DNA from: Lepidurus packardi
Taxonomy: Eukaryota; Arthropoda; Branchiopoda; Notostraca; Triopsidae
Assembly: GCA_023053545.1 (NCBI GenBank)
Contig: JAKZAN010000001.1
Span: forward strand, 3,554,565 to 3,618,564
Direction: 5' to 3'
Length of the DNA: 64,000 nt
Below are positions 1 through 64,000 of this stretch, in pieces (positions within the stretch are counted from its first letter, which is position 1; every line of letters starts with the position of its first letter). The translations under genes and the position numbers were made by a program. The notes below the pieces were generated by a model, which did not search any database, was not told where the DNA came from, and saw nothing but the letters and a program-made list of their open reading frames with translations.

Positions 1-64
1 GATATGGAATAAAAATGTGGTCAAAATCCTCCTGAACCTTGTCGTTTTCTTATTTTGTCTACAG

Positions 65-949
65 CATCCTGTTCAATGGCATTGAAAAGTCTGACGTTTT
101 CGCCGCTCTTCGCTACGCTGCCAAGTTGCCCTTCCGTGCTGGCGTGTCCAAACAAATCGTCCTTTTGACGTGTGATTCGGATTGCGATGCCGAAAACTAC
201 GCTGATGCCCTTACCCTCTTGTTGGAAAATGACATTAACCTGCATCTCTTGCAACCCCGACAACTGCAGTTCCGCACCAAGACCAACGAGGAAAGCAAAG
301 TAATTAAATTCCGTTTGTGTTTCAAACTTTTGAGCTTAAACTGATGGCTACAATTAGTTAGTAGTTGAAGACGACTGTTGCTCTAACTCTTTTTCTTATG
401 CTTTAGTACGTTTTTGGGTTTGATGCTGAGAACGTTTACAGCGCACGCGACGTCCGCAAGATGATCGGCGACAAAGACCTCCGCCGCCAATTGGTCATCC
501 CCAAGGATTTCTGCACACCTTTGGCCCTTGAAACCAACGGCACCTTGTTCGACCTTAGCCAAATGCTAACCGACAAACCGCTCCAAACCAAAAAGTTTGT
601 GGACGTCTTCGTCCGTCGTGTAGCCCTAACTTCCGACCCTAGCGACTGCCAACGTTGTGACTGTTTGACCGACAAAGACGGCGTTGGATATTTACAATGC
701 CAACGTTGCACTTCCCCCTCCATTGAGAAATTCATCAAGGTAAGATCTCTAATTTTTTATTAAATGTAGCTTAGGAGCTGAGAGCTAATTTATTGTTTGT
801 TTATTTCATAGGATTGGGAGAAATTGGCCTATGAAAGCGAGAATTTGTTCGGCGCCAATGAAGTGCAAGTGAACGAAATCCGTAGCGAAGCCCCAGCACC
901 CGTAGTTGCCCCCACTAAAACAAGCAAGAAGTCAAACAAGCGAAACTAA
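65..949 (+). CDS. C-terminal end of a large secreted lipid-transfer protein, probably apolipophorin (partial)
   Basis: Three exons (65-299, 407-739, 812-949) join in phase and end at TAA 947-949. The 5' part of the gene lies outside the window. The first exon reads like a von Willebrand A-like fold: a KLPFRAGVSK segment, a hydrophobic strand KQIVLLTC, then a helix and the strand INLHLL. The second exon carries a cysteine cluster of the form CQRCDC then CQRC (bases about 646-708). The tail is short and basic (TSKKSNKRN). Arthropod apolipophorins, the haemolymph lipid carriers cleaved from a single precursor, end in a comparable cysteine-bearing domain, so I infer that family. The identification rests on remembered resemblance and is the weakest of the named genes. 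Introns are 107 and 72 bp. Confidence 0.55.
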
Positions 950-1380
950 ATACTCCCAAAATAGCCCAAGCATCCGTGTAAACTACAAAAAACTATTTCA
1001 AACTTGTATAACCGAACGAGACCCTGTTACGTCTTTTTTTGGCCTTTTGTTTCCCACCATTTAGAATTTTGTCTTTTGGGGTTTTCCCACCTTATTAAAC
1101 TGGGGAGGATACTATATACAAGCTCAAACAACATACTCTAGTACTTTTTTTTTTAAATTACGTTTGTGTACTTTTGGGACCCAATACTACAGATTTTCTC
1201 CTATTCGAATTTATAACGGGCTACCGACGATTGGGAATTTATTCATTAAACATTTACGGAAACACTAGTAATCGTTACCTCATTTCCAGTGTTAATGGAA
1301 AGCGGCCATCAAAATCACACCACAAAAGAATCAAAAGAAATCACTTTAAGTTCTATGAATTAACATTTTTCTAAAAAAAC
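950..1380. other. 3' flank of the lipid-transfer gene
   Basis: AT-rich sequence follows the stop codon. A poly-T run lies near 1147-1155. I see no convincing reading frame, RNA gene or repeat here. Part of it is presumably the 3' UTR and polyadenylation region. Confidence 0.4.
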
Positions 1381-2300
1381 CTCTCCCGAGTTGTCGACAT
1401 GCGAAGTTTCGTACCGACGTATCGCGTAAATAGCAGGGCGCGCATTACGTTTAAATACCGTAAAATCCCGCTAACGTACACGCAAGGGGACGAAAAATTT
1501 GTACGTTATGGCCGATTGTACGTTTAACAGCAAACGGCCAGTGGGAGGGGTTTGTGCAACACAAATGAGCAAACACAAATCTTGACGTTATAGCCGATTG
1601 TACATTTTAAATAGCAAATGGCCAGTGGGAGGGGTTTGAGTGGGACACGACCACGAAAACTTTTGTTAAGGAGCCCGTGCTCCTCTTCGGCTGGTGTTTT
1701 ACATGCGTTACCGCACGGAATCGCTGGTATTCATCGCTGGTGGTGAACCTCAAGGGACCTCAGTTTTTGTCCACCATAAGCGAAAACAGTATGTTATAGC
1801 GAGATTCTACTGTAAACGAACTATTGGGTTAAAAAAAGCCCCGAAAATTGTCGTTGATCAGGAGCCATGGTACTTTATCGTAACAGAAGTATTTTTTTGT
1901 CACGACAATTTTAGCAAAACTGGTATTAACGAATTCGTTTTTTTCTAAAAAGAACATTAGCAAACGAAAATAACTAAAAACCCCAACACCCGTTTGTCAT
2001 TCGTTTTCCGAGAACGTTTTGAAACCATAATACACACTAGTGTCATTTTTATCTCGGATTTCCGAAACTGGAGAACCTGTTGAAAAACCCACTGGCTTCA
2101 GTCGCGCCATCTCTCGATTATAAACAGAACGCTTGCACATTTTGGTTTTTAGCAGAAAGGTGTTAACATGGAAAATATATTAGGATTAGGGAAAATTGAA
2201 CCAGAACGACAATATAAGTTAAGAAACTGTTTAGTAGACTACCTTAAAGATACTAAACTGATAGAATTTGTGTAATTTTGTTTAAGAATAATAATAACCT
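1381..2300 (+). mobile_element. Composite remnant of a non-LTR retroelement (5' module plus 3' end, coding core missing)
   Basis: Two segments recur elsewhere in the window. Bases 1986-2082 match 10654-10750 almost perfectly over 97 bp; the second copy lies just before a reverse transcriptase. Bases 2163-2300 match 25411-25600, the tail of a second dead retroelement, apart from a block of about 50 bp missing here. The shared tail ends in AATAATAATAACCT. The simplest reading is a non-LTR element that kept its leader and 3' end but lost the coding core. Upstream, 1503-1554 is repeated at 1585-1638, perhaps tandem promoter-type units of the same element. I see no intact coding frame. Confidence 0.6.
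1503..1638. repeat. Imperfect direct repeat, two units of about 52 bp
   Basis: Bases 1503-1554 and 1585-1638 both run ACGTTAT-(g/a)-GCCGATTGTAC through AGCAAA-(c/t)-GGCCAGTGGGAGGGGTTTG with few differences. They are 30 bp apart. They sit upstream of the 97-bp shared retroelement module, so they may belong to that element's leader. Confidence 0.7.
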
Positions 2301-2646
2301 TTTTTAAAAGATAACAAAAACAAAATATATAATTTTAAGTTTTCTTTATACAGTTTTGTCGTACTGTTGGCATGATCTGTATTAAAGTGGAACATCGATA
2401 CCTAAATACTTCTTGTCTTGGATGTAAATCATCTGCCCATCTATAATGCTAGATAACAAATGTAATGATTTAAACGCCTTCCACAGACAATTTTCCACAT
2501 TCCCAAAGCATATTCAGACGTAAAATAATCATGGCAAAAAGTACCGCAAAACAAATGCCTGTCTTTTGCCTTCCAAAACTGTGCTTCCCAGAATTTCTAA
2601 AGAAATGTAAAAACTTTTTAAAAAATAATAAAACACTTCTATCAAG

Positions 2647-5449
2647 TTAAAGCCGTTGTGAAGAACTTCCTGCCTCTGGTTCTTTCTCTTCGCCGTCTTC
2701 TAAAACCCCAGAATTCACTACAAAACATGACAAATTAACCAACGTTTTATAAAGCTTTGTAAGATTTTATATAAACAACTTACGTGACGGTTCTCGGACT
2801 AAACGTAACAATTCTTCCTGCGACATATGCTTTGTCGCTCGCTTAAAGTTCTCTACATGTGTTGCAAAGGAATCCCAAAAGGTTTGACCATCGAACGTCG
2901 TAAAAAGCAAAGAAAATTTCTGGAAAACCATTTCTGCTTTCTGACGTATAGTTTCTGCATGTTTCCGAACTGTTTTCTAAGTTTAAAAAACAAACAAAAA
3001 TAAGATAATTCAATTAAAATCTTCCTCAAATGGAATCAATTAATAACAAACTTGATGATCTGTCAGTTCTCCAGCAAATTTAGGCCCAACGTATCTCTTC
3101 AACTACAAAAAGAGAACGACTACAATTAGCTTATGTCCCCACCAACACGTATTTTTTTAGAAAATATTAAATAGTACCTTTCGAATGGTATCCATGATAC
3201 AAGGGTATTTCTTTAACATGAGTGACGCTACACTCAAATTATACATTTCGTCCAAATACTCAATGGCAGCTTCGCAATGTGGGTGATCCACCACTAAGGC
3301 TTCCTTCAATTTAATATCCAGTTGCAATAGCCGCCCCTCTACTCTCAGCCATCTACATAAACCAATCCATTTAAATAGCATTTGTTTTACTAACAATAAT
3401 AAATAAATAACAAAAGTCCTTTGAAAAAATCGTACTTGTACTCCGTTTTTTTCTTTTCAATTAGCAAATGCTTCTTCTTATCCATTCGCGCGTACTTCAC
3501 TTTCGTTTCCACTTGCCCCTTTACAGCCAAAACGCTTTCATTCATCGAATCATCTCCTTCATTCAACAATGCTTTCGCACTCGCAGGATCCCACTGCAAT
3601 TTCACCTTTTCTTTCTAACAAAAACCAAACGAGAAAATTAGAAAATACAAATTACAACTAGAAAAAACGAAAAACCACAATATACCTTACAGTAACTATT
3701 AAAACTCGTTAAATCTGCCCTTTTTTCGTCATCGCTTACCTGATTTTTGCTTTCTTCATTCTCTACCAAACTTTCTTCCTTGAGCTTCACTTTTTTGGCT
3801 GGATTCGCAGCGTCTCCATCAACTTCTACCTTCTCTTTTACTTTACTTTTCTTCACCGACTGTGGAGTCTTGGTTTCCTTCGTTTTGGCGCTCTTTTTGG
3901 CCACTTTCGGGGTGGAGCCTTCCGGTCTAAGAGCCTCTGCCCCGCCTCTTTCGCCTGATTCTTCGTTGGGCTGGTTCTCTTTGGCGTCATGGGATGGTTT
4001 GTCGCCCAAACTTTGTTCTTTCTCTTTTGCAACTTTGGACTGGACTACTTTGCGTCTCTTGGAAACTACCGTTTGAGATTCGGGATCGGCAGGACCTATC
4101 TGCCTTGTGTGACTACGATCGGGGGAAATCGGCAGATCTTCGCCGTCGTCGGCGAACCGTTTCGGTTTGATTTTGCGACCGCTGCGACTTACTCGCTCGC
4201 CTGGTTCTGACTGAAGTTCTGAGGGACGATTGACGGCTGGGGTGGCTACTGGCTCGGGTTTATCGGTCGTCAATTCCGAGGTTGTGGGCGGGGTTTCTTT
4301 GTCTGATAACTCAGACGAAGGGGCATTTTCTTTGTTTGGCGACTCGGCAACGCTAGGACTGGTAGGTACGTGAACCTCCTCGGGCTGGGGAGGAGAAAGA
4401 AGAGGAGGTTGAGCTTCTTTGACCTCCAGAAGAGGAACAGGCTTCGTGGAAGCCTTAGCTGGGGCTTTTTTCTTCTTAGGCGGCGTTTCTTTAGCTTTTT
4501 CCTGTGACTTAACGTTCATAAGAACAAAAGAATCAGAACATAACATGTTTTATACCGTCGAAGGCTGTGGAACTTCTAGTTGGGGTGCAGAGCCTTCAGG
4601 GATCTTATCTGTCGTATCTTTCGTTCCTTCTGCGTCTTTTTTAACAGGAATGCTACTGAAAGGTTGATTAGGTTCTTCGTTGCTTGGTACATTCGGTTTC
4701 TGATCACTCAATTCATCGACGTTTTCTTTTGATGACTCCTAAACGCACAAAAAAGAAAAAAATTGGTTATAAGGCAGTTAAGTGAGGGTTTGAAACTACT
4801 TCTGGTTGCTCTGTGTCTGAAGAATCGTCCATTTGAAGGCCCATGTCAGGATTTTCCACAATTTCCAGAAGGGCTTGGTTAAAACCTTTGAGTTTCCTTG
4901 AATTTCCGTACTTGCCCACGTTTTCTTCATAGCGAAAGACTTCGTCGCTCTTTACAGTGCCACTACGAGAAATTGTAAAGAGGTTATTAATACACAGATG
5001 GTTAAAGCCCCACAAAAGAATGTCAGCCCCACATATTGGCTTGGTTTAGAACTTATGTCTGTCCTAGACTGCTCAATTTGAGGGCAAGATGCCTAAACTT
5101 TTGCTTTTAGACTCGTTTGAGTTCTGCAATAAGACTTGAATTGCAGAGAAGTCTGATCGAAGTCCAATTTTTGTGTATTTAATATTTTTTCCTTTTAATT
5201 CTGGGAATTTTCAAGCAAAATACTCACGTTTCGTACGTTCCATAGAAAAATACGCGGTAACGAGTGCCTTTGGATAGAACTTGATCCACCTGAATGAGTT
5301 GCAAAGTTGTGAGTATTTATTTATCTTTATTTTATTTTGAGAATATAAAGCCAAGGTTGTTATAATTAGCTCACCCTGGCAGGCCAAGGCGGGTAGCCGC
5401 GAACTTTGGCAAATACTTTTTCGCCAACGTTAAACTCACTCGAGGACAT
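2647..5449 (-). CDS. PWWP- and IBD-containing chromatin protein, LEDGF/HDGF-like (copy A)
   Basis: Ten exons join in phase to about 639 residues: 5449-5375, 5289-5228, 4962-4800, 4738-4556, 4507-3740, 3614-3436, 3352-3178, 3102-3052, 2976-2784 and 2717-2647 (TAA). The N-terminus is a PWWP domain (GEKVFAKVRGYPPWPAR, residues 9-25, continuing through VFFYGTY), the module that reads methylated H3K36. A long charged linker holds a basic RSGRKIKPKRF patch like the LEDGF AT-hook/NLS region. The C-terminal third is the integrase-binding domain, about residues 477-595. LEDGF tethers partner proteins to active chromatin. The residue equivalent to human Asp366 is retained as D499 by ungapped alignment. 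The neighbour downstream on the same strand side is its tandem paralogue at 6231-9097. Confidence 0.9.
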
Positions 5450-6230
5450 CACGTTGAGTTTTTTTTTTATGATACAACGAACGGGAAAACGAAACTTAAG
5501 GCGTTAAATATATGGAATGCACAGTGTTTGGCTTCGCTTGGACTCTTTTGTTGTTGTTTCTTAACTGGCGTTATTCACGCGGTGGGAGATGTGAACTGAA
5601 CGAATGACGAATGCTAGATGGCAGTACGGGGCAAAATTAATTTTTAATTTAGTACATTCGATATATTCACAGCTAACCAAACCAACTTCACCTAATCAAA
5701 CTCATTCAACTGTACATAGAACCAGTTAAATTCTTATTAAATTAACTGAGATCTATGCACACTTATTATTAATATTACTGGAAACATGTTGAAGTGTTTT
5801 TATCGATATGAAAATAATATCGATATAGCAGTGCACTTGTTCTCATTGGTTTTTTCCCTATTTCCTGGCCAATCCGCTTTTAGAAAAGAAATCTCAGACA
5901 TCAAGTACAGAAACCATACAAATTTGCTAATTTAACATCAATTAGTTTAAAATCTAGATGTGTATTACAACAATCAGATGTGTTCTTCAGAAAATCTACT
6001 ATTTTGTCTAGACTCAATAATCAGTGTAAAAGCATTTTTCTCCGTTCTCCAATTCTACTAAAAGAAAAGCACATGTTAACGTAACGTAACAGGTCTCAAG
6101 AGTTCTCCCAGGCTTATTTTATGGCTGCTTATGAATTATGATTGCCAACATCCAAACTAGGTATTTCTAAAGTAATGAAAAGTGGTAGACATTTACTGTA
6201 AACACAATCATCCCAAAGCAAACGTGAAAT
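5450..6230. promoter_or_regulatory. Spacer between the two PWWP-IBD genes, with a pair of DRE-like boxes
   Basis: This 781-bp AT-rich spacer lies upstream of copy A and downstream of copy B. It contains two perfect TATCGATA boxes at 5801-5808 and 5818-5825, start to start 17 bp apart. In insects this sequence is the DREF-binding element of many housekeeping and growth-related promoters. The boxes are about 350 bp upstream of the copy A start codon. No TATA box is obvious. Function is inferred from the motif only. Confidence 0.5.
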
Positions 6231-9097
6231 CTAAGCAATCTTGCCTTGATTTTCTAGAGTTAGAAAGGCTACTTGATTCTCACTTAAATTTTTCGTCGCT
6301 GTTCTAAACTTCTCAAGTGAATCGTAGAAGAAGTCCCAAAATGTAACTCCGGCAGGAGGACGAGCGAACAGGGGTTTAATTTGTTTTTCTAGAATCGCAT
6401 CCGCCTTTTTGCGAATAATTTTCGACTGTCGTTCAAACAAATCCTAACAATAAATATAAGATTATCTATGGTATATTGTAATATTATAAACAAGTTCCCT
6501 AACTTTCAAAGAGTTCGATTCCAGTACGCTTGGATGGGGCCCAACATAGCGTCTGAGCTTCCGAATTGTGTCTATAATGATTGGGTGTTTTTTAACCATG
6601 AGTGCTTCCAGTTTCAATGCGTTGAAATCTTCCAAATGCTCAATGGCTTTACTGCACTGGGGATTTTTGACGTTTAAGACTCTCCTAATATCTCCCTCTA
6701 TTTTCACCATTTTGTTTTCCTCGCGCAAAAATCTTAACGTCCATGTCTTGATCATTAGTAGCTTTTCAAATTTGATAACATATATAATTTTTCTTACCTT
6801 TTTCGGTCGACACAATTCGGTGGTACCATACGTTCTTCTTCATCAAGCGGAAAATCAGACTCGGAATCTGCGTCAGACATGATACGATTCTGTGATGCCG
6901 ATTTCCGCTGTGAGACGCTTGGAGACTTTTCTGTCGATTTGGTAGGATTTGCTTCCTCTGACGCGTTAGACGATTGCTACAGTAGATGTGTTGAAATTAA
7001 CAATAGCTTGTGATTTTATATTATTGTTTCTAATTTTCTATGTTTGATAATCCTATCAATAAAAACGAACGATAGTGCGACAGCGTGAAAATTGTTGACG
7101 GCGTTCTGAGTAATTACCCGATTGAAATTAAACGGGAGAAATCCTTCTCTTAATTCTTTTCTTGTTTTTTTTTTTAAAAGAGTTCCATGGTTGAACATCC
7201 CAGCATTATTATTTTTTAAGCCAAAAATTCGCAAAGTGAATTTAAATTATAGGCGGCAAAGCAAAAACGACCGTTTGATAATTTGGCGCGCTTAATTCAA
7301 ATAATGGCGACAATGTTCGTCAACGGTTTTGTGATACAGTATTGTAATATTGTAAACCTTACCGAGTTTTGATTTAATTCTTTCGTAGGCAATTTTTTTT
7401 TTTTGGCACTAGGTTCCACACCGCTTGCGGTAAGATCAGCCGAACTCTCTTTTGACGTTTCTTCCTCTAAGTTTTCAGATTCCCCATTGTTTTCTTCATC
7501 TGTGACTGCTGCTGGGCCTTAACAAAACAAGTTCAAATCTTAAAAGTTTTTCTTTATTTTAACATCACTTTACCAATTATAGTGTCTAAGCACAAATATA
7601 GCCTTAAGAATTAACTTCATGTTAATTCTTGAATTAATATTAACTTAAGTCTAACTTGAGCAGCATAACTTACCATCGTTGTACGATGATACATTTTGGG
7701 TACATTGACGCTTTGTTCTCTCCGTGTTATCATGTTTGGTTGGATGCGAGCTTTTTTTGCAATTCTGGGGAATAATTTTCTTCTTTCTGCGTACTGTCCT
7801 GTATTTCTTTCCCATATTTTCATTTCCACTATCCATCGCATTCGACTCCTAGAAAACAAACAACGATCACGAATTTAGCCTCTAAAACCTAAGAAAAACG
7901 TTATGTACTTCTGAACTCCTTGACTGTGTCATTCCAATGACGTCATCATCGTGGCCCGATCTCGCGTTACTCAATCCTGCATCTCTTTGCGTAGTTTCTA
8001 TGTCTGTCTCAGTGCCGCTATTTTCTAGTACTTCTTTTTCATTTCGACTTGTTTCTACTACTTGCGACTCCTTTTTATTTGCAACGTCGATTTCCGAACC
8101 TTCAGTTAGTTCTATAACGTCGGATTCATCAAGATCCTCTGCTCGGGGGACTTCAAATGAGCCCAAGTACTGCAGGGACGCAGGATTGTCACTCTCCTCG
8201 ACACTGTTGATCACGATGGCAACCGCTGGAGTGGTTGCAGCTGGAATTTTGCGCCTCGGAACCTCCGTTGGCTTCATCAAGACCTTAACCTCGTCAACGA
8301 CTTTCTGCGGGAGGTTTTTATCCCCGGTATGTTGCTTTACCGTGTCTAGCACGAGATTAGGCGACTGACTTCTGCATATTTGAGCTAAATCTGCCTCCAG
8401 AACCGGCGCTTTGGTTATTTCTTGTGGAAACGCGGAGGAAGAATTCGTTGTTGGGCGAGATGGAGACGACTCGGGCTCCGTTACTTCTTCTACTGAGTCC
8501 GGATTCTCTGTTTTGGGGTCTTGGTGGCTGGGCAGGGGTGTTCCTTCCTTGGGGTCTTGTCTGGTATCGGTACTTTCCCAATCCGAGTCTTCTAAAGCTT
8601 CTTCCATCATGAGAGTAGGTTTTTGGTACGTTCGACTAAAGGTAGAATCGTCGTCCTCAGCTTCCTCGAGTGCTTTCATGAAACCACGCCCCTTTCGCGC
8701 TTTTCCGGAGGCCATTTTCTCTTTGTGTTCCTCGAAGGGAAAGACTTGCTCGGCTTTCAGTTCACTTCTAAAGTAAGTCGCACGAAAACGGTGAAAATAA
8801 GTGACAAATAAAGTTTAAAAAAAAAAAAAATCTTACGAATTGTAGGTTCCGTAGAAAAGAACTTTGTACTTTGACTTTGTGGAGGATTTGTCTTGGCGAA
8901 CAACCTAAATTTGGAGAAAGACAGCAAGAAAAAATGTGAAAATAAATTTGTAAATAATTAATGATATTTAGAATAAATAATAATAAATAAAGTGAATAAC
9001 AAGTAGAAGTTCACACCTTGGCAGGCCATGGAGGATATCCTCTTACTTTGGCAAAGACTTTTTCGCCAACTTTAAATGTCTGTCGCGAAGAGTCCAT
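6231..9097 (-). CDS. PWWP- and IBD-containing chromatin protein, LEDGF/HDGF-like (copy B)
   Basis: Eight exons join in phase to about 652 residues: 9097-9017, 8904-8837, 8767-7909, 7848-7674, 7517-7363, 6976-6798, 6732-6504 and 6443-6231 (TAG). The first exon repeats copy A (GEKVFAKVRGYPPWPAK) and the next gives VLFYGTY, so the PWWP domain is intact. The linker is acidic and Ser/Thr-rich, with basic blocks such as RTVRRKKK and AKKKK. The C-terminus is an IBD (HLEDFNALKLEALMVKKHP, then TIRKLRRYVGP). The intron that splits the IBD after TIRK in copy A is absent here. The position equivalent to human LEDGF Asp366 is Lys528, unlike copy A. This is a tandem duplicate that has diverged well outside the PWWP core. 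Confidence 0.88.
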
Positions 9098-9661
9098 TAT
9101 TTCTAAAACTCGACTTCATAGATATTTTACAAGTCTTCGGGAAAAAAACGGATTCTTGTAGTGTACGCTGCTTAAGCACTTTAATATGTACTTATTGCCA
9201 ACTTATCGAATTTGGGAGAATCAAAACAAAGCACGCTACGACAAGATCATAACGCCGGCTGCTAGTAAAGTTGCCGATTTCACATCATAGATGGCTTCAC
9301 AGAATTAATATAGGAAAAATTGAAACGCGAAGAATTGCTGAAGAACGAGCGACTTTTAAGAAATAATAATTACTTTCACGCGTAAAAGAGCTTTTGCTTA
9401 GTTAAAAGCTACGTTTACTCCTGTTGAAGAAATGATAATATTTTAGCACTGAAACGAATTATGCTCACAAAATTTCTTACCATAAATAAAGTATCAACCT
9501 TTCAACTAGAATTCCCGACTAAATAACGCAAATTGTTACTAAAAAGTACTAAGAACTTTTGTATTCATTAGCTAGCGGAGGGAATATGTACAGAAAAGAA
9601 AGCAAATGTTTTGACTTTACAATTCGATAGATGTGGCCTATATTCGACGTAAGGACTTTTG
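9098..9661. other. Intergenic region between copy B and PAM16
   Basis: AT-rich 564 bp holding the 5' flank of the PWWP-IBD copy B and the 3' flank of PAM16. I see no further reading frame, RNA gene or notable repeat. Confidence 0.5.
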
Positions 9662-10125
9662 CTATTCCGTCTTGGCGTTACTACTCGTCGATGCTTCTTG
9701 TTTACTAGCTTGAACTCTCAGTTCTTCATCAAGTCGTTCTTTGGCTCTGTAAATTTTGGACTGCAGGTAGAAAGAGCCTCCCTTGTTCTTGTCATTAACT
9801 TGAAATAAATGTTCATAGTTCTTCTGAATCGCTTCAGGGTTCAGTTTATTGACGTTCAGGATTTGCTGAGCTTCTTCTAATGTGATTCCAGCTTTAGCAT
9901 TCGCAGCTGCTCGGGCTGCTCCTCCCGCTCCACCACCAGCTCGATTTGCTGCTTGCTGACTTGCTTGGAATTCTTGTTTTAGTGCTCGAGCAAATGCTCT
10001 GCCCACAACCTTACATAAGAGAACAAGAAAATCACAAAATAAATAAACACTAATTACTAAAATTATGTGTTACTTATAACTACCTGTGTCCCAAGGACTA
10101 CAATTTGCACAAGATATTTGGCCAT
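9662..10125 (-). CDS. PAM16: Mitochondrial import motor subunit PAM16/Tim16 (Magmas)
   Basis: Two exons (10125-10084 and 10009-9662) give 129 residues, close to the family's usual 125. The protein starts [28 protein letters not shown], a hydrophobic inner-membrane-associated N-terminus. A Gly/Ala-rich stretch follows. Then comes the degenerate J-like domain ([13 protein letters not shown], then [23 protein letters not shown]), which lacks the HPD motif. PAM16 pairs with PAM18 on the matrix side of TIM23 and restrains its stimulation of mtHsp70. The C-terminal tail is Ser/Thr-rich and variable. The 74-bp intron lies after GTQ. Spelled in two parts: [12 protein letters not shown] and [12 protein letters not shown]. 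Confidence 0.95.
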
Positions 10126-10430
10126 AGATATTTAATTCTGCAATAAATAAGCCAAAAGTAAAACCGGCAATATTGATGTAATATTTACCCCACGTGAAAA
10201 AATTTGGATTCCTTGAGAAGGTTTAAAATCAACTGAACAGATGGCGCTGTTGAGCATAAACTTTATTTCAACACATTCTCCGGATTTAGTTACATACGTA
10301 CGTAAAGTGTCAAACATGACACTACTGTGTCATTGGCCAACAATGAATTCTTCTTTTTTCAGCTAGTGGAGTGAAAGAAAATTCAAATTTTAGCGACTCT
10401 CATCAACGAAAATTCATGAGAATCGTGAAG
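10126..10430. other. 5' flank of PAM16
   Basis: AT-rich sequence of 305 bp, presumably containing the PAM16 promoter and 5' UTR. No clear core motif is visible. It ends where the CCTAA-like array begins. Confidence 0.4.
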
Positions 10431-10616
10431 CTAACCTAACTTAATAACCTAACCTAAGCTAACCTAACTTAATAACCTAACCTAAGCTAACCTAACCTAA
10501 TCAAACCTAAACTAACCTAATCAAACCTAAACTAACCTAATCAAACCTAAACTAACCTAACCTATCCTAACTTAACCTAACCTAACCTATCCTAACTTAA
10601 CCTAACCTAAACTAAT
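10431..10616. repeat. Degenerate telomere-like CCTAA (TTAGG-type) array
   Basis: About 186 bp built from CCTAA/CTAAC/CTTAA-type pentamers. Higher-order units are visible: AATCAAACCTAAACTAACCT occurs three times in a row, and a block of about 28 bp starting CCTAACCTAAGC occurs twice. TTAGG is the ancestral arthropod telomere repeat. The degeneracy and the chromosomal genes on both sides argue for an interstitial array, not a chromosome end. It stops 37 bp before the retroelement leader at 10654. Confidence 0.8.
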
Positions 10617-10653
10617 GTATTTACAATCCAACTACCATTTTTGAATTCGAGTG

Positions 10654-13180
10654 ACACCCGTTTGTCATTCGTTTTCCGAAAACGTTTTGAAACCATAATA
10701 CACACTAGTGTCATTTTTATCTCGGATTTCCGAAACTGGAGAACCTGTTGCTTTATTTTTAGTTCTATATTTTAGTTACATTTAATCATTGATATCATGC
10801 TTAGCCAAAATTTTTGAAAGAATGCTAATCAGAAGATTATCAATGTTTACAGAAAAGAACGCTATAATGTCCCCATGTCAGACAGGGTTCAGAGTAGAGA
10901 AAAGTACGGTAGACCAGTTAGTCAGTGTAAAAAACGACTGTCAAACGACGTACGAATCAGGAGACGTCGCAGTATTAGTATTAATCGACATACAGAAAGC
11001 AAATGATGGAGTATGAATTGAAGGCCTACTCAGAAAGATAGGTGAAGGAGGCATCAGAGGAAAGATTTTAGCGGTAATACGTAGCTTCTTAACAGAAGAA
11101 CCCTCCAAGTCAGAGTGGGTGCCCACCTGTCGACGCAAATTCCCATGAAAAAAGGAATACCACAAAGATCTGTAATGTCCCCCTGGCTATTTAATATGAT
11201 GATGGCAGACCTGTCAAGTAAGTTAGGACACGGAAACATCGATATTTGCAGACGATATTGCACTATGGGTTACAGGGATTAGTGTAGATGTAGCAATGGG
11301 AAAGGCTATTACAATTATCGGGGATGTTAACTCTTGGTGTGATAAAAATGGTTTCAGAATTTCCACTGAAAAATCAAATTACATGGTCATCACGCGAAAA
11401 CGAAAATTAGAAAGTAAATGGAAATTAAAAGTCAATGGGATGAAGATAACGAGAATGAAGTCGGCAAAATTTTGGGGGATACCTTTTAACAAGTCTTTAT
11501 CCTTCTCAGAACATTTGGAAGCCATCAGGAAAAAAGGTATTAAAGCTATGGGGATGCTCAGTAGACTAGCAGGGACCAGTTGGGGGAGTAGCCAACATGT
11601 TATGAAAACCCTCTATCAAGGACTAATAAGATCAAGCTTGAATATGGCTCCATAGTAGTAAAAAATATCAATTATAAAAAACTGCAATGCCTTGAGGTAA
11701 TTCAGAACAGAGCCCTAAGGATTATTCTAAGAGCTACCAAAACTACACCGTTAGCAGTTTTATTGTGCGCAACAGGCAGCATACCGCTGAGGGACAGAAG
11801 GGAGCTAGTAGCTACTAACTATATCAATAGAATGGTCGAGTGCCACAAACACGACCTAGTAGCCAAAAGGGTTGTCAACAACCGTAATTCTTCACTATTG
11901 ACGTCGTTTAAACAGATGTACGAGTCTTTTGAAATTGCGAAACCAAAAGAAGGGGATTTTTTTGAGAATTTAATACCATCATGGAATTTTGATCCCAAGA
12001 ATATAGTTAAAGATATACCGAAACTAAGCAAGAAAAAAAGAACTGCTAAATGACTTTAACAACTCGTGTACGAGTACATAAATAATAATTTCCCCAACCA
12101 CACCAAAGTTTTTACCGATGGGTCCAGAGACGAAGACGGGCATTCGGGATCAGGGATACATATTGAAACTGAAAATAGCTCTGTCGCTTTTGCTATCCCT
12201 CGGTGGTCATCAGTAATGGCAGGGGAGTTGTACGCCATCAAAGAAGCATTAATTATTATAGAGAACTCGAGCGCAAGCAACTATCTTATCCTGTCGGACT
12301 CAAAAGCGGCCCTCGGCGCTATTGCTTCTTACGGAAGGCGGGAATACTCCGAGATAGTCCAATAAATCCAGAGTAGAATAATGACCTTACAAGCAAACAA
12401 TTTTGACATCGCGTGGCAATGGGTTCCAGCTCATGTAGGAATCGCACGAAACGAAGCAGCAGATACGGCAGCAAAGATTGGCAAAGATTCTAATCAAATA
12501 ATGTCAAGAGACCTCACAAGACACTAGCTTTCGGCCGTATTTAAACAAAAACTAGAGGGAAAACTATTACAGCGATTAAAAAAGAGCTCTTCTCAAAATT
12601 TTGTACAATTCGCTCAAAACATCAGAACAGCACCCTGGTTATTACAAAAAAACAGGAAAGTATCAGTTGCTCGTTTGCGATTGAGATGTGGACACGGAAA
12701 AACAGGATCATGGATGTACAGATTTAATCTAAAAAGAAATAGCACGTGTGATAGGTGTGGAGAGAGGGAAGATACGGTGGAACACGAGATTATGGAATGC
12801 TTGTACCACTCATTTGAACGGGAAATATTGAAGAATAAAATGATAAAAGAGGGAATCGAATTTAAGCTCGAGAACGTACTGGATTTTGGCAATCTTACAG
12901 AATACAAGCAATTTTTAGACCAGTCATTTTTAATTGATTACATAAGAGTTATAGGACTAGTCGATATTATTTAAATGTTCGGCGACGGTCTAATTCCTAT
13001 CACCTTTGTTTAACATGTACTTTCCTAAGCACGCCCATCCCAATATAATAGTGTAAATTCGTGTTCGGACCAAAGTGAACCAGAGTTTAATAGACAGCGA
13101 CACCTATCGTGAATGCAGCAGACGACGATGCGATGCCACTTCGCCTGTCGTCTCCAACAACACAAAGAAGAAGAAGAAGA
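10654..13180 (+). mobile_element. Broken non-LTR retrotransposon with reverse transcriptase and RNase H
   Basis: The leader 10654-10750 is nearly identical to 1986-2082. A reverse transcriptase follows in pieces: CLAKIFERMLIRRL, GFRVEKSTVDQL, LIDIQKANDGV, and at about 11238-11275 the IFADDIALWV catalytic block. A thumb-like region is open at 11296-11655. RNase H is readable at 12066-12540 (FTDGSRDEDGHSGSGI, ILSDSKAALGAI, WVPAHVGIARNEAAD). A C-terminal cysteine motif CDRCGEREDTVEHE follows at about 12675-12974. Several in-frame stops and frame changes break it. The domain order RT-RNase H-CCHC-like fits Jockey/R1-type non-LTR elements. A short AAG-repeat run at about 13166-13180 may mark the 3' end. 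Confidence 0.82.
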
Positions 13181-13590
13181 GTAGTTATATTTAACAGGTT
13201 TAATTGTCTATCAAGGTGTTATAGATTGAGAAGACTTAGTTTTATTACAAATTTAAGGAAAACAGTAAATAATGATAATATTGCAAGTACTTGAAATTGG
13301 CGCTTACATCTTAGCCGTTCGCGGTTTATCTCGTGCAATGTACAAAATAACAAACCGCTTACTGCAGTTCCGCTGACGGCAAGGCGTGAGTACCACGCAC
13401 CAACGGAATTAATTGAAATGAATAATCATACTCTTTTTAACCGCATAACAAATGAACAATGGAAGTATCATTGCCCGTGTTGGTCTTATCACGAAACTAG
13501 AACACAAGGTACTGCTCAATAGATTAGTTCCATGTAAATCCACCTCAACTCACCTTGAGCTTGACGATAAAAACAAGGAGGCATAGGTGT

Positions 13591-14385
13591 CCCCGTAACA
13601 GTGTTTCGGAAAGGGTGTCTCGCCCGGAACGGCGTTCATTATTCCTACGGCAACTTTGAACGTTCAGTTTTCGTTCCTCTGGCAGCTTACACCGTTTTGT
13701 TCCGTTCCGTTCTGGTGCATTTTCAAAAATTTCCGTTCCGTTCCATACCGTTCCTATATAAATGTTGATTTTTAATTCAGAAGAAAATATCGATAGAAAA
13801 TCGTACTTCTACTAATTCCAAAGCAGAAAATTTAAAATAATAATATTTGACAAAAAAGCAATCTTATAATGATCACATTATTATTATTTACAACAATAAT
13901 GAACATTAATTCAAAAATGCTAGTAGTATCTCTAAGAAATATTATGCAGCGAAAATTAAGTGGAAATGAAGTGGAAATACTATATTAGCATGTCTTAAAT
14001 GTCTGAAAAACAGATCTGTCTGGAACGTTTTCATCAGATAGTGAATGATATGAACTATAATATATCAGTAAAACAATAATTACCCTTAATGATTTTAATG
14101 TTTTGAAGGGAAGCACGTTGCATCTATATTCGTGACGTTTCTTTGTTTCAGAAAGCGTTTGGTTCGTGAAGTCCATAGCTTCATTCAATGGCCAATAGAT
14201 GGCTTGCTTGGAACGAAATAAACGTCCTTGTGAAGCCGTTCCGTTCCCTTCATTTTTGACGAAATGCCGTTTCGTTCGCGTTCGTTTAAGAAGAAGTGCT
14301 GTTCCATCCCGTTCCGTTCAAATGCACGGAACGGAATGGAACGGACGGAGCGATTTTGGATACGTTCCAAAACACTGCTCCGTAG
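13591..14385. mobile_element. Non-autonomous hAT-like element with imperfect 8-bp target duplication
   Basis: The element spans 13599-14377 (779 bp). Its ends are inverted: the left begins CAGTGTTTCGGAA and the right, reverse-complemented, begins CAGTGTTTTGGAA. Subterminal regions are full of GGAACGGAAC/GTTCCGTTCC motifs in opposite orientation at the two ends. The flanks CCCCGTAA (13591-13598) and CTCCGTAG (14378-14385) agree at 6 of 8 positions, as expected for an aged 8-bp duplication. Terminal CAGTG and 8-bp duplications are hAT features. The interior is AT-rich and I see no transposase, so it is non-autonomous. Confidence 0.75.
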
Positions 14386-15989
14386 ATCAAGAAAACTGCC
14401 GCCGATTTGTATAGTATGATGGCGGGTATTTCGACAACTGTCATGTACTGTCTAGTAGAATTTCATTAAGTAGTAAAGCTAAAACCTATTAAAATGTAAA
14501 CAAAATGGACTAATCTGTAACAAGACTTAATTTGGAAATGTCCGTCTTCCATTATCTGTACTTTAAATTTACCATCGTCGATCTAAATTCTCAGCCGTTG
14601 CCAAAAGTTAACTTTCGATTTAAGAGAAGTGGAGAACTGAAGTTTATAGATATTTAGTAGTATTAGCAAAGGAATAGCAATTAGAACGACTGCTTTGTGT
14701 TTCTCTGAGCTAGACGCGATCTATGAGATCAAATAAATGAATTTACTTAGTGGAAGTGTCTACGGACATGTTTGGACTTGCTAGGCAGTCACTAAGTTTT
14801 CCGCTGGAGCTAATGGTCATCCGGAACGTTTGAAGGCAAGTCTATAAAGCGCATTTAATGAAAAGGTAGCGATTCCTGTGACAGGTCGTAACCTAAAGGA
14901 ACTCTCCCATTCCCCAACCCAACTCCATGGCAGCACTATACACGCTTCACCTCATCCTCTCCGCTTCTCTCCTATACTTTACTTTCCTAACATACCCTTA
15001 TCTTTTGCACTTGGGGTGGGGACCAAGGGGTGGCGGAGGTCATACATACAGTCGGTATAACACGGGTCATAAGTTACAATTAAACCTTCCAACTCTTCCT
15101 CCCTTTTTATACGTTGGAACACCCCCTCCTTCCCCACGCTTCTGTGCTCCACTGCAAGCGGAATGGGAAGGCAGGAAGAAGACGTATCCCTCGGAAACTG
15201 CAGTACTTAATTCAATTACTTGACAATTTAGTAGAAATACGCGAGGTGAAGGACAGCTCAGATTAAGGAGGCACGGACACTCATAATTCTCAGGGGAAAA
15301 GACGACTCTGGAAGAAAACTCAAAAATGTATTGCACACTTTCCAACAAACGAAAACCCAAGGTATCTATACAACCAACCGGAACCAAAACAAATTAAAGA
15401 AAAAGTCGTTGGTCATTAGGCTTTTAATTAATCCATCCAATTGCAGCCGTTCGTCCCAATCAAGTGGTACCCAAGTTCCGTGACACGTACTTGCGACCTT
15501 TCTCGTCTTAGGTTTCGACCCTTTTAGGGAGCTCTGGGTCTATTTCAGCCTTCGCAAGTATAGTGCAGCAGGATTAAACGGATATTCCTAATGAATTGCC
15601 ACCGCTCCTGAAAAGTAAACAGAACTAGCATACCCGCACTGGAAAAGGTAACTCCCTCTAGCCCCACGTAGAATACGCCCGAACTCCTTTGCCTTCTTAA
15701 CAGTCAAGGCAATTTGGCACCATTGAAGTTTTCAAGGGGGAGGGGAGGGATGGGCACAACCCTCCTCTCGTTTTAGCCTTTCTTAATCACATTATGCAAT
15801 TGAGATCAAGCCGACGTGGGCATTGGAGTTGTTAGCAAGAAGGGAGGTGGAAGGGTTAAAATGGATACACATCAGTGAAGAAATTGGGAGGACCTAATTA
15901 AGTCACTTGGAACTTGTCCTGGCCTTCACGGATGGAACTAGGGGATCCTTCGTATTCGCTGTAGTTTTTTACTTGATGCTAATCAAGTT
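14386..15989. other. Intergenic region 3' of the SHOX-like gene
   Basis: About 1.6 kb without a supported gene. It is locally GC-richer than the rest of the window, with pyrimidine-rich and purine-rich tracts (for example 14900-15160 and 15730-15770). Open frames here have no recognisable domain and look like chance. The 3' UTR of the homeobox gene presumably starts at 15989 and runs leftwards. Confidence 0.45.
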
Positions 15990-22190
<6,201 letters not shown>

Positions 22191-22191
22191 A

Positions 22192-22199
22192 TATATAAG
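22192..22199 (+). promoter_or_regulatory. Candidate TATA box for the micropeptide gene
   Basis: TATATAAG lies about 155 bp upstream of the ATG at 22355. It is preceded by a run of GC-richer sequence, which is unlike the surrounding AT-rich desert. A start site near 22222-22230 would be expected. Confidence 0.4.
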
Positions 22200-22354
22200 A
22201 GGGGCAAATTATATAAATGTTATCGCTGACGAGCAAGAGCTTGCACTTCGCACTGATTTGCCGTTATTTTTATTTTATTTTTTCCCTTCCCCTTTCTTAT
22301 TTCTGGACTTTTTATTAAGGCTCACTAAAGTCGACTTAACGTAACCCGTAGCCC

Positions 22355-22567
22355 ATGAAGTCGAGGCATGAAGCGAAATCTTTTATCAGTTTGGGAGAAC
22401 TGGGACCGTCCATAACAACAATTCTTCGCTCTTGGCTTGTCTCAATTGTTCTTGTTTTTTGTGTCTTTTTAGGTTTTATTTTGACCCTGCCAAAAAAGGG
22501 ACACAATCGTGGAGCTAAGCGAGCCGATCGAGCAAGAAATAAAAAGGGAAAAGGAAAAAAAGGATAA
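22355..22567 (+). CDS. Candidate single-pass membrane micropeptide (70 aa)
   Basis: One uninterrupted frame of 70 residues from ATG 22355 to TAA 22565-22567. The N-terminal 26 residues are polar. A strongly hydrophobic stretch (WLVSIVLVFCVFLGFILTL, residues 27-45) reads as a transmembrane helix. The last 25 residues are almost all basic or small (KKGHNRGAKRADRARNKKG). A TATA box lies upstream (22192-22199) and an AATAAA signal just downstream (22587-22592), so promoter, frame and polyadenylation signal are in the right order for a compact one-exon gene. I do not recognise the family. It could be a chance frame within a non-coding RNA, and a splice acceptor-like TTTTTAG within it leaves other structures open. 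Confidence 0.4.
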   Translation: MKSRHEAKSFISLGELGPSITTILRSWLVSIVLVFCVFLGFILTLPKKGHNRGAKRADRARNKKGKGKKG

Positions 22568-22586
22568 ACGACTTTATGATATCAGC

Positions 22587-22592
22587 AATAAA
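22587..22592 (+). terminator. Polyadenylation signal AATAAA downstream of the micropeptide frame
   Basis: A canonical hexamer 20 bp after the stop codon of the 70-residue frame. Single hexamers are common by chance in AT-rich DNA, so it matters only together with the TATA box and frame. Confidence 0.4.
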
Positions 22593-22599
22593 ATAGCCT

Positions 22600-24654
22600 A
22601 ATACGGTAATTGTTGGGCACAGGGTTTGGTTTGGGTTTGGGTTTCCTACGTCCATCATCATGCATAACGATGAAATGACTGCTGGGAGGGGAGGGAGAGC
22701 TCCAGGGTGGACTAGGTTACAGCCTGGGGGTGAAGGGAAGGGGAAGAAATTGGGCGGACGATGAGGGACAAGGAGGATTTAAGGGTATTGCTGCCGGAGG
22801 TGGAGAGGGTTAACAGGGTGGGGAGGGTGGGTCCCTTTTATACCCAAAACTTTGGCGTACAAAAGGGCCAGCAAATTAGACGCTATGATGGATTTGGATT
22901 CGATTATGCACATTGACTCGGCCCCCCTACCCTGCATATGCCTCATATCTCTTTCGGGGTTATCATAGATACAAGTTTTTCTCATGCACACGACTAAATG
23001 ACAAGACGCTCGAGGATATAATGCGATTTGGATACATAAGTTATTGATAGAGGACCAAAGAAAGTTGACGACAACAAATATTACAGACTCTCCAAGCTCT
23101 TGAAGATCATGCATAGCCGCATCAATAGAATTTTATGGCATGGAAAAAAACAGATCACCATACGGATTTGATACCCCTTTCTCCCCCTTGAACCAGAAAA
23201 AAAATAGGTGAATGAAATCAGATCGCAAAATTAAATTTTGAATTGTAGATTAAACGAAATGTACTTTAAAACGTATTAAATGAAATTGCCACGAAGAAAG
23301 TATAAGAAAACAAATCCTTTGGAGAAAGTACTTCTGAGAGTTTAATTCTGATTAAATTTGTAATTGCGTACAGCTTAGTTTTCTATGGCAAGATAGCATG
23401 GAGAAAGCTGAAACACTCGTACCACAGTATGAAGGTTTTCACAGTATAGTAACTGGGGGTATCTTCCAATGTAAAGGGATTAAGACGACTTTCTCGGGCT
23501 CAAGAGGATGTGGGGGTAACAGGGAACATAGGAGGGATGGATTCATAGACTTGCCCATCCTACCCCAGAAGTAGGCATTCCAAATCTACTACAAAAAGGG
23601 TTCGAAAAAGAGAACAAAACATTCACAAAACGGGGGACTGGTGACCTTTCTCTCGGGCACTCTAGGGAGTTTGGGGCTGACGTAGGGTCCTATCGGCAAC
23701 GCGCTCATTTGAAAGTGTTTTTGGGAAAATGCCTATGCTATTTTTTGGTAATAAGTCTTACACTACGTGTTAAGAAAAATACTAAACTTGCAAAAGTTAG
23801 TAACATTTAGGAATAGTTGTAAAGTACCAATGTAATGGATAACTCGTATATAGACATAAATAGTCATAACAACACATATAGACATTAATATACATGGGTA
23901 TTTTATAGTATATGGGGTTAAACCTGTATACTATAAAACACCTATGTATGGGTTGCAAAATAGACTGCCTCCTCGTGGTGCCACCTGGATAACGCGAAAT
24001 AGTCTATAATGTGTATACGTGTTGTGCTTTGACCTAGTTAATTCATTTTTTATTTTAAGCTCACATAGTTTAAAGCAATAGATTTAAATTACGCGCTTTG
24101 TAAACCGTCGTGACCTATTTTGAACTGCACCGGGAGATTTGCGAATGTACCCTTTCGTTTTCTGGCCTTTTACCTGAATATTACTCTGGGGACCGAGAAG
24201 GTCTTCAGAAAACCTTAACATTGGATGATACTGTGCATACTGTGAAACCTCTGTACTGTGACTCGCACCCGAAAATTATACATTTCCAAAAAGTTTCTTG
24301 ACAGTAATGTAACTAATGTGAGTTCGGAGGGTAAAATAATTTAGTTTGTTAAATTTCTTTTTCGCTAATTTGAGAAATGTACATTTATTTTTCCACCTAG
24401 GCGAAAAAGCAAAATTACAAATCTGGAAACTGGAAACTGTCATCCCCTAGACATTACTTTAAATTTTTTTAAAAAGAAATATTGCAGTCAAATTTGAGTA
24501 CGTGATTACAGAGTTACCGTTCACGCCATTTCACGCGCAGAAGCCATGCGCTTTAATATACACCCATGCAAACCATGTGACGCCACCTCACGGGAGTTGG
24601 GGAGTAACAGGTCATGCTATGGAGTCTTACCTATAAACAATTAAGATTTCTTTG
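22600..24654. other. Intergenic region, nothing recognised
   Basis: About 2 kb with no supported gene. G-rich stretches lie at 22680-22830. Open frames on both strands lack recognisable domains. I see no RNA gene. Confidence 0.4.
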
Positions 24655-25617
24655 AGAAGCGTTACAAAGATAGGAAAAGAATCTTTACAGATGGCTCAAA
24701 AGACGACGAAGGAAACGTAGGAGCAGGGATATATGTGGAGTACGAAGACAAGATGGTGGCTCTCGCTCTACCGAAATTTTCATCACTGTATACAGTTTTG
24801 GAAGCTTTACAATTTATAAATAAAGCACAGAAAAACAAATATGTAATATTTACAGATTCAAAGGCGGCAGTTTTGGCAATAAAAAATTATGATAACAAGA
24901 AATATAGGTGAGTCATTCAGGAAATTCAAAGGTCAATTATGGCTTTAAAAACTCAAGGGAAAGACGTAGCTATACAATGGGTGCCAGGACACGAGGGTTT
25001 TAAGGGCAATGAAAAGGCAGATTTAGCAGCAAAGCTGGGAAAAGGATTAGAAAATTTTATAAATAGAGGATTAACAAGTGAGGAAATAATGTCATTTTAT
25101 AAAGAAAAGAACGAAAAGAGAATTTTAAGAACGCTAAATCTTCAAACTGAACAAGAATTGGTACAAGCGGCAAGGTCTCTCAAACCGCGACCATGGAACA
25201 CCCGAATAGAAGAGTAGCCGTAGCGCTTTTAAGAATAAGAAGCAAACATGCAAAGGTGGGTTGGTGGATGAAGAGATTTAAGCTTATAGACACAGATATA
25301 TCTGAAAACTATAGGGAACAAACAGACACAGTGGAACACAGGTGCTGTATTGCCCATCATACGGATACGAAAGAGAAAAATGGGGAAGAGTAGAACAGAT
25401 CGGAATAACCTTAACATGGAAAATGTATTAGGATTAGGGAAAATTTAACCAGAACGATAATATAAGTTAAGAAACTGTCTAGTAGACTAACTTAAAGATA
25501 CTAAACTGATAGAAGTGGTGTAATTTTGTTTTTGTATTTTTTTCTTTTCTCTATCAATAATAAGGTCAATAGAAAGTTTGTTTTAGAATAATAATAACCT
25601 TTCTCCAAAAAAAAAAA
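24655..25617 (+). mobile_element. Second dead non-LTR retroelement fragment (RNase H plus 3' end)
   Basis: The RNase H domain is readable from about 24672: RIFTDGSKDDEGNVGAGIYV, then VIFTDSKAAVLAIKNY, a stop near 24910, then IQWVPGHEGFKGNEKADLAA. A C-terminal arm follows (RVAVALLRIRSKHAKVGWWM). No reverse transcriptase precedes it, so it is 5'-truncated. The tail 25411-25600 matches 2163-2300 and ends in AATAATAATAACCT and an A-rich run (25606-25617). The 3' end differs from that of the element at 10654-13180, so at least two families are present. Confidence 0.8.
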
Positions 25618-26508
25618 ATCAGAAATATTAAATGGTCAAAAATACTCAATAATGTGCCCGTTAGATGGCACAGTTTTGACTAAAAACAGAACAACAACAT
25701 AATCAATTAAGATATCATTAAAGTAAATTTAAATAGCACTAGAATTAACTAAAATATCGCAAGCAATTACAATTTCCCCATGCTATAATAATGTTACCTT
25801 TCTACGGCCCTGAAATTGGGAGTTCCGGATACGTTACAAAGGACTCTGATTTCCTGCCAACCGTTCTTACCGCAATTGGTAGTATAGGTAGCGTTAACAC
25901 GTATTATTCTTTACATGGCTTCAAACGGAAATGATTTGGGGGAAATTGAAGGAAAATATAATATGAGTTAATTACCGTGTCGAATTTTCTTTTTTGGAAA
26001 ATTAAATTTCCCTTTTTGGAAAAATTAATTTCCTTTCCTTTCATTTCCCGTTGTCAGGAGAGCAATGCTTTCTATGATTTAGCACAGTCATTATTATAGA
26101 CTTAAGGTTTTTCCCAATGAATGTAATCTGTTTTTCAGTGTGGAAAAATTACAAAGAAACACAACAGGTTAAATCACCCAAAGCGTCATTTCAGGGAAAC
26201 TTGAGACTATTTATTCAGGTGGGACACAACAGGGCGTTATCAAACTGAATAGACCAATCACAAAGCAAGAAACACATGTGATAAGCTTCTCATGATATAC
26301 TTTTGTATTTATTTATTTTGTTTATTTCTCCTTTTGTTAATTCAGGGAAATCATAAATGCCAACACACAATTTTCTCAAGGATAACTTGATTAGATTATA
26401 GTACATTTGCCTTTTTTATATCTTATTTTTGGGAGGTACCTCTTCCTATTGGGAGGCTACTTCCGTAAACAGCTTTTTGGTTTTTTTATCGAGGAGGGGT
26501 AATTAGGG
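25618..26508. other. Intergenic region 5' of the lipase gene
   Basis: About 890 bp of AT-rich sequence with no supported gene. Its right end holds the presumed lipase promoter. Confidence 0.4.
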
Positions 26509-26515
26509 TATAAAA
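26509..26515 (+). promoter_or_regulatory. Candidate TATA box of the lipase gene
   Basis: TATAAAA lies 63 bp before the proposed start codon at 26578. A transcription start near 26540 would leave a 5' UTR of about 40 bases, reasonable for a tissue-specific secreted enzyme. Confidence 0.5.
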
Positions 26516-26577
26516 ATGGCTCAGTTGGCTGTCCCGCTTGAGTAATATTAGTATCCTAGGAGCACTCGGCTTTAAAT

Positions 26578-29500
26578 ATGTTGAAGTTAAAATTGATCCT
26601 CTGCCTATGTTTAGGCGGGAGTTGTGCTGTAGCGTCGCCATTTTTAGCAGATTTAGAAAGATGGCGTCTTTTTCATGGTTTGGTGAATCGCGAAGCAATT
26701 CCAAGTAAATTCTTAATATATTTTTATTTGTATTTTTTCTAATATAAATTCTTTATTATTTTTTCCCCACTTACTTTTTACTGATTTCTTACTGAGTCTC
26801 CTTAAAGATTAAAGTCCTTAAAATCCATTTGTACGTTGATTATTTTACTTTTTGAGGGTAGTTTTAAGTTGTGATTACGTATTGTGCTTCCCAAAAAAGA
26901 ATGTTAAGGATAATATTGGATATTAAGAGTTTTAAGAAAAAAGTAAAGAAAAAAAGCGAATTATTCAGATTTAAACAATTTGTTCACTTTTACAGTGGAG
27001 AATCCTAAAGTGTGTTATGACGACTTGGGCTGTGTGGAGATTACTGATGATTTCTACGATCCGACTCACCGTCCCATCAATCTACTGCCTTTGCCACGAG
27101 ATTTTATTAACACTCGCTTCATTCTACACACTAGAGAAGCTAGAGAGGTACAAAGATTTCAAATTTCCCGCTTTTTGTTTGCGTACTGTCCACTATTTAC
27201 AAAGATAGCACCAAATGTGTAAGCAACAAATGATGAGTAGGCGTCTTATCGCATGGGCCAACGGGGCACTGGCCCAGGGCCCCACGAGGCTAGGGTGCCA
27301 TCCTGACCCGTTTAGGGGCACATTTTGAATTGGCCCAGGGGCCCACGGGGATGTTAAGACAGTGACGTATTATTTCTACGCAGAAATTTGTAAATAACTG
27401 GAAAAATTGGTATCGTAAAATTCTTGTTTCCTTTATGAAATAACTGATCTTTCGATACGTAATGTAATCTTGTCATGAAGATAATTATAAAGTTCTAATT
27501 TTTTGTTTAAGAATACATTCTAAAAAAATGCAAAGGATTCGATTGGATGAAATTGATATTGAAGTAACATACTTGACTTGATGTTTTTATTTTGAATAGG
27601 ATCACATGTTATACGCTAATGATCCTGAATCCATCTCAATTTCTACGTTTAACCCGTCCAGGGACACGAAATTTATTATCCACGGTTTTATCGACAATGG
27701 TGGCACCACTTGGATTAAAGTAATGTCATTTTTTATTTTATAATTTCAAACGAGTAAAACTACAGTTAAAATGGATTTTTTTTTAACAGAAATTAACTAC
27801 AAACTTGCTAGCATACGGCGATTACAATGTAATCGTGACCAACTGGGGAGGTGGATCTTTGCCTTTATACACCCAAGCTACCGCTAATACTCGCTTGGTG
27901 GGTCTGGAAATCGCCCATTTGGTCAATACTTTGATTGTGAGTATCTAGTGTTATATTTAAACTTTTAACTTTCTATAAGTAAGAATAATTTCATATGCAA
28001 TTTCTTATCCAGGCGAGTTTTGGGGCTGACGCAGACAAAATTCATTTGATTGGACATAGTTTAGGCGCGCACACTGCTGGTTATGCTGGCGAAAAGATTC
28101 CTGGCCTGGGCCGTATCACAGGTAGAAATATTTCGTATTTGATTAATGCCTGTTGAGATTTCTTACGTGAGTAGCAAATAATATTATTTTTTATATAAAA
28201 TTAAAAGGTTTGGATCCTGCTGGCCCCTATTTCGAATGGATGCCTACTACTGTACGATTGGACCCTACTGATGCTAAATTCGTTGAAGCTATTCATACTG
28301 ATGCTCAAACTATTCTTCTGTTAGGTAAAACAACTCTTTCAAATTGTAATTTTCAAATTTTCAAATTTTCAAATTGTAGATGTCTATAGTTTTACTTTTT
28401 CCTAGAGATGTCGATACCTTACATAAGCTCACGTTTTATATTAACTTTAAAATTGAACGATTTTTACATACGAACGTTTTGGTCATTGCTTTATAACTTA
28501 AAAGCATGCTTAGTTATCTTTCTTTAAGTCTCTACAGTCATCTTGGAACTTGGTGGCCTAAGGATTCGTTTTTGTTATTTTCATTGTCAAGTTTCGTACA
28601 GGGCCGCTAAATGGCGCCAGCTTTCCAAGACGGCGGCTAAACAAGATTGGTTAATATTAATTTCTCGTTTTCTTTGGCTTCGGCGGGTATTAGTTACAAT
28701 ATGTGTATCTTAACTAATTTGAAACGTAAATTAATTTTACTAAACTGGATGTGTTGTAGGCTATGGCATGAAGGAAGCTGTGGCACACGTTGATTATTAC
28801 GTTAATGGCGGATGTTGCCAGCCTGGTTGCTCGCCTGTATTGGTACCTATTACTGCCATCACTGACGGATTCGAGACCGCGGGTCGGGAACTCTTTGCCT
28901 GCAGTCACCAAAGGTCAATTGACTTTTTCACTGATTCTTTGACTCCCACTTGCGAGTACGTCGCTTACGAATGCGCTGACTATGAAACGTACTTGGCAGT
29001 AAGTTATTCAACTACTCGAAGAATCAAAACTATAAACGTATATTGTTTGCTTGGCTAGGGGGACTGCTATTCCTGTGGAGCCGATGACACCAACTGTGGT
29101 CGCATGGGTATGGAAGGTGATAAGTACCCTGTACGTGACCGTACCAACGTGATGATGTATTTGACCACTGGCAGTGTCGCTCCTTATTGCAGTACGTTTG
29201 AGTTTTAAAACAAATTCTAAGGAAAGCTACGTACTTGCATAAGAAAACTAAAAATTTAGAATACCACCACCACGTCAAACTTGCCTTGGCGTACCCCAAT
29301 TCGGCTGAGAAATGGGTGTACGGAAAAATGAGGATTTCCTTGTACGGTACCAAAGATCAGTTAACAGACGCCCTCCTTACAACCGAGTACGTTTGTGTTG
29401 CGAGAGAAAAATTGTTTTCGATTAAATTGCGAAAACTAACTGTTGCTTTATAGTGGAAGTGAGAAATTTTACCATGGGCAAGAAACGAGCTTTTTGTTCA

Positions 29501-29892
29501 TTTCTGACGTGGATGTGGGAACGATTCAGCGAGTAGAACTTCACTGGAATTACGACGCCAATATTTTGGATCCCAATACTATTTGTGACCCTTTGTTCTG
29601 CAACAAACACATTTACGTGTCCAGCGTTGAAGTCTCCGAAATGGATCACTACACTGAAGCGTAAGATATTTCTTCCATTTCAATATTAGAATACACTAAT
29701 TCGGGTTAATGGTTACTAGACTTCGGTTTTGGATTTAATTTTAATCAAAATTAGACCTATCTAACGAATTAATGTCATGAATGTTGTTTTAGCAATCGGT
29801 TAGCCCATACCTGGAAGTCTTGTGCTGTGAACGAAGAATACGTCGCCATTGGTGATGGCAACAATGCCGAGTTCTATCCCACTGCCTGCTAA
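26578..29892 (+). CDS. Secreted pancreatic-lipase-like triacylglycerol lipase
   Basis: Eleven exons join in phase to 525 residues: 26578-26704, 26996-27147, 27600-27719, 27790-27936, 28013-28121, 28208-28324, 28760-28998, 29059-29191, 29260-29386, 29454-29660 and 29793-29892 (TAA). The first exon supplies a signal peptide ([19 protein letters not shown]). The catalytic triad is visible: Ser198 in [11 protein letters not shown], Asp221 in GLDPAGPYF and His307 in [10 protein letters not shown]. The conserved EAIHTDAQ and the VCYDDLGC start of the mature enzyme are also present. A C-terminal PLAT/C2-like domain starts around [10 protein letters not shown]. Length and domain order match vertebrate pancreatic lipases, which hydrolyse dietary triglyceride. 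A digestive or extracellular role is inferred. Cysteines are numerous, as in secreted lipases. Confidence 0.93.
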
Positions 29893-30819
29893 AACCGGTG
29901 TATTAGCTTTCTTAAAATAAGTAAATTAATTGTAATTGTAACATATCGCAGTTTTCTTCTTTACTTGACGAATGTCATATATATTACGCTAAGAAAATTA
30001 AAATTGGCTTGAAAATATATATTTAGCTATACAAAATCGTCTGGCTCAATGATTATACTCTGTATTTACTGGAAAAAGCTTTCAAACAAACTGAAAATAA
30101 ATGGTGTAAACAATCCATTACATAAGTGAATGTTTTGGCTTATATTGCGAAACCTTCAATCTGTAAGACGAATATATTGAATTTGCAAGAGCAAAACAAC
30201 GAACTCTTGAAAGATAACACGTCTATTCTACTAGAAACAGCATAACAACTCATCCACAATCGAAAAAGAAACTATTTCGAGTAAATACTATGAAATAAAA
30301 CATTAAAAAAAACCTAACCCCTGTGAACGTCTTTTTTTTCAAAACAAGAAAAATCTTCAGAATGAAAGGTAGTATTTCAAGAGCGGTTTCATCACAGAAA
30401 AACTGCTCTTAAAGTTCCATCTTTCCATTCCATATTTCTATTTCGGTTTTCAACTGGTGAGAGACGAAAAACAGTGAAGTTTTGTAACTTGCAAAAATAT
30501 TTTCCCAAAAAATTGTCGGTATTTTGAAACCCAAAGAAAAAGCGGCAATAATTCCGGGCAGTGTGGCCCAAACCAAAACTTTTTCTCTCAAACTCTTCCG
30601 AAGCCCTTGTCGTTTTTTCCTTTCGTTTCTACTGGGTAAAAGATTTTAGGATTAAGAAAAAAAAATACTAACAGAAAAATTCTTGTCCTGGCGAAGAAAA
30701 GAAATAAAACTGAACTAAAAAAGGGCAAAAAAGAATCGAAGAAAAAGTTTTGATTTACTGTCATTTAACAACTTTTTGCAGCTTCAATCCCCCAAATTTG
30801 TCGCTCGTTTTTTCTATTT
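29893..30819. other. Intergenic region between the convergent lipase and STAT genes
   Basis: About 930 bp of AT-rich sequence holding both 3' UTRs. No other gene is seen. Confidence 0.45.
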
Positions 30820-33800
30820 TTAATTGTGCTTGTACTCGGGCAGGATTCCATTGTACTCCATATTAAAATCGTCCAAATTCGCCAACACTTCCACGTTGGC
30901 CATAAAATCCTGAAACTCCAACTCGGGACCCATATGAACGCTACTATAAAATAAAACAGAAAAAAAAAAATTTAGTATCCTAAAAATCGAGCCCTTTGCA
31001 TACAAAAAAAATTATTCAAGAATTGTCCAGAAGATTCCAAAAATTGTTTAGAGGCTCGTTGCTAAGCCAGGATAGAAACTGGAGCCAAAAGAAAACCCCC
31101 AAAACTCTGTGGAAAAAAAATCAAAGGGCTCGATCTTTCTAAAGTAAAACAGCGAAGTTCGCAAAAAAAAAAAAAATCCAGTTCTATCCAGACAGCATCG
31201 GCTTTATTTCAGATTTATTTTTAGGTACACCTGTTTCAAAAGAACGCCTGGGGCATAAAAAAGTTTCCAAAAACTGACACTCAGAAAAGCAACTCGACAA
31301 CGAATAACCTTATTTTAAGCCAAAAAAGGGTAAAGCCGGAATGTTAGATTATCGCTTTATATCCTCTAAGAAACTTATAACGTAACCAGAGATCTGCTCG
31401 AACAATTAAACTTACACGTAAAATAGAAAAATAAAATTACGACAATAAGCCATGTTATGGCACCGAAAAATTGTCCCGACCGGTTTCTAAAGTCACAATA
31501 ATTCATCCAAAAGCTTCCAACTTATAAAATTTCTTTTTGCCAGCTTAAAAATCACAGCACAAAAGCCGCCAATCCATGAATTAGTCCCGTCCCATCCCAC
31601 CAAACAGAGACTTCCTATCTTGTCCTTCCGTACTTCCAAAAGCCAAAACCAATCGTGATTAACATCAGTGAATTAAAAAAAATATGGGAATAAGTTTCAC
31701 AACGCGGATTGTCATCAATTGCTGGAGAGGAAGACATTTTGTCCAAAAAGAAAAATAAAAAACAAAACGATTGTTAGATTTGCTTTTTTTCCTTTCTGGG
31801 GGGGGAGGGGGGTGTGGGGTGGTTAAAGCACAATATAACTTGGAGAACAAGGATTCGTCACTTGCCTGGGTCCCGGAACTGAAGTAGGTTCCGATATCAC
31901 GCTTTGGACTGACGGAACGGGGGTATCGCGACCAAAACTTGTCTCGGGCGACTGTGGGTTGTAGAACGATGGCGTAGCAGGGTAACTATCACTGGAATTC
32001 GCGCCACTCCATCTTTAAAAAGATGTAAAAGATTAAAATTTGAATACAAGTGGCAAAGGTTCCTAAAACGTGAACAAGTATAGTGAAAACTATCAAACTA
32101 TAAACTGGATTGTCTTTTCATTTTTTATTATATTTACTTTCAAAATTCAACTTTAAAGTTAGCGTTACTGGTTGACCTTCTAGTTCGCCACTCTGACAGC
32201 TAGTCGACTTCCAAGTCAACTTTCTTCGAAGTTAGATAACTACGGCTATGTAGCGGGGCTCGAAGTAGTCGACTTCCAAGTTCTGACTAGCCATCTCAGA
32301 GTATGCTTCAAGGACTTAAAGGACTTCAAGGACTTAAATTACAAAAATTTAAGTTTGTAGCATAACCTTCTAAACTTAATCGATAAAAAATTATAATTTC
32401 ATTTTTAGTTCCGGGTTTGGGAAACGTTACTTAAGGTTCTCTTCCTCCTACTGTGGACTCGTTTAAATTTCTAAATTATAAAGTTTTAAGAAAAACCTCT
32501 TAATTAAAAATCTTTCTAGTCTCTGAACTTCAAAAGTTTAGTTTATCCTCAGCAAAGTTTGTTAAACTTAAGATTCCGAGTAAGGAAGAGTTTTTAAACA
32601 AAAGGAAAATGAATTAAGAAAATGTCTTACCCAGGGACGTGTGTCACTAGGAGTGGTCGCACATATCCATTGCTGGAAGGCTGGTTCTCGTTTATAGGCG
32701 TGTAGTACTTTCCAAAGGCTTGATCTTTCGATATATCCGGGTACAAATAGTTCAAGTGCTTTAGGTCAGATACGCGGTCAGCCAAGGAGCGAATTACGAA
32801 ATCCTTGCTGGTAAAAGGCTGCAACATCACGACATCATTTTGATCTTATAAATAAAACAAACACTAATTATGTAATCACACTTATCGGCTATCAAACTTT
32901 TTCTTTTCAAAGAGAGTAATACTTGATAGTAACACAAACAGTAGAACTATCAAATGCAACTTTTTAGGCAATTTACCTCCTACCCACGCAATCGTAACTC
33001 CTCCGAGCTCGGAATCTGAGAATCTGAGTAAGAACGTGCCTTTGGCACACTGTGTCAGCATCTCTTCTGTCTGTTTGCGTCCCACGAATCCAATAATCAA
33101 GCTACAAAATATAACAGGTTAACTTAATCTACTTAATTTATTTTAATGTAAAAAAAAAACCTACTTATCTATCCAAGGACTCCTCAAATGCTCTCTGGTG
33201 AGCTTCATAATGGCGTAAAACCACTCCCAAAAAGTGAAACTGCGATCAGGGATGGGTTCTTTGCAAAACTGGGACCAGCTTAGTAACAAATTATTGGGAT
33301 CGGTCAAACTCGTGTTCCTAAGGGGATCAAATAAACATAGATTACCACTTGCAACCTTTTAACTGGCTGAAAAGAAAAACAGCAGAAATACCTGAAGGCT
33401 TTACAAGCCAAGAATCGCATGTTTCCTTCAGTGATTGCTCGCCCAGTAGCCCATTTAAACTTGACGGACAAAGTTTCGGCCACTTGAGCCCAAGGAACTT
33501 TGTCTGGTACTACGAAAGGAATACGACCCGTTTCAGCAAAGGCATTATCCCAAGTTACTGTCGCCCAAGCGTGCGGTTCTTGGTTGCCGTGCACGATAAC
33601 CACTACAGGCAATGACAACGTCCAAACCTTGAACAATAAAGGCCAAAAAAATTAATCCATATATATATACCTCTATATCTATCTCTACATCTACAGATAT
33701 ATAGATATTGTTCGAAATGCTTTTACTTGGAAAACCAATTCGCCACCACCAACAGAGAATTTGGACTGGAAGAGCAATGAAAATTTCTCGTCCATCACCG

Positions 33801-36218
33801 ATTCGGTCCCTTTCTTCTCTGCTCGCTTGATCTTCCTCAATTGCATGTTCCTATACGAGAAAATCGAAAAAATTAGCACAATTTACTAACATTTCCTGAA
33901 TTAATGAATCAAATACAACGAAATCAACTAAACTGAATCAGTTATTAAGCTAACTATATTAATACATAAAAATTAGGGGTTACCTGAAAGAGACAGACAA
34001 CTGTCGAGTAGCTTTTTGGTATTCCATAGTCCCCGTGTTATTCAAAATTTCGCCTGAAGCTTCTCCTTTAGCCATTTTGTCGTTTTTCAGTAAAGTATTG
34101 GCTTGTGCTTCACTGATTATGGAAACTGTGACCTACAAAAGGGAAATGCAAAGAAAAACGCACTAACATCATACAAAATCCTTACAGTTTCAAGGAGTTT
34201 GGAAAAATAAGTTTGGAAAAGAAGATACGAAAGCTCCAAGTCCACAAGTTGTTAAAAAATTTTACTAATCGTACTTGAGGTGGAGTCATGTGCACGTTTA
34301 ATTTGCCTCCAACCAAAAGCCGAACCATGGCTGTAAACCGAGTATTGGTTTTCATGACTTGCGGTGGCTGACGTTCAATGATAAATGTGCTGAAAATTCC
34401 ATAAAATGTGCCCAAATTTAGACTCAAATCAGGTCTCAATTCAGTTTTTAAGACGTACCTGGTAACCAGGGAGGACAATAATTGTGTTATTTGCGTGTTA
34501 AGGGTGGGTAAAATGTCAGGCGTAGGTTGAGGGAAAGGCAGCTTTTGTCTGAGCCGTTCAGATTCCTTGATTTGTTGTCTGCAGAGCCAAATAATTTCAG
34601 CCAACGCTTCGCACCTGGAAAGACAAAGGAATAAGAAAATACATTACCATCTTCTTGTATTTCAGACGAAGTACGTATAAACTCTTATTTAAATATAAAA
34701 TTAAACGAAATTATATTAAAACTTAAAAACGAAAATTGAAATTAAACGAAAATAAACCTAAAGTGTATATTTTGAGTAATCCAAAAATTTCAATAAAACG
34801 AAATTGCTTTAAAGAAGGAAGGCCTTGCCAACATGACTAAAACAACAACTAGCCCCAACCTCCCCTACACCTAATTCACGCCCCTTTCCTATGAATCTGC
34901 AAATAATGCCTGATGCACAATTGCAAATTTTGAATAAACAAAAGCTACTGACAAATAAAAGACTAACTAAAGACTAAAAGACTAACTAACTTCGATAAAA
35001 GAAGGAAGGAAATAATCTACCATTCTTGAATCGCGTCCAATAACGTCGTCTGGAAAGGAACACCATTTCCTCCTAACTGTTGTTCTCGTTTCCAACGAAT
35101 CAGTTCTTCGTCCAAGACTTTGGCTTGCAACATTTCCAATAGTGACACTGTATCTTTGTGTTTATCCGTCAAATTCGACCGCATGGTCAACAATTCGGTT
35201 ACCTAGTCAATATTTGTCCGTTACCAACCGATACTAAATCGTATTTAAACGTCTAGGAGTGAAAACGAAATTTAGTCTAGAACTGGCAAAACATACAATT
35301 CCGCTTAAAATGTCCGAAAGATAAAGGAAAATTCAGTCCGGAATCATACTTTTTGGTTAAGTTTCTGCTCGCTCTGTTCCTTTTTATGGCGAACTTGCTT
35401 CTCCAAGTCTGTTTTGTGCTGGGAAGGAGGCTGAGTTTGCAAATGAGTCAAACTAGCTTGCAATTTCGTAAACTCGTGGTATTCCAACGCCAACGCTTCC
35501 AATTCTTGCTCCATACGCCGCAGTTCTTCCCCAGTTTCTTGGGTACGGTGTCGTAAACTCTCCAATTGGTGGTTAATCTCCATAGCTGTGTCTGTCACGT
35601 TCATTTGAGCCAAAGATTCCATTCCTCCAAGCCCCAACTATTTAAAAAAAAGCCACAAGAAAGATAGCCTTAAAAAGTCTTAATATTTCGCTTTTTTAAT
35701 CACCTCTTCAGCTCGCTGTACTAATTTCATTTCCATAGCTAGACAGTGGCGAATTGTACGGAAAAGATCTAACGGATTTTGGCTGTAGGTATCCTAAGCA
35801 AAGAAAGACAATCTCAGTTTACTTCAAATTTTCTCCAAGGTTAAAAAAGCTCACTCTAAATGTATTAGCGGCTTCTTGGAGCTTAATTTTGGTCAAAAAC
35901 AGCTCTTCACTGGTCATGGATGCAGCTTTAGTCTCCAATTCTTGGATTAAGGAGCCAACAATTGTTCGCGCGTACTGTTCATGTTGGGGATTATCTGGAT
36001 CAATCTCATTCCTACAACGATAAACACAGAAACAAGATTAAAAGAGTTTAAAACTTAAGTCTGAAGATAAAAACGTGTGGGTGTACTTACATCATCTTGC
36101 TCTCGATCCATGGCGCCAAAACATGGCGAACTTCGATGGGAAAATGCTCTCCATAAATAGCCCGGATTTGCTGCCAAGCATCTCCTCCTGATTGCTGCGC
36201 TTTCGTCCACAAAGACAT
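30820..36218 (-). CDS. STAT transcription factor, STAT5-like (Stat92E type)
   Basis: Fifteen coding exons join in phase to about 795 residues, matching STAT5 length. Boundaries: 36218-36091, 36011-35855, 35793-35704, 35637-35350, 35202-35021, 34614-34459, 34389-34275, 34132-33984, 33850-33727, 33627-33392, 33317-33165, 33101-32977, 32844-32631, 32012-31866 and 30943-30820. The N-terminal cooperative domain begins [19 protein letters not shown] coiled coil follows, then the DNA-binding domain ([27 protein letters not shown]). The linker includes [12 protein letters not shown]. The SH2 domain carries [14 protein letters not shown]. The predicted JAK phosphorylation site is Tyr695 in NGYVRPLL, at the same place as human STAT5 Tyr694. 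The penultimate exon uses a GC donor (CAG|GCAAGT) before the long last intron. The gene mediates cytokine JAK/STAT signalling in its relatives. Confidence 0.95.
32190..32302. mobile_element. Small inverted-repeat element in a STAT intron
   Basis: The left end ACTCTGACAGCTAGT and the right end, reverse-complemented ACTCTGAGATGGCTAGT, pair imperfectly. Inside, TAGTCGACTTCCAAGT occurs twice (about 32201-32216 and 32266-32281). At 113 bp it resembles a MITE or fold-back remnant. No target duplication is evident, so this is tentative. Confidence 0.4.
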
Positions 36219-37588
36219 ACTAAAAGTTCACACGAAAAACATGAAAAATCTTAAAAATCCATCACTTAATATTCCTAGAAATTTATGGGAAATTATCAAG
36301 CAGGAAAAACTCCAAAATACTTTCACTTTAACATTCAGACTCGGTTTTTATTACTGCCTTTGAAGTATAAAGTTAAATTCCTTACCTATATGCAAATCAT
36401 AATAGACACTTTTCATTATAGACACGATGCAACTTTCCATCGTTTCACTTAAGGAATAGGAAGGAAAGAAAAAAGGATTCAGAAAAACGAGTAGCAGTAA
36501 AAAAAAAGGTTTAGCAGTTTGTGAATTAAACACATGGCATAAGGCACTAACGAATTAAGTAACAAACCGACGATCATATAAACGTTTGGTGACAACTTAC
36601 AGTAGGATCTTGTGCTTATCTTGGGTGAAATTCACAGGAAATTCGCTCCCTAACTTTTAAAGCGTCATAGAAGCCTTGACAAAATAACTCAAAGTGACGC
36701 CTCTGGTCGTGAGGGGGCGCTGCAAACGCTTACAACGCGCTAATATTGAACCTTAACTTGAGTTTGCTTAGTAAAACTCGGGGTTTTTAACCCAACAAAA
36801 ACCCTTTCTCAGAACTGAGAGACCCTGAACTGATGTGAATTTCCCAGAAACCTGTCTACAAGTAGTTTAACATGAGCCAGGCGACCTGTTTTCCTCCAAA
36901 GAGGGGGCGTGTAACCCCCCTAAAGCGACTTTGAAAACTTTTACACCTTCAAAGTTTTTTCTAAACAATTAAATAAACCACATGGCTTTTACTCCACTTC
37001 GCAAGCGTTAGGGTCATGTTTACCCAATTAGCTATAATTAGCATAGGCATTCCATCCTCGTTCAAACTTTATAGCTTTCTAGAATCTCTCAAAACTCTTT
37101 CAATTTTCCCTCTCTTCATTCCACAGAATACGTGCACACAAGGAAATTTCGCGCATGTACGAGTGAATATGATTCTAGGAACCCTTTACATTATCTACGT
37201 TTCCAGGAAACTTGAGACCCCAAGTGTATTGACGATCCACCTGATTCCGTTTGAAAGGGGGGGGGGGGGGGTGAAAAGGAGTATTTTTTCTTTCCTTTTA
37301 CTCCTTTTGTGGTGGTTATTTCTTTCTCTCGGGACATATTGCAGCGTCCCTCAATGGAATACATTGGAATAGATTAAATAACTGAGATTAGGAGCAAATG
37401 AATTATGCAAAAACTTAAGATTTGACCATTTGTTTTCCTAACATGACAGTAAATCATCTCTGGGGCTTTGATTGTGGGAATAGTTGTCATACTAAGAGGT
37501 ACTAAGCCTTCTAAAGGAGCTCTATAAAGAGTCATGTTGGAGTAAGAGTTCGTTCTTTGGCCCTTACAAGCAAGCAGCTGGAAGCATT
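36219..37588. promoter_or_regulatory. Shared 5' region of the divergent STAT and methyltransferase genes
   Basis: These two genes point away from each other across 1.37 kb, so both promoters should lie here. A poly-G tract of about 14 bases is at 37257-37270. STAT 5' non-coding exons may also be here. I see no additional coding gene. Confidence 0.35.
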
Positions 37589-38707
37589 ATGTCTGAGAAA
37601 GTGCAAGACAAGTTGGAGAATCTTCAAGTTTCTAACCTGTACAAAGCAAGTTTCAATGCGGACGATTACCTCCAAGTGTATTACCGCGAACTGGACCCTG
37701 AAGTGGAATTCTTCTTGCAGAATCTTCACAACTTTTTCACCGACGGTTCGTTTTTATTTCACTTTCACTGTTTTCTTTTCTTCCACTGTTTTACAGAGAT
37801 TTGAATTTGCAAATCTTTTTCTTCACCAAAGTTAAAAGAATCACTGATAAAAAGTTAGATTTTTATATATCTCTTTTTAGTAGGTCAATTATAACTTGAA
37901 TTATGTGGTTTAATTTGCGACTGAAAATTGTCCGTATCTTTGTAGAGATGTTGACAGTTTGTAGAGGTCGTAAAGTATTGGAACTTGGTTGCGGTCCCAC
38001 AATCACTTCAGTAATCTCGGCAAGCGGTTGGGCGTCAGAGATTTTGATGTGCGATTTTCTGGAACCGAATCGACATATGGTGCTTGATTGGTTGCACAGC
38101 CAAAGTGACGACAGTTGGGCTCCTTTCTTCAATTATGTGGTTGCGTTAGAGGGCACCTCGTAAATTCAAATTAGCGTCACTTTAATTCCAAGATATATTT
38201 TTAAATATAAATCTTAAAAAGACTTCTGTAGATGTTTATTAACTGTCTACAACTTTCTGTAGGGACACTCGAAAGCTGGAGAATCGTCTACGTCGCGTTG
38301 TGCGAGATGTCATCTTTGCTGATGTCTATCAGTCCAATCTGGCTCTGGTTCCCTCTACGAAGGAATTTAATAAAAAACTAGCTTTTGATGTCGTAGTCAG
38401 CACCTTATGTCTGGAATTCGCGACGTGTACGCCAACGGATTATGTCCAAGCACTGCAACGTATTATATCTCTAATAACCCCATCGGGCTATTTAGTACTG
38501 CAAGGTGCCCTTCAGAACTCGTACTACTACATCAGAGAGCAATGTTTTCCTGCGTTGAAGTTGGACAAGGAATTCTTGATCCACGCATTCCAAACTGTGG
38601 GCTTGCAAATTGTTTTGTTCAAGGAAGTACCCCGGGTTTGTAGCGATCAAGCCAAACATGCCGACTACACTGCGATTTATTGCATTGTCGGCAAGAAGAA
38701 TCATTAA
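37589..38707 (+). CDS. NNMT/PNMT/TEMT-family methyltransferase
   Basis: Three exons (37589-37745, 37946-38159, 38263-38707) join in phase to 271 residues, the usual length of this family. The N-terminus has the NNMT-like pattern FNADDYLQVYYRELDPEVEF. The SAM-binding motif I is KVLELGCGPTITS, followed by the acidic motif II ILMCDFLEPNRHMVLDWLH. Later blocks are FDVVVSTLCLEFA and SGYLVLQGALQNSYYYI, which match the family's C-terminal half. Vertebrate relatives N-methylate nicotinamide, phenylethanolamine, indolethylamine or thioethers. The substrate here cannot be predicted. The protein is presumably cytosolic, as no signal peptide is seen. Confidence 0.88.
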
Positions 38708-39609
38708 AACTTTCCTCGTTGATTCGCATTTGGCCATCAACAAGAGTAGTTAATTGCTAGTCTACGTCGCATTGTGCGAGAGTGGGTGAGGAGAAGTGGC
38801 CGTTTCTTAGACAAGTGCTTGATATTTGAAAGATGGCACTTGAAATAATATTTCAAGTTGTCATTTTTGCTTGACTATGCGTTAACATGAGAATGTATGT
38901 GAGAATTTAATCTACGAACAGTGAGTTAATGTCTGGTTTTCTACATATTTCGAAGGTTATTGATTCAGAAAGTTTTGGTTGTGATGTCACGCAAAGTTTG
39001 TCGTGGCTACGAGAAACGTTTATGCCATGGTTACTGTTTAGATTTTTTAAAGATTTAACTAAATGCGAATCATATCCTTGACTTTTGTCCTACGTGAATT
39101 CAAACGGAAATTGTTAGCCCCAAAATTCCGTCTTTTATTGATACAAAACCTCTGGGAGCTAAACAAATAGCGCCGATTGTGTAAAAAATTACAATGGGTA
39201 CACACGGAAGATAAGCGCGGGCTACACAACAGTGCATATAGTAAATCAGTTGTGAAAAATCCACAAATATAATTGCTTTTTACTTCCTAAATAGATGCGT
39301 CTTCTGTTTTCCTTCATAATATAGTAAGGTTTTTGCCCTTTTAACCTTTTCAGTCCCCGAAGTTTGCCAAATCTACACAAGTTTTGGATCGTAGCTTTTT
39401 GACAGACGAGAAAAGGGAAGAAAAAGGAAGGAAAGAAAATGGATGGACTAAATTAATATAAAAAAGGTAGCTTGAAATCAAGCGAATCACAGGTCCGAGA
39501 GGTTAATAATTTGCCTTTTGTTTGTTTTCTTTGTCAACAAAAATCGTTAGAAGAAGGATAACATCAAATTGCGTTTTCGTCACTTATTTTTGTTCTCCAA
39601 TTCACCTAT
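38708..39609. other. Intergenic region between convergent methyltransferase and F-box genes
   Basis: About 900 bp, AT-rich, holding the two 3' ends. A short piece at 38760-38785 (CTACGTCGCATTGTGCGAGA) resembles methyltransferase exon 3 near 38288-38310, hinting at a small local duplication. No other feature is seen. Confidence 0.4.
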
Positions 39610-41769
39610 TTATAAAATGACGCAGCACCTGCAATAACGTGGCCGGGTCCCGCCCACCGAGAGCGGGGGCGTCACAGGAGCAAAATATGCATGAACGCGT
39701 ACATTCGGTAAATATGTCTAAATTGAATTAATTTAAAAATGCGAAAAAAATTTAAATAAAATACCCGAAGACGTTTTATGCCTGCACGAGTAATGAGCTG
39801 ACAGTCGTACAAGTCAATGCGTTGTAACGCCCTCGACGCTGCTAAATGATCCAATGCGGTGTCTGTGACTAAAGGGCAATTGTCTAATTCCAACACAGCT
39901 AAATGATCCGCTGCACAAGGCGAAGTACCCAACGACTTCAATCCTTCATCCGTAATGAGTTCGCAGTGGGACAAACTCTTAATAAAAGAAAAATTCCGAA
40001 AAACAGTGTTAATTAAATGTTTGAATTTCACTACCCTGATGTCACTGGAATAGTCTCGCCTCAGAATTTGTCTACCCTTACCAAGTGCAATCTTTGCACG
40101 CATCCTCTGTGTCCTACGGTGAACCAGTGCTCCGGGGTGCATTCTAGCAGTGCAACGCACCAAACGATCAAAATTTCTCCCGGGGAACTTATTTTTTGAC
40201 CTTTTCTGTCTTTGTCAAGCGTGAACGTTTGAACGCAAGAAGTGTGCACCAGTGCACTCGAGAGCACATATTAATAGTGTAAAACTGCACTGAATTAAAG
40301 GATTTTAACTTTTGCATTCGCGATTCTTTTTTGCTTTCTAATCGTGTTTGCACGTTTTCAATGCACTCTGAAGTACAGTAAACCATTTAAACCAAGTACA
40401 GTAAACCACTGCTGCATTTTAGCACTGAAGTGTAAAATTGATCTGAAATTCTATTTCCGAGCTTACCAAATGCTCTAGGTTTGGACACCCAGCCGCCAAA
40501 TAGGCTAAGGTAGCGTCCGTAATTAGTACACATTCTTCTAGGTCCATTCTCCGTAACATATGGCAACTCTAAATCACACAAATAAATAATAATATTAACT
40601 AACAACAAATAAATGACCATTGAATTTTAAGAATTCAATGTTGCATTGAAATTTACCCTGGCAAGGGCTTGAAATCCTGCATCGGTTAACTGTGAGCATC
40701 TGGCAACTTCCAAGGTAGTTAAAAGAGGGCAATGCTGCGATAATGCTGCTAGCGTAGTATCCGTAAGGTTGGAGCAGCTCGAAACGCACAAGAACTGCAA
40801 ATCCGGACATTTACGAGCAATTTGCTGAATACCATCATCGCTAATTTCCTTTTTTAGAAAATGTTAAACAAATTTATATGTGCCTATGTTAATTACATAA
40901 CTTTACCAGGCATCGTTGTACGTTTAGCGTCTGTAACGCATGGCAATGTCGAGCTAGGCAGGCCAAGGCTTCGTCTCCGACCCCTACACAGCCTTGGCAG
41001 GAGAAAAGTTTCAAATTACGGCTTCCGCAGGCTATGGCTTCAACTCCTGAGAGAATTCTGCGTTTAAAAGCCATTCGAATTGATAAAGGAAATGTTTACC
41101 TTCATGAGAAATCTCACACCAAGAGACGTCCAGGTGCTGGAGTAAAGGACAACCAGCTCCAATAGCTTTGAGGGCAGCATCCGTGATGGCTGGACAGGAA
41201 GCTAAGCGCAGCTTCTGAAGTTTCCCACAACAGCGACTCAGACTGAGGCAGGAACTGTCGGAAATCCGTTTGCATTCGCTCAAATTCAGGTCTTCGATAT
41301 TCTTGCAGTGATGGGCGAACGTTTTCATGGCTGTATCCGCCACGGATTGACAACCTTTCAAGCTCAACTGTTTTAAAAAGCCCCCGCATCTTCTGGCAAT
41401 GTTTTCTACGACTGGACCCTAATAAATCCATTTATATCCATGAATTTACGTCACAAATAGGAACAAGCAAATGAAGAGGAATTGTTTACCTCTACGTCTT
41501 TCTGGAAGCTAAAGAGATCAATTCTCTGCCAATTAAGACCATCTAGGGCTAATACGTTCCAGTATTTGGAGACTTGAGCACATCTACAGAGGGAAACCAC
41601 GTCCAGGTTGGAGAAAACTCTTCAAAAAATAGATTTTATAGTGAAATTAACTCATTTATTTATTATTTCATTAAAACCTTAGGAAGAGTTCTTTGGGTAA
41701 GCGCCGATTGATGAGGGCTTCTTCATCGCCACCGTTAAGTCTGGCTAACTTTAAAGAATACGACTTCAT
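39610..41769 (-). CDS. FBXL20: F-box/leucine-rich-repeat protein, FBXL20/FBXL2 type, with C-terminal CaaX
   Basis: Nine coding exons join in phase: 41769-41678, 41619-41490, 41418-41100, 41046-40907, 40848-40657, 40568-40467, 39977-39765 and 39717-39610 account for the body. The F-box (RRLPKELFLRVFSNLDVVSL, then WNVLALDGLNWQRIDLF) is followed by a run of cysteine-containing LRRs. These end in YDCQLITRAGIKRL and VHAYFAPVTPP. The last residues, RCRCCVIL in outline (CRCC then VIL), form a CaaX box predicted to be geranylgeranylated, as in FBXL2/FBXL20. The protein is the substrate receptor of an SCF ubiquitin ligase held at membranes. The intron 39978-40466 is enlarged by repeat-like sequence. 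The ATG at 41769 is the first in frame, but an additional 5' exon is possible because the frame is open for seven codons upstream of it. I listed eight exons with certainty; a further 5' exon is the ninth, unlocated. Confidence 0.92.
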
Positions 41770-42518
41770 GAGGGGCTGGTTTAGTACCTACAAAAAAAAA
41801 ACATACTGGAATTAGGAAAGGTAATTCTATTACTAATAGTAACGTCTAAAAAGAGGTAAGATTTACTAAAATTTAAGCATTACTTCAATGTGAGTTTTAG
41901 TGCCATTTGTAGCCATCACCTTTTTTTTACGAAACTACGCCGTAGGCTGCGACCTGTCTTCTTTAGGGAAGGAGAAGCCCTAATGCTTTCTAAGATTCCC
42001 CTTTTCTCTATTCACTCGCATTTCCTTGCTTTTCTTTCACGTACATTCCTTGGGTTTCTATGGTTACACTTTGGTCACACTTTAGAGATCATGATTATTA
42101 TAATAAATAATTTGGTAATTATTTGTTTGCTGAAAAATCAGGCGATTTGATGACGAACTCCCACACGAAACACTCTTTTGTCCCGCAGCTGATCAATTTC
42201 TTGTTTACTTCTCCTACAACCTGCTTTGGTGTATCTAAACATCTTAACTATCGATTAGACGTATACAGAACAAGCTAACTACGATTCTAAGGCTGAAAAT
42301 TCGTAAAAAGGCGGGAAGTTTGAAACTGGTGGCATTGGCTTTATTATTACAAAGAATTACTTGTCGTAATCGGTAACTTAAATTATATAGAAGCTTTGGA
42401 ATTGCAAAATGAGCTAAATAAACACTTACCACTAGATAGTTAAGAAAACCAACTCTTTTCATTGTAAACTGGAACGTTCTATGACATTATGAAAAATAAA
42501 TGAAACAGAAAACAACCG
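41770..42518. other. Intergenic region between the F-box gene and dymeclin
   Basis: 749 bp upstream of the F-box gene and downstream of dymeclin (both on the minus strand). It is AT-rich, with no other supported gene. It presumably includes the F-box gene's promoter and 5' UTR. Confidence 0.4.
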
Positions 42519-45500
42519 TTAGCCTGGATGACCATTGGACGAATCTTGCAATTTTTCCAAATTCCAATGCAGATTTGAAGCTTGGCAAACTAACGCCCAG
42601 ACATACGGGACGAAAAACTCCTCTGGATCCTCCTCCTCCACGTACCGGAACTTTAACTCGGGAAATCTCTACAAAATACACCAAGAATAATTCATACTTA
42701 CAATTCATTAAATATAACTCAACAGATACCTTTAATCTTTCTTTAGGAAAATCGGCCACGCCTTCTTGGATAAGTTGGAGGACTTCTGTAACTCCAGGAT
42801 CTTGCACGGTTTTTAACTTGAGCGCAAAGAAACTTAACGCTATTTCGATATTGACTACCACGTCTCTAAAAGACGCTTGGTCTTTGAGAACAAGCAACGA
42901 TTCTCGTTGGTACAACAACGTGTAGATTAAATGGATGTTGTAGGCAATTTGGTGCATAATGGCTGCGTTGATAATCTCCAACAACATACGAATGACTTCT
43001 TCAAAAACGGTCAAGTCTTGTCTCTAAAGAACGCGAAGAGAGAAACCAAGCAAAAATAAACGAAACAAAAAAATTCGTTAAGTAAATTAGAATAAAAAAT
43101 TTAGCAGATAATTTACCAATTCTTCTTCTGACAGTTCTACGGATTTTGTTGATTCCAGTAGACGCTTATAACGCTTAATTAGAGTGGTTGTAAGAGTGAC
43201 GAGTTTCTGGCAAACATACGGATGCAGCCGTTTGAAATGCGCTGCCATATTAGCCAAAGTTGCTAAGCAATTTGTGTGCAAGTATTTATCCTAACAGAAG
43301 AAGCGATGAAACTGAACTAAATTTTATCTTTTCAAAACAATCATAGAAATAAAATTACCTTGGCTTTAAACATGTTGAACTGAATTACTCGAACTACGAC
43401 CAGAATTAGCAATCCTCCTAGGCTAATATCTCCCAAGCTCCTTTCTGTATACCACTCTATGTTCTTAATCATCTACGTGAAGCATAAACAGTTCAAATTT
43501 AGACTTCCGATTTACCTAAGGTTATTGAGTTATTCAAAGTACAATACTTAATATATAAACAACTTTATCCTTAATATTGTTTAGGAATATTCTGATTACT
43601 TCTGCTAAAAATAGCGACACTATAGTCTAGCCTAACACGGGAAGGAAGGCTTTTAATCCCCCATCGGCGGTTGGCATTATGGTCAGAAACCTGTGACTTC
43701 TAAATAACACTCACTCACATTCACTTACAGGGAGACGCAAAACGACTAACCAACTATACAACGAATAGATTGAGCGAAGTCCAGTAGAAGAGAATGAGTA
43801 ATGCAAGCTTTTCTAACGAAATAAAATCCTATTGTTTACATTTTAACTCAAGAATATGTTTTTATAGGAATATATGCTTCATTCTCGTAAGACACAACTA
43901 TTGTGATTAGAATCCTTTACTTTTAATATAACAGCAGAAGATTCTATCATTTTTAAAGAATATTATCATGTTGTTTACATTATCACTGAAGTTTGCTTAC
44001 ATTTACGAAAGAAAACGTAAACTCAAATGAACTTACCCGCTCATGCACAGACATGTTATATGCGTCATCTTCACTCAGAAGGAGCAAGATGATTAACGAC
44101 ATATATATATGATGCGAATTGCTTTCCGTTGCCACGTAAAGCATCTTTAGAATGGGAATTACCTAAAAAAGCGAAAAGTGGTCAACTTCTACTTACGATC
44201 AAAATTAAAAGTTGAGATCAAAGTGTTCAAGTTACCAAATCTTCTGCGCTACTACGACTTTGCACAAAATACCGAAACTTCTGATGCTGGTGGAGCAAAT
44301 GATATAATAGCAAAGTCCCCCTTTCATTCCAAGGATCAGAGCACAATTTCGTGAAAAGCTTCTCGAAATCGAAGCCAAAACATCCTGCCGGATGAACTGG
44401 CGAGATTTCTAACGGACCCGCTACGAGGACAAAATGAAAAATATATTATATTTTATTGGAAAATATTCAAAAAATGACCTTTTGAGTCCGTGAAAGACAG
44501 CAATGCTTGTCTATATGGGTTAAAAAGATTCGGATCTGTGGTGCAATGATTGCTGAGGACCAACAAGAGTAAGAGAGCTTGTGGAGCTATATTCAGCTTC
44601 GTATCTTCATGTTTGGGACTTCTGGATAAAATATTCCAAATTTCAGCTAGAAAAAATTCAAAAAATCTATAAAAAAATCCTCCAAGCCCTGATATTTGAA
44701 GCAAAAGTAGCTTAGAAAGTAACTTACAAGCTAAACCTAATACAAGACTGCCTCCAACTTCGTGTTTGGGAGGAGGAGGGTTGTACACGAAATAGGTTAA
44801 TAGCGTTTTTGTGAGCAAACCTGCATGAATCGCTCCTTTACCCATCATAAGGCACCTGGGCACACAAAGGATAGCTTAAAAAAATAAACAGATGAAAAAG
44901 CCAACCTACTTGTAAATCGACGAGACATTGGCACGCTGGCCGGCTAAAGGACACGACAATAGCATTAGCAACACGTTTACCGCTTCTCTGTGCAAACTAT
45001 ACGACGAATCTCTAAAAGAAAATCGATTAAAAATTTTAAAATGAACGATCTATAGATTTTTAATCAAAGAGTTTACTGTAAAGGAACGTCTACGAGCAGT
45101 TCTACGACCCGAACGACCAGAATTTCCAGGGGACTTTGGTTGGAAAGCTCATCTTCTGTTTCTCCTGCAAGAATAAATAACTTAAGATGTCAAGTTAATT
45201 CAAAGTTGGGAATTATAGGGTTACCTTGACAAGCTAGGGGGCGAACTTTGCATTGTCTGATCAATTCTTCTTCTTTGTCGCAATGGAAATAGTGAGAGAA
45301 GGCGCAGCGGAGCAAAAATAGCGCATTGCGGCTTTGCCAAAGGAAAATGCTGCTGCAAAATGATCAGAATGATTTTCCACAAGTCAAAGGATTTGACAAC
45401 TTACTCGTTAAACTGTGCTGAGGCTTTGAGTTCAACCGAACGCATCAAAAACACGCGTAGCAAGGCACTCAGGTTGCCGGTGATGGGATTGTTTGTCCTT

Positions 45501-45775
45501 AATGCTTGGAATAACTCGGCTGTGTTCTCTAGTAGTTCCCTGTTTTCTTCACTAAAGAAATACATGTTCAGTACAACTTCAAATCATTTCAAAGAGATTA
45601 AAATCATTTATAAGGGGTTCTCAGCCAAATTGTACCTGCTTCGTGGCAAAGGACAGGAAAAGGAGAGTAACTGATTCCATATAGGGTCGTTAACCGTGAA
45701 GCCTGTTGGGCTGCAGAATTTTTGAAGGTACTCGTTAGTACCGATATCCGTAAACCAACTGCAGTTAGCTCCCAT
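42519..45775 (-). CDS. DYM: Dymeclin, Golgi-associated N-myristoylated protein
   Basis: Roughly a dozen exons. The first coding exon (45775-45636) reads [20 protein letters not shown] and [15 protein letters not shown]. It matches vertebrate dymeclin, including Gly2 for N-myristoylation. The second runs about 45551-45405. Later exons give [12 protein letters not shown] (near 44500), [21 protein letters not shown] (43281-43087), [16 protein letters not shown] and [11 protein letters not shown] (43014-42725). The last (42669-42519) gives [19 protein letters not shown] and ends GHPG. Dymeclin is needed for Golgi organisation and trafficking and is mutated in a human skeletal dysplasia. Middle exon borders were located only approximately. 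It is divergent from the MULE-fusion gene across 1.2 kb. Confidence 0.92.
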
Positions 45776-47005
45776 TTCAATTTTTCTGTTCTGAATACTG
45801 AATCTGAGCAAAACCAAAAGACACGCACGTTTTACAGTTCTACACCAAATGACAATGGGTGCCGGAATTAGCCTGGGATAAAACGTTCTAGTACAGTAAG
45901 GGGAAAATCTTCTCTTTTGAATATGCAAGCACCTGTCGTTTAAATTAAGGGAGATAATAAGAGCACTTCACGCTACCGCAACGGAAAAAGGTTTGTTTAT
46001 TTTGATGACTGCCACGAAAGCGGATGAACTGGTATCGATTATAACAATATCGATTGTAGCAGTAACAATCGTACAGGGGTATTGAAGTGGAAAACTATTT
46101 TAATTAAACAGATAATTATTATTTACAGATAATTGGTAGTTGGCAGCACTCTAATCCGTCTGCGATGTGCCCACTTTCCTACCCTGAACTAATTACAGCG
46201 TATAAAAAAAACCTGATTCATACTGCCCGTGTGCCGATCGGATAAATCAAGGGATAAACTTTCAACACAAATTTTTTTCATTGCAGATGGCTTAATAAAC
46301 AAAGAGCAATTCTTTCTCAAAAGAACTCAAAATTACTGCCAAAGCTCTCCCTGCTATATTTTCCTTTGTTAAAAATGCTCTAATAATTACTTATATGGAA
46401 AAAGGGCCATTTTATAATTCTTATAAATGAACTGAAAGTTAAAAGTCCTTAATTATAATGCATGTGATTGTCGATAAATTCTATTACATAATAATAGAGA
46501 CTACCAAAGAGCAGATGCTCACGTTGGTTTTTAAATTAAAAAAATGGTAGTTAGAATGGTAGAATGGTTAAAATGGTAGTTAAATAGTAGTTAGAAAAAA
46601 TGGTAGGTAGAATTGTCCTAAATTCGCATACTTACATTCCATTAATTTAATGAAATGAGGGTGTCCATAAAACGCGGAATGCGAAACATGAATGGTAAAA
46701 CGCGAAATTATCATGCGAAACCGCGCGAACAAAATCCCGTTAAATGTGGTAAAATTTAAATTATAGGTTGGAGAAATTCTAGGTTAAATTTAAACCAATA
46801 CTGAAAAAACACGAGAAATTATAAAAAGTTCCCATTTCGCCTTCCGCGGATCGCATTTTGCCTACACCCGTGGTTAACAGAAGCGTGCAGGCGGGACCAA
46901 GCGCTAAAGCGAAATACAAACAAACCGTGCAAAGCGTGTATCAGTTTTATTTCGCAGTTTAGTTTCGCTCGGATTTTAAATTCGGAGTTATTTTGTGTAC
47001 CCACA
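45776..47005. promoter_or_regulatory. Shared 5' region of dymeclin and the MULE-fusion gene, with paired DRE-like boxes
   Basis: Two TATCGATT boxes lie at 46033-46040 and 46048-46055, 15 bp apart start to start, about 260 bp upstream of dymeclin. The arrangement mirrors the paired TATCGATA boxes at 5801-5825. A short degenerate tandem of ATGGTAGTTAGA occurs at 46543-46611, and repeats of the form AAACGCGGAA/AAACGCGAAA occur near 46668-46710. No other coding exon is apparent. Confidence 0.45.
46543..46611. repeat. Degenerate minisatellite, unit ATGGTAGTTAGA
   Basis: ATGGTAG recurs about five times with TTAGA or TTAAA spacers over 69 bp. Units vary in length, so it is old or slipping. Confidence 0.6.
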
Positions 47006-50000
47006 ATGAGAGGAACTGATGCTTTTTTCACAGCAGAGAAAGGATTTGAACTGTTAGGAGCTGCTACTCGGGGCAAGACAACACCTAAACGGGAAAAGAG
47101 TAAATTTAGTTCGCAACTAAACTCAGTACGTGATGTACCTATAGTTTTGCCGGAAGGAGGATTCTGGTACATTTATACTGGAGTTGACCGGAAAAAAGAT
47201 GGTAATATTTCCTCCTTTTCTATCGCTTGTGTACTTACTAATAACGCGATTAATCATAATTTCTTTAATCCTTAAGAAAACCAAGCTTAAGGTTTCCCAC
47301 TCCAAAATTAAATTACATTTTCTTGAGACAAGTCTAATGAAATTACTATTTCGCGCATGGTAATATTTGACACTAAACTGAAATTAGACCTTCGGACTTT
47401 CCCCACCAACAAAGTGTCTGGTGGAAAGGTGTCCATTTTCCTTTTAATATTATGAATTAGTGATTTGAAAGGTTTTTAACGAGTAAAACACTGAACATGC
47501 AATTCTCAGATTGGAGGGTAGATGGCTACCGTTGGCGACAGGGCGGTGGAAAAAAACTGGATATTAAATCCGCCACGATTCAAACGCGTTACTTCCATGT
47601 TTTTGACAAATCTGGCAAACCGAATCCAGAGTTTCGTCGTTGTGCATACATGAGAAGCGACAAGCCCAACCACGTACTTGTCCAGTATTTGGGCGACGCT
47701 TCCGTCGCAGCACAACTCCTCAATGGCAAGCCTAGGCGTAAATCTGCCGTTCCAAAACCGTTGGACGACGTGGACGCGCCCCTTTACCCTCAAGCCACAC
47801 CCCGCTATTTAAATGTCAGCACTGTGGAAACTGCGCAAAAGAATGCGCGCGCGAAACTCCAGCTGCCCGTGGACGCTTTCATCAATATACACAACACAAT
47901 GCAAGATTTGGAGTTCGTAAATTACCTTGGATTCAGTAAAGCAAATAAAGTCGAAAATGCGAAAGACCAAACCTCTACTGTCATCGCCATTGCACACTTA
48001 CCAGCTCTGGCGGACATTTTCAAAGAAATAGCGTCAAACCCAAAGCTGACCTCACCATGTTTGTCATTTGATACGAGCTTGGACTTGGGATCATTCTACC
48101 TTTCCATTTTGCTCTTTCGAGAGAATGAATTTACCACAAAACCAGACATACCGCTCGTCTACATGGTCCATGACCGGAAATGCAGTCTGAGCTACTCATA
48201 TTTTTGGCTGGAAATAAACCGTCTTTTCCCCTTCTTGAATGAGAAAGATCTCAACCATTACATTGTCATGGATCGGAAGGAGGTGGTCTGCAAAGCCCTT
48301 AAGAATATCTTACCCAACTGCCAAGGGTTCTATCGCTGGCCTCACATCTTCCGTCAAGTGAATCGGAAGCTTAAGGAACTGAAGATCACCAAAAGCGAAG
48401 ACAATGTCTACATCGACAGCCTCTGGCGCCTGTTTTCGAGTAAAAGTATTAAAGAGTACAACCTGCGCATTGATGAGGTAGTGAAGCGATGGAGCAAAAC
48501 GTTTAGAGACTATTATACCGAGAGTATCCATCCGGATTTGGAACAAATCGGACGATGGGTCATGATGACAAAGGGTGTGGACTCCACGACCATCAACCGC
48601 CCTCAGGCTTTAGACGAAGTTGTCCGGCAACTCCAGGAATGGGAAGACGTACCGGTTGATCGAGCCCTAGTAGTCCTGTATCGGTTATCCGAATACTTTT
48701 TGGTGGAAATCAAGAGAGGGCGGTATGGTTTGGGCAATTATAAACTAATTCCTTCGGAATCGGCCAAATATGAACAAGAAGCTTTTCTCTTTGAACCAGC
48801 CCCTAATGTCTCAGCAATTGTGGAGAACGTCAGGAACGGCATTAAAGTAAAAAACAAAACTAAATACCAAAAAATTACGATACTTTGGACTTGAAATTGA
48901 TCTTAATTTTCAAACTGTAATCGACTTGACAATGATTTCGTCGATTTAATCTATTGCAGAAAGTTGCAAAGAATTGCAGTACAGTAGTACCCCGAAGTTA
49001 CGCGACAGGTGAGACCGATGGAAAACGCCTAAGTCGGGGTACACTGACGTAACCTCGTAACTCCGAGTTCGAGTAAGTCGGGGTATTACTGTACTGTATA
49101 TTGCAGATATTGACGCAGTTAAACATTGAATGAAGCGATATAATGTGGGGGTTGAGATCGATTTCAGCTTCTAGTATTGTAATCGATTCAAAAGTACTTT
49201 GTTCGCTTTAATATAAAAAGTAAGTTTTTTGTTTTAAACTCAATTTTCCATTTTCTTTTTCAGGATCACGTTCTTCAAATAGCTAATGACAAAGAAAAGG
49301 CAATTACTGCGTACGATCGAGCGGTACATTTCGTGGAGCAAGGATTGATAAGTATCGATTGCAAAACGCGAACTTTCGTTATTCGCGATAAGGAAAAAGT
49401 CCGGGTCGTTACGCTGTTTCCTACAGTTACTTGTTCCTGCTATGGTAACGATTTTTTAAAATTTTACTTGATATTAACATCTATATTTAGTGCTATATAA
49501 TGTCTATGCAAAATTTTAGAATTTTGTGTCTACCTTTTTTTTAAGTTTAATTATACCAGCGTAGGCTTTCGCCTATTGCTGGAATCATATATTCATGTCG
49601 CAAAAATATGTCACACGACTAGAGATTGTTAAAGGGTACTACTTTCGCATTACCCTTTAACGTAGGACAGCGAGTAAAGGGGTGGAGGGCAGAGAACAAG
49701 TGGGTTGGGGGTAGGACAGGGGACAAAGGGGTGGAAGGGGACACATGACAAGGGGGTGTGCCTTGATATTGGTACCTCCTCGGGCCATTTGTCCCAGTAT
49801 CTTGAAGCATAGTGCCATAGCACTAAACTCTCAAGGTATAAATCTAATGGTGGTAGGCCCGATTCCACTTCCAAAGCTACAGACGGGGTTGTTTTGAGGG
49901 CGCCTGTTATTGCTAACAGGCCCTTTCTATACAGTTGGGTAATGGGTAGTAGCTTAGCCGAGGAGATGTTGCAACACGCGGAGAAAGCGTAGCTTAGTTT

Positions 50001-51150
50001 TGAGAGGACCGTAGTCTGGAAAAGAATACGGACCTGACAGCAAGTGACTGTGTGTCTGCTTTTTTCTGGAGTTAATTAAAACTTATTATTTTTTTTGGGG
50101 GGTGTTTAAGGCACGGGAAAGTGTCCCCATATTCTGGCAGCCAAAATAACCATCGGAATATCGTGTGAACCGAAGAAACAACCAGGAGAGGATGATTATT
50201 GCCACGGAAATCGCCCAAACGAATTTTTTAGAAGGGGGATGGGATCTAAGAGACCGATTGTGCATGATCTAGATGAGTCAGTCGAAGTCAGCGCTCTTAA
50301 ACTACGTCGTCTAGAGTCGGGTGGCTCGGTATTCCCAGCAAGTTGTAGGGTTGATAAGTCAGCGAGACCAAATTCTTCGGCAAACAAACAATACTTCAAT
50401 CGTCGAAAGCTTTTGTCCACTGTAATAGACAGGTAGGGGGCTTTTTTTATTATTATTAGTCATACTTGTGATTAAAATGTTTTTCATCTGGTCTGTTTTA
50501 GTGAAAATGAAGTACCAGACTCCATCTTGGATTCGAGTAAAGCTTCTGTTTGGGTCCAGTACAAGGAATTAAGCCTCACTTTGGGAGCAAAAGAACGAAT
50601 TTCCAACGGTCAGAAGCTTTGTAATGAAGAGATCTATTTTGCCATGCAATTAATTAAAGAAAACTCGGAATATCTCTATGGGTTCCAAGACGTTGGTCAA
50701 ACGTTTCAAGCAGTACCGGACGGGAAACGCTTCGTGCAAATTCTCCATCTGGAGTCAGATCGTTGGATTTGTATTGCAAATACGCTTATGAGTTCTACAA
50801 ATATCGTTGTTTGCGATAGTTTTAACCCAAATGGGAAACCAACTCAAGAAGTAGCTACGTTGATCATGGCGCTGCTCCGAGGCTGGAAGCTGGGCAAGAA
50901 CAATATACTCCAGATCAAATACCTGCCTGTTGTCAAACAAAAGAATGAGTCGGAGGATGGATTGATTGCTATTGCCTGTGCAGAAATGCTATCGCGGGAT
51001 GTTGATCCCTCCAACTGCATTTTCCAGGATTTGCCAACGCACTTGATGGCGTGTTTCCAGAAGAAACCAACGAATATGACTGAATTTCCTCATTTTAAGC
51101 TGGTGGAACAGGATATAGTTATATCAATGCCTGAAATCCCAGACCTTTGA
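47006..51150 (+). CDS. Domesticated MULE transposase-SWIM-Ulp1-like fusion protein
   Basis: Five exons join in phase to 894 residues: 47006-47201, 47510-48846, 49264-49444, 50111-50432 and 50502-51150 (TGA). Residues about 45-125 are the basic DNA-binding-type module seen at the start of animal MULE proteins (WYIYTGVDRKKD, DWRVDGYRWRQGGGKKL, RRCAY, HVLVQYLGD). Residues about 240-470 are a MULE RNase H-fold transposase with FDTSLDLG (Asp253), VMDRKEVVCKAL (Asp320) and INRPQALDE, where the expected catalytic Glu appears as Gln431. A SWIM finger follows, C568-x-C-x5-C576-x-H578, split by intron 3. The last 200 residues resemble a Ulp1/SENP-type peptidase. There the His-Trp is Arg766-Trp, the Asp is kept (Asp784) and the Cys before Gly is Asp831. 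No terminal inverted repeats were found. I infer a host gene derived from a transposon, probably without cut-and-paste or protease activity. Confidence 0.8.
48982..49091. mobile_element. Pogo/Tigger-like MITE (110 bp) inside intron 2 of the MULE-fusion gene
   Basis: The left end CAGTAGTACCCCGAAGTTACGCG and the right end, reverse-complemented CAGTAATACCCCGACTTACTCG, form terminal inverted repeats (shown in parts: CAGTAGTACCCCGA and CAGTAATACCCCGA). The element is flanked by TA on both sides (48980-48981 and 49092-49093), the target duplication of Tc1/mariner/pogo elements. There is no coding capacity. Confidence 0.7.
49640..49780. repeat. Purine-rich degenerate repeat in intron 3
   Basis: AGGGGTGGA/GGGACA-type words recur (for example GTAGGACAG, AAAGGGGTGGA twice), giving strongly G-rich top-strand sequence within the intron that splits the SWIM finger. 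Confidence 0.4.
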
Positions 51151-52041
51151 ATTATTACCTAATCTCTCCGTAATTTTTGTTAGTGGCATTCCAGTGTTTC
51201 GAATTGACCTTTAGCACGAATACGTGGCATGTCTGACAAATTTAAATGTTCTTAATATATTTTTTTTTATTTTCAATCAGATAATAGCTATGTTAAAAAA
51301 ACTCCTGGTAGAAAACAAAATAAAAAAACATTTGAATTTCGACCACCTGCTCCAAATCTTACCCCTAGAGGTACTGCACTGTTAGTAGCGCTAACAGTAG
51401 GCTATACTTTGTCTGATTACTATTTGATAAAGCTTGGCTGCAACTAGTTCCGTTTTTCTGTTAGCATGGTGGATAAAACAAACTGCCAAACACGCTCTCT
51501 GATTGGCTTAGACTGTTTGGCTATCCTCCCCCTTCAATTTTACTTGCATTTTACTTCCAGGCATTTTAACAATTCGAACCCTATAATCGATTTTTAACCG
51601 ACTTAAAAAATTACTATAAGACTAGATTAGTTTAGCTTCTGCTTTTAGTGCTTTATTTGTTCTGCCTCGCCCACATGAATCCAAAGCTCCTATTTCGACG
51701 TAAACTTATGCTAACCATAGTTTGTTCCCTAATCATTGATATGCGTTCAACGTTCAATCACGCGCTCCGATGCAGAGTATGGGCACGTGTTTAAACCTAC
51801 GATTGAATATCATTAGCCTATTTTTCTTTCAACTACCCTCGGAAATTTATCTCATAATTAGCTAGACAATAAACTCTAGTTTTATGACTTGAGCTGAGCA
51901 TTTTCCTTTCTCCTAGGATGTAAATCAGGCAACTGAGACCAAAGAGGCGTGGCTTTTCAGCTGTCTGTGAAAACCCAAAACAAGAAGACAAAAAAGAATA
52001 CATACAAACAAAAAGTCCCGTGACCTGGACAGCTCTACAGA
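51151..52041. other. Intergenic region between the MULE-fusion and LysM genes
   Basis: About 890 bp, AT-rich, with no supported gene. It should contain the 3' UTR of the fusion gene and the LysM gene promoter. Confidence 0.4.
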
Positions 52042-53706
52042 ATGAGCCAACCGGTAAAAGTCTCTAGTCCAGAATTGGACGAAAAGGCCAGTATCTCTTT
52101 TCTAACAGGAACCAAGTCAGTCCGCAAATACGGTAGCACAGCACAACATCAGCCAACAACAATGAAGGCTTTCGGTCGTGTAATAGAACACAAAGTTCAG
52201 CCTCACGACACTTTACAAGGCCTTGCCTTACGCTACGAAACCACAGTAACATTAAAATATCCCCAAATTTACTATTTTAAGACTTTGCAAGCGTTATATC
52301 TTTTCCTTGATTAACAGATGGAGCATATCAAACGATTCAATCGCTTGTGGACCAACGACAGCTTATTTTTGAGAGAATCCCTGAAGATTCCTGTCTCTGA
52401 AGACTTCCGAGACAAAGAAGCCAACTTCCGTTCCATTATTCCTTCTACTTCACAAGAATCACCTACGCACATCGCCAATCACAATTCGTCCATTGTGGAA
52501 GGCTGCGATAATTCCTTATCCAGCCAAAATACCATCATGGGAACAGATAGGAATCTAGAAGACTTTCTGGGACGTATGGATTCTAGCATAGAACAAGGGA
52601 AATTAACGGCCGAAAAGCTGCAAGACAGTAGGTATAGTTAAGAAGTAAAATTTCCCCTCATCAAAGTAATTATTAATCCAATATTTATAAATTAGAACTC
52701 GTTTTTTGGAGTTTCTTATTTCAAAGCTGCCCAAGATTCAACTGTGTTTCTATAGTTTAAGTTTATTTTGTTTCGGAATTTATTTTGCTTGTGTTGTTTT
52801 TTCATTATCAAATTTGGAGGCTTTATGATTTGTAATTGATCTACAGTCTATTATAAAGTTTACGCAAGCTTAGTCGCATAATTTCTAGCATAATTGGAAC
52901 TTAAGCAAACTAATTTTATTCTGTAAATGAAATAGTGCTAGTGGTGTCGGTTAAGTTACACGAGACGATTGTACCAAAATTAGAATCAACTTCCGAATCA
53001 AAGAAAACGTAGCCCGTTCATTTCTCCAATGTTATTTTTCGTACTGTTTTGTGTCATAAGGAACAAAATTTACTAAATTTATTTAGCAAACTCTTTAATT
53101 AAGCTTAAAATTGATCTGCAAAGGGACATTATTTGACCTCAAGATCGACCGATTGCACTTAATGTATGGATTTGATGATAAAAAAAAACCACATATCGAT
53201 TTTGGAAGGCTTGGAATCGTCTATCATAAATTGTCTGGATTCGATTGGGCAAAGACCTAGTACAGCGATCACCGTTTACTAAACGGCCTATTTCTGCGTT
53301 CAATTGTAATGTGAACTATTTCTTACAGAATGTAATCCTCGATTCGATCAAAAGTTTAAAAACTAATATCTACGACTTTACTTTATCTAAAATTACCTTA
53401 AACTATGTAAAAAGGCCCTTAAACCAATTTAACCTGAAGTAAACTTTGACCTAATTTCTGTTCTTTTTTTATTTTTCAAGTTTAATTTTGAAGCATCCAG
53501 CGTTCGGAGACGCATATTCCAACGTTCGTTTACGCCGTTCTCAGTCTTCGCGATTAAAATCCCATTCGAGCGCTCACGATTCATGTCAAACTACCGAATT
53601 TGGCCCACCCTCCAACAGTGAACCTTACGTCGCCACCACTGGGAAGAAAGTGTGGTCCTCTTTGCAAAGATTAGAGCAAACGCAAGACGAAATGTTCGAA
53701 CTTTGA
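52042..53706 (+). CDS. LysM domain-containing protein, LYSMD1/2 type
   Basis: Three exons (52042-52245, 52318-52631, 53481-53706) join in phase to 247 residues. The LysM domain spans the first intron: EHKVQPHDTLQGLALRYETT, then MEHIKRFNRLWTNDSLFLRE and SLKIPV. An LEDFLGRMDSSIEQGKLTAEKL helix (in parts LEDFLGRMDSSI and EQGKLTAEKL) matches the conserved helix after LysM in LYSMD1/2. The tail is Ser/Arg-rich. There is no signal peptide or membrane segment, so it is the soluble intracellular subtype, not the LYSMD3/4 membrane type. Its molecular role is poorly known even in model animals. The second intron is long (849 bp) and holds no gene. Confidence 0.88.
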
Positions 53707-54097
53707 AGCAAAAGACAAAGCAAGAGAAATCATTCGTTTTCCTTCCTATAAAACTCATATAACGGAGTAAAAAATAGAAATATCTACTTACATGTGGTGG
53801 AATTGTACATATGGCTGTATTATAACGCTTACCAAACTCTACTTTAAGGAGGAGCTTAAACAAGAAATGGGCGTGACTAAACCAAGTCTAGTCATAGACG
53901 AAATAATACAATACAGAAGCCTCTTGAAAAAAGAACTAGTTTTCTTAACCTTTCATCGCCAGGATGGGAAATTTACAACATCAACAGATTTCCAAAAGAA
54001 CGAACAGAAAAGGACACTGAATTTAACATCTCAAATACAATATTCCACGACTTCACAATTTTTTGTTTTATTTTTGGAGCTGAACGTCTTGAATTTG
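53707..54097. other. Region between convergent LysM and DnaJ genes
   Basis: 391 bp containing both 3' ends. No other gene is seen. Confidence 0.5.
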
Positions 54098-55587
54098 TTA
54101 ATGGGTGGCGCATTGGACTCCACGTGCTCCATGAGCTTCTTCATCCTCTTCATAAGCTTGACGATGAAACGCTCGTTGGCGTTTATTTTCTTCGTCAACG
54201 TCAAAATCCATCAATTCTACATCTTCGCCTTGATCCGGGATGAGAATTTCCGGCCGAGGCGGTAAAATAGCCTCCAAATGAGGAACGATTTCCCCGGGAA
54301 GACTGGTGGGGAAATTGACGTGGAATTGTAGAACGAGACGGCCCTTTTCGAAAGGATTGCGGTAGTGAGGCATGCCTTCGTTTAAAATGCATTTTAATTG
54401 GCCAGGTTTAATGACTTCTCCGGGTAAATTGGTAAGAATTAAGGGGCGTTTGTCCAACGTGGTCAACACCTTCTGGAATCCGCACAAAACTTCGACTAAT
54501 TCGAGCTCCATCCGCACAATCAAATCGCTTCCAGAGCGCCTGCAATAATAATAATAATGACTATTATTACTATTATTCCAATAATAACTACTATAATTAT
54601 AATCACAGAAAATTGAAAACATCTAAAATACAAAATAGAAACATCTAAAATACAGAAATGAGTGAAAAGTAATGAAAACTGAAGCAAATTACTTGAAAAC
54701 TGGATGTTCCTGCTCATCCAAAACTATGATAATATCACCAGGCTCCAATCCGGGTTCCTGATCGCCTTCTCCTGCAAACGTAACTTTCTGCCCATCTGTC
54801 ATGCCCTTATCAACGTGAACTTCGAGTAACTTCTTCTCTCGTATGACCTTTTTGCCGTTACATTGCTTGCAAACATCCTTCGGAGGGATCCGTTCACCTT
54901 GCCCACCACAGTCCCTGCACACAGACTGGATCTGCTGCACTAAACCAGGTCCCAATTGCTGAATCCTGACTTGCATTCCGCTGCCTCGACAGGTTCCACA
55001 TTTCTCGACAGAACCTTTCTTGCCTCCAACACCTGTGAAATCAATGCGGAATACCATCCAAAATACGACATTTCCCTTCAATTTCATTTAATTTAAAGTC
55101 CATTGGATCTACCTTCGCATTTACTGCAAACTACGTTCTTCTGTAAAGCCAATTTGCGAACAGAACCGTTGTACAACTCTTCCAAAGTCACACTTAGCTG
55201 GTGAATCACATCTTTGCCCCTAAAAAGACAGAATTTTAGTTTAGAACGTCAAAAATTAAGGTTGTTAACGTACTTTCGTTCACGGCGAGCTCGGCCACCG
55301 CCACCAAAGCCGCCTCCGAAGAACATATCGAAGATATCCATGGGAGAAGTACCTCCTCCACCTCCTTCTTTCAGTGCTTGCTCGCCACCTTCGTCATAAA
55401 TTCGGCGTTTGTCTGCATTGGAAAGTACTTCGTAGGCTTGAGAAATGAGTTTAAATTTCTCCCCTTCGTTGGGGTTTTTGTCTGGATGGTATTTCAATGC
55501 TAATTTCCGATAAGCTTTCTTTAATTCGTCAGTTGTACAGCGAGGGTTCACTCCCAGAATATCGTAATATTTCGTCTCCTTAACCAT
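54098..55587 (-). CDS. Type I DnaJ/Hsp40 co-chaperone, DNAJA1/2 type
   Basis: Four exons (55587-55274, 55219-55113, 55032-54693, 54539-54098) join in phase to 400 residues. The J domain starts [15 protein letters not shown] and holds HPD in KYHPDKNP. A Gly/Phe-rich linker with [11 protein letters not shown] follows. Four zinc-binding repeats are present ([30 protein letters not shown]), then the client-binding domains ([19 protein letters not shown]). The last four residues are CATH, in the position of the CaaX farnesylation box of DNAJA1/2, though the final His is unusual. The protein stimulates Hsp70 and delivers clients. The start at 55587 is chosen over an in-frame ATG four codons upstream because MVKET is the family's standard start. 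Intron 3 contains an ATT/AAT trinucleotide run (54541-54600). Confidence 0.95.
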
Positions 55588-56172
55588 CCTTACTGGCAAC
55601 AATTATCAGGTCCCAACCTTTTAATCTGATAAAAAAAACTCGATTCAAAGGGCTTTCATTTAATTTTTTTTTAAATTTCGACTTACACTCAAATCACTAC
55701 GTGTACTATTCTTCTTTCAATGAATTTTTAGCTTATGCAGTACTGGATATTATGACGCACGGGACCAGATCGAGTAGACAAATGAACAGGAAAAGTGTTC
55801 AGCAACAAGGGTAGGTATTGAGCAGTTCAGCAAAAAGTACTAGAACATTCTTCCACGGCAATCTTTTCCAGTTCTCTTTATGCGGTGAATGGTGTAACTA
55901 TGCCAACCGCTGAGCTGCCAACTACAAGCTGTATTACTTTTAGAACCAAAACAATTAAAAATCTTTAACATTTACAGTTATTTTAATAAAAATTATAATG
56001 CTATTTGTTTAACCAGATACAGTTTTAAAAATCTGTAATTATTTTGTCCTAATTTTGGCAACGTCGCGTAAAGAAGGCGTCGGTTTCGAATAGTAGTGCT
56101 TGTGTTTTTGGGGGAATTGTTGCATTAAAATTTTTTTTTGACCGTAATAATATTTTTTTTTTCTTGAATATA
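55588..56172. promoter_or_regulatory. Bidirectional promoter region between DNAJA and CEP78
   Basis: The two genes start 585 bp apart and point away from each other, so both promoters and 5' UTRs lie here. The left part is mixed in base composition and the right part is very T-rich. I see no TATA box placed for either gene. Confidence 0.5.
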
Positions 56173-58551
56173 ATGACTAAAAAAGAACCAAATTTCCATG
56201 AACGTTATCAACTAGAATGTATGCGGTCAGGAACTGCTCCTTTGCACGCCATAGAAGCAAAATTAAAAGACAGAAGCTTGGATTTTCATTTTTTCCGTAT
56301 CCCGCACAGTGACTGGCAACCGTTTCGTACTTCCTTAGCTGCTGATAATACTTTGGAGAAAATTCATATTAAAATTGATGATAAGGACACTTCGCTTGTA
56401 CACAAACCTGAACACCAAGCTTCACTTTCAAGCCTAACTCCCTGTCAGAAGAAGAAATTGAAGCACATTCCTTATCTAATCCAGGCGTTAGCTTCAAATC
56501 TGAGTAAATCCGCTGCCTTAACTCATATTTCGTTACAAGGATTGCCTTTAAGACCTTCAGATATTGAATACTTCGTACAAGTATTTCTTTGATTACATTC
56601 TGTAAGTAATTTTTAGAAAAATTTCATTAGTAAGTTTCCTTAGGGTTTAGCTTCAAATTCCTCGATCCAATACGTTTCGCTACAATGTACGAGACTTAGT
56701 CTTGAAAATCTAAGGGTTATAACCACAGTCCTAAAGAACAAACCTAATCTGGTTTGGCTTAACCTACAAAATTGCCAATTAAACCCAGGATGCATCAAAC
56801 TCATAGCCGAAATGATCCAAGTAACTAACACCTAACCTATATCAGAAAAATGTCATTATTTTTTACAACTTAGCATCAATCTGTCTGTCGTCAAACGGCA
56901 GTATGGAAAGAAACCCTTCGTAGAGGTTTGCCGAATCTCGAAGCGATGGCTGGCTTACGTCGAATCACTTTAAATCAAAATCAGATCGGTGATTTTGGCC
57001 TCAAACTCCTAGCTTCGGCTCTAAAAGACGATTTGTGGGTCAAAGGTGACTCGGAGTTAAAAGAATTTAACCGAAGTTTAGCATATTCCAAGAGTTTAAC
57101 AAAATTGACAAAAATGTTAAGAAATTCAAATGTAAATGTTATGTTTCCGTTAGTGTTGGATCTGCAGAACTGTGGAATTACTGACGACGGAGGACACGTG
57201 ATCATCAAACTCTTAACAGAACATAACGCAAACTTATCTTTGATCGACGTTCGCGAAAATAAAGAAATCTCGTGGGAAGTTCTGGATGAAATTCGCGATT
57301 TGCTAGTTACTCGCAATCCTAACCCAGTTGACGTAAATATACCTTCTATTTACCCTTTTCGAGCTAATTAGAAGTACATATAACTAGACCTAAACAAATT
57401 CTTAGAAAGTATTCTTAAAAAATTGTTATTGATTTTCGTGTTCCAGGTTCAGTATCTTCCACTGCCAGTTCCCAAAGCTTCAGTTTCTTCCAAGACAACT
57501 GTGCGCAAAGTCATCAAGAAGACTCCTTTGAAGCCCAAACCGAGTCCAGGCACTTCAAGGAAAAGTCCTTGGCATTTTACTGCTCGTCTAAACCAATCTC
57601 TAAGTTCCAAATCAGCGAAAACACCTGCTAAGCTTTCCAAGAAAGCTTGCAAGAGCGACTCGGAAAGTGATCTGGCGTCTGCCAAATTACTTTCCGAATT
57701 GGAAGAAGAGCGCCGCTCGCGTTTTGAAGCTGAAAAACGAGTATTGGAGCTCGCGGAGCAATTGGAATCAGAGGCTCAGCGATATATTTCCTTAAAAGAC
57801 AAATACCAAAGTTTGAAGAAGAAAAAGAAGACGGTTTCTGTATCCGGGAACGAAAACAAGGGGATTTGGATGGATCAGCAGACCATGGAAGCCATCAGAT
57901 CCTCGTTAGCTCGAACTCATACAGTTTTATCCTCTCTGAAAGCAAGTGGGTAAGTTTTATTAAAAAAAAAAATTCTACAAAAGTCGTCAACCATCGATAC
58001 ACTTTACAAAGTTTATTAAAGTCAATAAACTTTCTTCTAATTTTTATCCTTTCTGCTCCAGAATGTACGATTTGGCAGCAAGGATAGAACATAAGCCGAA
58101 TTCTCCAAGATCCCAGCCTACTTCTGCCCACACAGAGCTAAAATCCAATCGAGATACAGTTGATCATAGTTCAGAGCCTTTAGCATCTCTCAAAGAAGAT
58201 TTGCAAGCAGTTTTGGCGACACTGATGGCCGAAGCTCCTCCAGAGCCTTCAGTTTTACCTTCGCTTAACCACAGTTTTTTGAGCGATCACGTGACTAGCC
58301 AGAACTTGCATTCGCAGGCTATTTCCGTTTCAAGATCCTCAAAGACTTTAAAATCTTCTCAACAAAAGGACCAATGTGAAGAAAACTACTCGATTTCCTT
58401 CGAAAAACCAACTTCCGCGTCTTCTGAACCCAAATCACGCATTAGTATTGTGCGCAGCCAGGCGAAATCCATGTCAGTTTCCTCGAACATTTCGTCTATT
58501 ATGGACTTTTTAGGCGAAATTACCTTAAATTCGGACGTTTCACCGCCTTGA
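56173..58551 (+). CDS. CEP78: Centrosomal protein CEP78
   Basis: Six exons (56173-56580, 56644-56820, 56874-57045, 57154-57332, 57447-57949, 58062-58551) join in phase to 642 residues. The N-terminal half is a leucine-rich-repeat region (LTHISLQGLPLRPSDIEYF, LVWLNLQNCQLNPGC). The CEP78 signature is present: RQTAVWKETLRRGLPNLEAM then AGLRRITLNQNQIGDFGLKL, and LDLQNCGITDDGGHVI. A basic linker and a coiled coil (SELEEERRSRFEAEKRVLEL) follow. The last exon is Ser-rich. CEP78 sits at centriole walls and regulates the EDD-DYRK2-DDB1 ligase and cilium formation. An AATAAA signal follows at 58606-58611. The gene converges on MOCOS with only 135 bp between stop codons. Confidence 0.93.
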
Positions 58552-58686
58552 AGAGCGGGAAAAGACGAAATTCCTTTTAAGTGTGTATTTTTGGTAACGA
58601 CATTTAATAAAAAGTTGTAAAACAGACTGGAAAAATTGCAAAATATAATCTTTTTGCACTTTTTATGGAAGAATTGCATTTAAAGG

Positions 58687-61600
58687 TCATTCCCAAGTTA
58701 CTAAGTCTCCAACGCAAAGCTCAATTTCCTCTTGGTTATGCGTTCCTATCGCTGTCAATATTCCAAAGGGTACTTTGGGTCCTCGGATTGCTCCTAAAGC
58801 GCGTAAAGGTTCTTGGCTGGGGTCGCCAGTTTCTGTATCTACGCATATCATCTGACAACGAGGACAATCGCCTTCACTCTTGACAACAAATAAATCAAAT
58901 TAAATTTAAAACACAACAAATCGTAGAGAAAGTAGATAGCTTGAGCGTTTATTACTTTTAGGGCTAATTTGCCAATTTGGAAAGTATCCCACTTCTCTTC
59001 CTGGTAAGGCTCCACCCCTTCAATGATTAAATTTCCTCGAAAACGGTCCAATAATTCTTTCTGCAACAGAAAATCCCCATAAAATTAAATGATAAATTTC
59101 ATAAACGTTTTCTACGATTTTAATTCAAATTGCTGTGAACTAGTTGACATATCGATTATTTGCTTGGGATACTATTGCAATTACTGAAGAACAACTTTTA
59201 AAAGGTTATATTATTGTACCGGATCGTAGGTTAGGGTATGATCCATTTCTTCCATGTCTTGCTTGAGTTTGAGTAAACTGATATGATTGACGACAAGGAA
59301 ATGCGAGTCGTTGGCCATGGATAAAGGCGCTTTAGCTTTCGAAACTCGTTCATCGCTCTTATGCTGACGAATTAGTCGCAATCCCTCTTGATTGAATACA
59401 TCCTGCAGCCACAACGCCGCCGCCTCCCCGCAATCTTGACCCAGGATCTTTTCCCCGCAGACTTTGGTAACACATGAAGCAGCTGTTACCGGATTCCCAT
59501 TTTCCTTATCCTCCAAGTCTGCATCAACACTACCAAACCCTGTTTAAAAAATTAAAAGTGATAAAAATAACAAATACGGAAAAACCTTGCAAGCTCCCCC
59601 ACTTAAGCACGTGGTAACTTTTAACTCGTTAACTTTAAAAAAAAAAAAGAAAAGAAAAAAGATTTTACCCGGGAAGGAAAGGGTCAGGGTTCCTCGCTCT
59701 AGGTCAATTTGGGGTTCCAATAAGCAAAGTTTAGGTTCTTTTTTTAAATCCAAACCTTTGCCCAGAGAGTTAATGACCGAAAAATGTCTATCGTAACGCA
59801 AGCCTTTGGGTCCAACGGGCCATTTCTGCACCGTTAAATGCCCACCCGACTTCACCGGGTACAAATGGATGGCTCGCAAACGAGGTGAGCCTGACAACAA
59901 GTCCTCCATATCAGCCAAAGGGCGCTCAAAGACTCGAGGTGAATTGAGGAAACAGTCTTCTAGTACTGCAAGCAAGCGATCGACGTGGCTACGCAGTGAA
60001 TAGTAGCCAAACGAGATGCGTACAGCGCCTGTTGGATGACCGTCGATTAAATCGCGTTGATCACCACACACATGCCCCGCCTTTAAACAAACAGGTTCAT
60101 TAGATAAGGGAAAAGGGTCACTTTTTGTTTTAAAGATTGGATTTTTACGTGGAAATGACGCTCGACGTCCTCGTTCTTGAGGTTTAAATAAGTCTGGCAG
60201 GCACCAGGATTGCAAAAACAGCCAGTGCGAACGTGAATATTATAAAGTCCCAAAATTCGCTCAACCTATAAAGAAAATAATATTCGGAAAGAAAGTTAAA
60301 AAACGAATGAAAATCACACGGAATACAATTTCATTCAAGCGTAATGAACTCGTTTTCAAGTCAACATATTATAATATAAATATCCTATTTTAAGCTATTT
60401 TTTGGTAGAAGAATAGTTAGGCGAAAGCTGAAAACCTGAGCAAAACCAATGTACGCTCCCAACCGGTTCTTGAGGTTGAATGCAACGATAGTCCCGCAAG
60501 CATCTGACTGACCATACAATTCCACAAAACGACCTCCATTCTCATGCGTAATTAAGTCTAGCTTTTGGCGAGCATAATGAGCCATATTATGAGAGTGCCG
60601 AGTCACGTGATCCATAGAAATCGCGAGTCTACGCAGAGCAGCAAAGCTATGACGTAACGCAAGAATAGCTAGAAAATTCAACGTCCCATCTTCCCAACTA
60701 AAGTGAATAAAAAACAAACAACACATCATTAAACATTACAAATAGCAAACACTAATTTTTTTTAATGAAGAAATACAAGTACAAAATCAAAGTTAGCTTA
60801 TTTTACTTGTTTTTTTTCCAATTAAGTGGGAAGAAAAGTTTAAGATTACCTTTCATGTAAGCGAGGTCGTAACTCGTGTTTTAACTTTTGGGTCATAGCC
60901 ATAAGTACCGTCCCTCCGCCAAAATACGATCTGGGTTCCATTTGGAGGATCGGAACCACATCTTTACGGACTAATAACGCGCCTAAGCCAGTTGGGTAGC
61001 CAACAATCTTGTAAAAAGAGACTCCCACGAACTCTGGTCGCTCTAAGCTCAAATCTAAGCTCCTAGTAGCTACATAAGACGCTGCATCCAAGTAAACCAG
61101 CCATTTCGAGGCTTTCTGAGCTGTCGAGGAAGAAATTTTGGTTAAGTTTATACCGTGTGAGGTCAAAGTTTGATCTAAATGGCCTTTCTGGGTCAGCGAG
61201 ATCCATTCTAAAGGATACTGAGTACCCGAGAAGTTGCATTGAGGTGGAAAGGCGAATAAACTGTAGTTATTTGACGTCTGGGAGTCGGAGCTCGGAAGAA
61301 TGTCGGTTTTAAAGGCTGGTGAAGCTACGGAAGCGGGCAAAACGTAGATTTGAGCGTTTTTTAAGTGGGCGTATCCTCGCATGCCCATTACGGAGGTGTG
61401 ACTTTCTTGCAAGTAAGCGAAAGTGCTTTCCCGAGTGAAAGGGAAGTGTTCAGCGACAAGTTTGCAAGCTTGGGTGGCTCCAGACGTGAAAACGACTTCG
61501 TAGTGCTGCTGGGATGTGTTAAAGTGATGTAGAATGGATAAACGAACGTTCTCGACGAGATCGGACGTTAGCCGACTGCTAGGGTGGGGACTGTGAGGAT

Positions 61601-61816
61601 TTCCATAGATATGAGCTTGCAGATCTGCAGAAATGGCTTGGATTTCGCTGGATGGGTATAACGCAGCTCCAGCATGGTCCAAATAGACTTGTTCTGTGAA
61701 TTGTTATTGCCATTACGTCGTTTCTATTGATTTCTATTCATTTTTGTACCTTTTAAAGCCGGATACTCATTCTGGATTAACTTCCATTGTTCTTCTCCGA
61801 AAACTTCCGCTTCCAT
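58687..61816 (-). CDS. MOCOS: Molybdenum cofactor sulfurase
   Basis: Eight exons (61816-61750, 61693-60850, 60697-60436, 60265-60149, 60080-59669, 59539-59220, 59060-58956, 58878-58687) join in phase to 772 residues. The N-terminal NifS-like domain starts YLDHAGAALYPSSEI. It holds the PLP region with the Schiff-base Lys in GVSFYKIVGYPTGLGALLV and the cysteine loop RTGCFCNPGACQTYL that carries the persulfide. The C-terminal MOSC domains include LRAIHLYPVKSGG, ALWLQDVF, RFRGNLIIEG and GDCPRCQMICVD. The enzyme adds the terminal sulfur to the Mo cofactor of xanthine dehydrogenase and aldehyde oxidase (Drosophila maroon-like). No truncation is seen. Confidence 0.95.
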
Positions 61817-62196
61817 GACTGTAATGTAGCTGTAGTAGACTATAGAAAAGAAGCTCTGCTTGACAGCTGCATAGACTCGGAAGCACGTACTACAACTTTC
61901 GCTTTTATGTTAAGCCTCTTTACTCTTTAGAAATTTGCGCGTACTTTCGACTTACAAAAAATCCTATTTCAGTTCCACAATGCAGCTATGTGTGTAAAAG
62001 AAAGAAATATACTTAACTACTTAAGAACTTATCGTTATACAATAAAAACGTATTTCTGTTCCCACGTTTTTTGTTTCTTTTTTACCTATTAGTTATTAAA
62101 AGATTTCATTTGAAACTTGGATCAAAACAATCAATGAAAACAAGATTTAGCTTGGGGTGGTGCTTACCTTATCTCACCGCAGGCTATACAGTGGGT

Positions 62197-62352
62197 GATC
62201 GGTTAACGAACGTAATCGTTAACCGATGTTCGTTAACCGAATTGTTCGCTAACCGACCATCGATTTACCATAGACTTTGAAGTTCAGATAAGCCTTCACA
62301 AAAATTCGGAGAACAGAAATGGTTCGTTATCCGATCTGTTCGTTAACCGATC
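62197..62352. mobile_element. Small element with 15-bp perfect terminal inverted repeats
   Basis: GATCGGTTAACGAAC at 62197-62211 is the exact reverse complement of GTTCGTTAACCGATC at 62338-62352. The left part also repeats GTTAACCGA three times in alternating orientation. At 156 bp with no coding capacity it looks like a MITE. Target duplications are not clear. Confidence 0.6.
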
Positions 62353-62615
62353 GGGTACGAGAAGATTCACCACAGCCAAAACCTGTTTTTACTAATCCTG
62401 TAAACTCACCGCAACTGTTCTCTAGTGACAATTCCCCACACGAAAATTCACCACAGTATGATCATTGAATACTGACATAGTGGGAAACTCACCTTAAAGC
62501 CTTCCTCCACTCCCCACCCTAGCCCCGCCCGATGCTTTGTAATTATTTCGGGAAAGATGTCGTTCCTGACTCCCTGTAGCTGTACACAAACAAAACGTGA
62601 ACACATCGTGAAAAC

Positions 62616-62724
62616 GAGTTGTAGTTTGTATTCAAATTTAAACGAATTGTAGTTTGTAGTCAAATTGTAGAGGTAGTTGTACGAGTTGTAGTAGTTTGTA
62701 ACACAAAACGAGTTGTAGTTTGTA
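62616..62724. repeat. Dispersed short direct repeats GAGTTGTAGTTTGTA
   Basis: The word GAGTTGTAGTTTGTA (or one-base variants) appears about four times in 109 bp, at 62616, 62644, 62682 and 62709, with unequal spacing. Confidence 0.6.
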
Positions 62725-62991
62725 ATCTCTCCTTGAATTAACTTCCTAATCCACTGAGATCCATTTTAACCAACCTATTACTAGAATCTTAACTTACTTA
62801 ACAAAACCCATTGCAGTTAAATACCTGAAATACAATACTTATAAATTTAGTACTAACTTACAACTAAACTAAAGTTCCAAAAATGCTAAAATCTCATTAA
62901 AGTTCTCTTGTAATGAAGGCACGTAATTTACACAAAAGGACGAGAAAAGGCACTTATTAATACAGGGTCCTTAGGTGATTGACTTCCACCA

Positions 62992-63753
62992 TTAAACGCT
63001 GCATGTTTCCACGAGGTTAAATCCATCTTCCAACCGCTCGGTAATGCCATTAAAATCTCGCTAAAACAATAAAAAATAAATAAAAAATGAGTATCTCAGA
63101 GGTGTCAAATAAAATATCTATTTACCTCAGCTATAATGCGGACCATTGAGACGTCGAAAGTCACCCTGTGAAGTAGATCCCGAATGTCGCTTCTGGTCAG
63201 CCTCAAAGTTTCGCGGACTTCTTCATGCCTCTCGCATTTCTTGCTTGAACTCCTGGAATTCCTTGTAAAACGCCGCAAACTCTTGACCGGAACGCTGCTC
63301 TCGACTTGCAGCAGCTCTTGGCTCAGAACTTCCGGCTTCAGGGGTACGGCTCGTGTAATCCGACTCGTTACGTTCTGACGGTACATTGGCGTGCAGGGAA
63401 GGCGAGGTTTCCTCACTGGATCGGTTCATGTCTTGCAGTTGCATCAAATGGGGCATGAAGGATTGGAATCCCGTAACTGGAACCGGTTCCTGCGTTGGAT
63501 TATTGTCATCTTTCGACTCGGTTACCGAGGAGTTTGCAGGTTCAGGTCGCTTATCCGCCTCCGCCAATCCTTCTGATGTTCCTAACCAGCTATTGGAAGA
63601 ACGACGACGTGTACCAGCGTTCAGGGATGAACGTCTTACCGGCGAAAAGGGTCCTAATGAAAAATTGAGACAATCCTCCACAAATAAGCTCGAATCTCCA
63701 GGTCGTGAGCCCAAACTGTCCCGAACGGGACAGTTTGGGCTCACGGGTATCAC
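62992..63753 (-). pseudogene. Unrecognised gene end, frameshifted and abutting a palindrome
   Basis: A frame from 63753 reads Ser/Pro-rich sequence, then QSFMPHLMQLQDM and the helical EFAAFYKEFQEFKQEMREA, where it hits a stop at 63223-63225. Shifting by one base at about 63230, the sequence continues naturally as HEEVRETLRLTRSDIRDLLH and FDVSMVRIIAE. It then splices (GT at 63125) to an exon at 63062-62992 giving RDFNGITERLEDGFNLVETC and a stop. I cannot name the family. The 5' end is lost in a perfect palindrome at 63705-63744. Frameshift and palindrome together suggest either a pseudogene or an assembly fault. The start given is only where the frame opens, not a trusted start codon. Confidence 0.45.
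63705..63744. repeat. Perfect palindrome, 19-bp arms with 2-bp centre
   Basis: GTGAGCCCAAACTGTCCCG (63705-63723), AA, then its exact reverse complement (63726-63744). It is followed immediately by a tandem of CGGGTATCACTTAGAG at 63744-63759 and 63764-63779 (period 20). Confidence 0.95.
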
Positions 63754-63836
63754 TTAGAGACAACGGGTATCACTTAGAGTTTTGCTAGCGTACGCAATAA
63801 CTTTTTCTTGGCCGTTATGGGTTTGGCTTAACACAG

Positions 63837-63933
63837 TCCTTTTACGCAAAGTTATGAACATTCTGCGTCCCGGATCCATTCCCAAGATTAATACCACTGG
63901 CGGCCAGTTCAAACTCATGGAAAACATTAGCAA
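63837..63933 (+). CDS. Internal exon of a calponin/transgelin-like protein (partial)
   Basis: After an AG acceptor at 63835-63836 the exon reads VLLRKVMNILRPGSIPKINT (first base pair completing a codon from an unseen exon), then TGGQFKLMENIS. It ends at a GTAAGA donor. This is the part of the calponin-homology domain around PGSxxKxNxxGGQFKxMENI in arthropod Mp20/Chd64 and vertebrate transgelin, actin-binding proteins of muscle and cortex. Upstream exons would have to lie left of 63837 and downstream ones right of the window. None were located upstream, where the palindrome and the opposite-strand gene fragment sit. Confidence 0.6.
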
Positions 63934-64000
63934 GTAAGAGCAATACTACTTTCTTTTTTATTCTTCAGTTAGCGAAAAGCGGCTTTGTATATTTACGAGA

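Follow-up and report, generated by a model that had tools for sequence, protein, structure and literature searches.

A putative domesticated MULE gene of Lepidurus packardi with a CG-1-like N-terminus and an Ulp1-like domain lacking the peptidase His and Cys

A five-exon gene of Lepidurus packardi is predicted to encode an 894-residue protein. The likeliest reading of its sequence is that of a domesticated MULE, a chromatin protein that would bind DNA and perhaps also SUMO. The gene lies at 47006-51150 on the forward strand of the window, the whole 64,000-nt stretch of DNA that was analysed (GCA_023053545.1, contig JAKZAN010000001.1, 3,554,565-3,618,564, forward strand). Along the protein, a CG-1-like domain is followed by a MULE RNase H core, a SWIM finger and an Ulp1-like domain, and both enzyme activities, transposase and peptidase, seem to have been lost. 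The exons and domains are as follows.

47006..47201, + strand: exon 1, aa 1-65, first part of the CG-1-like domain (GT-AG, open frame, best host-codon frame)
47510..48846, + strand: exon 2, aa 66-511, remainder of the CG-1-like domain and MULE core (within a 476-codon open frame)
49264..49444, + strand: exon 3, aa 512-571, SWIM ligands C568 and C570 (gene model, best host-codon frame)
50111..50432, + strand: exon 4, aa 572-678, SWIM ligands C576 and H578 (gene model, best host-codon frame)
50502..51150, + strand: exon 5, aa 679-894 and stop, Ulp1-like domain (gene model, best host-codon frame)
47123..47691, + strand: CG-1-like domain, aa 40-126, split by intron 1 (Pfam PF03859)
48046..48606, + strand: MULE RNase H region with D253, D320, H344, W415 (by spacing) and Q431, probably for Glu (PF10551 and MAFFT)
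49432..50130, + strand: SWIM finger, C568-x-C570-x5-C576-x-H578, split by intron 3 (Pfam PF04434, sub-threshold)
50683..51075, + strand: Ulp1-like domain; R766 in the His position, D784 and Q825 retained, D831 in the Cys position (7-sequence profile, MAFFT)

The sequence-only reading had proposed five exons in consistent phase, and this gene model was borne out. The joins have GT-AG borders, the stop-to-stop frame of exon 2 exceeds the maximum of 426 codons seen when 200 sequences of 64 kb were simulated with the composition of exon 2, and the best host-codon score belonged to the true frame in all five exons. An in-frame stop lies upstream of the ATG, which has A at -3, and an AATAAA starts 169 bases 3' of the stop codon. 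With splice-site filters applied, two alternative acceptors for exon 3 (ending at 49224 or 49299) also keep the frame and would give 907 and 882 residues. The ten residues named in that reading (D253, D320, Q431, C568, C570, C576, H578, R766, D784 and D831) were all at the positions given. Contamination was rejected as a source, since the gene sits on a 14-Mb contig amid host-like genes, including Dymeclin and a DnaJ, and its introns hold LINE copies common to other contigs.

The MULE core matched PF10551 at 14 bits (E 0.069, below the cut-off of 27.6) and scored 3.1 bits with an own-genome MULE profile, which 18 of 1000 shuffles matched or exceeded. D253, D320 and H344 fell on the D, D and H columns in 3/3 MAFFT modes. 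D253 and D320 are 67 residues apart and D320 and H344 are 24 apart; the residue numbers given for the mosquito MULE Muta1 yield 69 and 24 (PMC5225508). Four own-genome MULEs have a D-D spacing of 60-62, with E as the second-position residue in one of them. The claim that the transposase had kept its two Asp residues and lost its Glu stood in its first part, but the Glu loss is less firm. It is drawn from motif and spacing, with Q431 on the Glu column in one MAFFT mode and opposite a gap in the other two, and E435, four residues away, could be the third acidic residue. The spacing from W415 to Q431 is 16, compared to 18 from W401 to E419 in Muta1 (numbering from PMC5225508). We consider that the third acidic residue was probably replaced by Gln431. 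In Muta1, alanine in place of any of D, D and E abolished transposition, according to the available text of PMC5225508.

The SWIM finger was a sub-threshold match to PF04434 (E 0.012, 15.6 bits, cut-off 19.6). C568, C570, C576 and H578 fit the CxCx(n)CxH pattern, and the ligand columns agreed in two of the three MAFFT modes. Ulp1 gave no Pfam match anywhere in the protein. A 7-sequence Ulp1 profile scored 9.7 bits, a value reached by none of 1000 shuffles (maximum 9.3), and 6.9 bits on the whole protein. Arg766, Asp784, Gln825 and Asp831 stood on the His, Asp, Gln and Cys columns in 3/3 MAFFT modes. For Arg766 the column comes solely from MAFFT, a program that will align any input, as the profile alignment begins past that residue. 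Thus, where active Ulp1/SENP (C48) peptidases have a His-Asp-Cys triad, this protein has R766, D784 and D831, in agreement with the proposal that the peptidase His and Cys were lost and the Asp retained. The proposed order MULE-SWIM-Ulp1 was also supported, by sub-threshold Pfam matches for MULE and SWIM and by our own profile and alignment for Ulp1.

The sequence-only reading had taken the N-terminal module to recognise DNA, and its CG-1-like identity had been missed. CG-1 is the DNA-binding domain of CAMTA factors. PF03859 matched aa 1-183 at 23.9 bits (E 3.7e-5), above the curated cut-off of 23.5, and matched the whole protein at 20.1 bits (E 5.5e-4), under that cut-off. A single-sequence profile of the host CAMTA scored 8.6 bits on aa 1-183, which 0/1000 shuffles reached (maximum 8.2), and 5.8 bits on the whole protein. 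Contig C6 carries a separate host gene in which CG-1 is strong.

With CG-1 as the sole match above a curated cut-off, the gene could be a host gene with a resemblance to MULE and Ulp1 that is fortuitous or very ancient, for example a side branch of CAMTA with unrelated C-terminal parts. The matches to MULE, SWIM and Ulp1 are weak, and they become weaker on the whole protein. The folds were not predictable, which also leaves room for this explanation: AlphaFold without an alignment gave a mean pLDDT of 35.3 for exon 5 and 38.7 for aa 185-511, the models were useless, and no SENP or RNase H entry was seen among the 50 Foldseek rows listed for each low-pLDDT model, rows from which nothing is concluded. 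Neither MULE nor Ulp1 was confirmed with hhalign. With a single sequence against a small own-made Ulp1 profile the score lacked significance, being attained by 9/200 shuffles. In another run the MULE score was surpassed by the top one of 100 shuffles, and the Ulp1 score by the top one of 200. A previous run, made in a different mode, had beaten 20/20 shuffles, and overall real and shuffled sequences were not reliably separated. A PDB sequence search with the whole protein gave no match; with aa 1-183 it gave 26 matches (best E 0.25), which were taken as chance. Nevertheless, we find a chance or very ancient resemblance improbable. No Pfam match to TIG, ankyrin or IQ was found in the protein up to E 10, a range in which the HMMER filters drop most very weak matches. 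The three weak matches occur in the order MULE, SWIM, Ulp1, which is that of Ulp1-bearing MULEs, and the D, D, H and Ulp1 tetrad columns were aligned in 3/3 modes.

Next to the domesticated MULE stands the possibility of a working low-copy transposon, with E435 as the third acidic residue and a purely structural Ulp1-like domain. It would fit the retained D253, D320 and H344, with W415 by spacing, and E435 lies 115 residues past D320, inside the range of 115-122 in the four own-genome MULEs. We regard it as very improbable, because one copy only was found. In the 108.56-Mb genome, the proteins of exons 2 and 5 matched nothing but themselves at E up to 0.001. Gene DNA gave at least 56 other matches (a lower bound, 40 of 54 candidates having been scored), all of them intronic, with 9 in intron 2, 47 in intron 3 and none in the 2685 exon bases. 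As far as the two proteins and the gene DNA outside intronic repeats were searched, the gene is single copy, as had been claimed. The intronic repeats are these.

48979..49100, strand not assigned: dispersed repeat in intron 2 (DNA matches in genome)
49522..49740, strand not assigned: further dispersed repeats in intron 3 (DNA matches in genome)
49781..50048, - strand: LINE reverse transcriptase fragment in intron 3 (used as a clock)

The marks of a mobile MULE, terminal inverted repeats together with an 8-10 bp target duplication, were looked for as well and not found. Within 45200-53000, the longest inverted pairs spanning the gene were of 33 nt (73%) and 31 nt (77%), and all three control regions also yielded inverted pairs, of 31-37 nt. 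None of the 21 shared 9-bp direct repeats flanking the gene had matching ends, the best agreeing in 5 of 12 end bases. The many copies with terminal repeats that the sequence-only reading had set against its own claim were thus sought, and neither other copies nor outstanding terminal inverted repeats were seen. The host genome holds 63 PF10551 matches. Close kinship with the host's other MULEs was rejected, the best tblastn E being 1.0 among 8 + 15 fetched MULE loci, some overlapping. No outside relatives were found in the viral_contigs or genome_contigs scans, where one viral_contigs pattern match was unconfirmed. A genome_contigs stretch was rejected as a relative; it is on a bacterial contig and has no meaningful similarity (best tblastn E 0.42).

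Another possibility is that the gene, as the sole remnant of a formerly mobile MULE family that bore Ulp1, is decaying, with its frame intact by chance and its catalytic changes as early damage. The altered catalytic residues agree with such a relic, and the age of the LINE fragment in intron 3 bears on it. Of the 17 full-length matches listed for this fragment, nine copies were fetched; the fragment is ~90% identical to them, ungapped, and its differences at codon positions 1 and 2 number 9/178, ~5%. When only substitutions were simulated, the frame remained stop-free in 10/2000 simulations at 5% neutral change, in 0/2000 at 10% and in 253/2000 at 2%. Third codon positions account for 18 of the 27 LINE differences, some of which therefore probably date from the LINE's active period. 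The clock is thus soft and would permit a decaying relic at the 2% level. Against the relic, 894 codons and the SWIM ligands are intact over five exons despite the catalytic changes, repeat matches are confined to introns, and no other family fragment was found in the searches with exon 2 protein, exon 5 protein and gene DNA. We hold decay to be unlikely, though less so than a chance resemblance. The LINE clock appears to favour selection on the frame, and the earlier suggestion of selection was supported within the limits of this soft clock.

Taken together, we think it probable that this is a host gene derived from an Ulp1-bearing Mutator-like transposase, which may now encode a sequence-specific chromatin factor that reads or shields SUMO. 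With Gln431 probably standing for the third acidic residue, transposition would have been lost. Specific DNA may still be bound by the CG-1-like domain and SWIM finger, with the ends of the old element or CG-rich sites like those of CAMTA as possible targets. Cleavage of SUMO or ubiquitin-like proteins would be beyond the Ulp1-like fold, which may nonetheless still dock them, and docking without cleavage would suit a factor of this kind. In Ulp1 enzymes, the positions of the His and Cys are in contact. The changes from His to Arg and from Cys to Asp would place opposite charges at these two touching positions, so that an Arg/Asp salt bridge could take over from the catalytic ion pair and preserve the fold. 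If this is right, a single gene would allow DNA recognition to be studied as a unit with a transposase and a SUMO-type protease that are both dead. A bolder proposal, which we offer tentatively, is that CG-1 also provided a lineage of Mutator-like transposases with its DNA-binding end. The CAMTA domain, like WRKY-GCM1 and FLYWCH, would then belong to a pool shared by transposons and transcription factors, and the gene would be a domesticated survivor with both catalytic sites removed and a SUMO-docking fold maintained by an Arg/Asp pair of swapped charge. If true, the CG-1 of the conserved CAMTA factors would be linked to transposons, making the origin of CG-1 testable.

Several known systems resemble this protein in part. 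The vertebrate proteins ZSWIM1 and ZSWIM3 are animal host genes of RNase H-like and SWIM architecture, as here, but their domain PF21056, sub-threshold in three own-genome MULE frames, had no match in the 894-residue protein. CAMTA factors have the CG-1 domain in common with it but carry TIG, ankyrin repeats and IQ motifs after CG-1, for which, as stated above, the protein gave no match. Plant FHY3/FAR1-type proteins carry a SWIM finger, and the N-terminal DNA-binding module of this type is FAR1; here it is CG-1-like, and a dead Ulp1-like domain is added. FHY3/FAR1-type factors of plants and animals are, as proposed here, putative DNA-binding factors derived from a MULE transposase, and 23 MULE-derived transcription factors were reported in animals in the available text of PMC10027918, so the novelty of an animal version had been overstated. 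Muta1 resembles the protein in D-D-E/H/W layout and spacing but is an active element in which the triad works and a FLYWCH finger is present (PMC5225508). Mutator (MuDR-type) elements that join a MULE transposase to an Ulp1 domain, as here, occur in hydra and lancelet as well as plants (PMC2836005, in part), and the earlier statement that they are known in plants was correct but too narrow. Compared to those elements, the present gene is single copy as far as searched, has no outstanding terminal repeats, has its peptidase His and Cys replaced, and bears a CG-1-like N-terminus, CG-1 being unmentioned in the available text of PMC2836005. In the literature searched, CG-1 was not found on an Ulp1-bearing animal Mutator or a MULE-derived animal factor. 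Such Mutators and such factors are already known, and the CG-1 match is the new observation.

Window 47006-51150, + strand: predicted five-exon gene encoding, in order, CG-1-like, MULE-like, SWIM-like and Ulp1-like domains

A sequence-only reading had proposed that this is a domesticated MULE gene with both active sites altered. Its five-exon frame of 894 residues was reproduced with GT-AG borders throughout, and each residue it had named was found at its position in the protein. The host-codon score was highest for the true frame in all five exons, and GC content was 45% in the coding sequence compared to 29-42% in the introns. Exon 2 sits in a frame of 476 codons, and the longest frame in 200 simulated 64-kb sequences of exon 2's composition was 426. 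An in-frame stop lies 5' of the ATG and an AATAAA starts 169 bases downstream of the stop codon. Further downstream, the translation of window 52045-52460 resembles, by its motif, a LysM-domain protein; a Pfam scan of the second half of this stretch gave no match.

The CG-1 match had an E value of 3.7e-5 with residues 1-183 and 5.5e-4 with the whole protein, and a one-sequence profile of the host CAMTA, a transcription factor with a CG-1 DNA-binding domain, scored 8.6 bits, which none of 1000 shuffles reached. The MULE (14 bits) and SWIM (15.6 bits) matches were under the cut-off; 18 of 1000 shuffles reached the score of a profile of the genome's own MULEs, and all four SWIM ligands are in place, as had been claimed. 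The Pfam search of the protein gave no Ulp1 match. A profile of seven Ulp1-like sequences scored 9.7 bits, compared to a shuffle maximum of 9.3 (n = 1000) and 0.5 for the reversed domain. Scoring the whole protein lowered our own profiles (CG-1 5.8, MULE 1.3 and Ulp1 6.9 bits), and hhalign confirmed neither the MULE nor the Ulp1 match.

Muta1, an active mosquito MULE, requires D, D, E, H and W (PMC5225508). In all three MAFFT modes, D253, D320 and H344 align with the Asp, Asp and His of the genome's own MULEs. The D-D spacing is 67 (60-62 in four own MULEs, 69 in Muta1) and the D-H spacing is 24, as in Muta1. The reading of D-D-E with Gln at position 431 held for both Asp residues, but Glu-to-Gln was backed by one mode, with a gap in the other two, and E435 is an alternative. 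E435 lies 115 after D320, and the corresponding distance in four own MULEs is 115-122, so spacing alone cannot settle the third acidic residue. W415 to Q431 is 16, and W401 to E419 in Muta1 is 18. The preceding Asn favours Q431, as the own MULEs carry TN-x-x-x-E motifs. R766, D784, Q825 and D831 fall on the Ulp1 His, Asp, Gln and Cys in all three modes, matching the earlier assignment of Arg, Asp and Asp to the catalytic triad; the independent profile alignment begins after R766 and spans the other three. If the Ulp1-like domain is what it seems, it would be a peptidase without its defining residues, and the transposase is probably dead.

The copy-number search, by protein for exons 2 and 5 and by DNA for the whole gene, found no second copy. 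In the 108.56-Mb genome, neither of the two exon proteins had a match other than itself at E ≤ 0.001; exons 1, 3 and 4 were covered as DNA. The whole-gene DNA search gave at least 57 matches, the gene itself and at least 56 others, these counts being lower bounds because 40 of 54 candidates were scored. All the others were intronic (at least 9 in intron 2 and at least 47 in intron 3); exons make up 2685 of the 4145 bases, yet no other match falls there among the matches listed. Inverted repeats around the gene did not stand out in length from those of control regions of the window (three of three), and none of 21 pairs of 9-base flanking duplications had matching ends (best 5/12).

Other MULEs are present, with 63 PF10551 matches in the genome. 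C2H2 fingers were combined with a MULE core in four of five reading frames scanned, which came from four of these loci; the fifth had a PHD finger. SWIM-like CxC...CxH motifs were seen in several own MULEs. When the gene's protein was compared by tblastn with 23 of the genome's MULE loci, a set that includes overlapping ones, the best E value was 1.0. Three loci from families with many PF10551 matches (L031, L033 and L035) have long open MULE frames of 1206-1432 residues, which are possibly active; the two scanned, L031 and L035, have C2H2 fingers plus the MULE core. Beside another MULE match (L028) are long tandem coding-like repeats with GSLI, SDRV and ETRL units in differing frames.

A LINE fragment in intron 3 served as a clock. 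Over 268 ungapped bases it shows 27 or 28 differences from each of nine near-identical copies, the nine compared out of 17 listed. The 27 differences from one copy fall 5, 4 and 18 at codon positions 1, 2 and 3. It is thus probable that many of them arose before the LINE inserted; the first two positions together differ at 9 of 178 sites (~5%). Under simulated neutral substitution, 253 of 2000 genes kept a stop-free frame at 2% change, 10 at 5% and none at 10%. The earlier view that selection kept the frame is thus favoured by the clock, but this is no proof, as the 2% result illustrates.

Several side observations concern the assembly, in which contigs C1-C6 are 10.7-14.0 Mb each. One nuclear COX1 copy looks arthropod-like by eye with TGA as Trp, and a branchiopod host such as a tadpole shrimp would be compatible with this. 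Among the matches listed, 37 of 41 COX1-like stretches have in-frame TGA (on C1, C2, C4, C5, C6, C21 and C38); these are numerous nuclear copies of mitochondrial DNA. On four small contigs (C172, C202, C246 and C319), Ulp1-like stretches (L013, L014, L015 and L020) read through TAA and TAG. Some ciliates read these codons as Gln, and the four are possibly contaminant or symbiont contigs. From an intact, bacterial-looking COX1 (L051) on the small contig C52, the assembly seems to contain bacterial sequence.

From the anatomy observed, we infer binding and function as follows. The protein would best be read as a sequence-specific chromatin protein, in which CG-1 and SWIM would bind DNA, the transposase core would act in dimerisation or DNA bending, and the dead Ulp1-like domain would dock SUMO or a relative without cleavage.

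Among the papers listed by our searches of an open-access library (in one search, 20 of 64), none reported CG-1 in a transposon, and neither CG-1 nor Ulp1 occurs as a term in the main text of one MULE survey (PMC6446971). MULEs with Ulp1-like genes had been described as known in plants, which is correct, but Ulp1 domains also occur in Mutator elements of hydra and lancelet (PMC2836005). Among animals, 23 MULE-derived FHY3-type factors have been described (PMC10027918).
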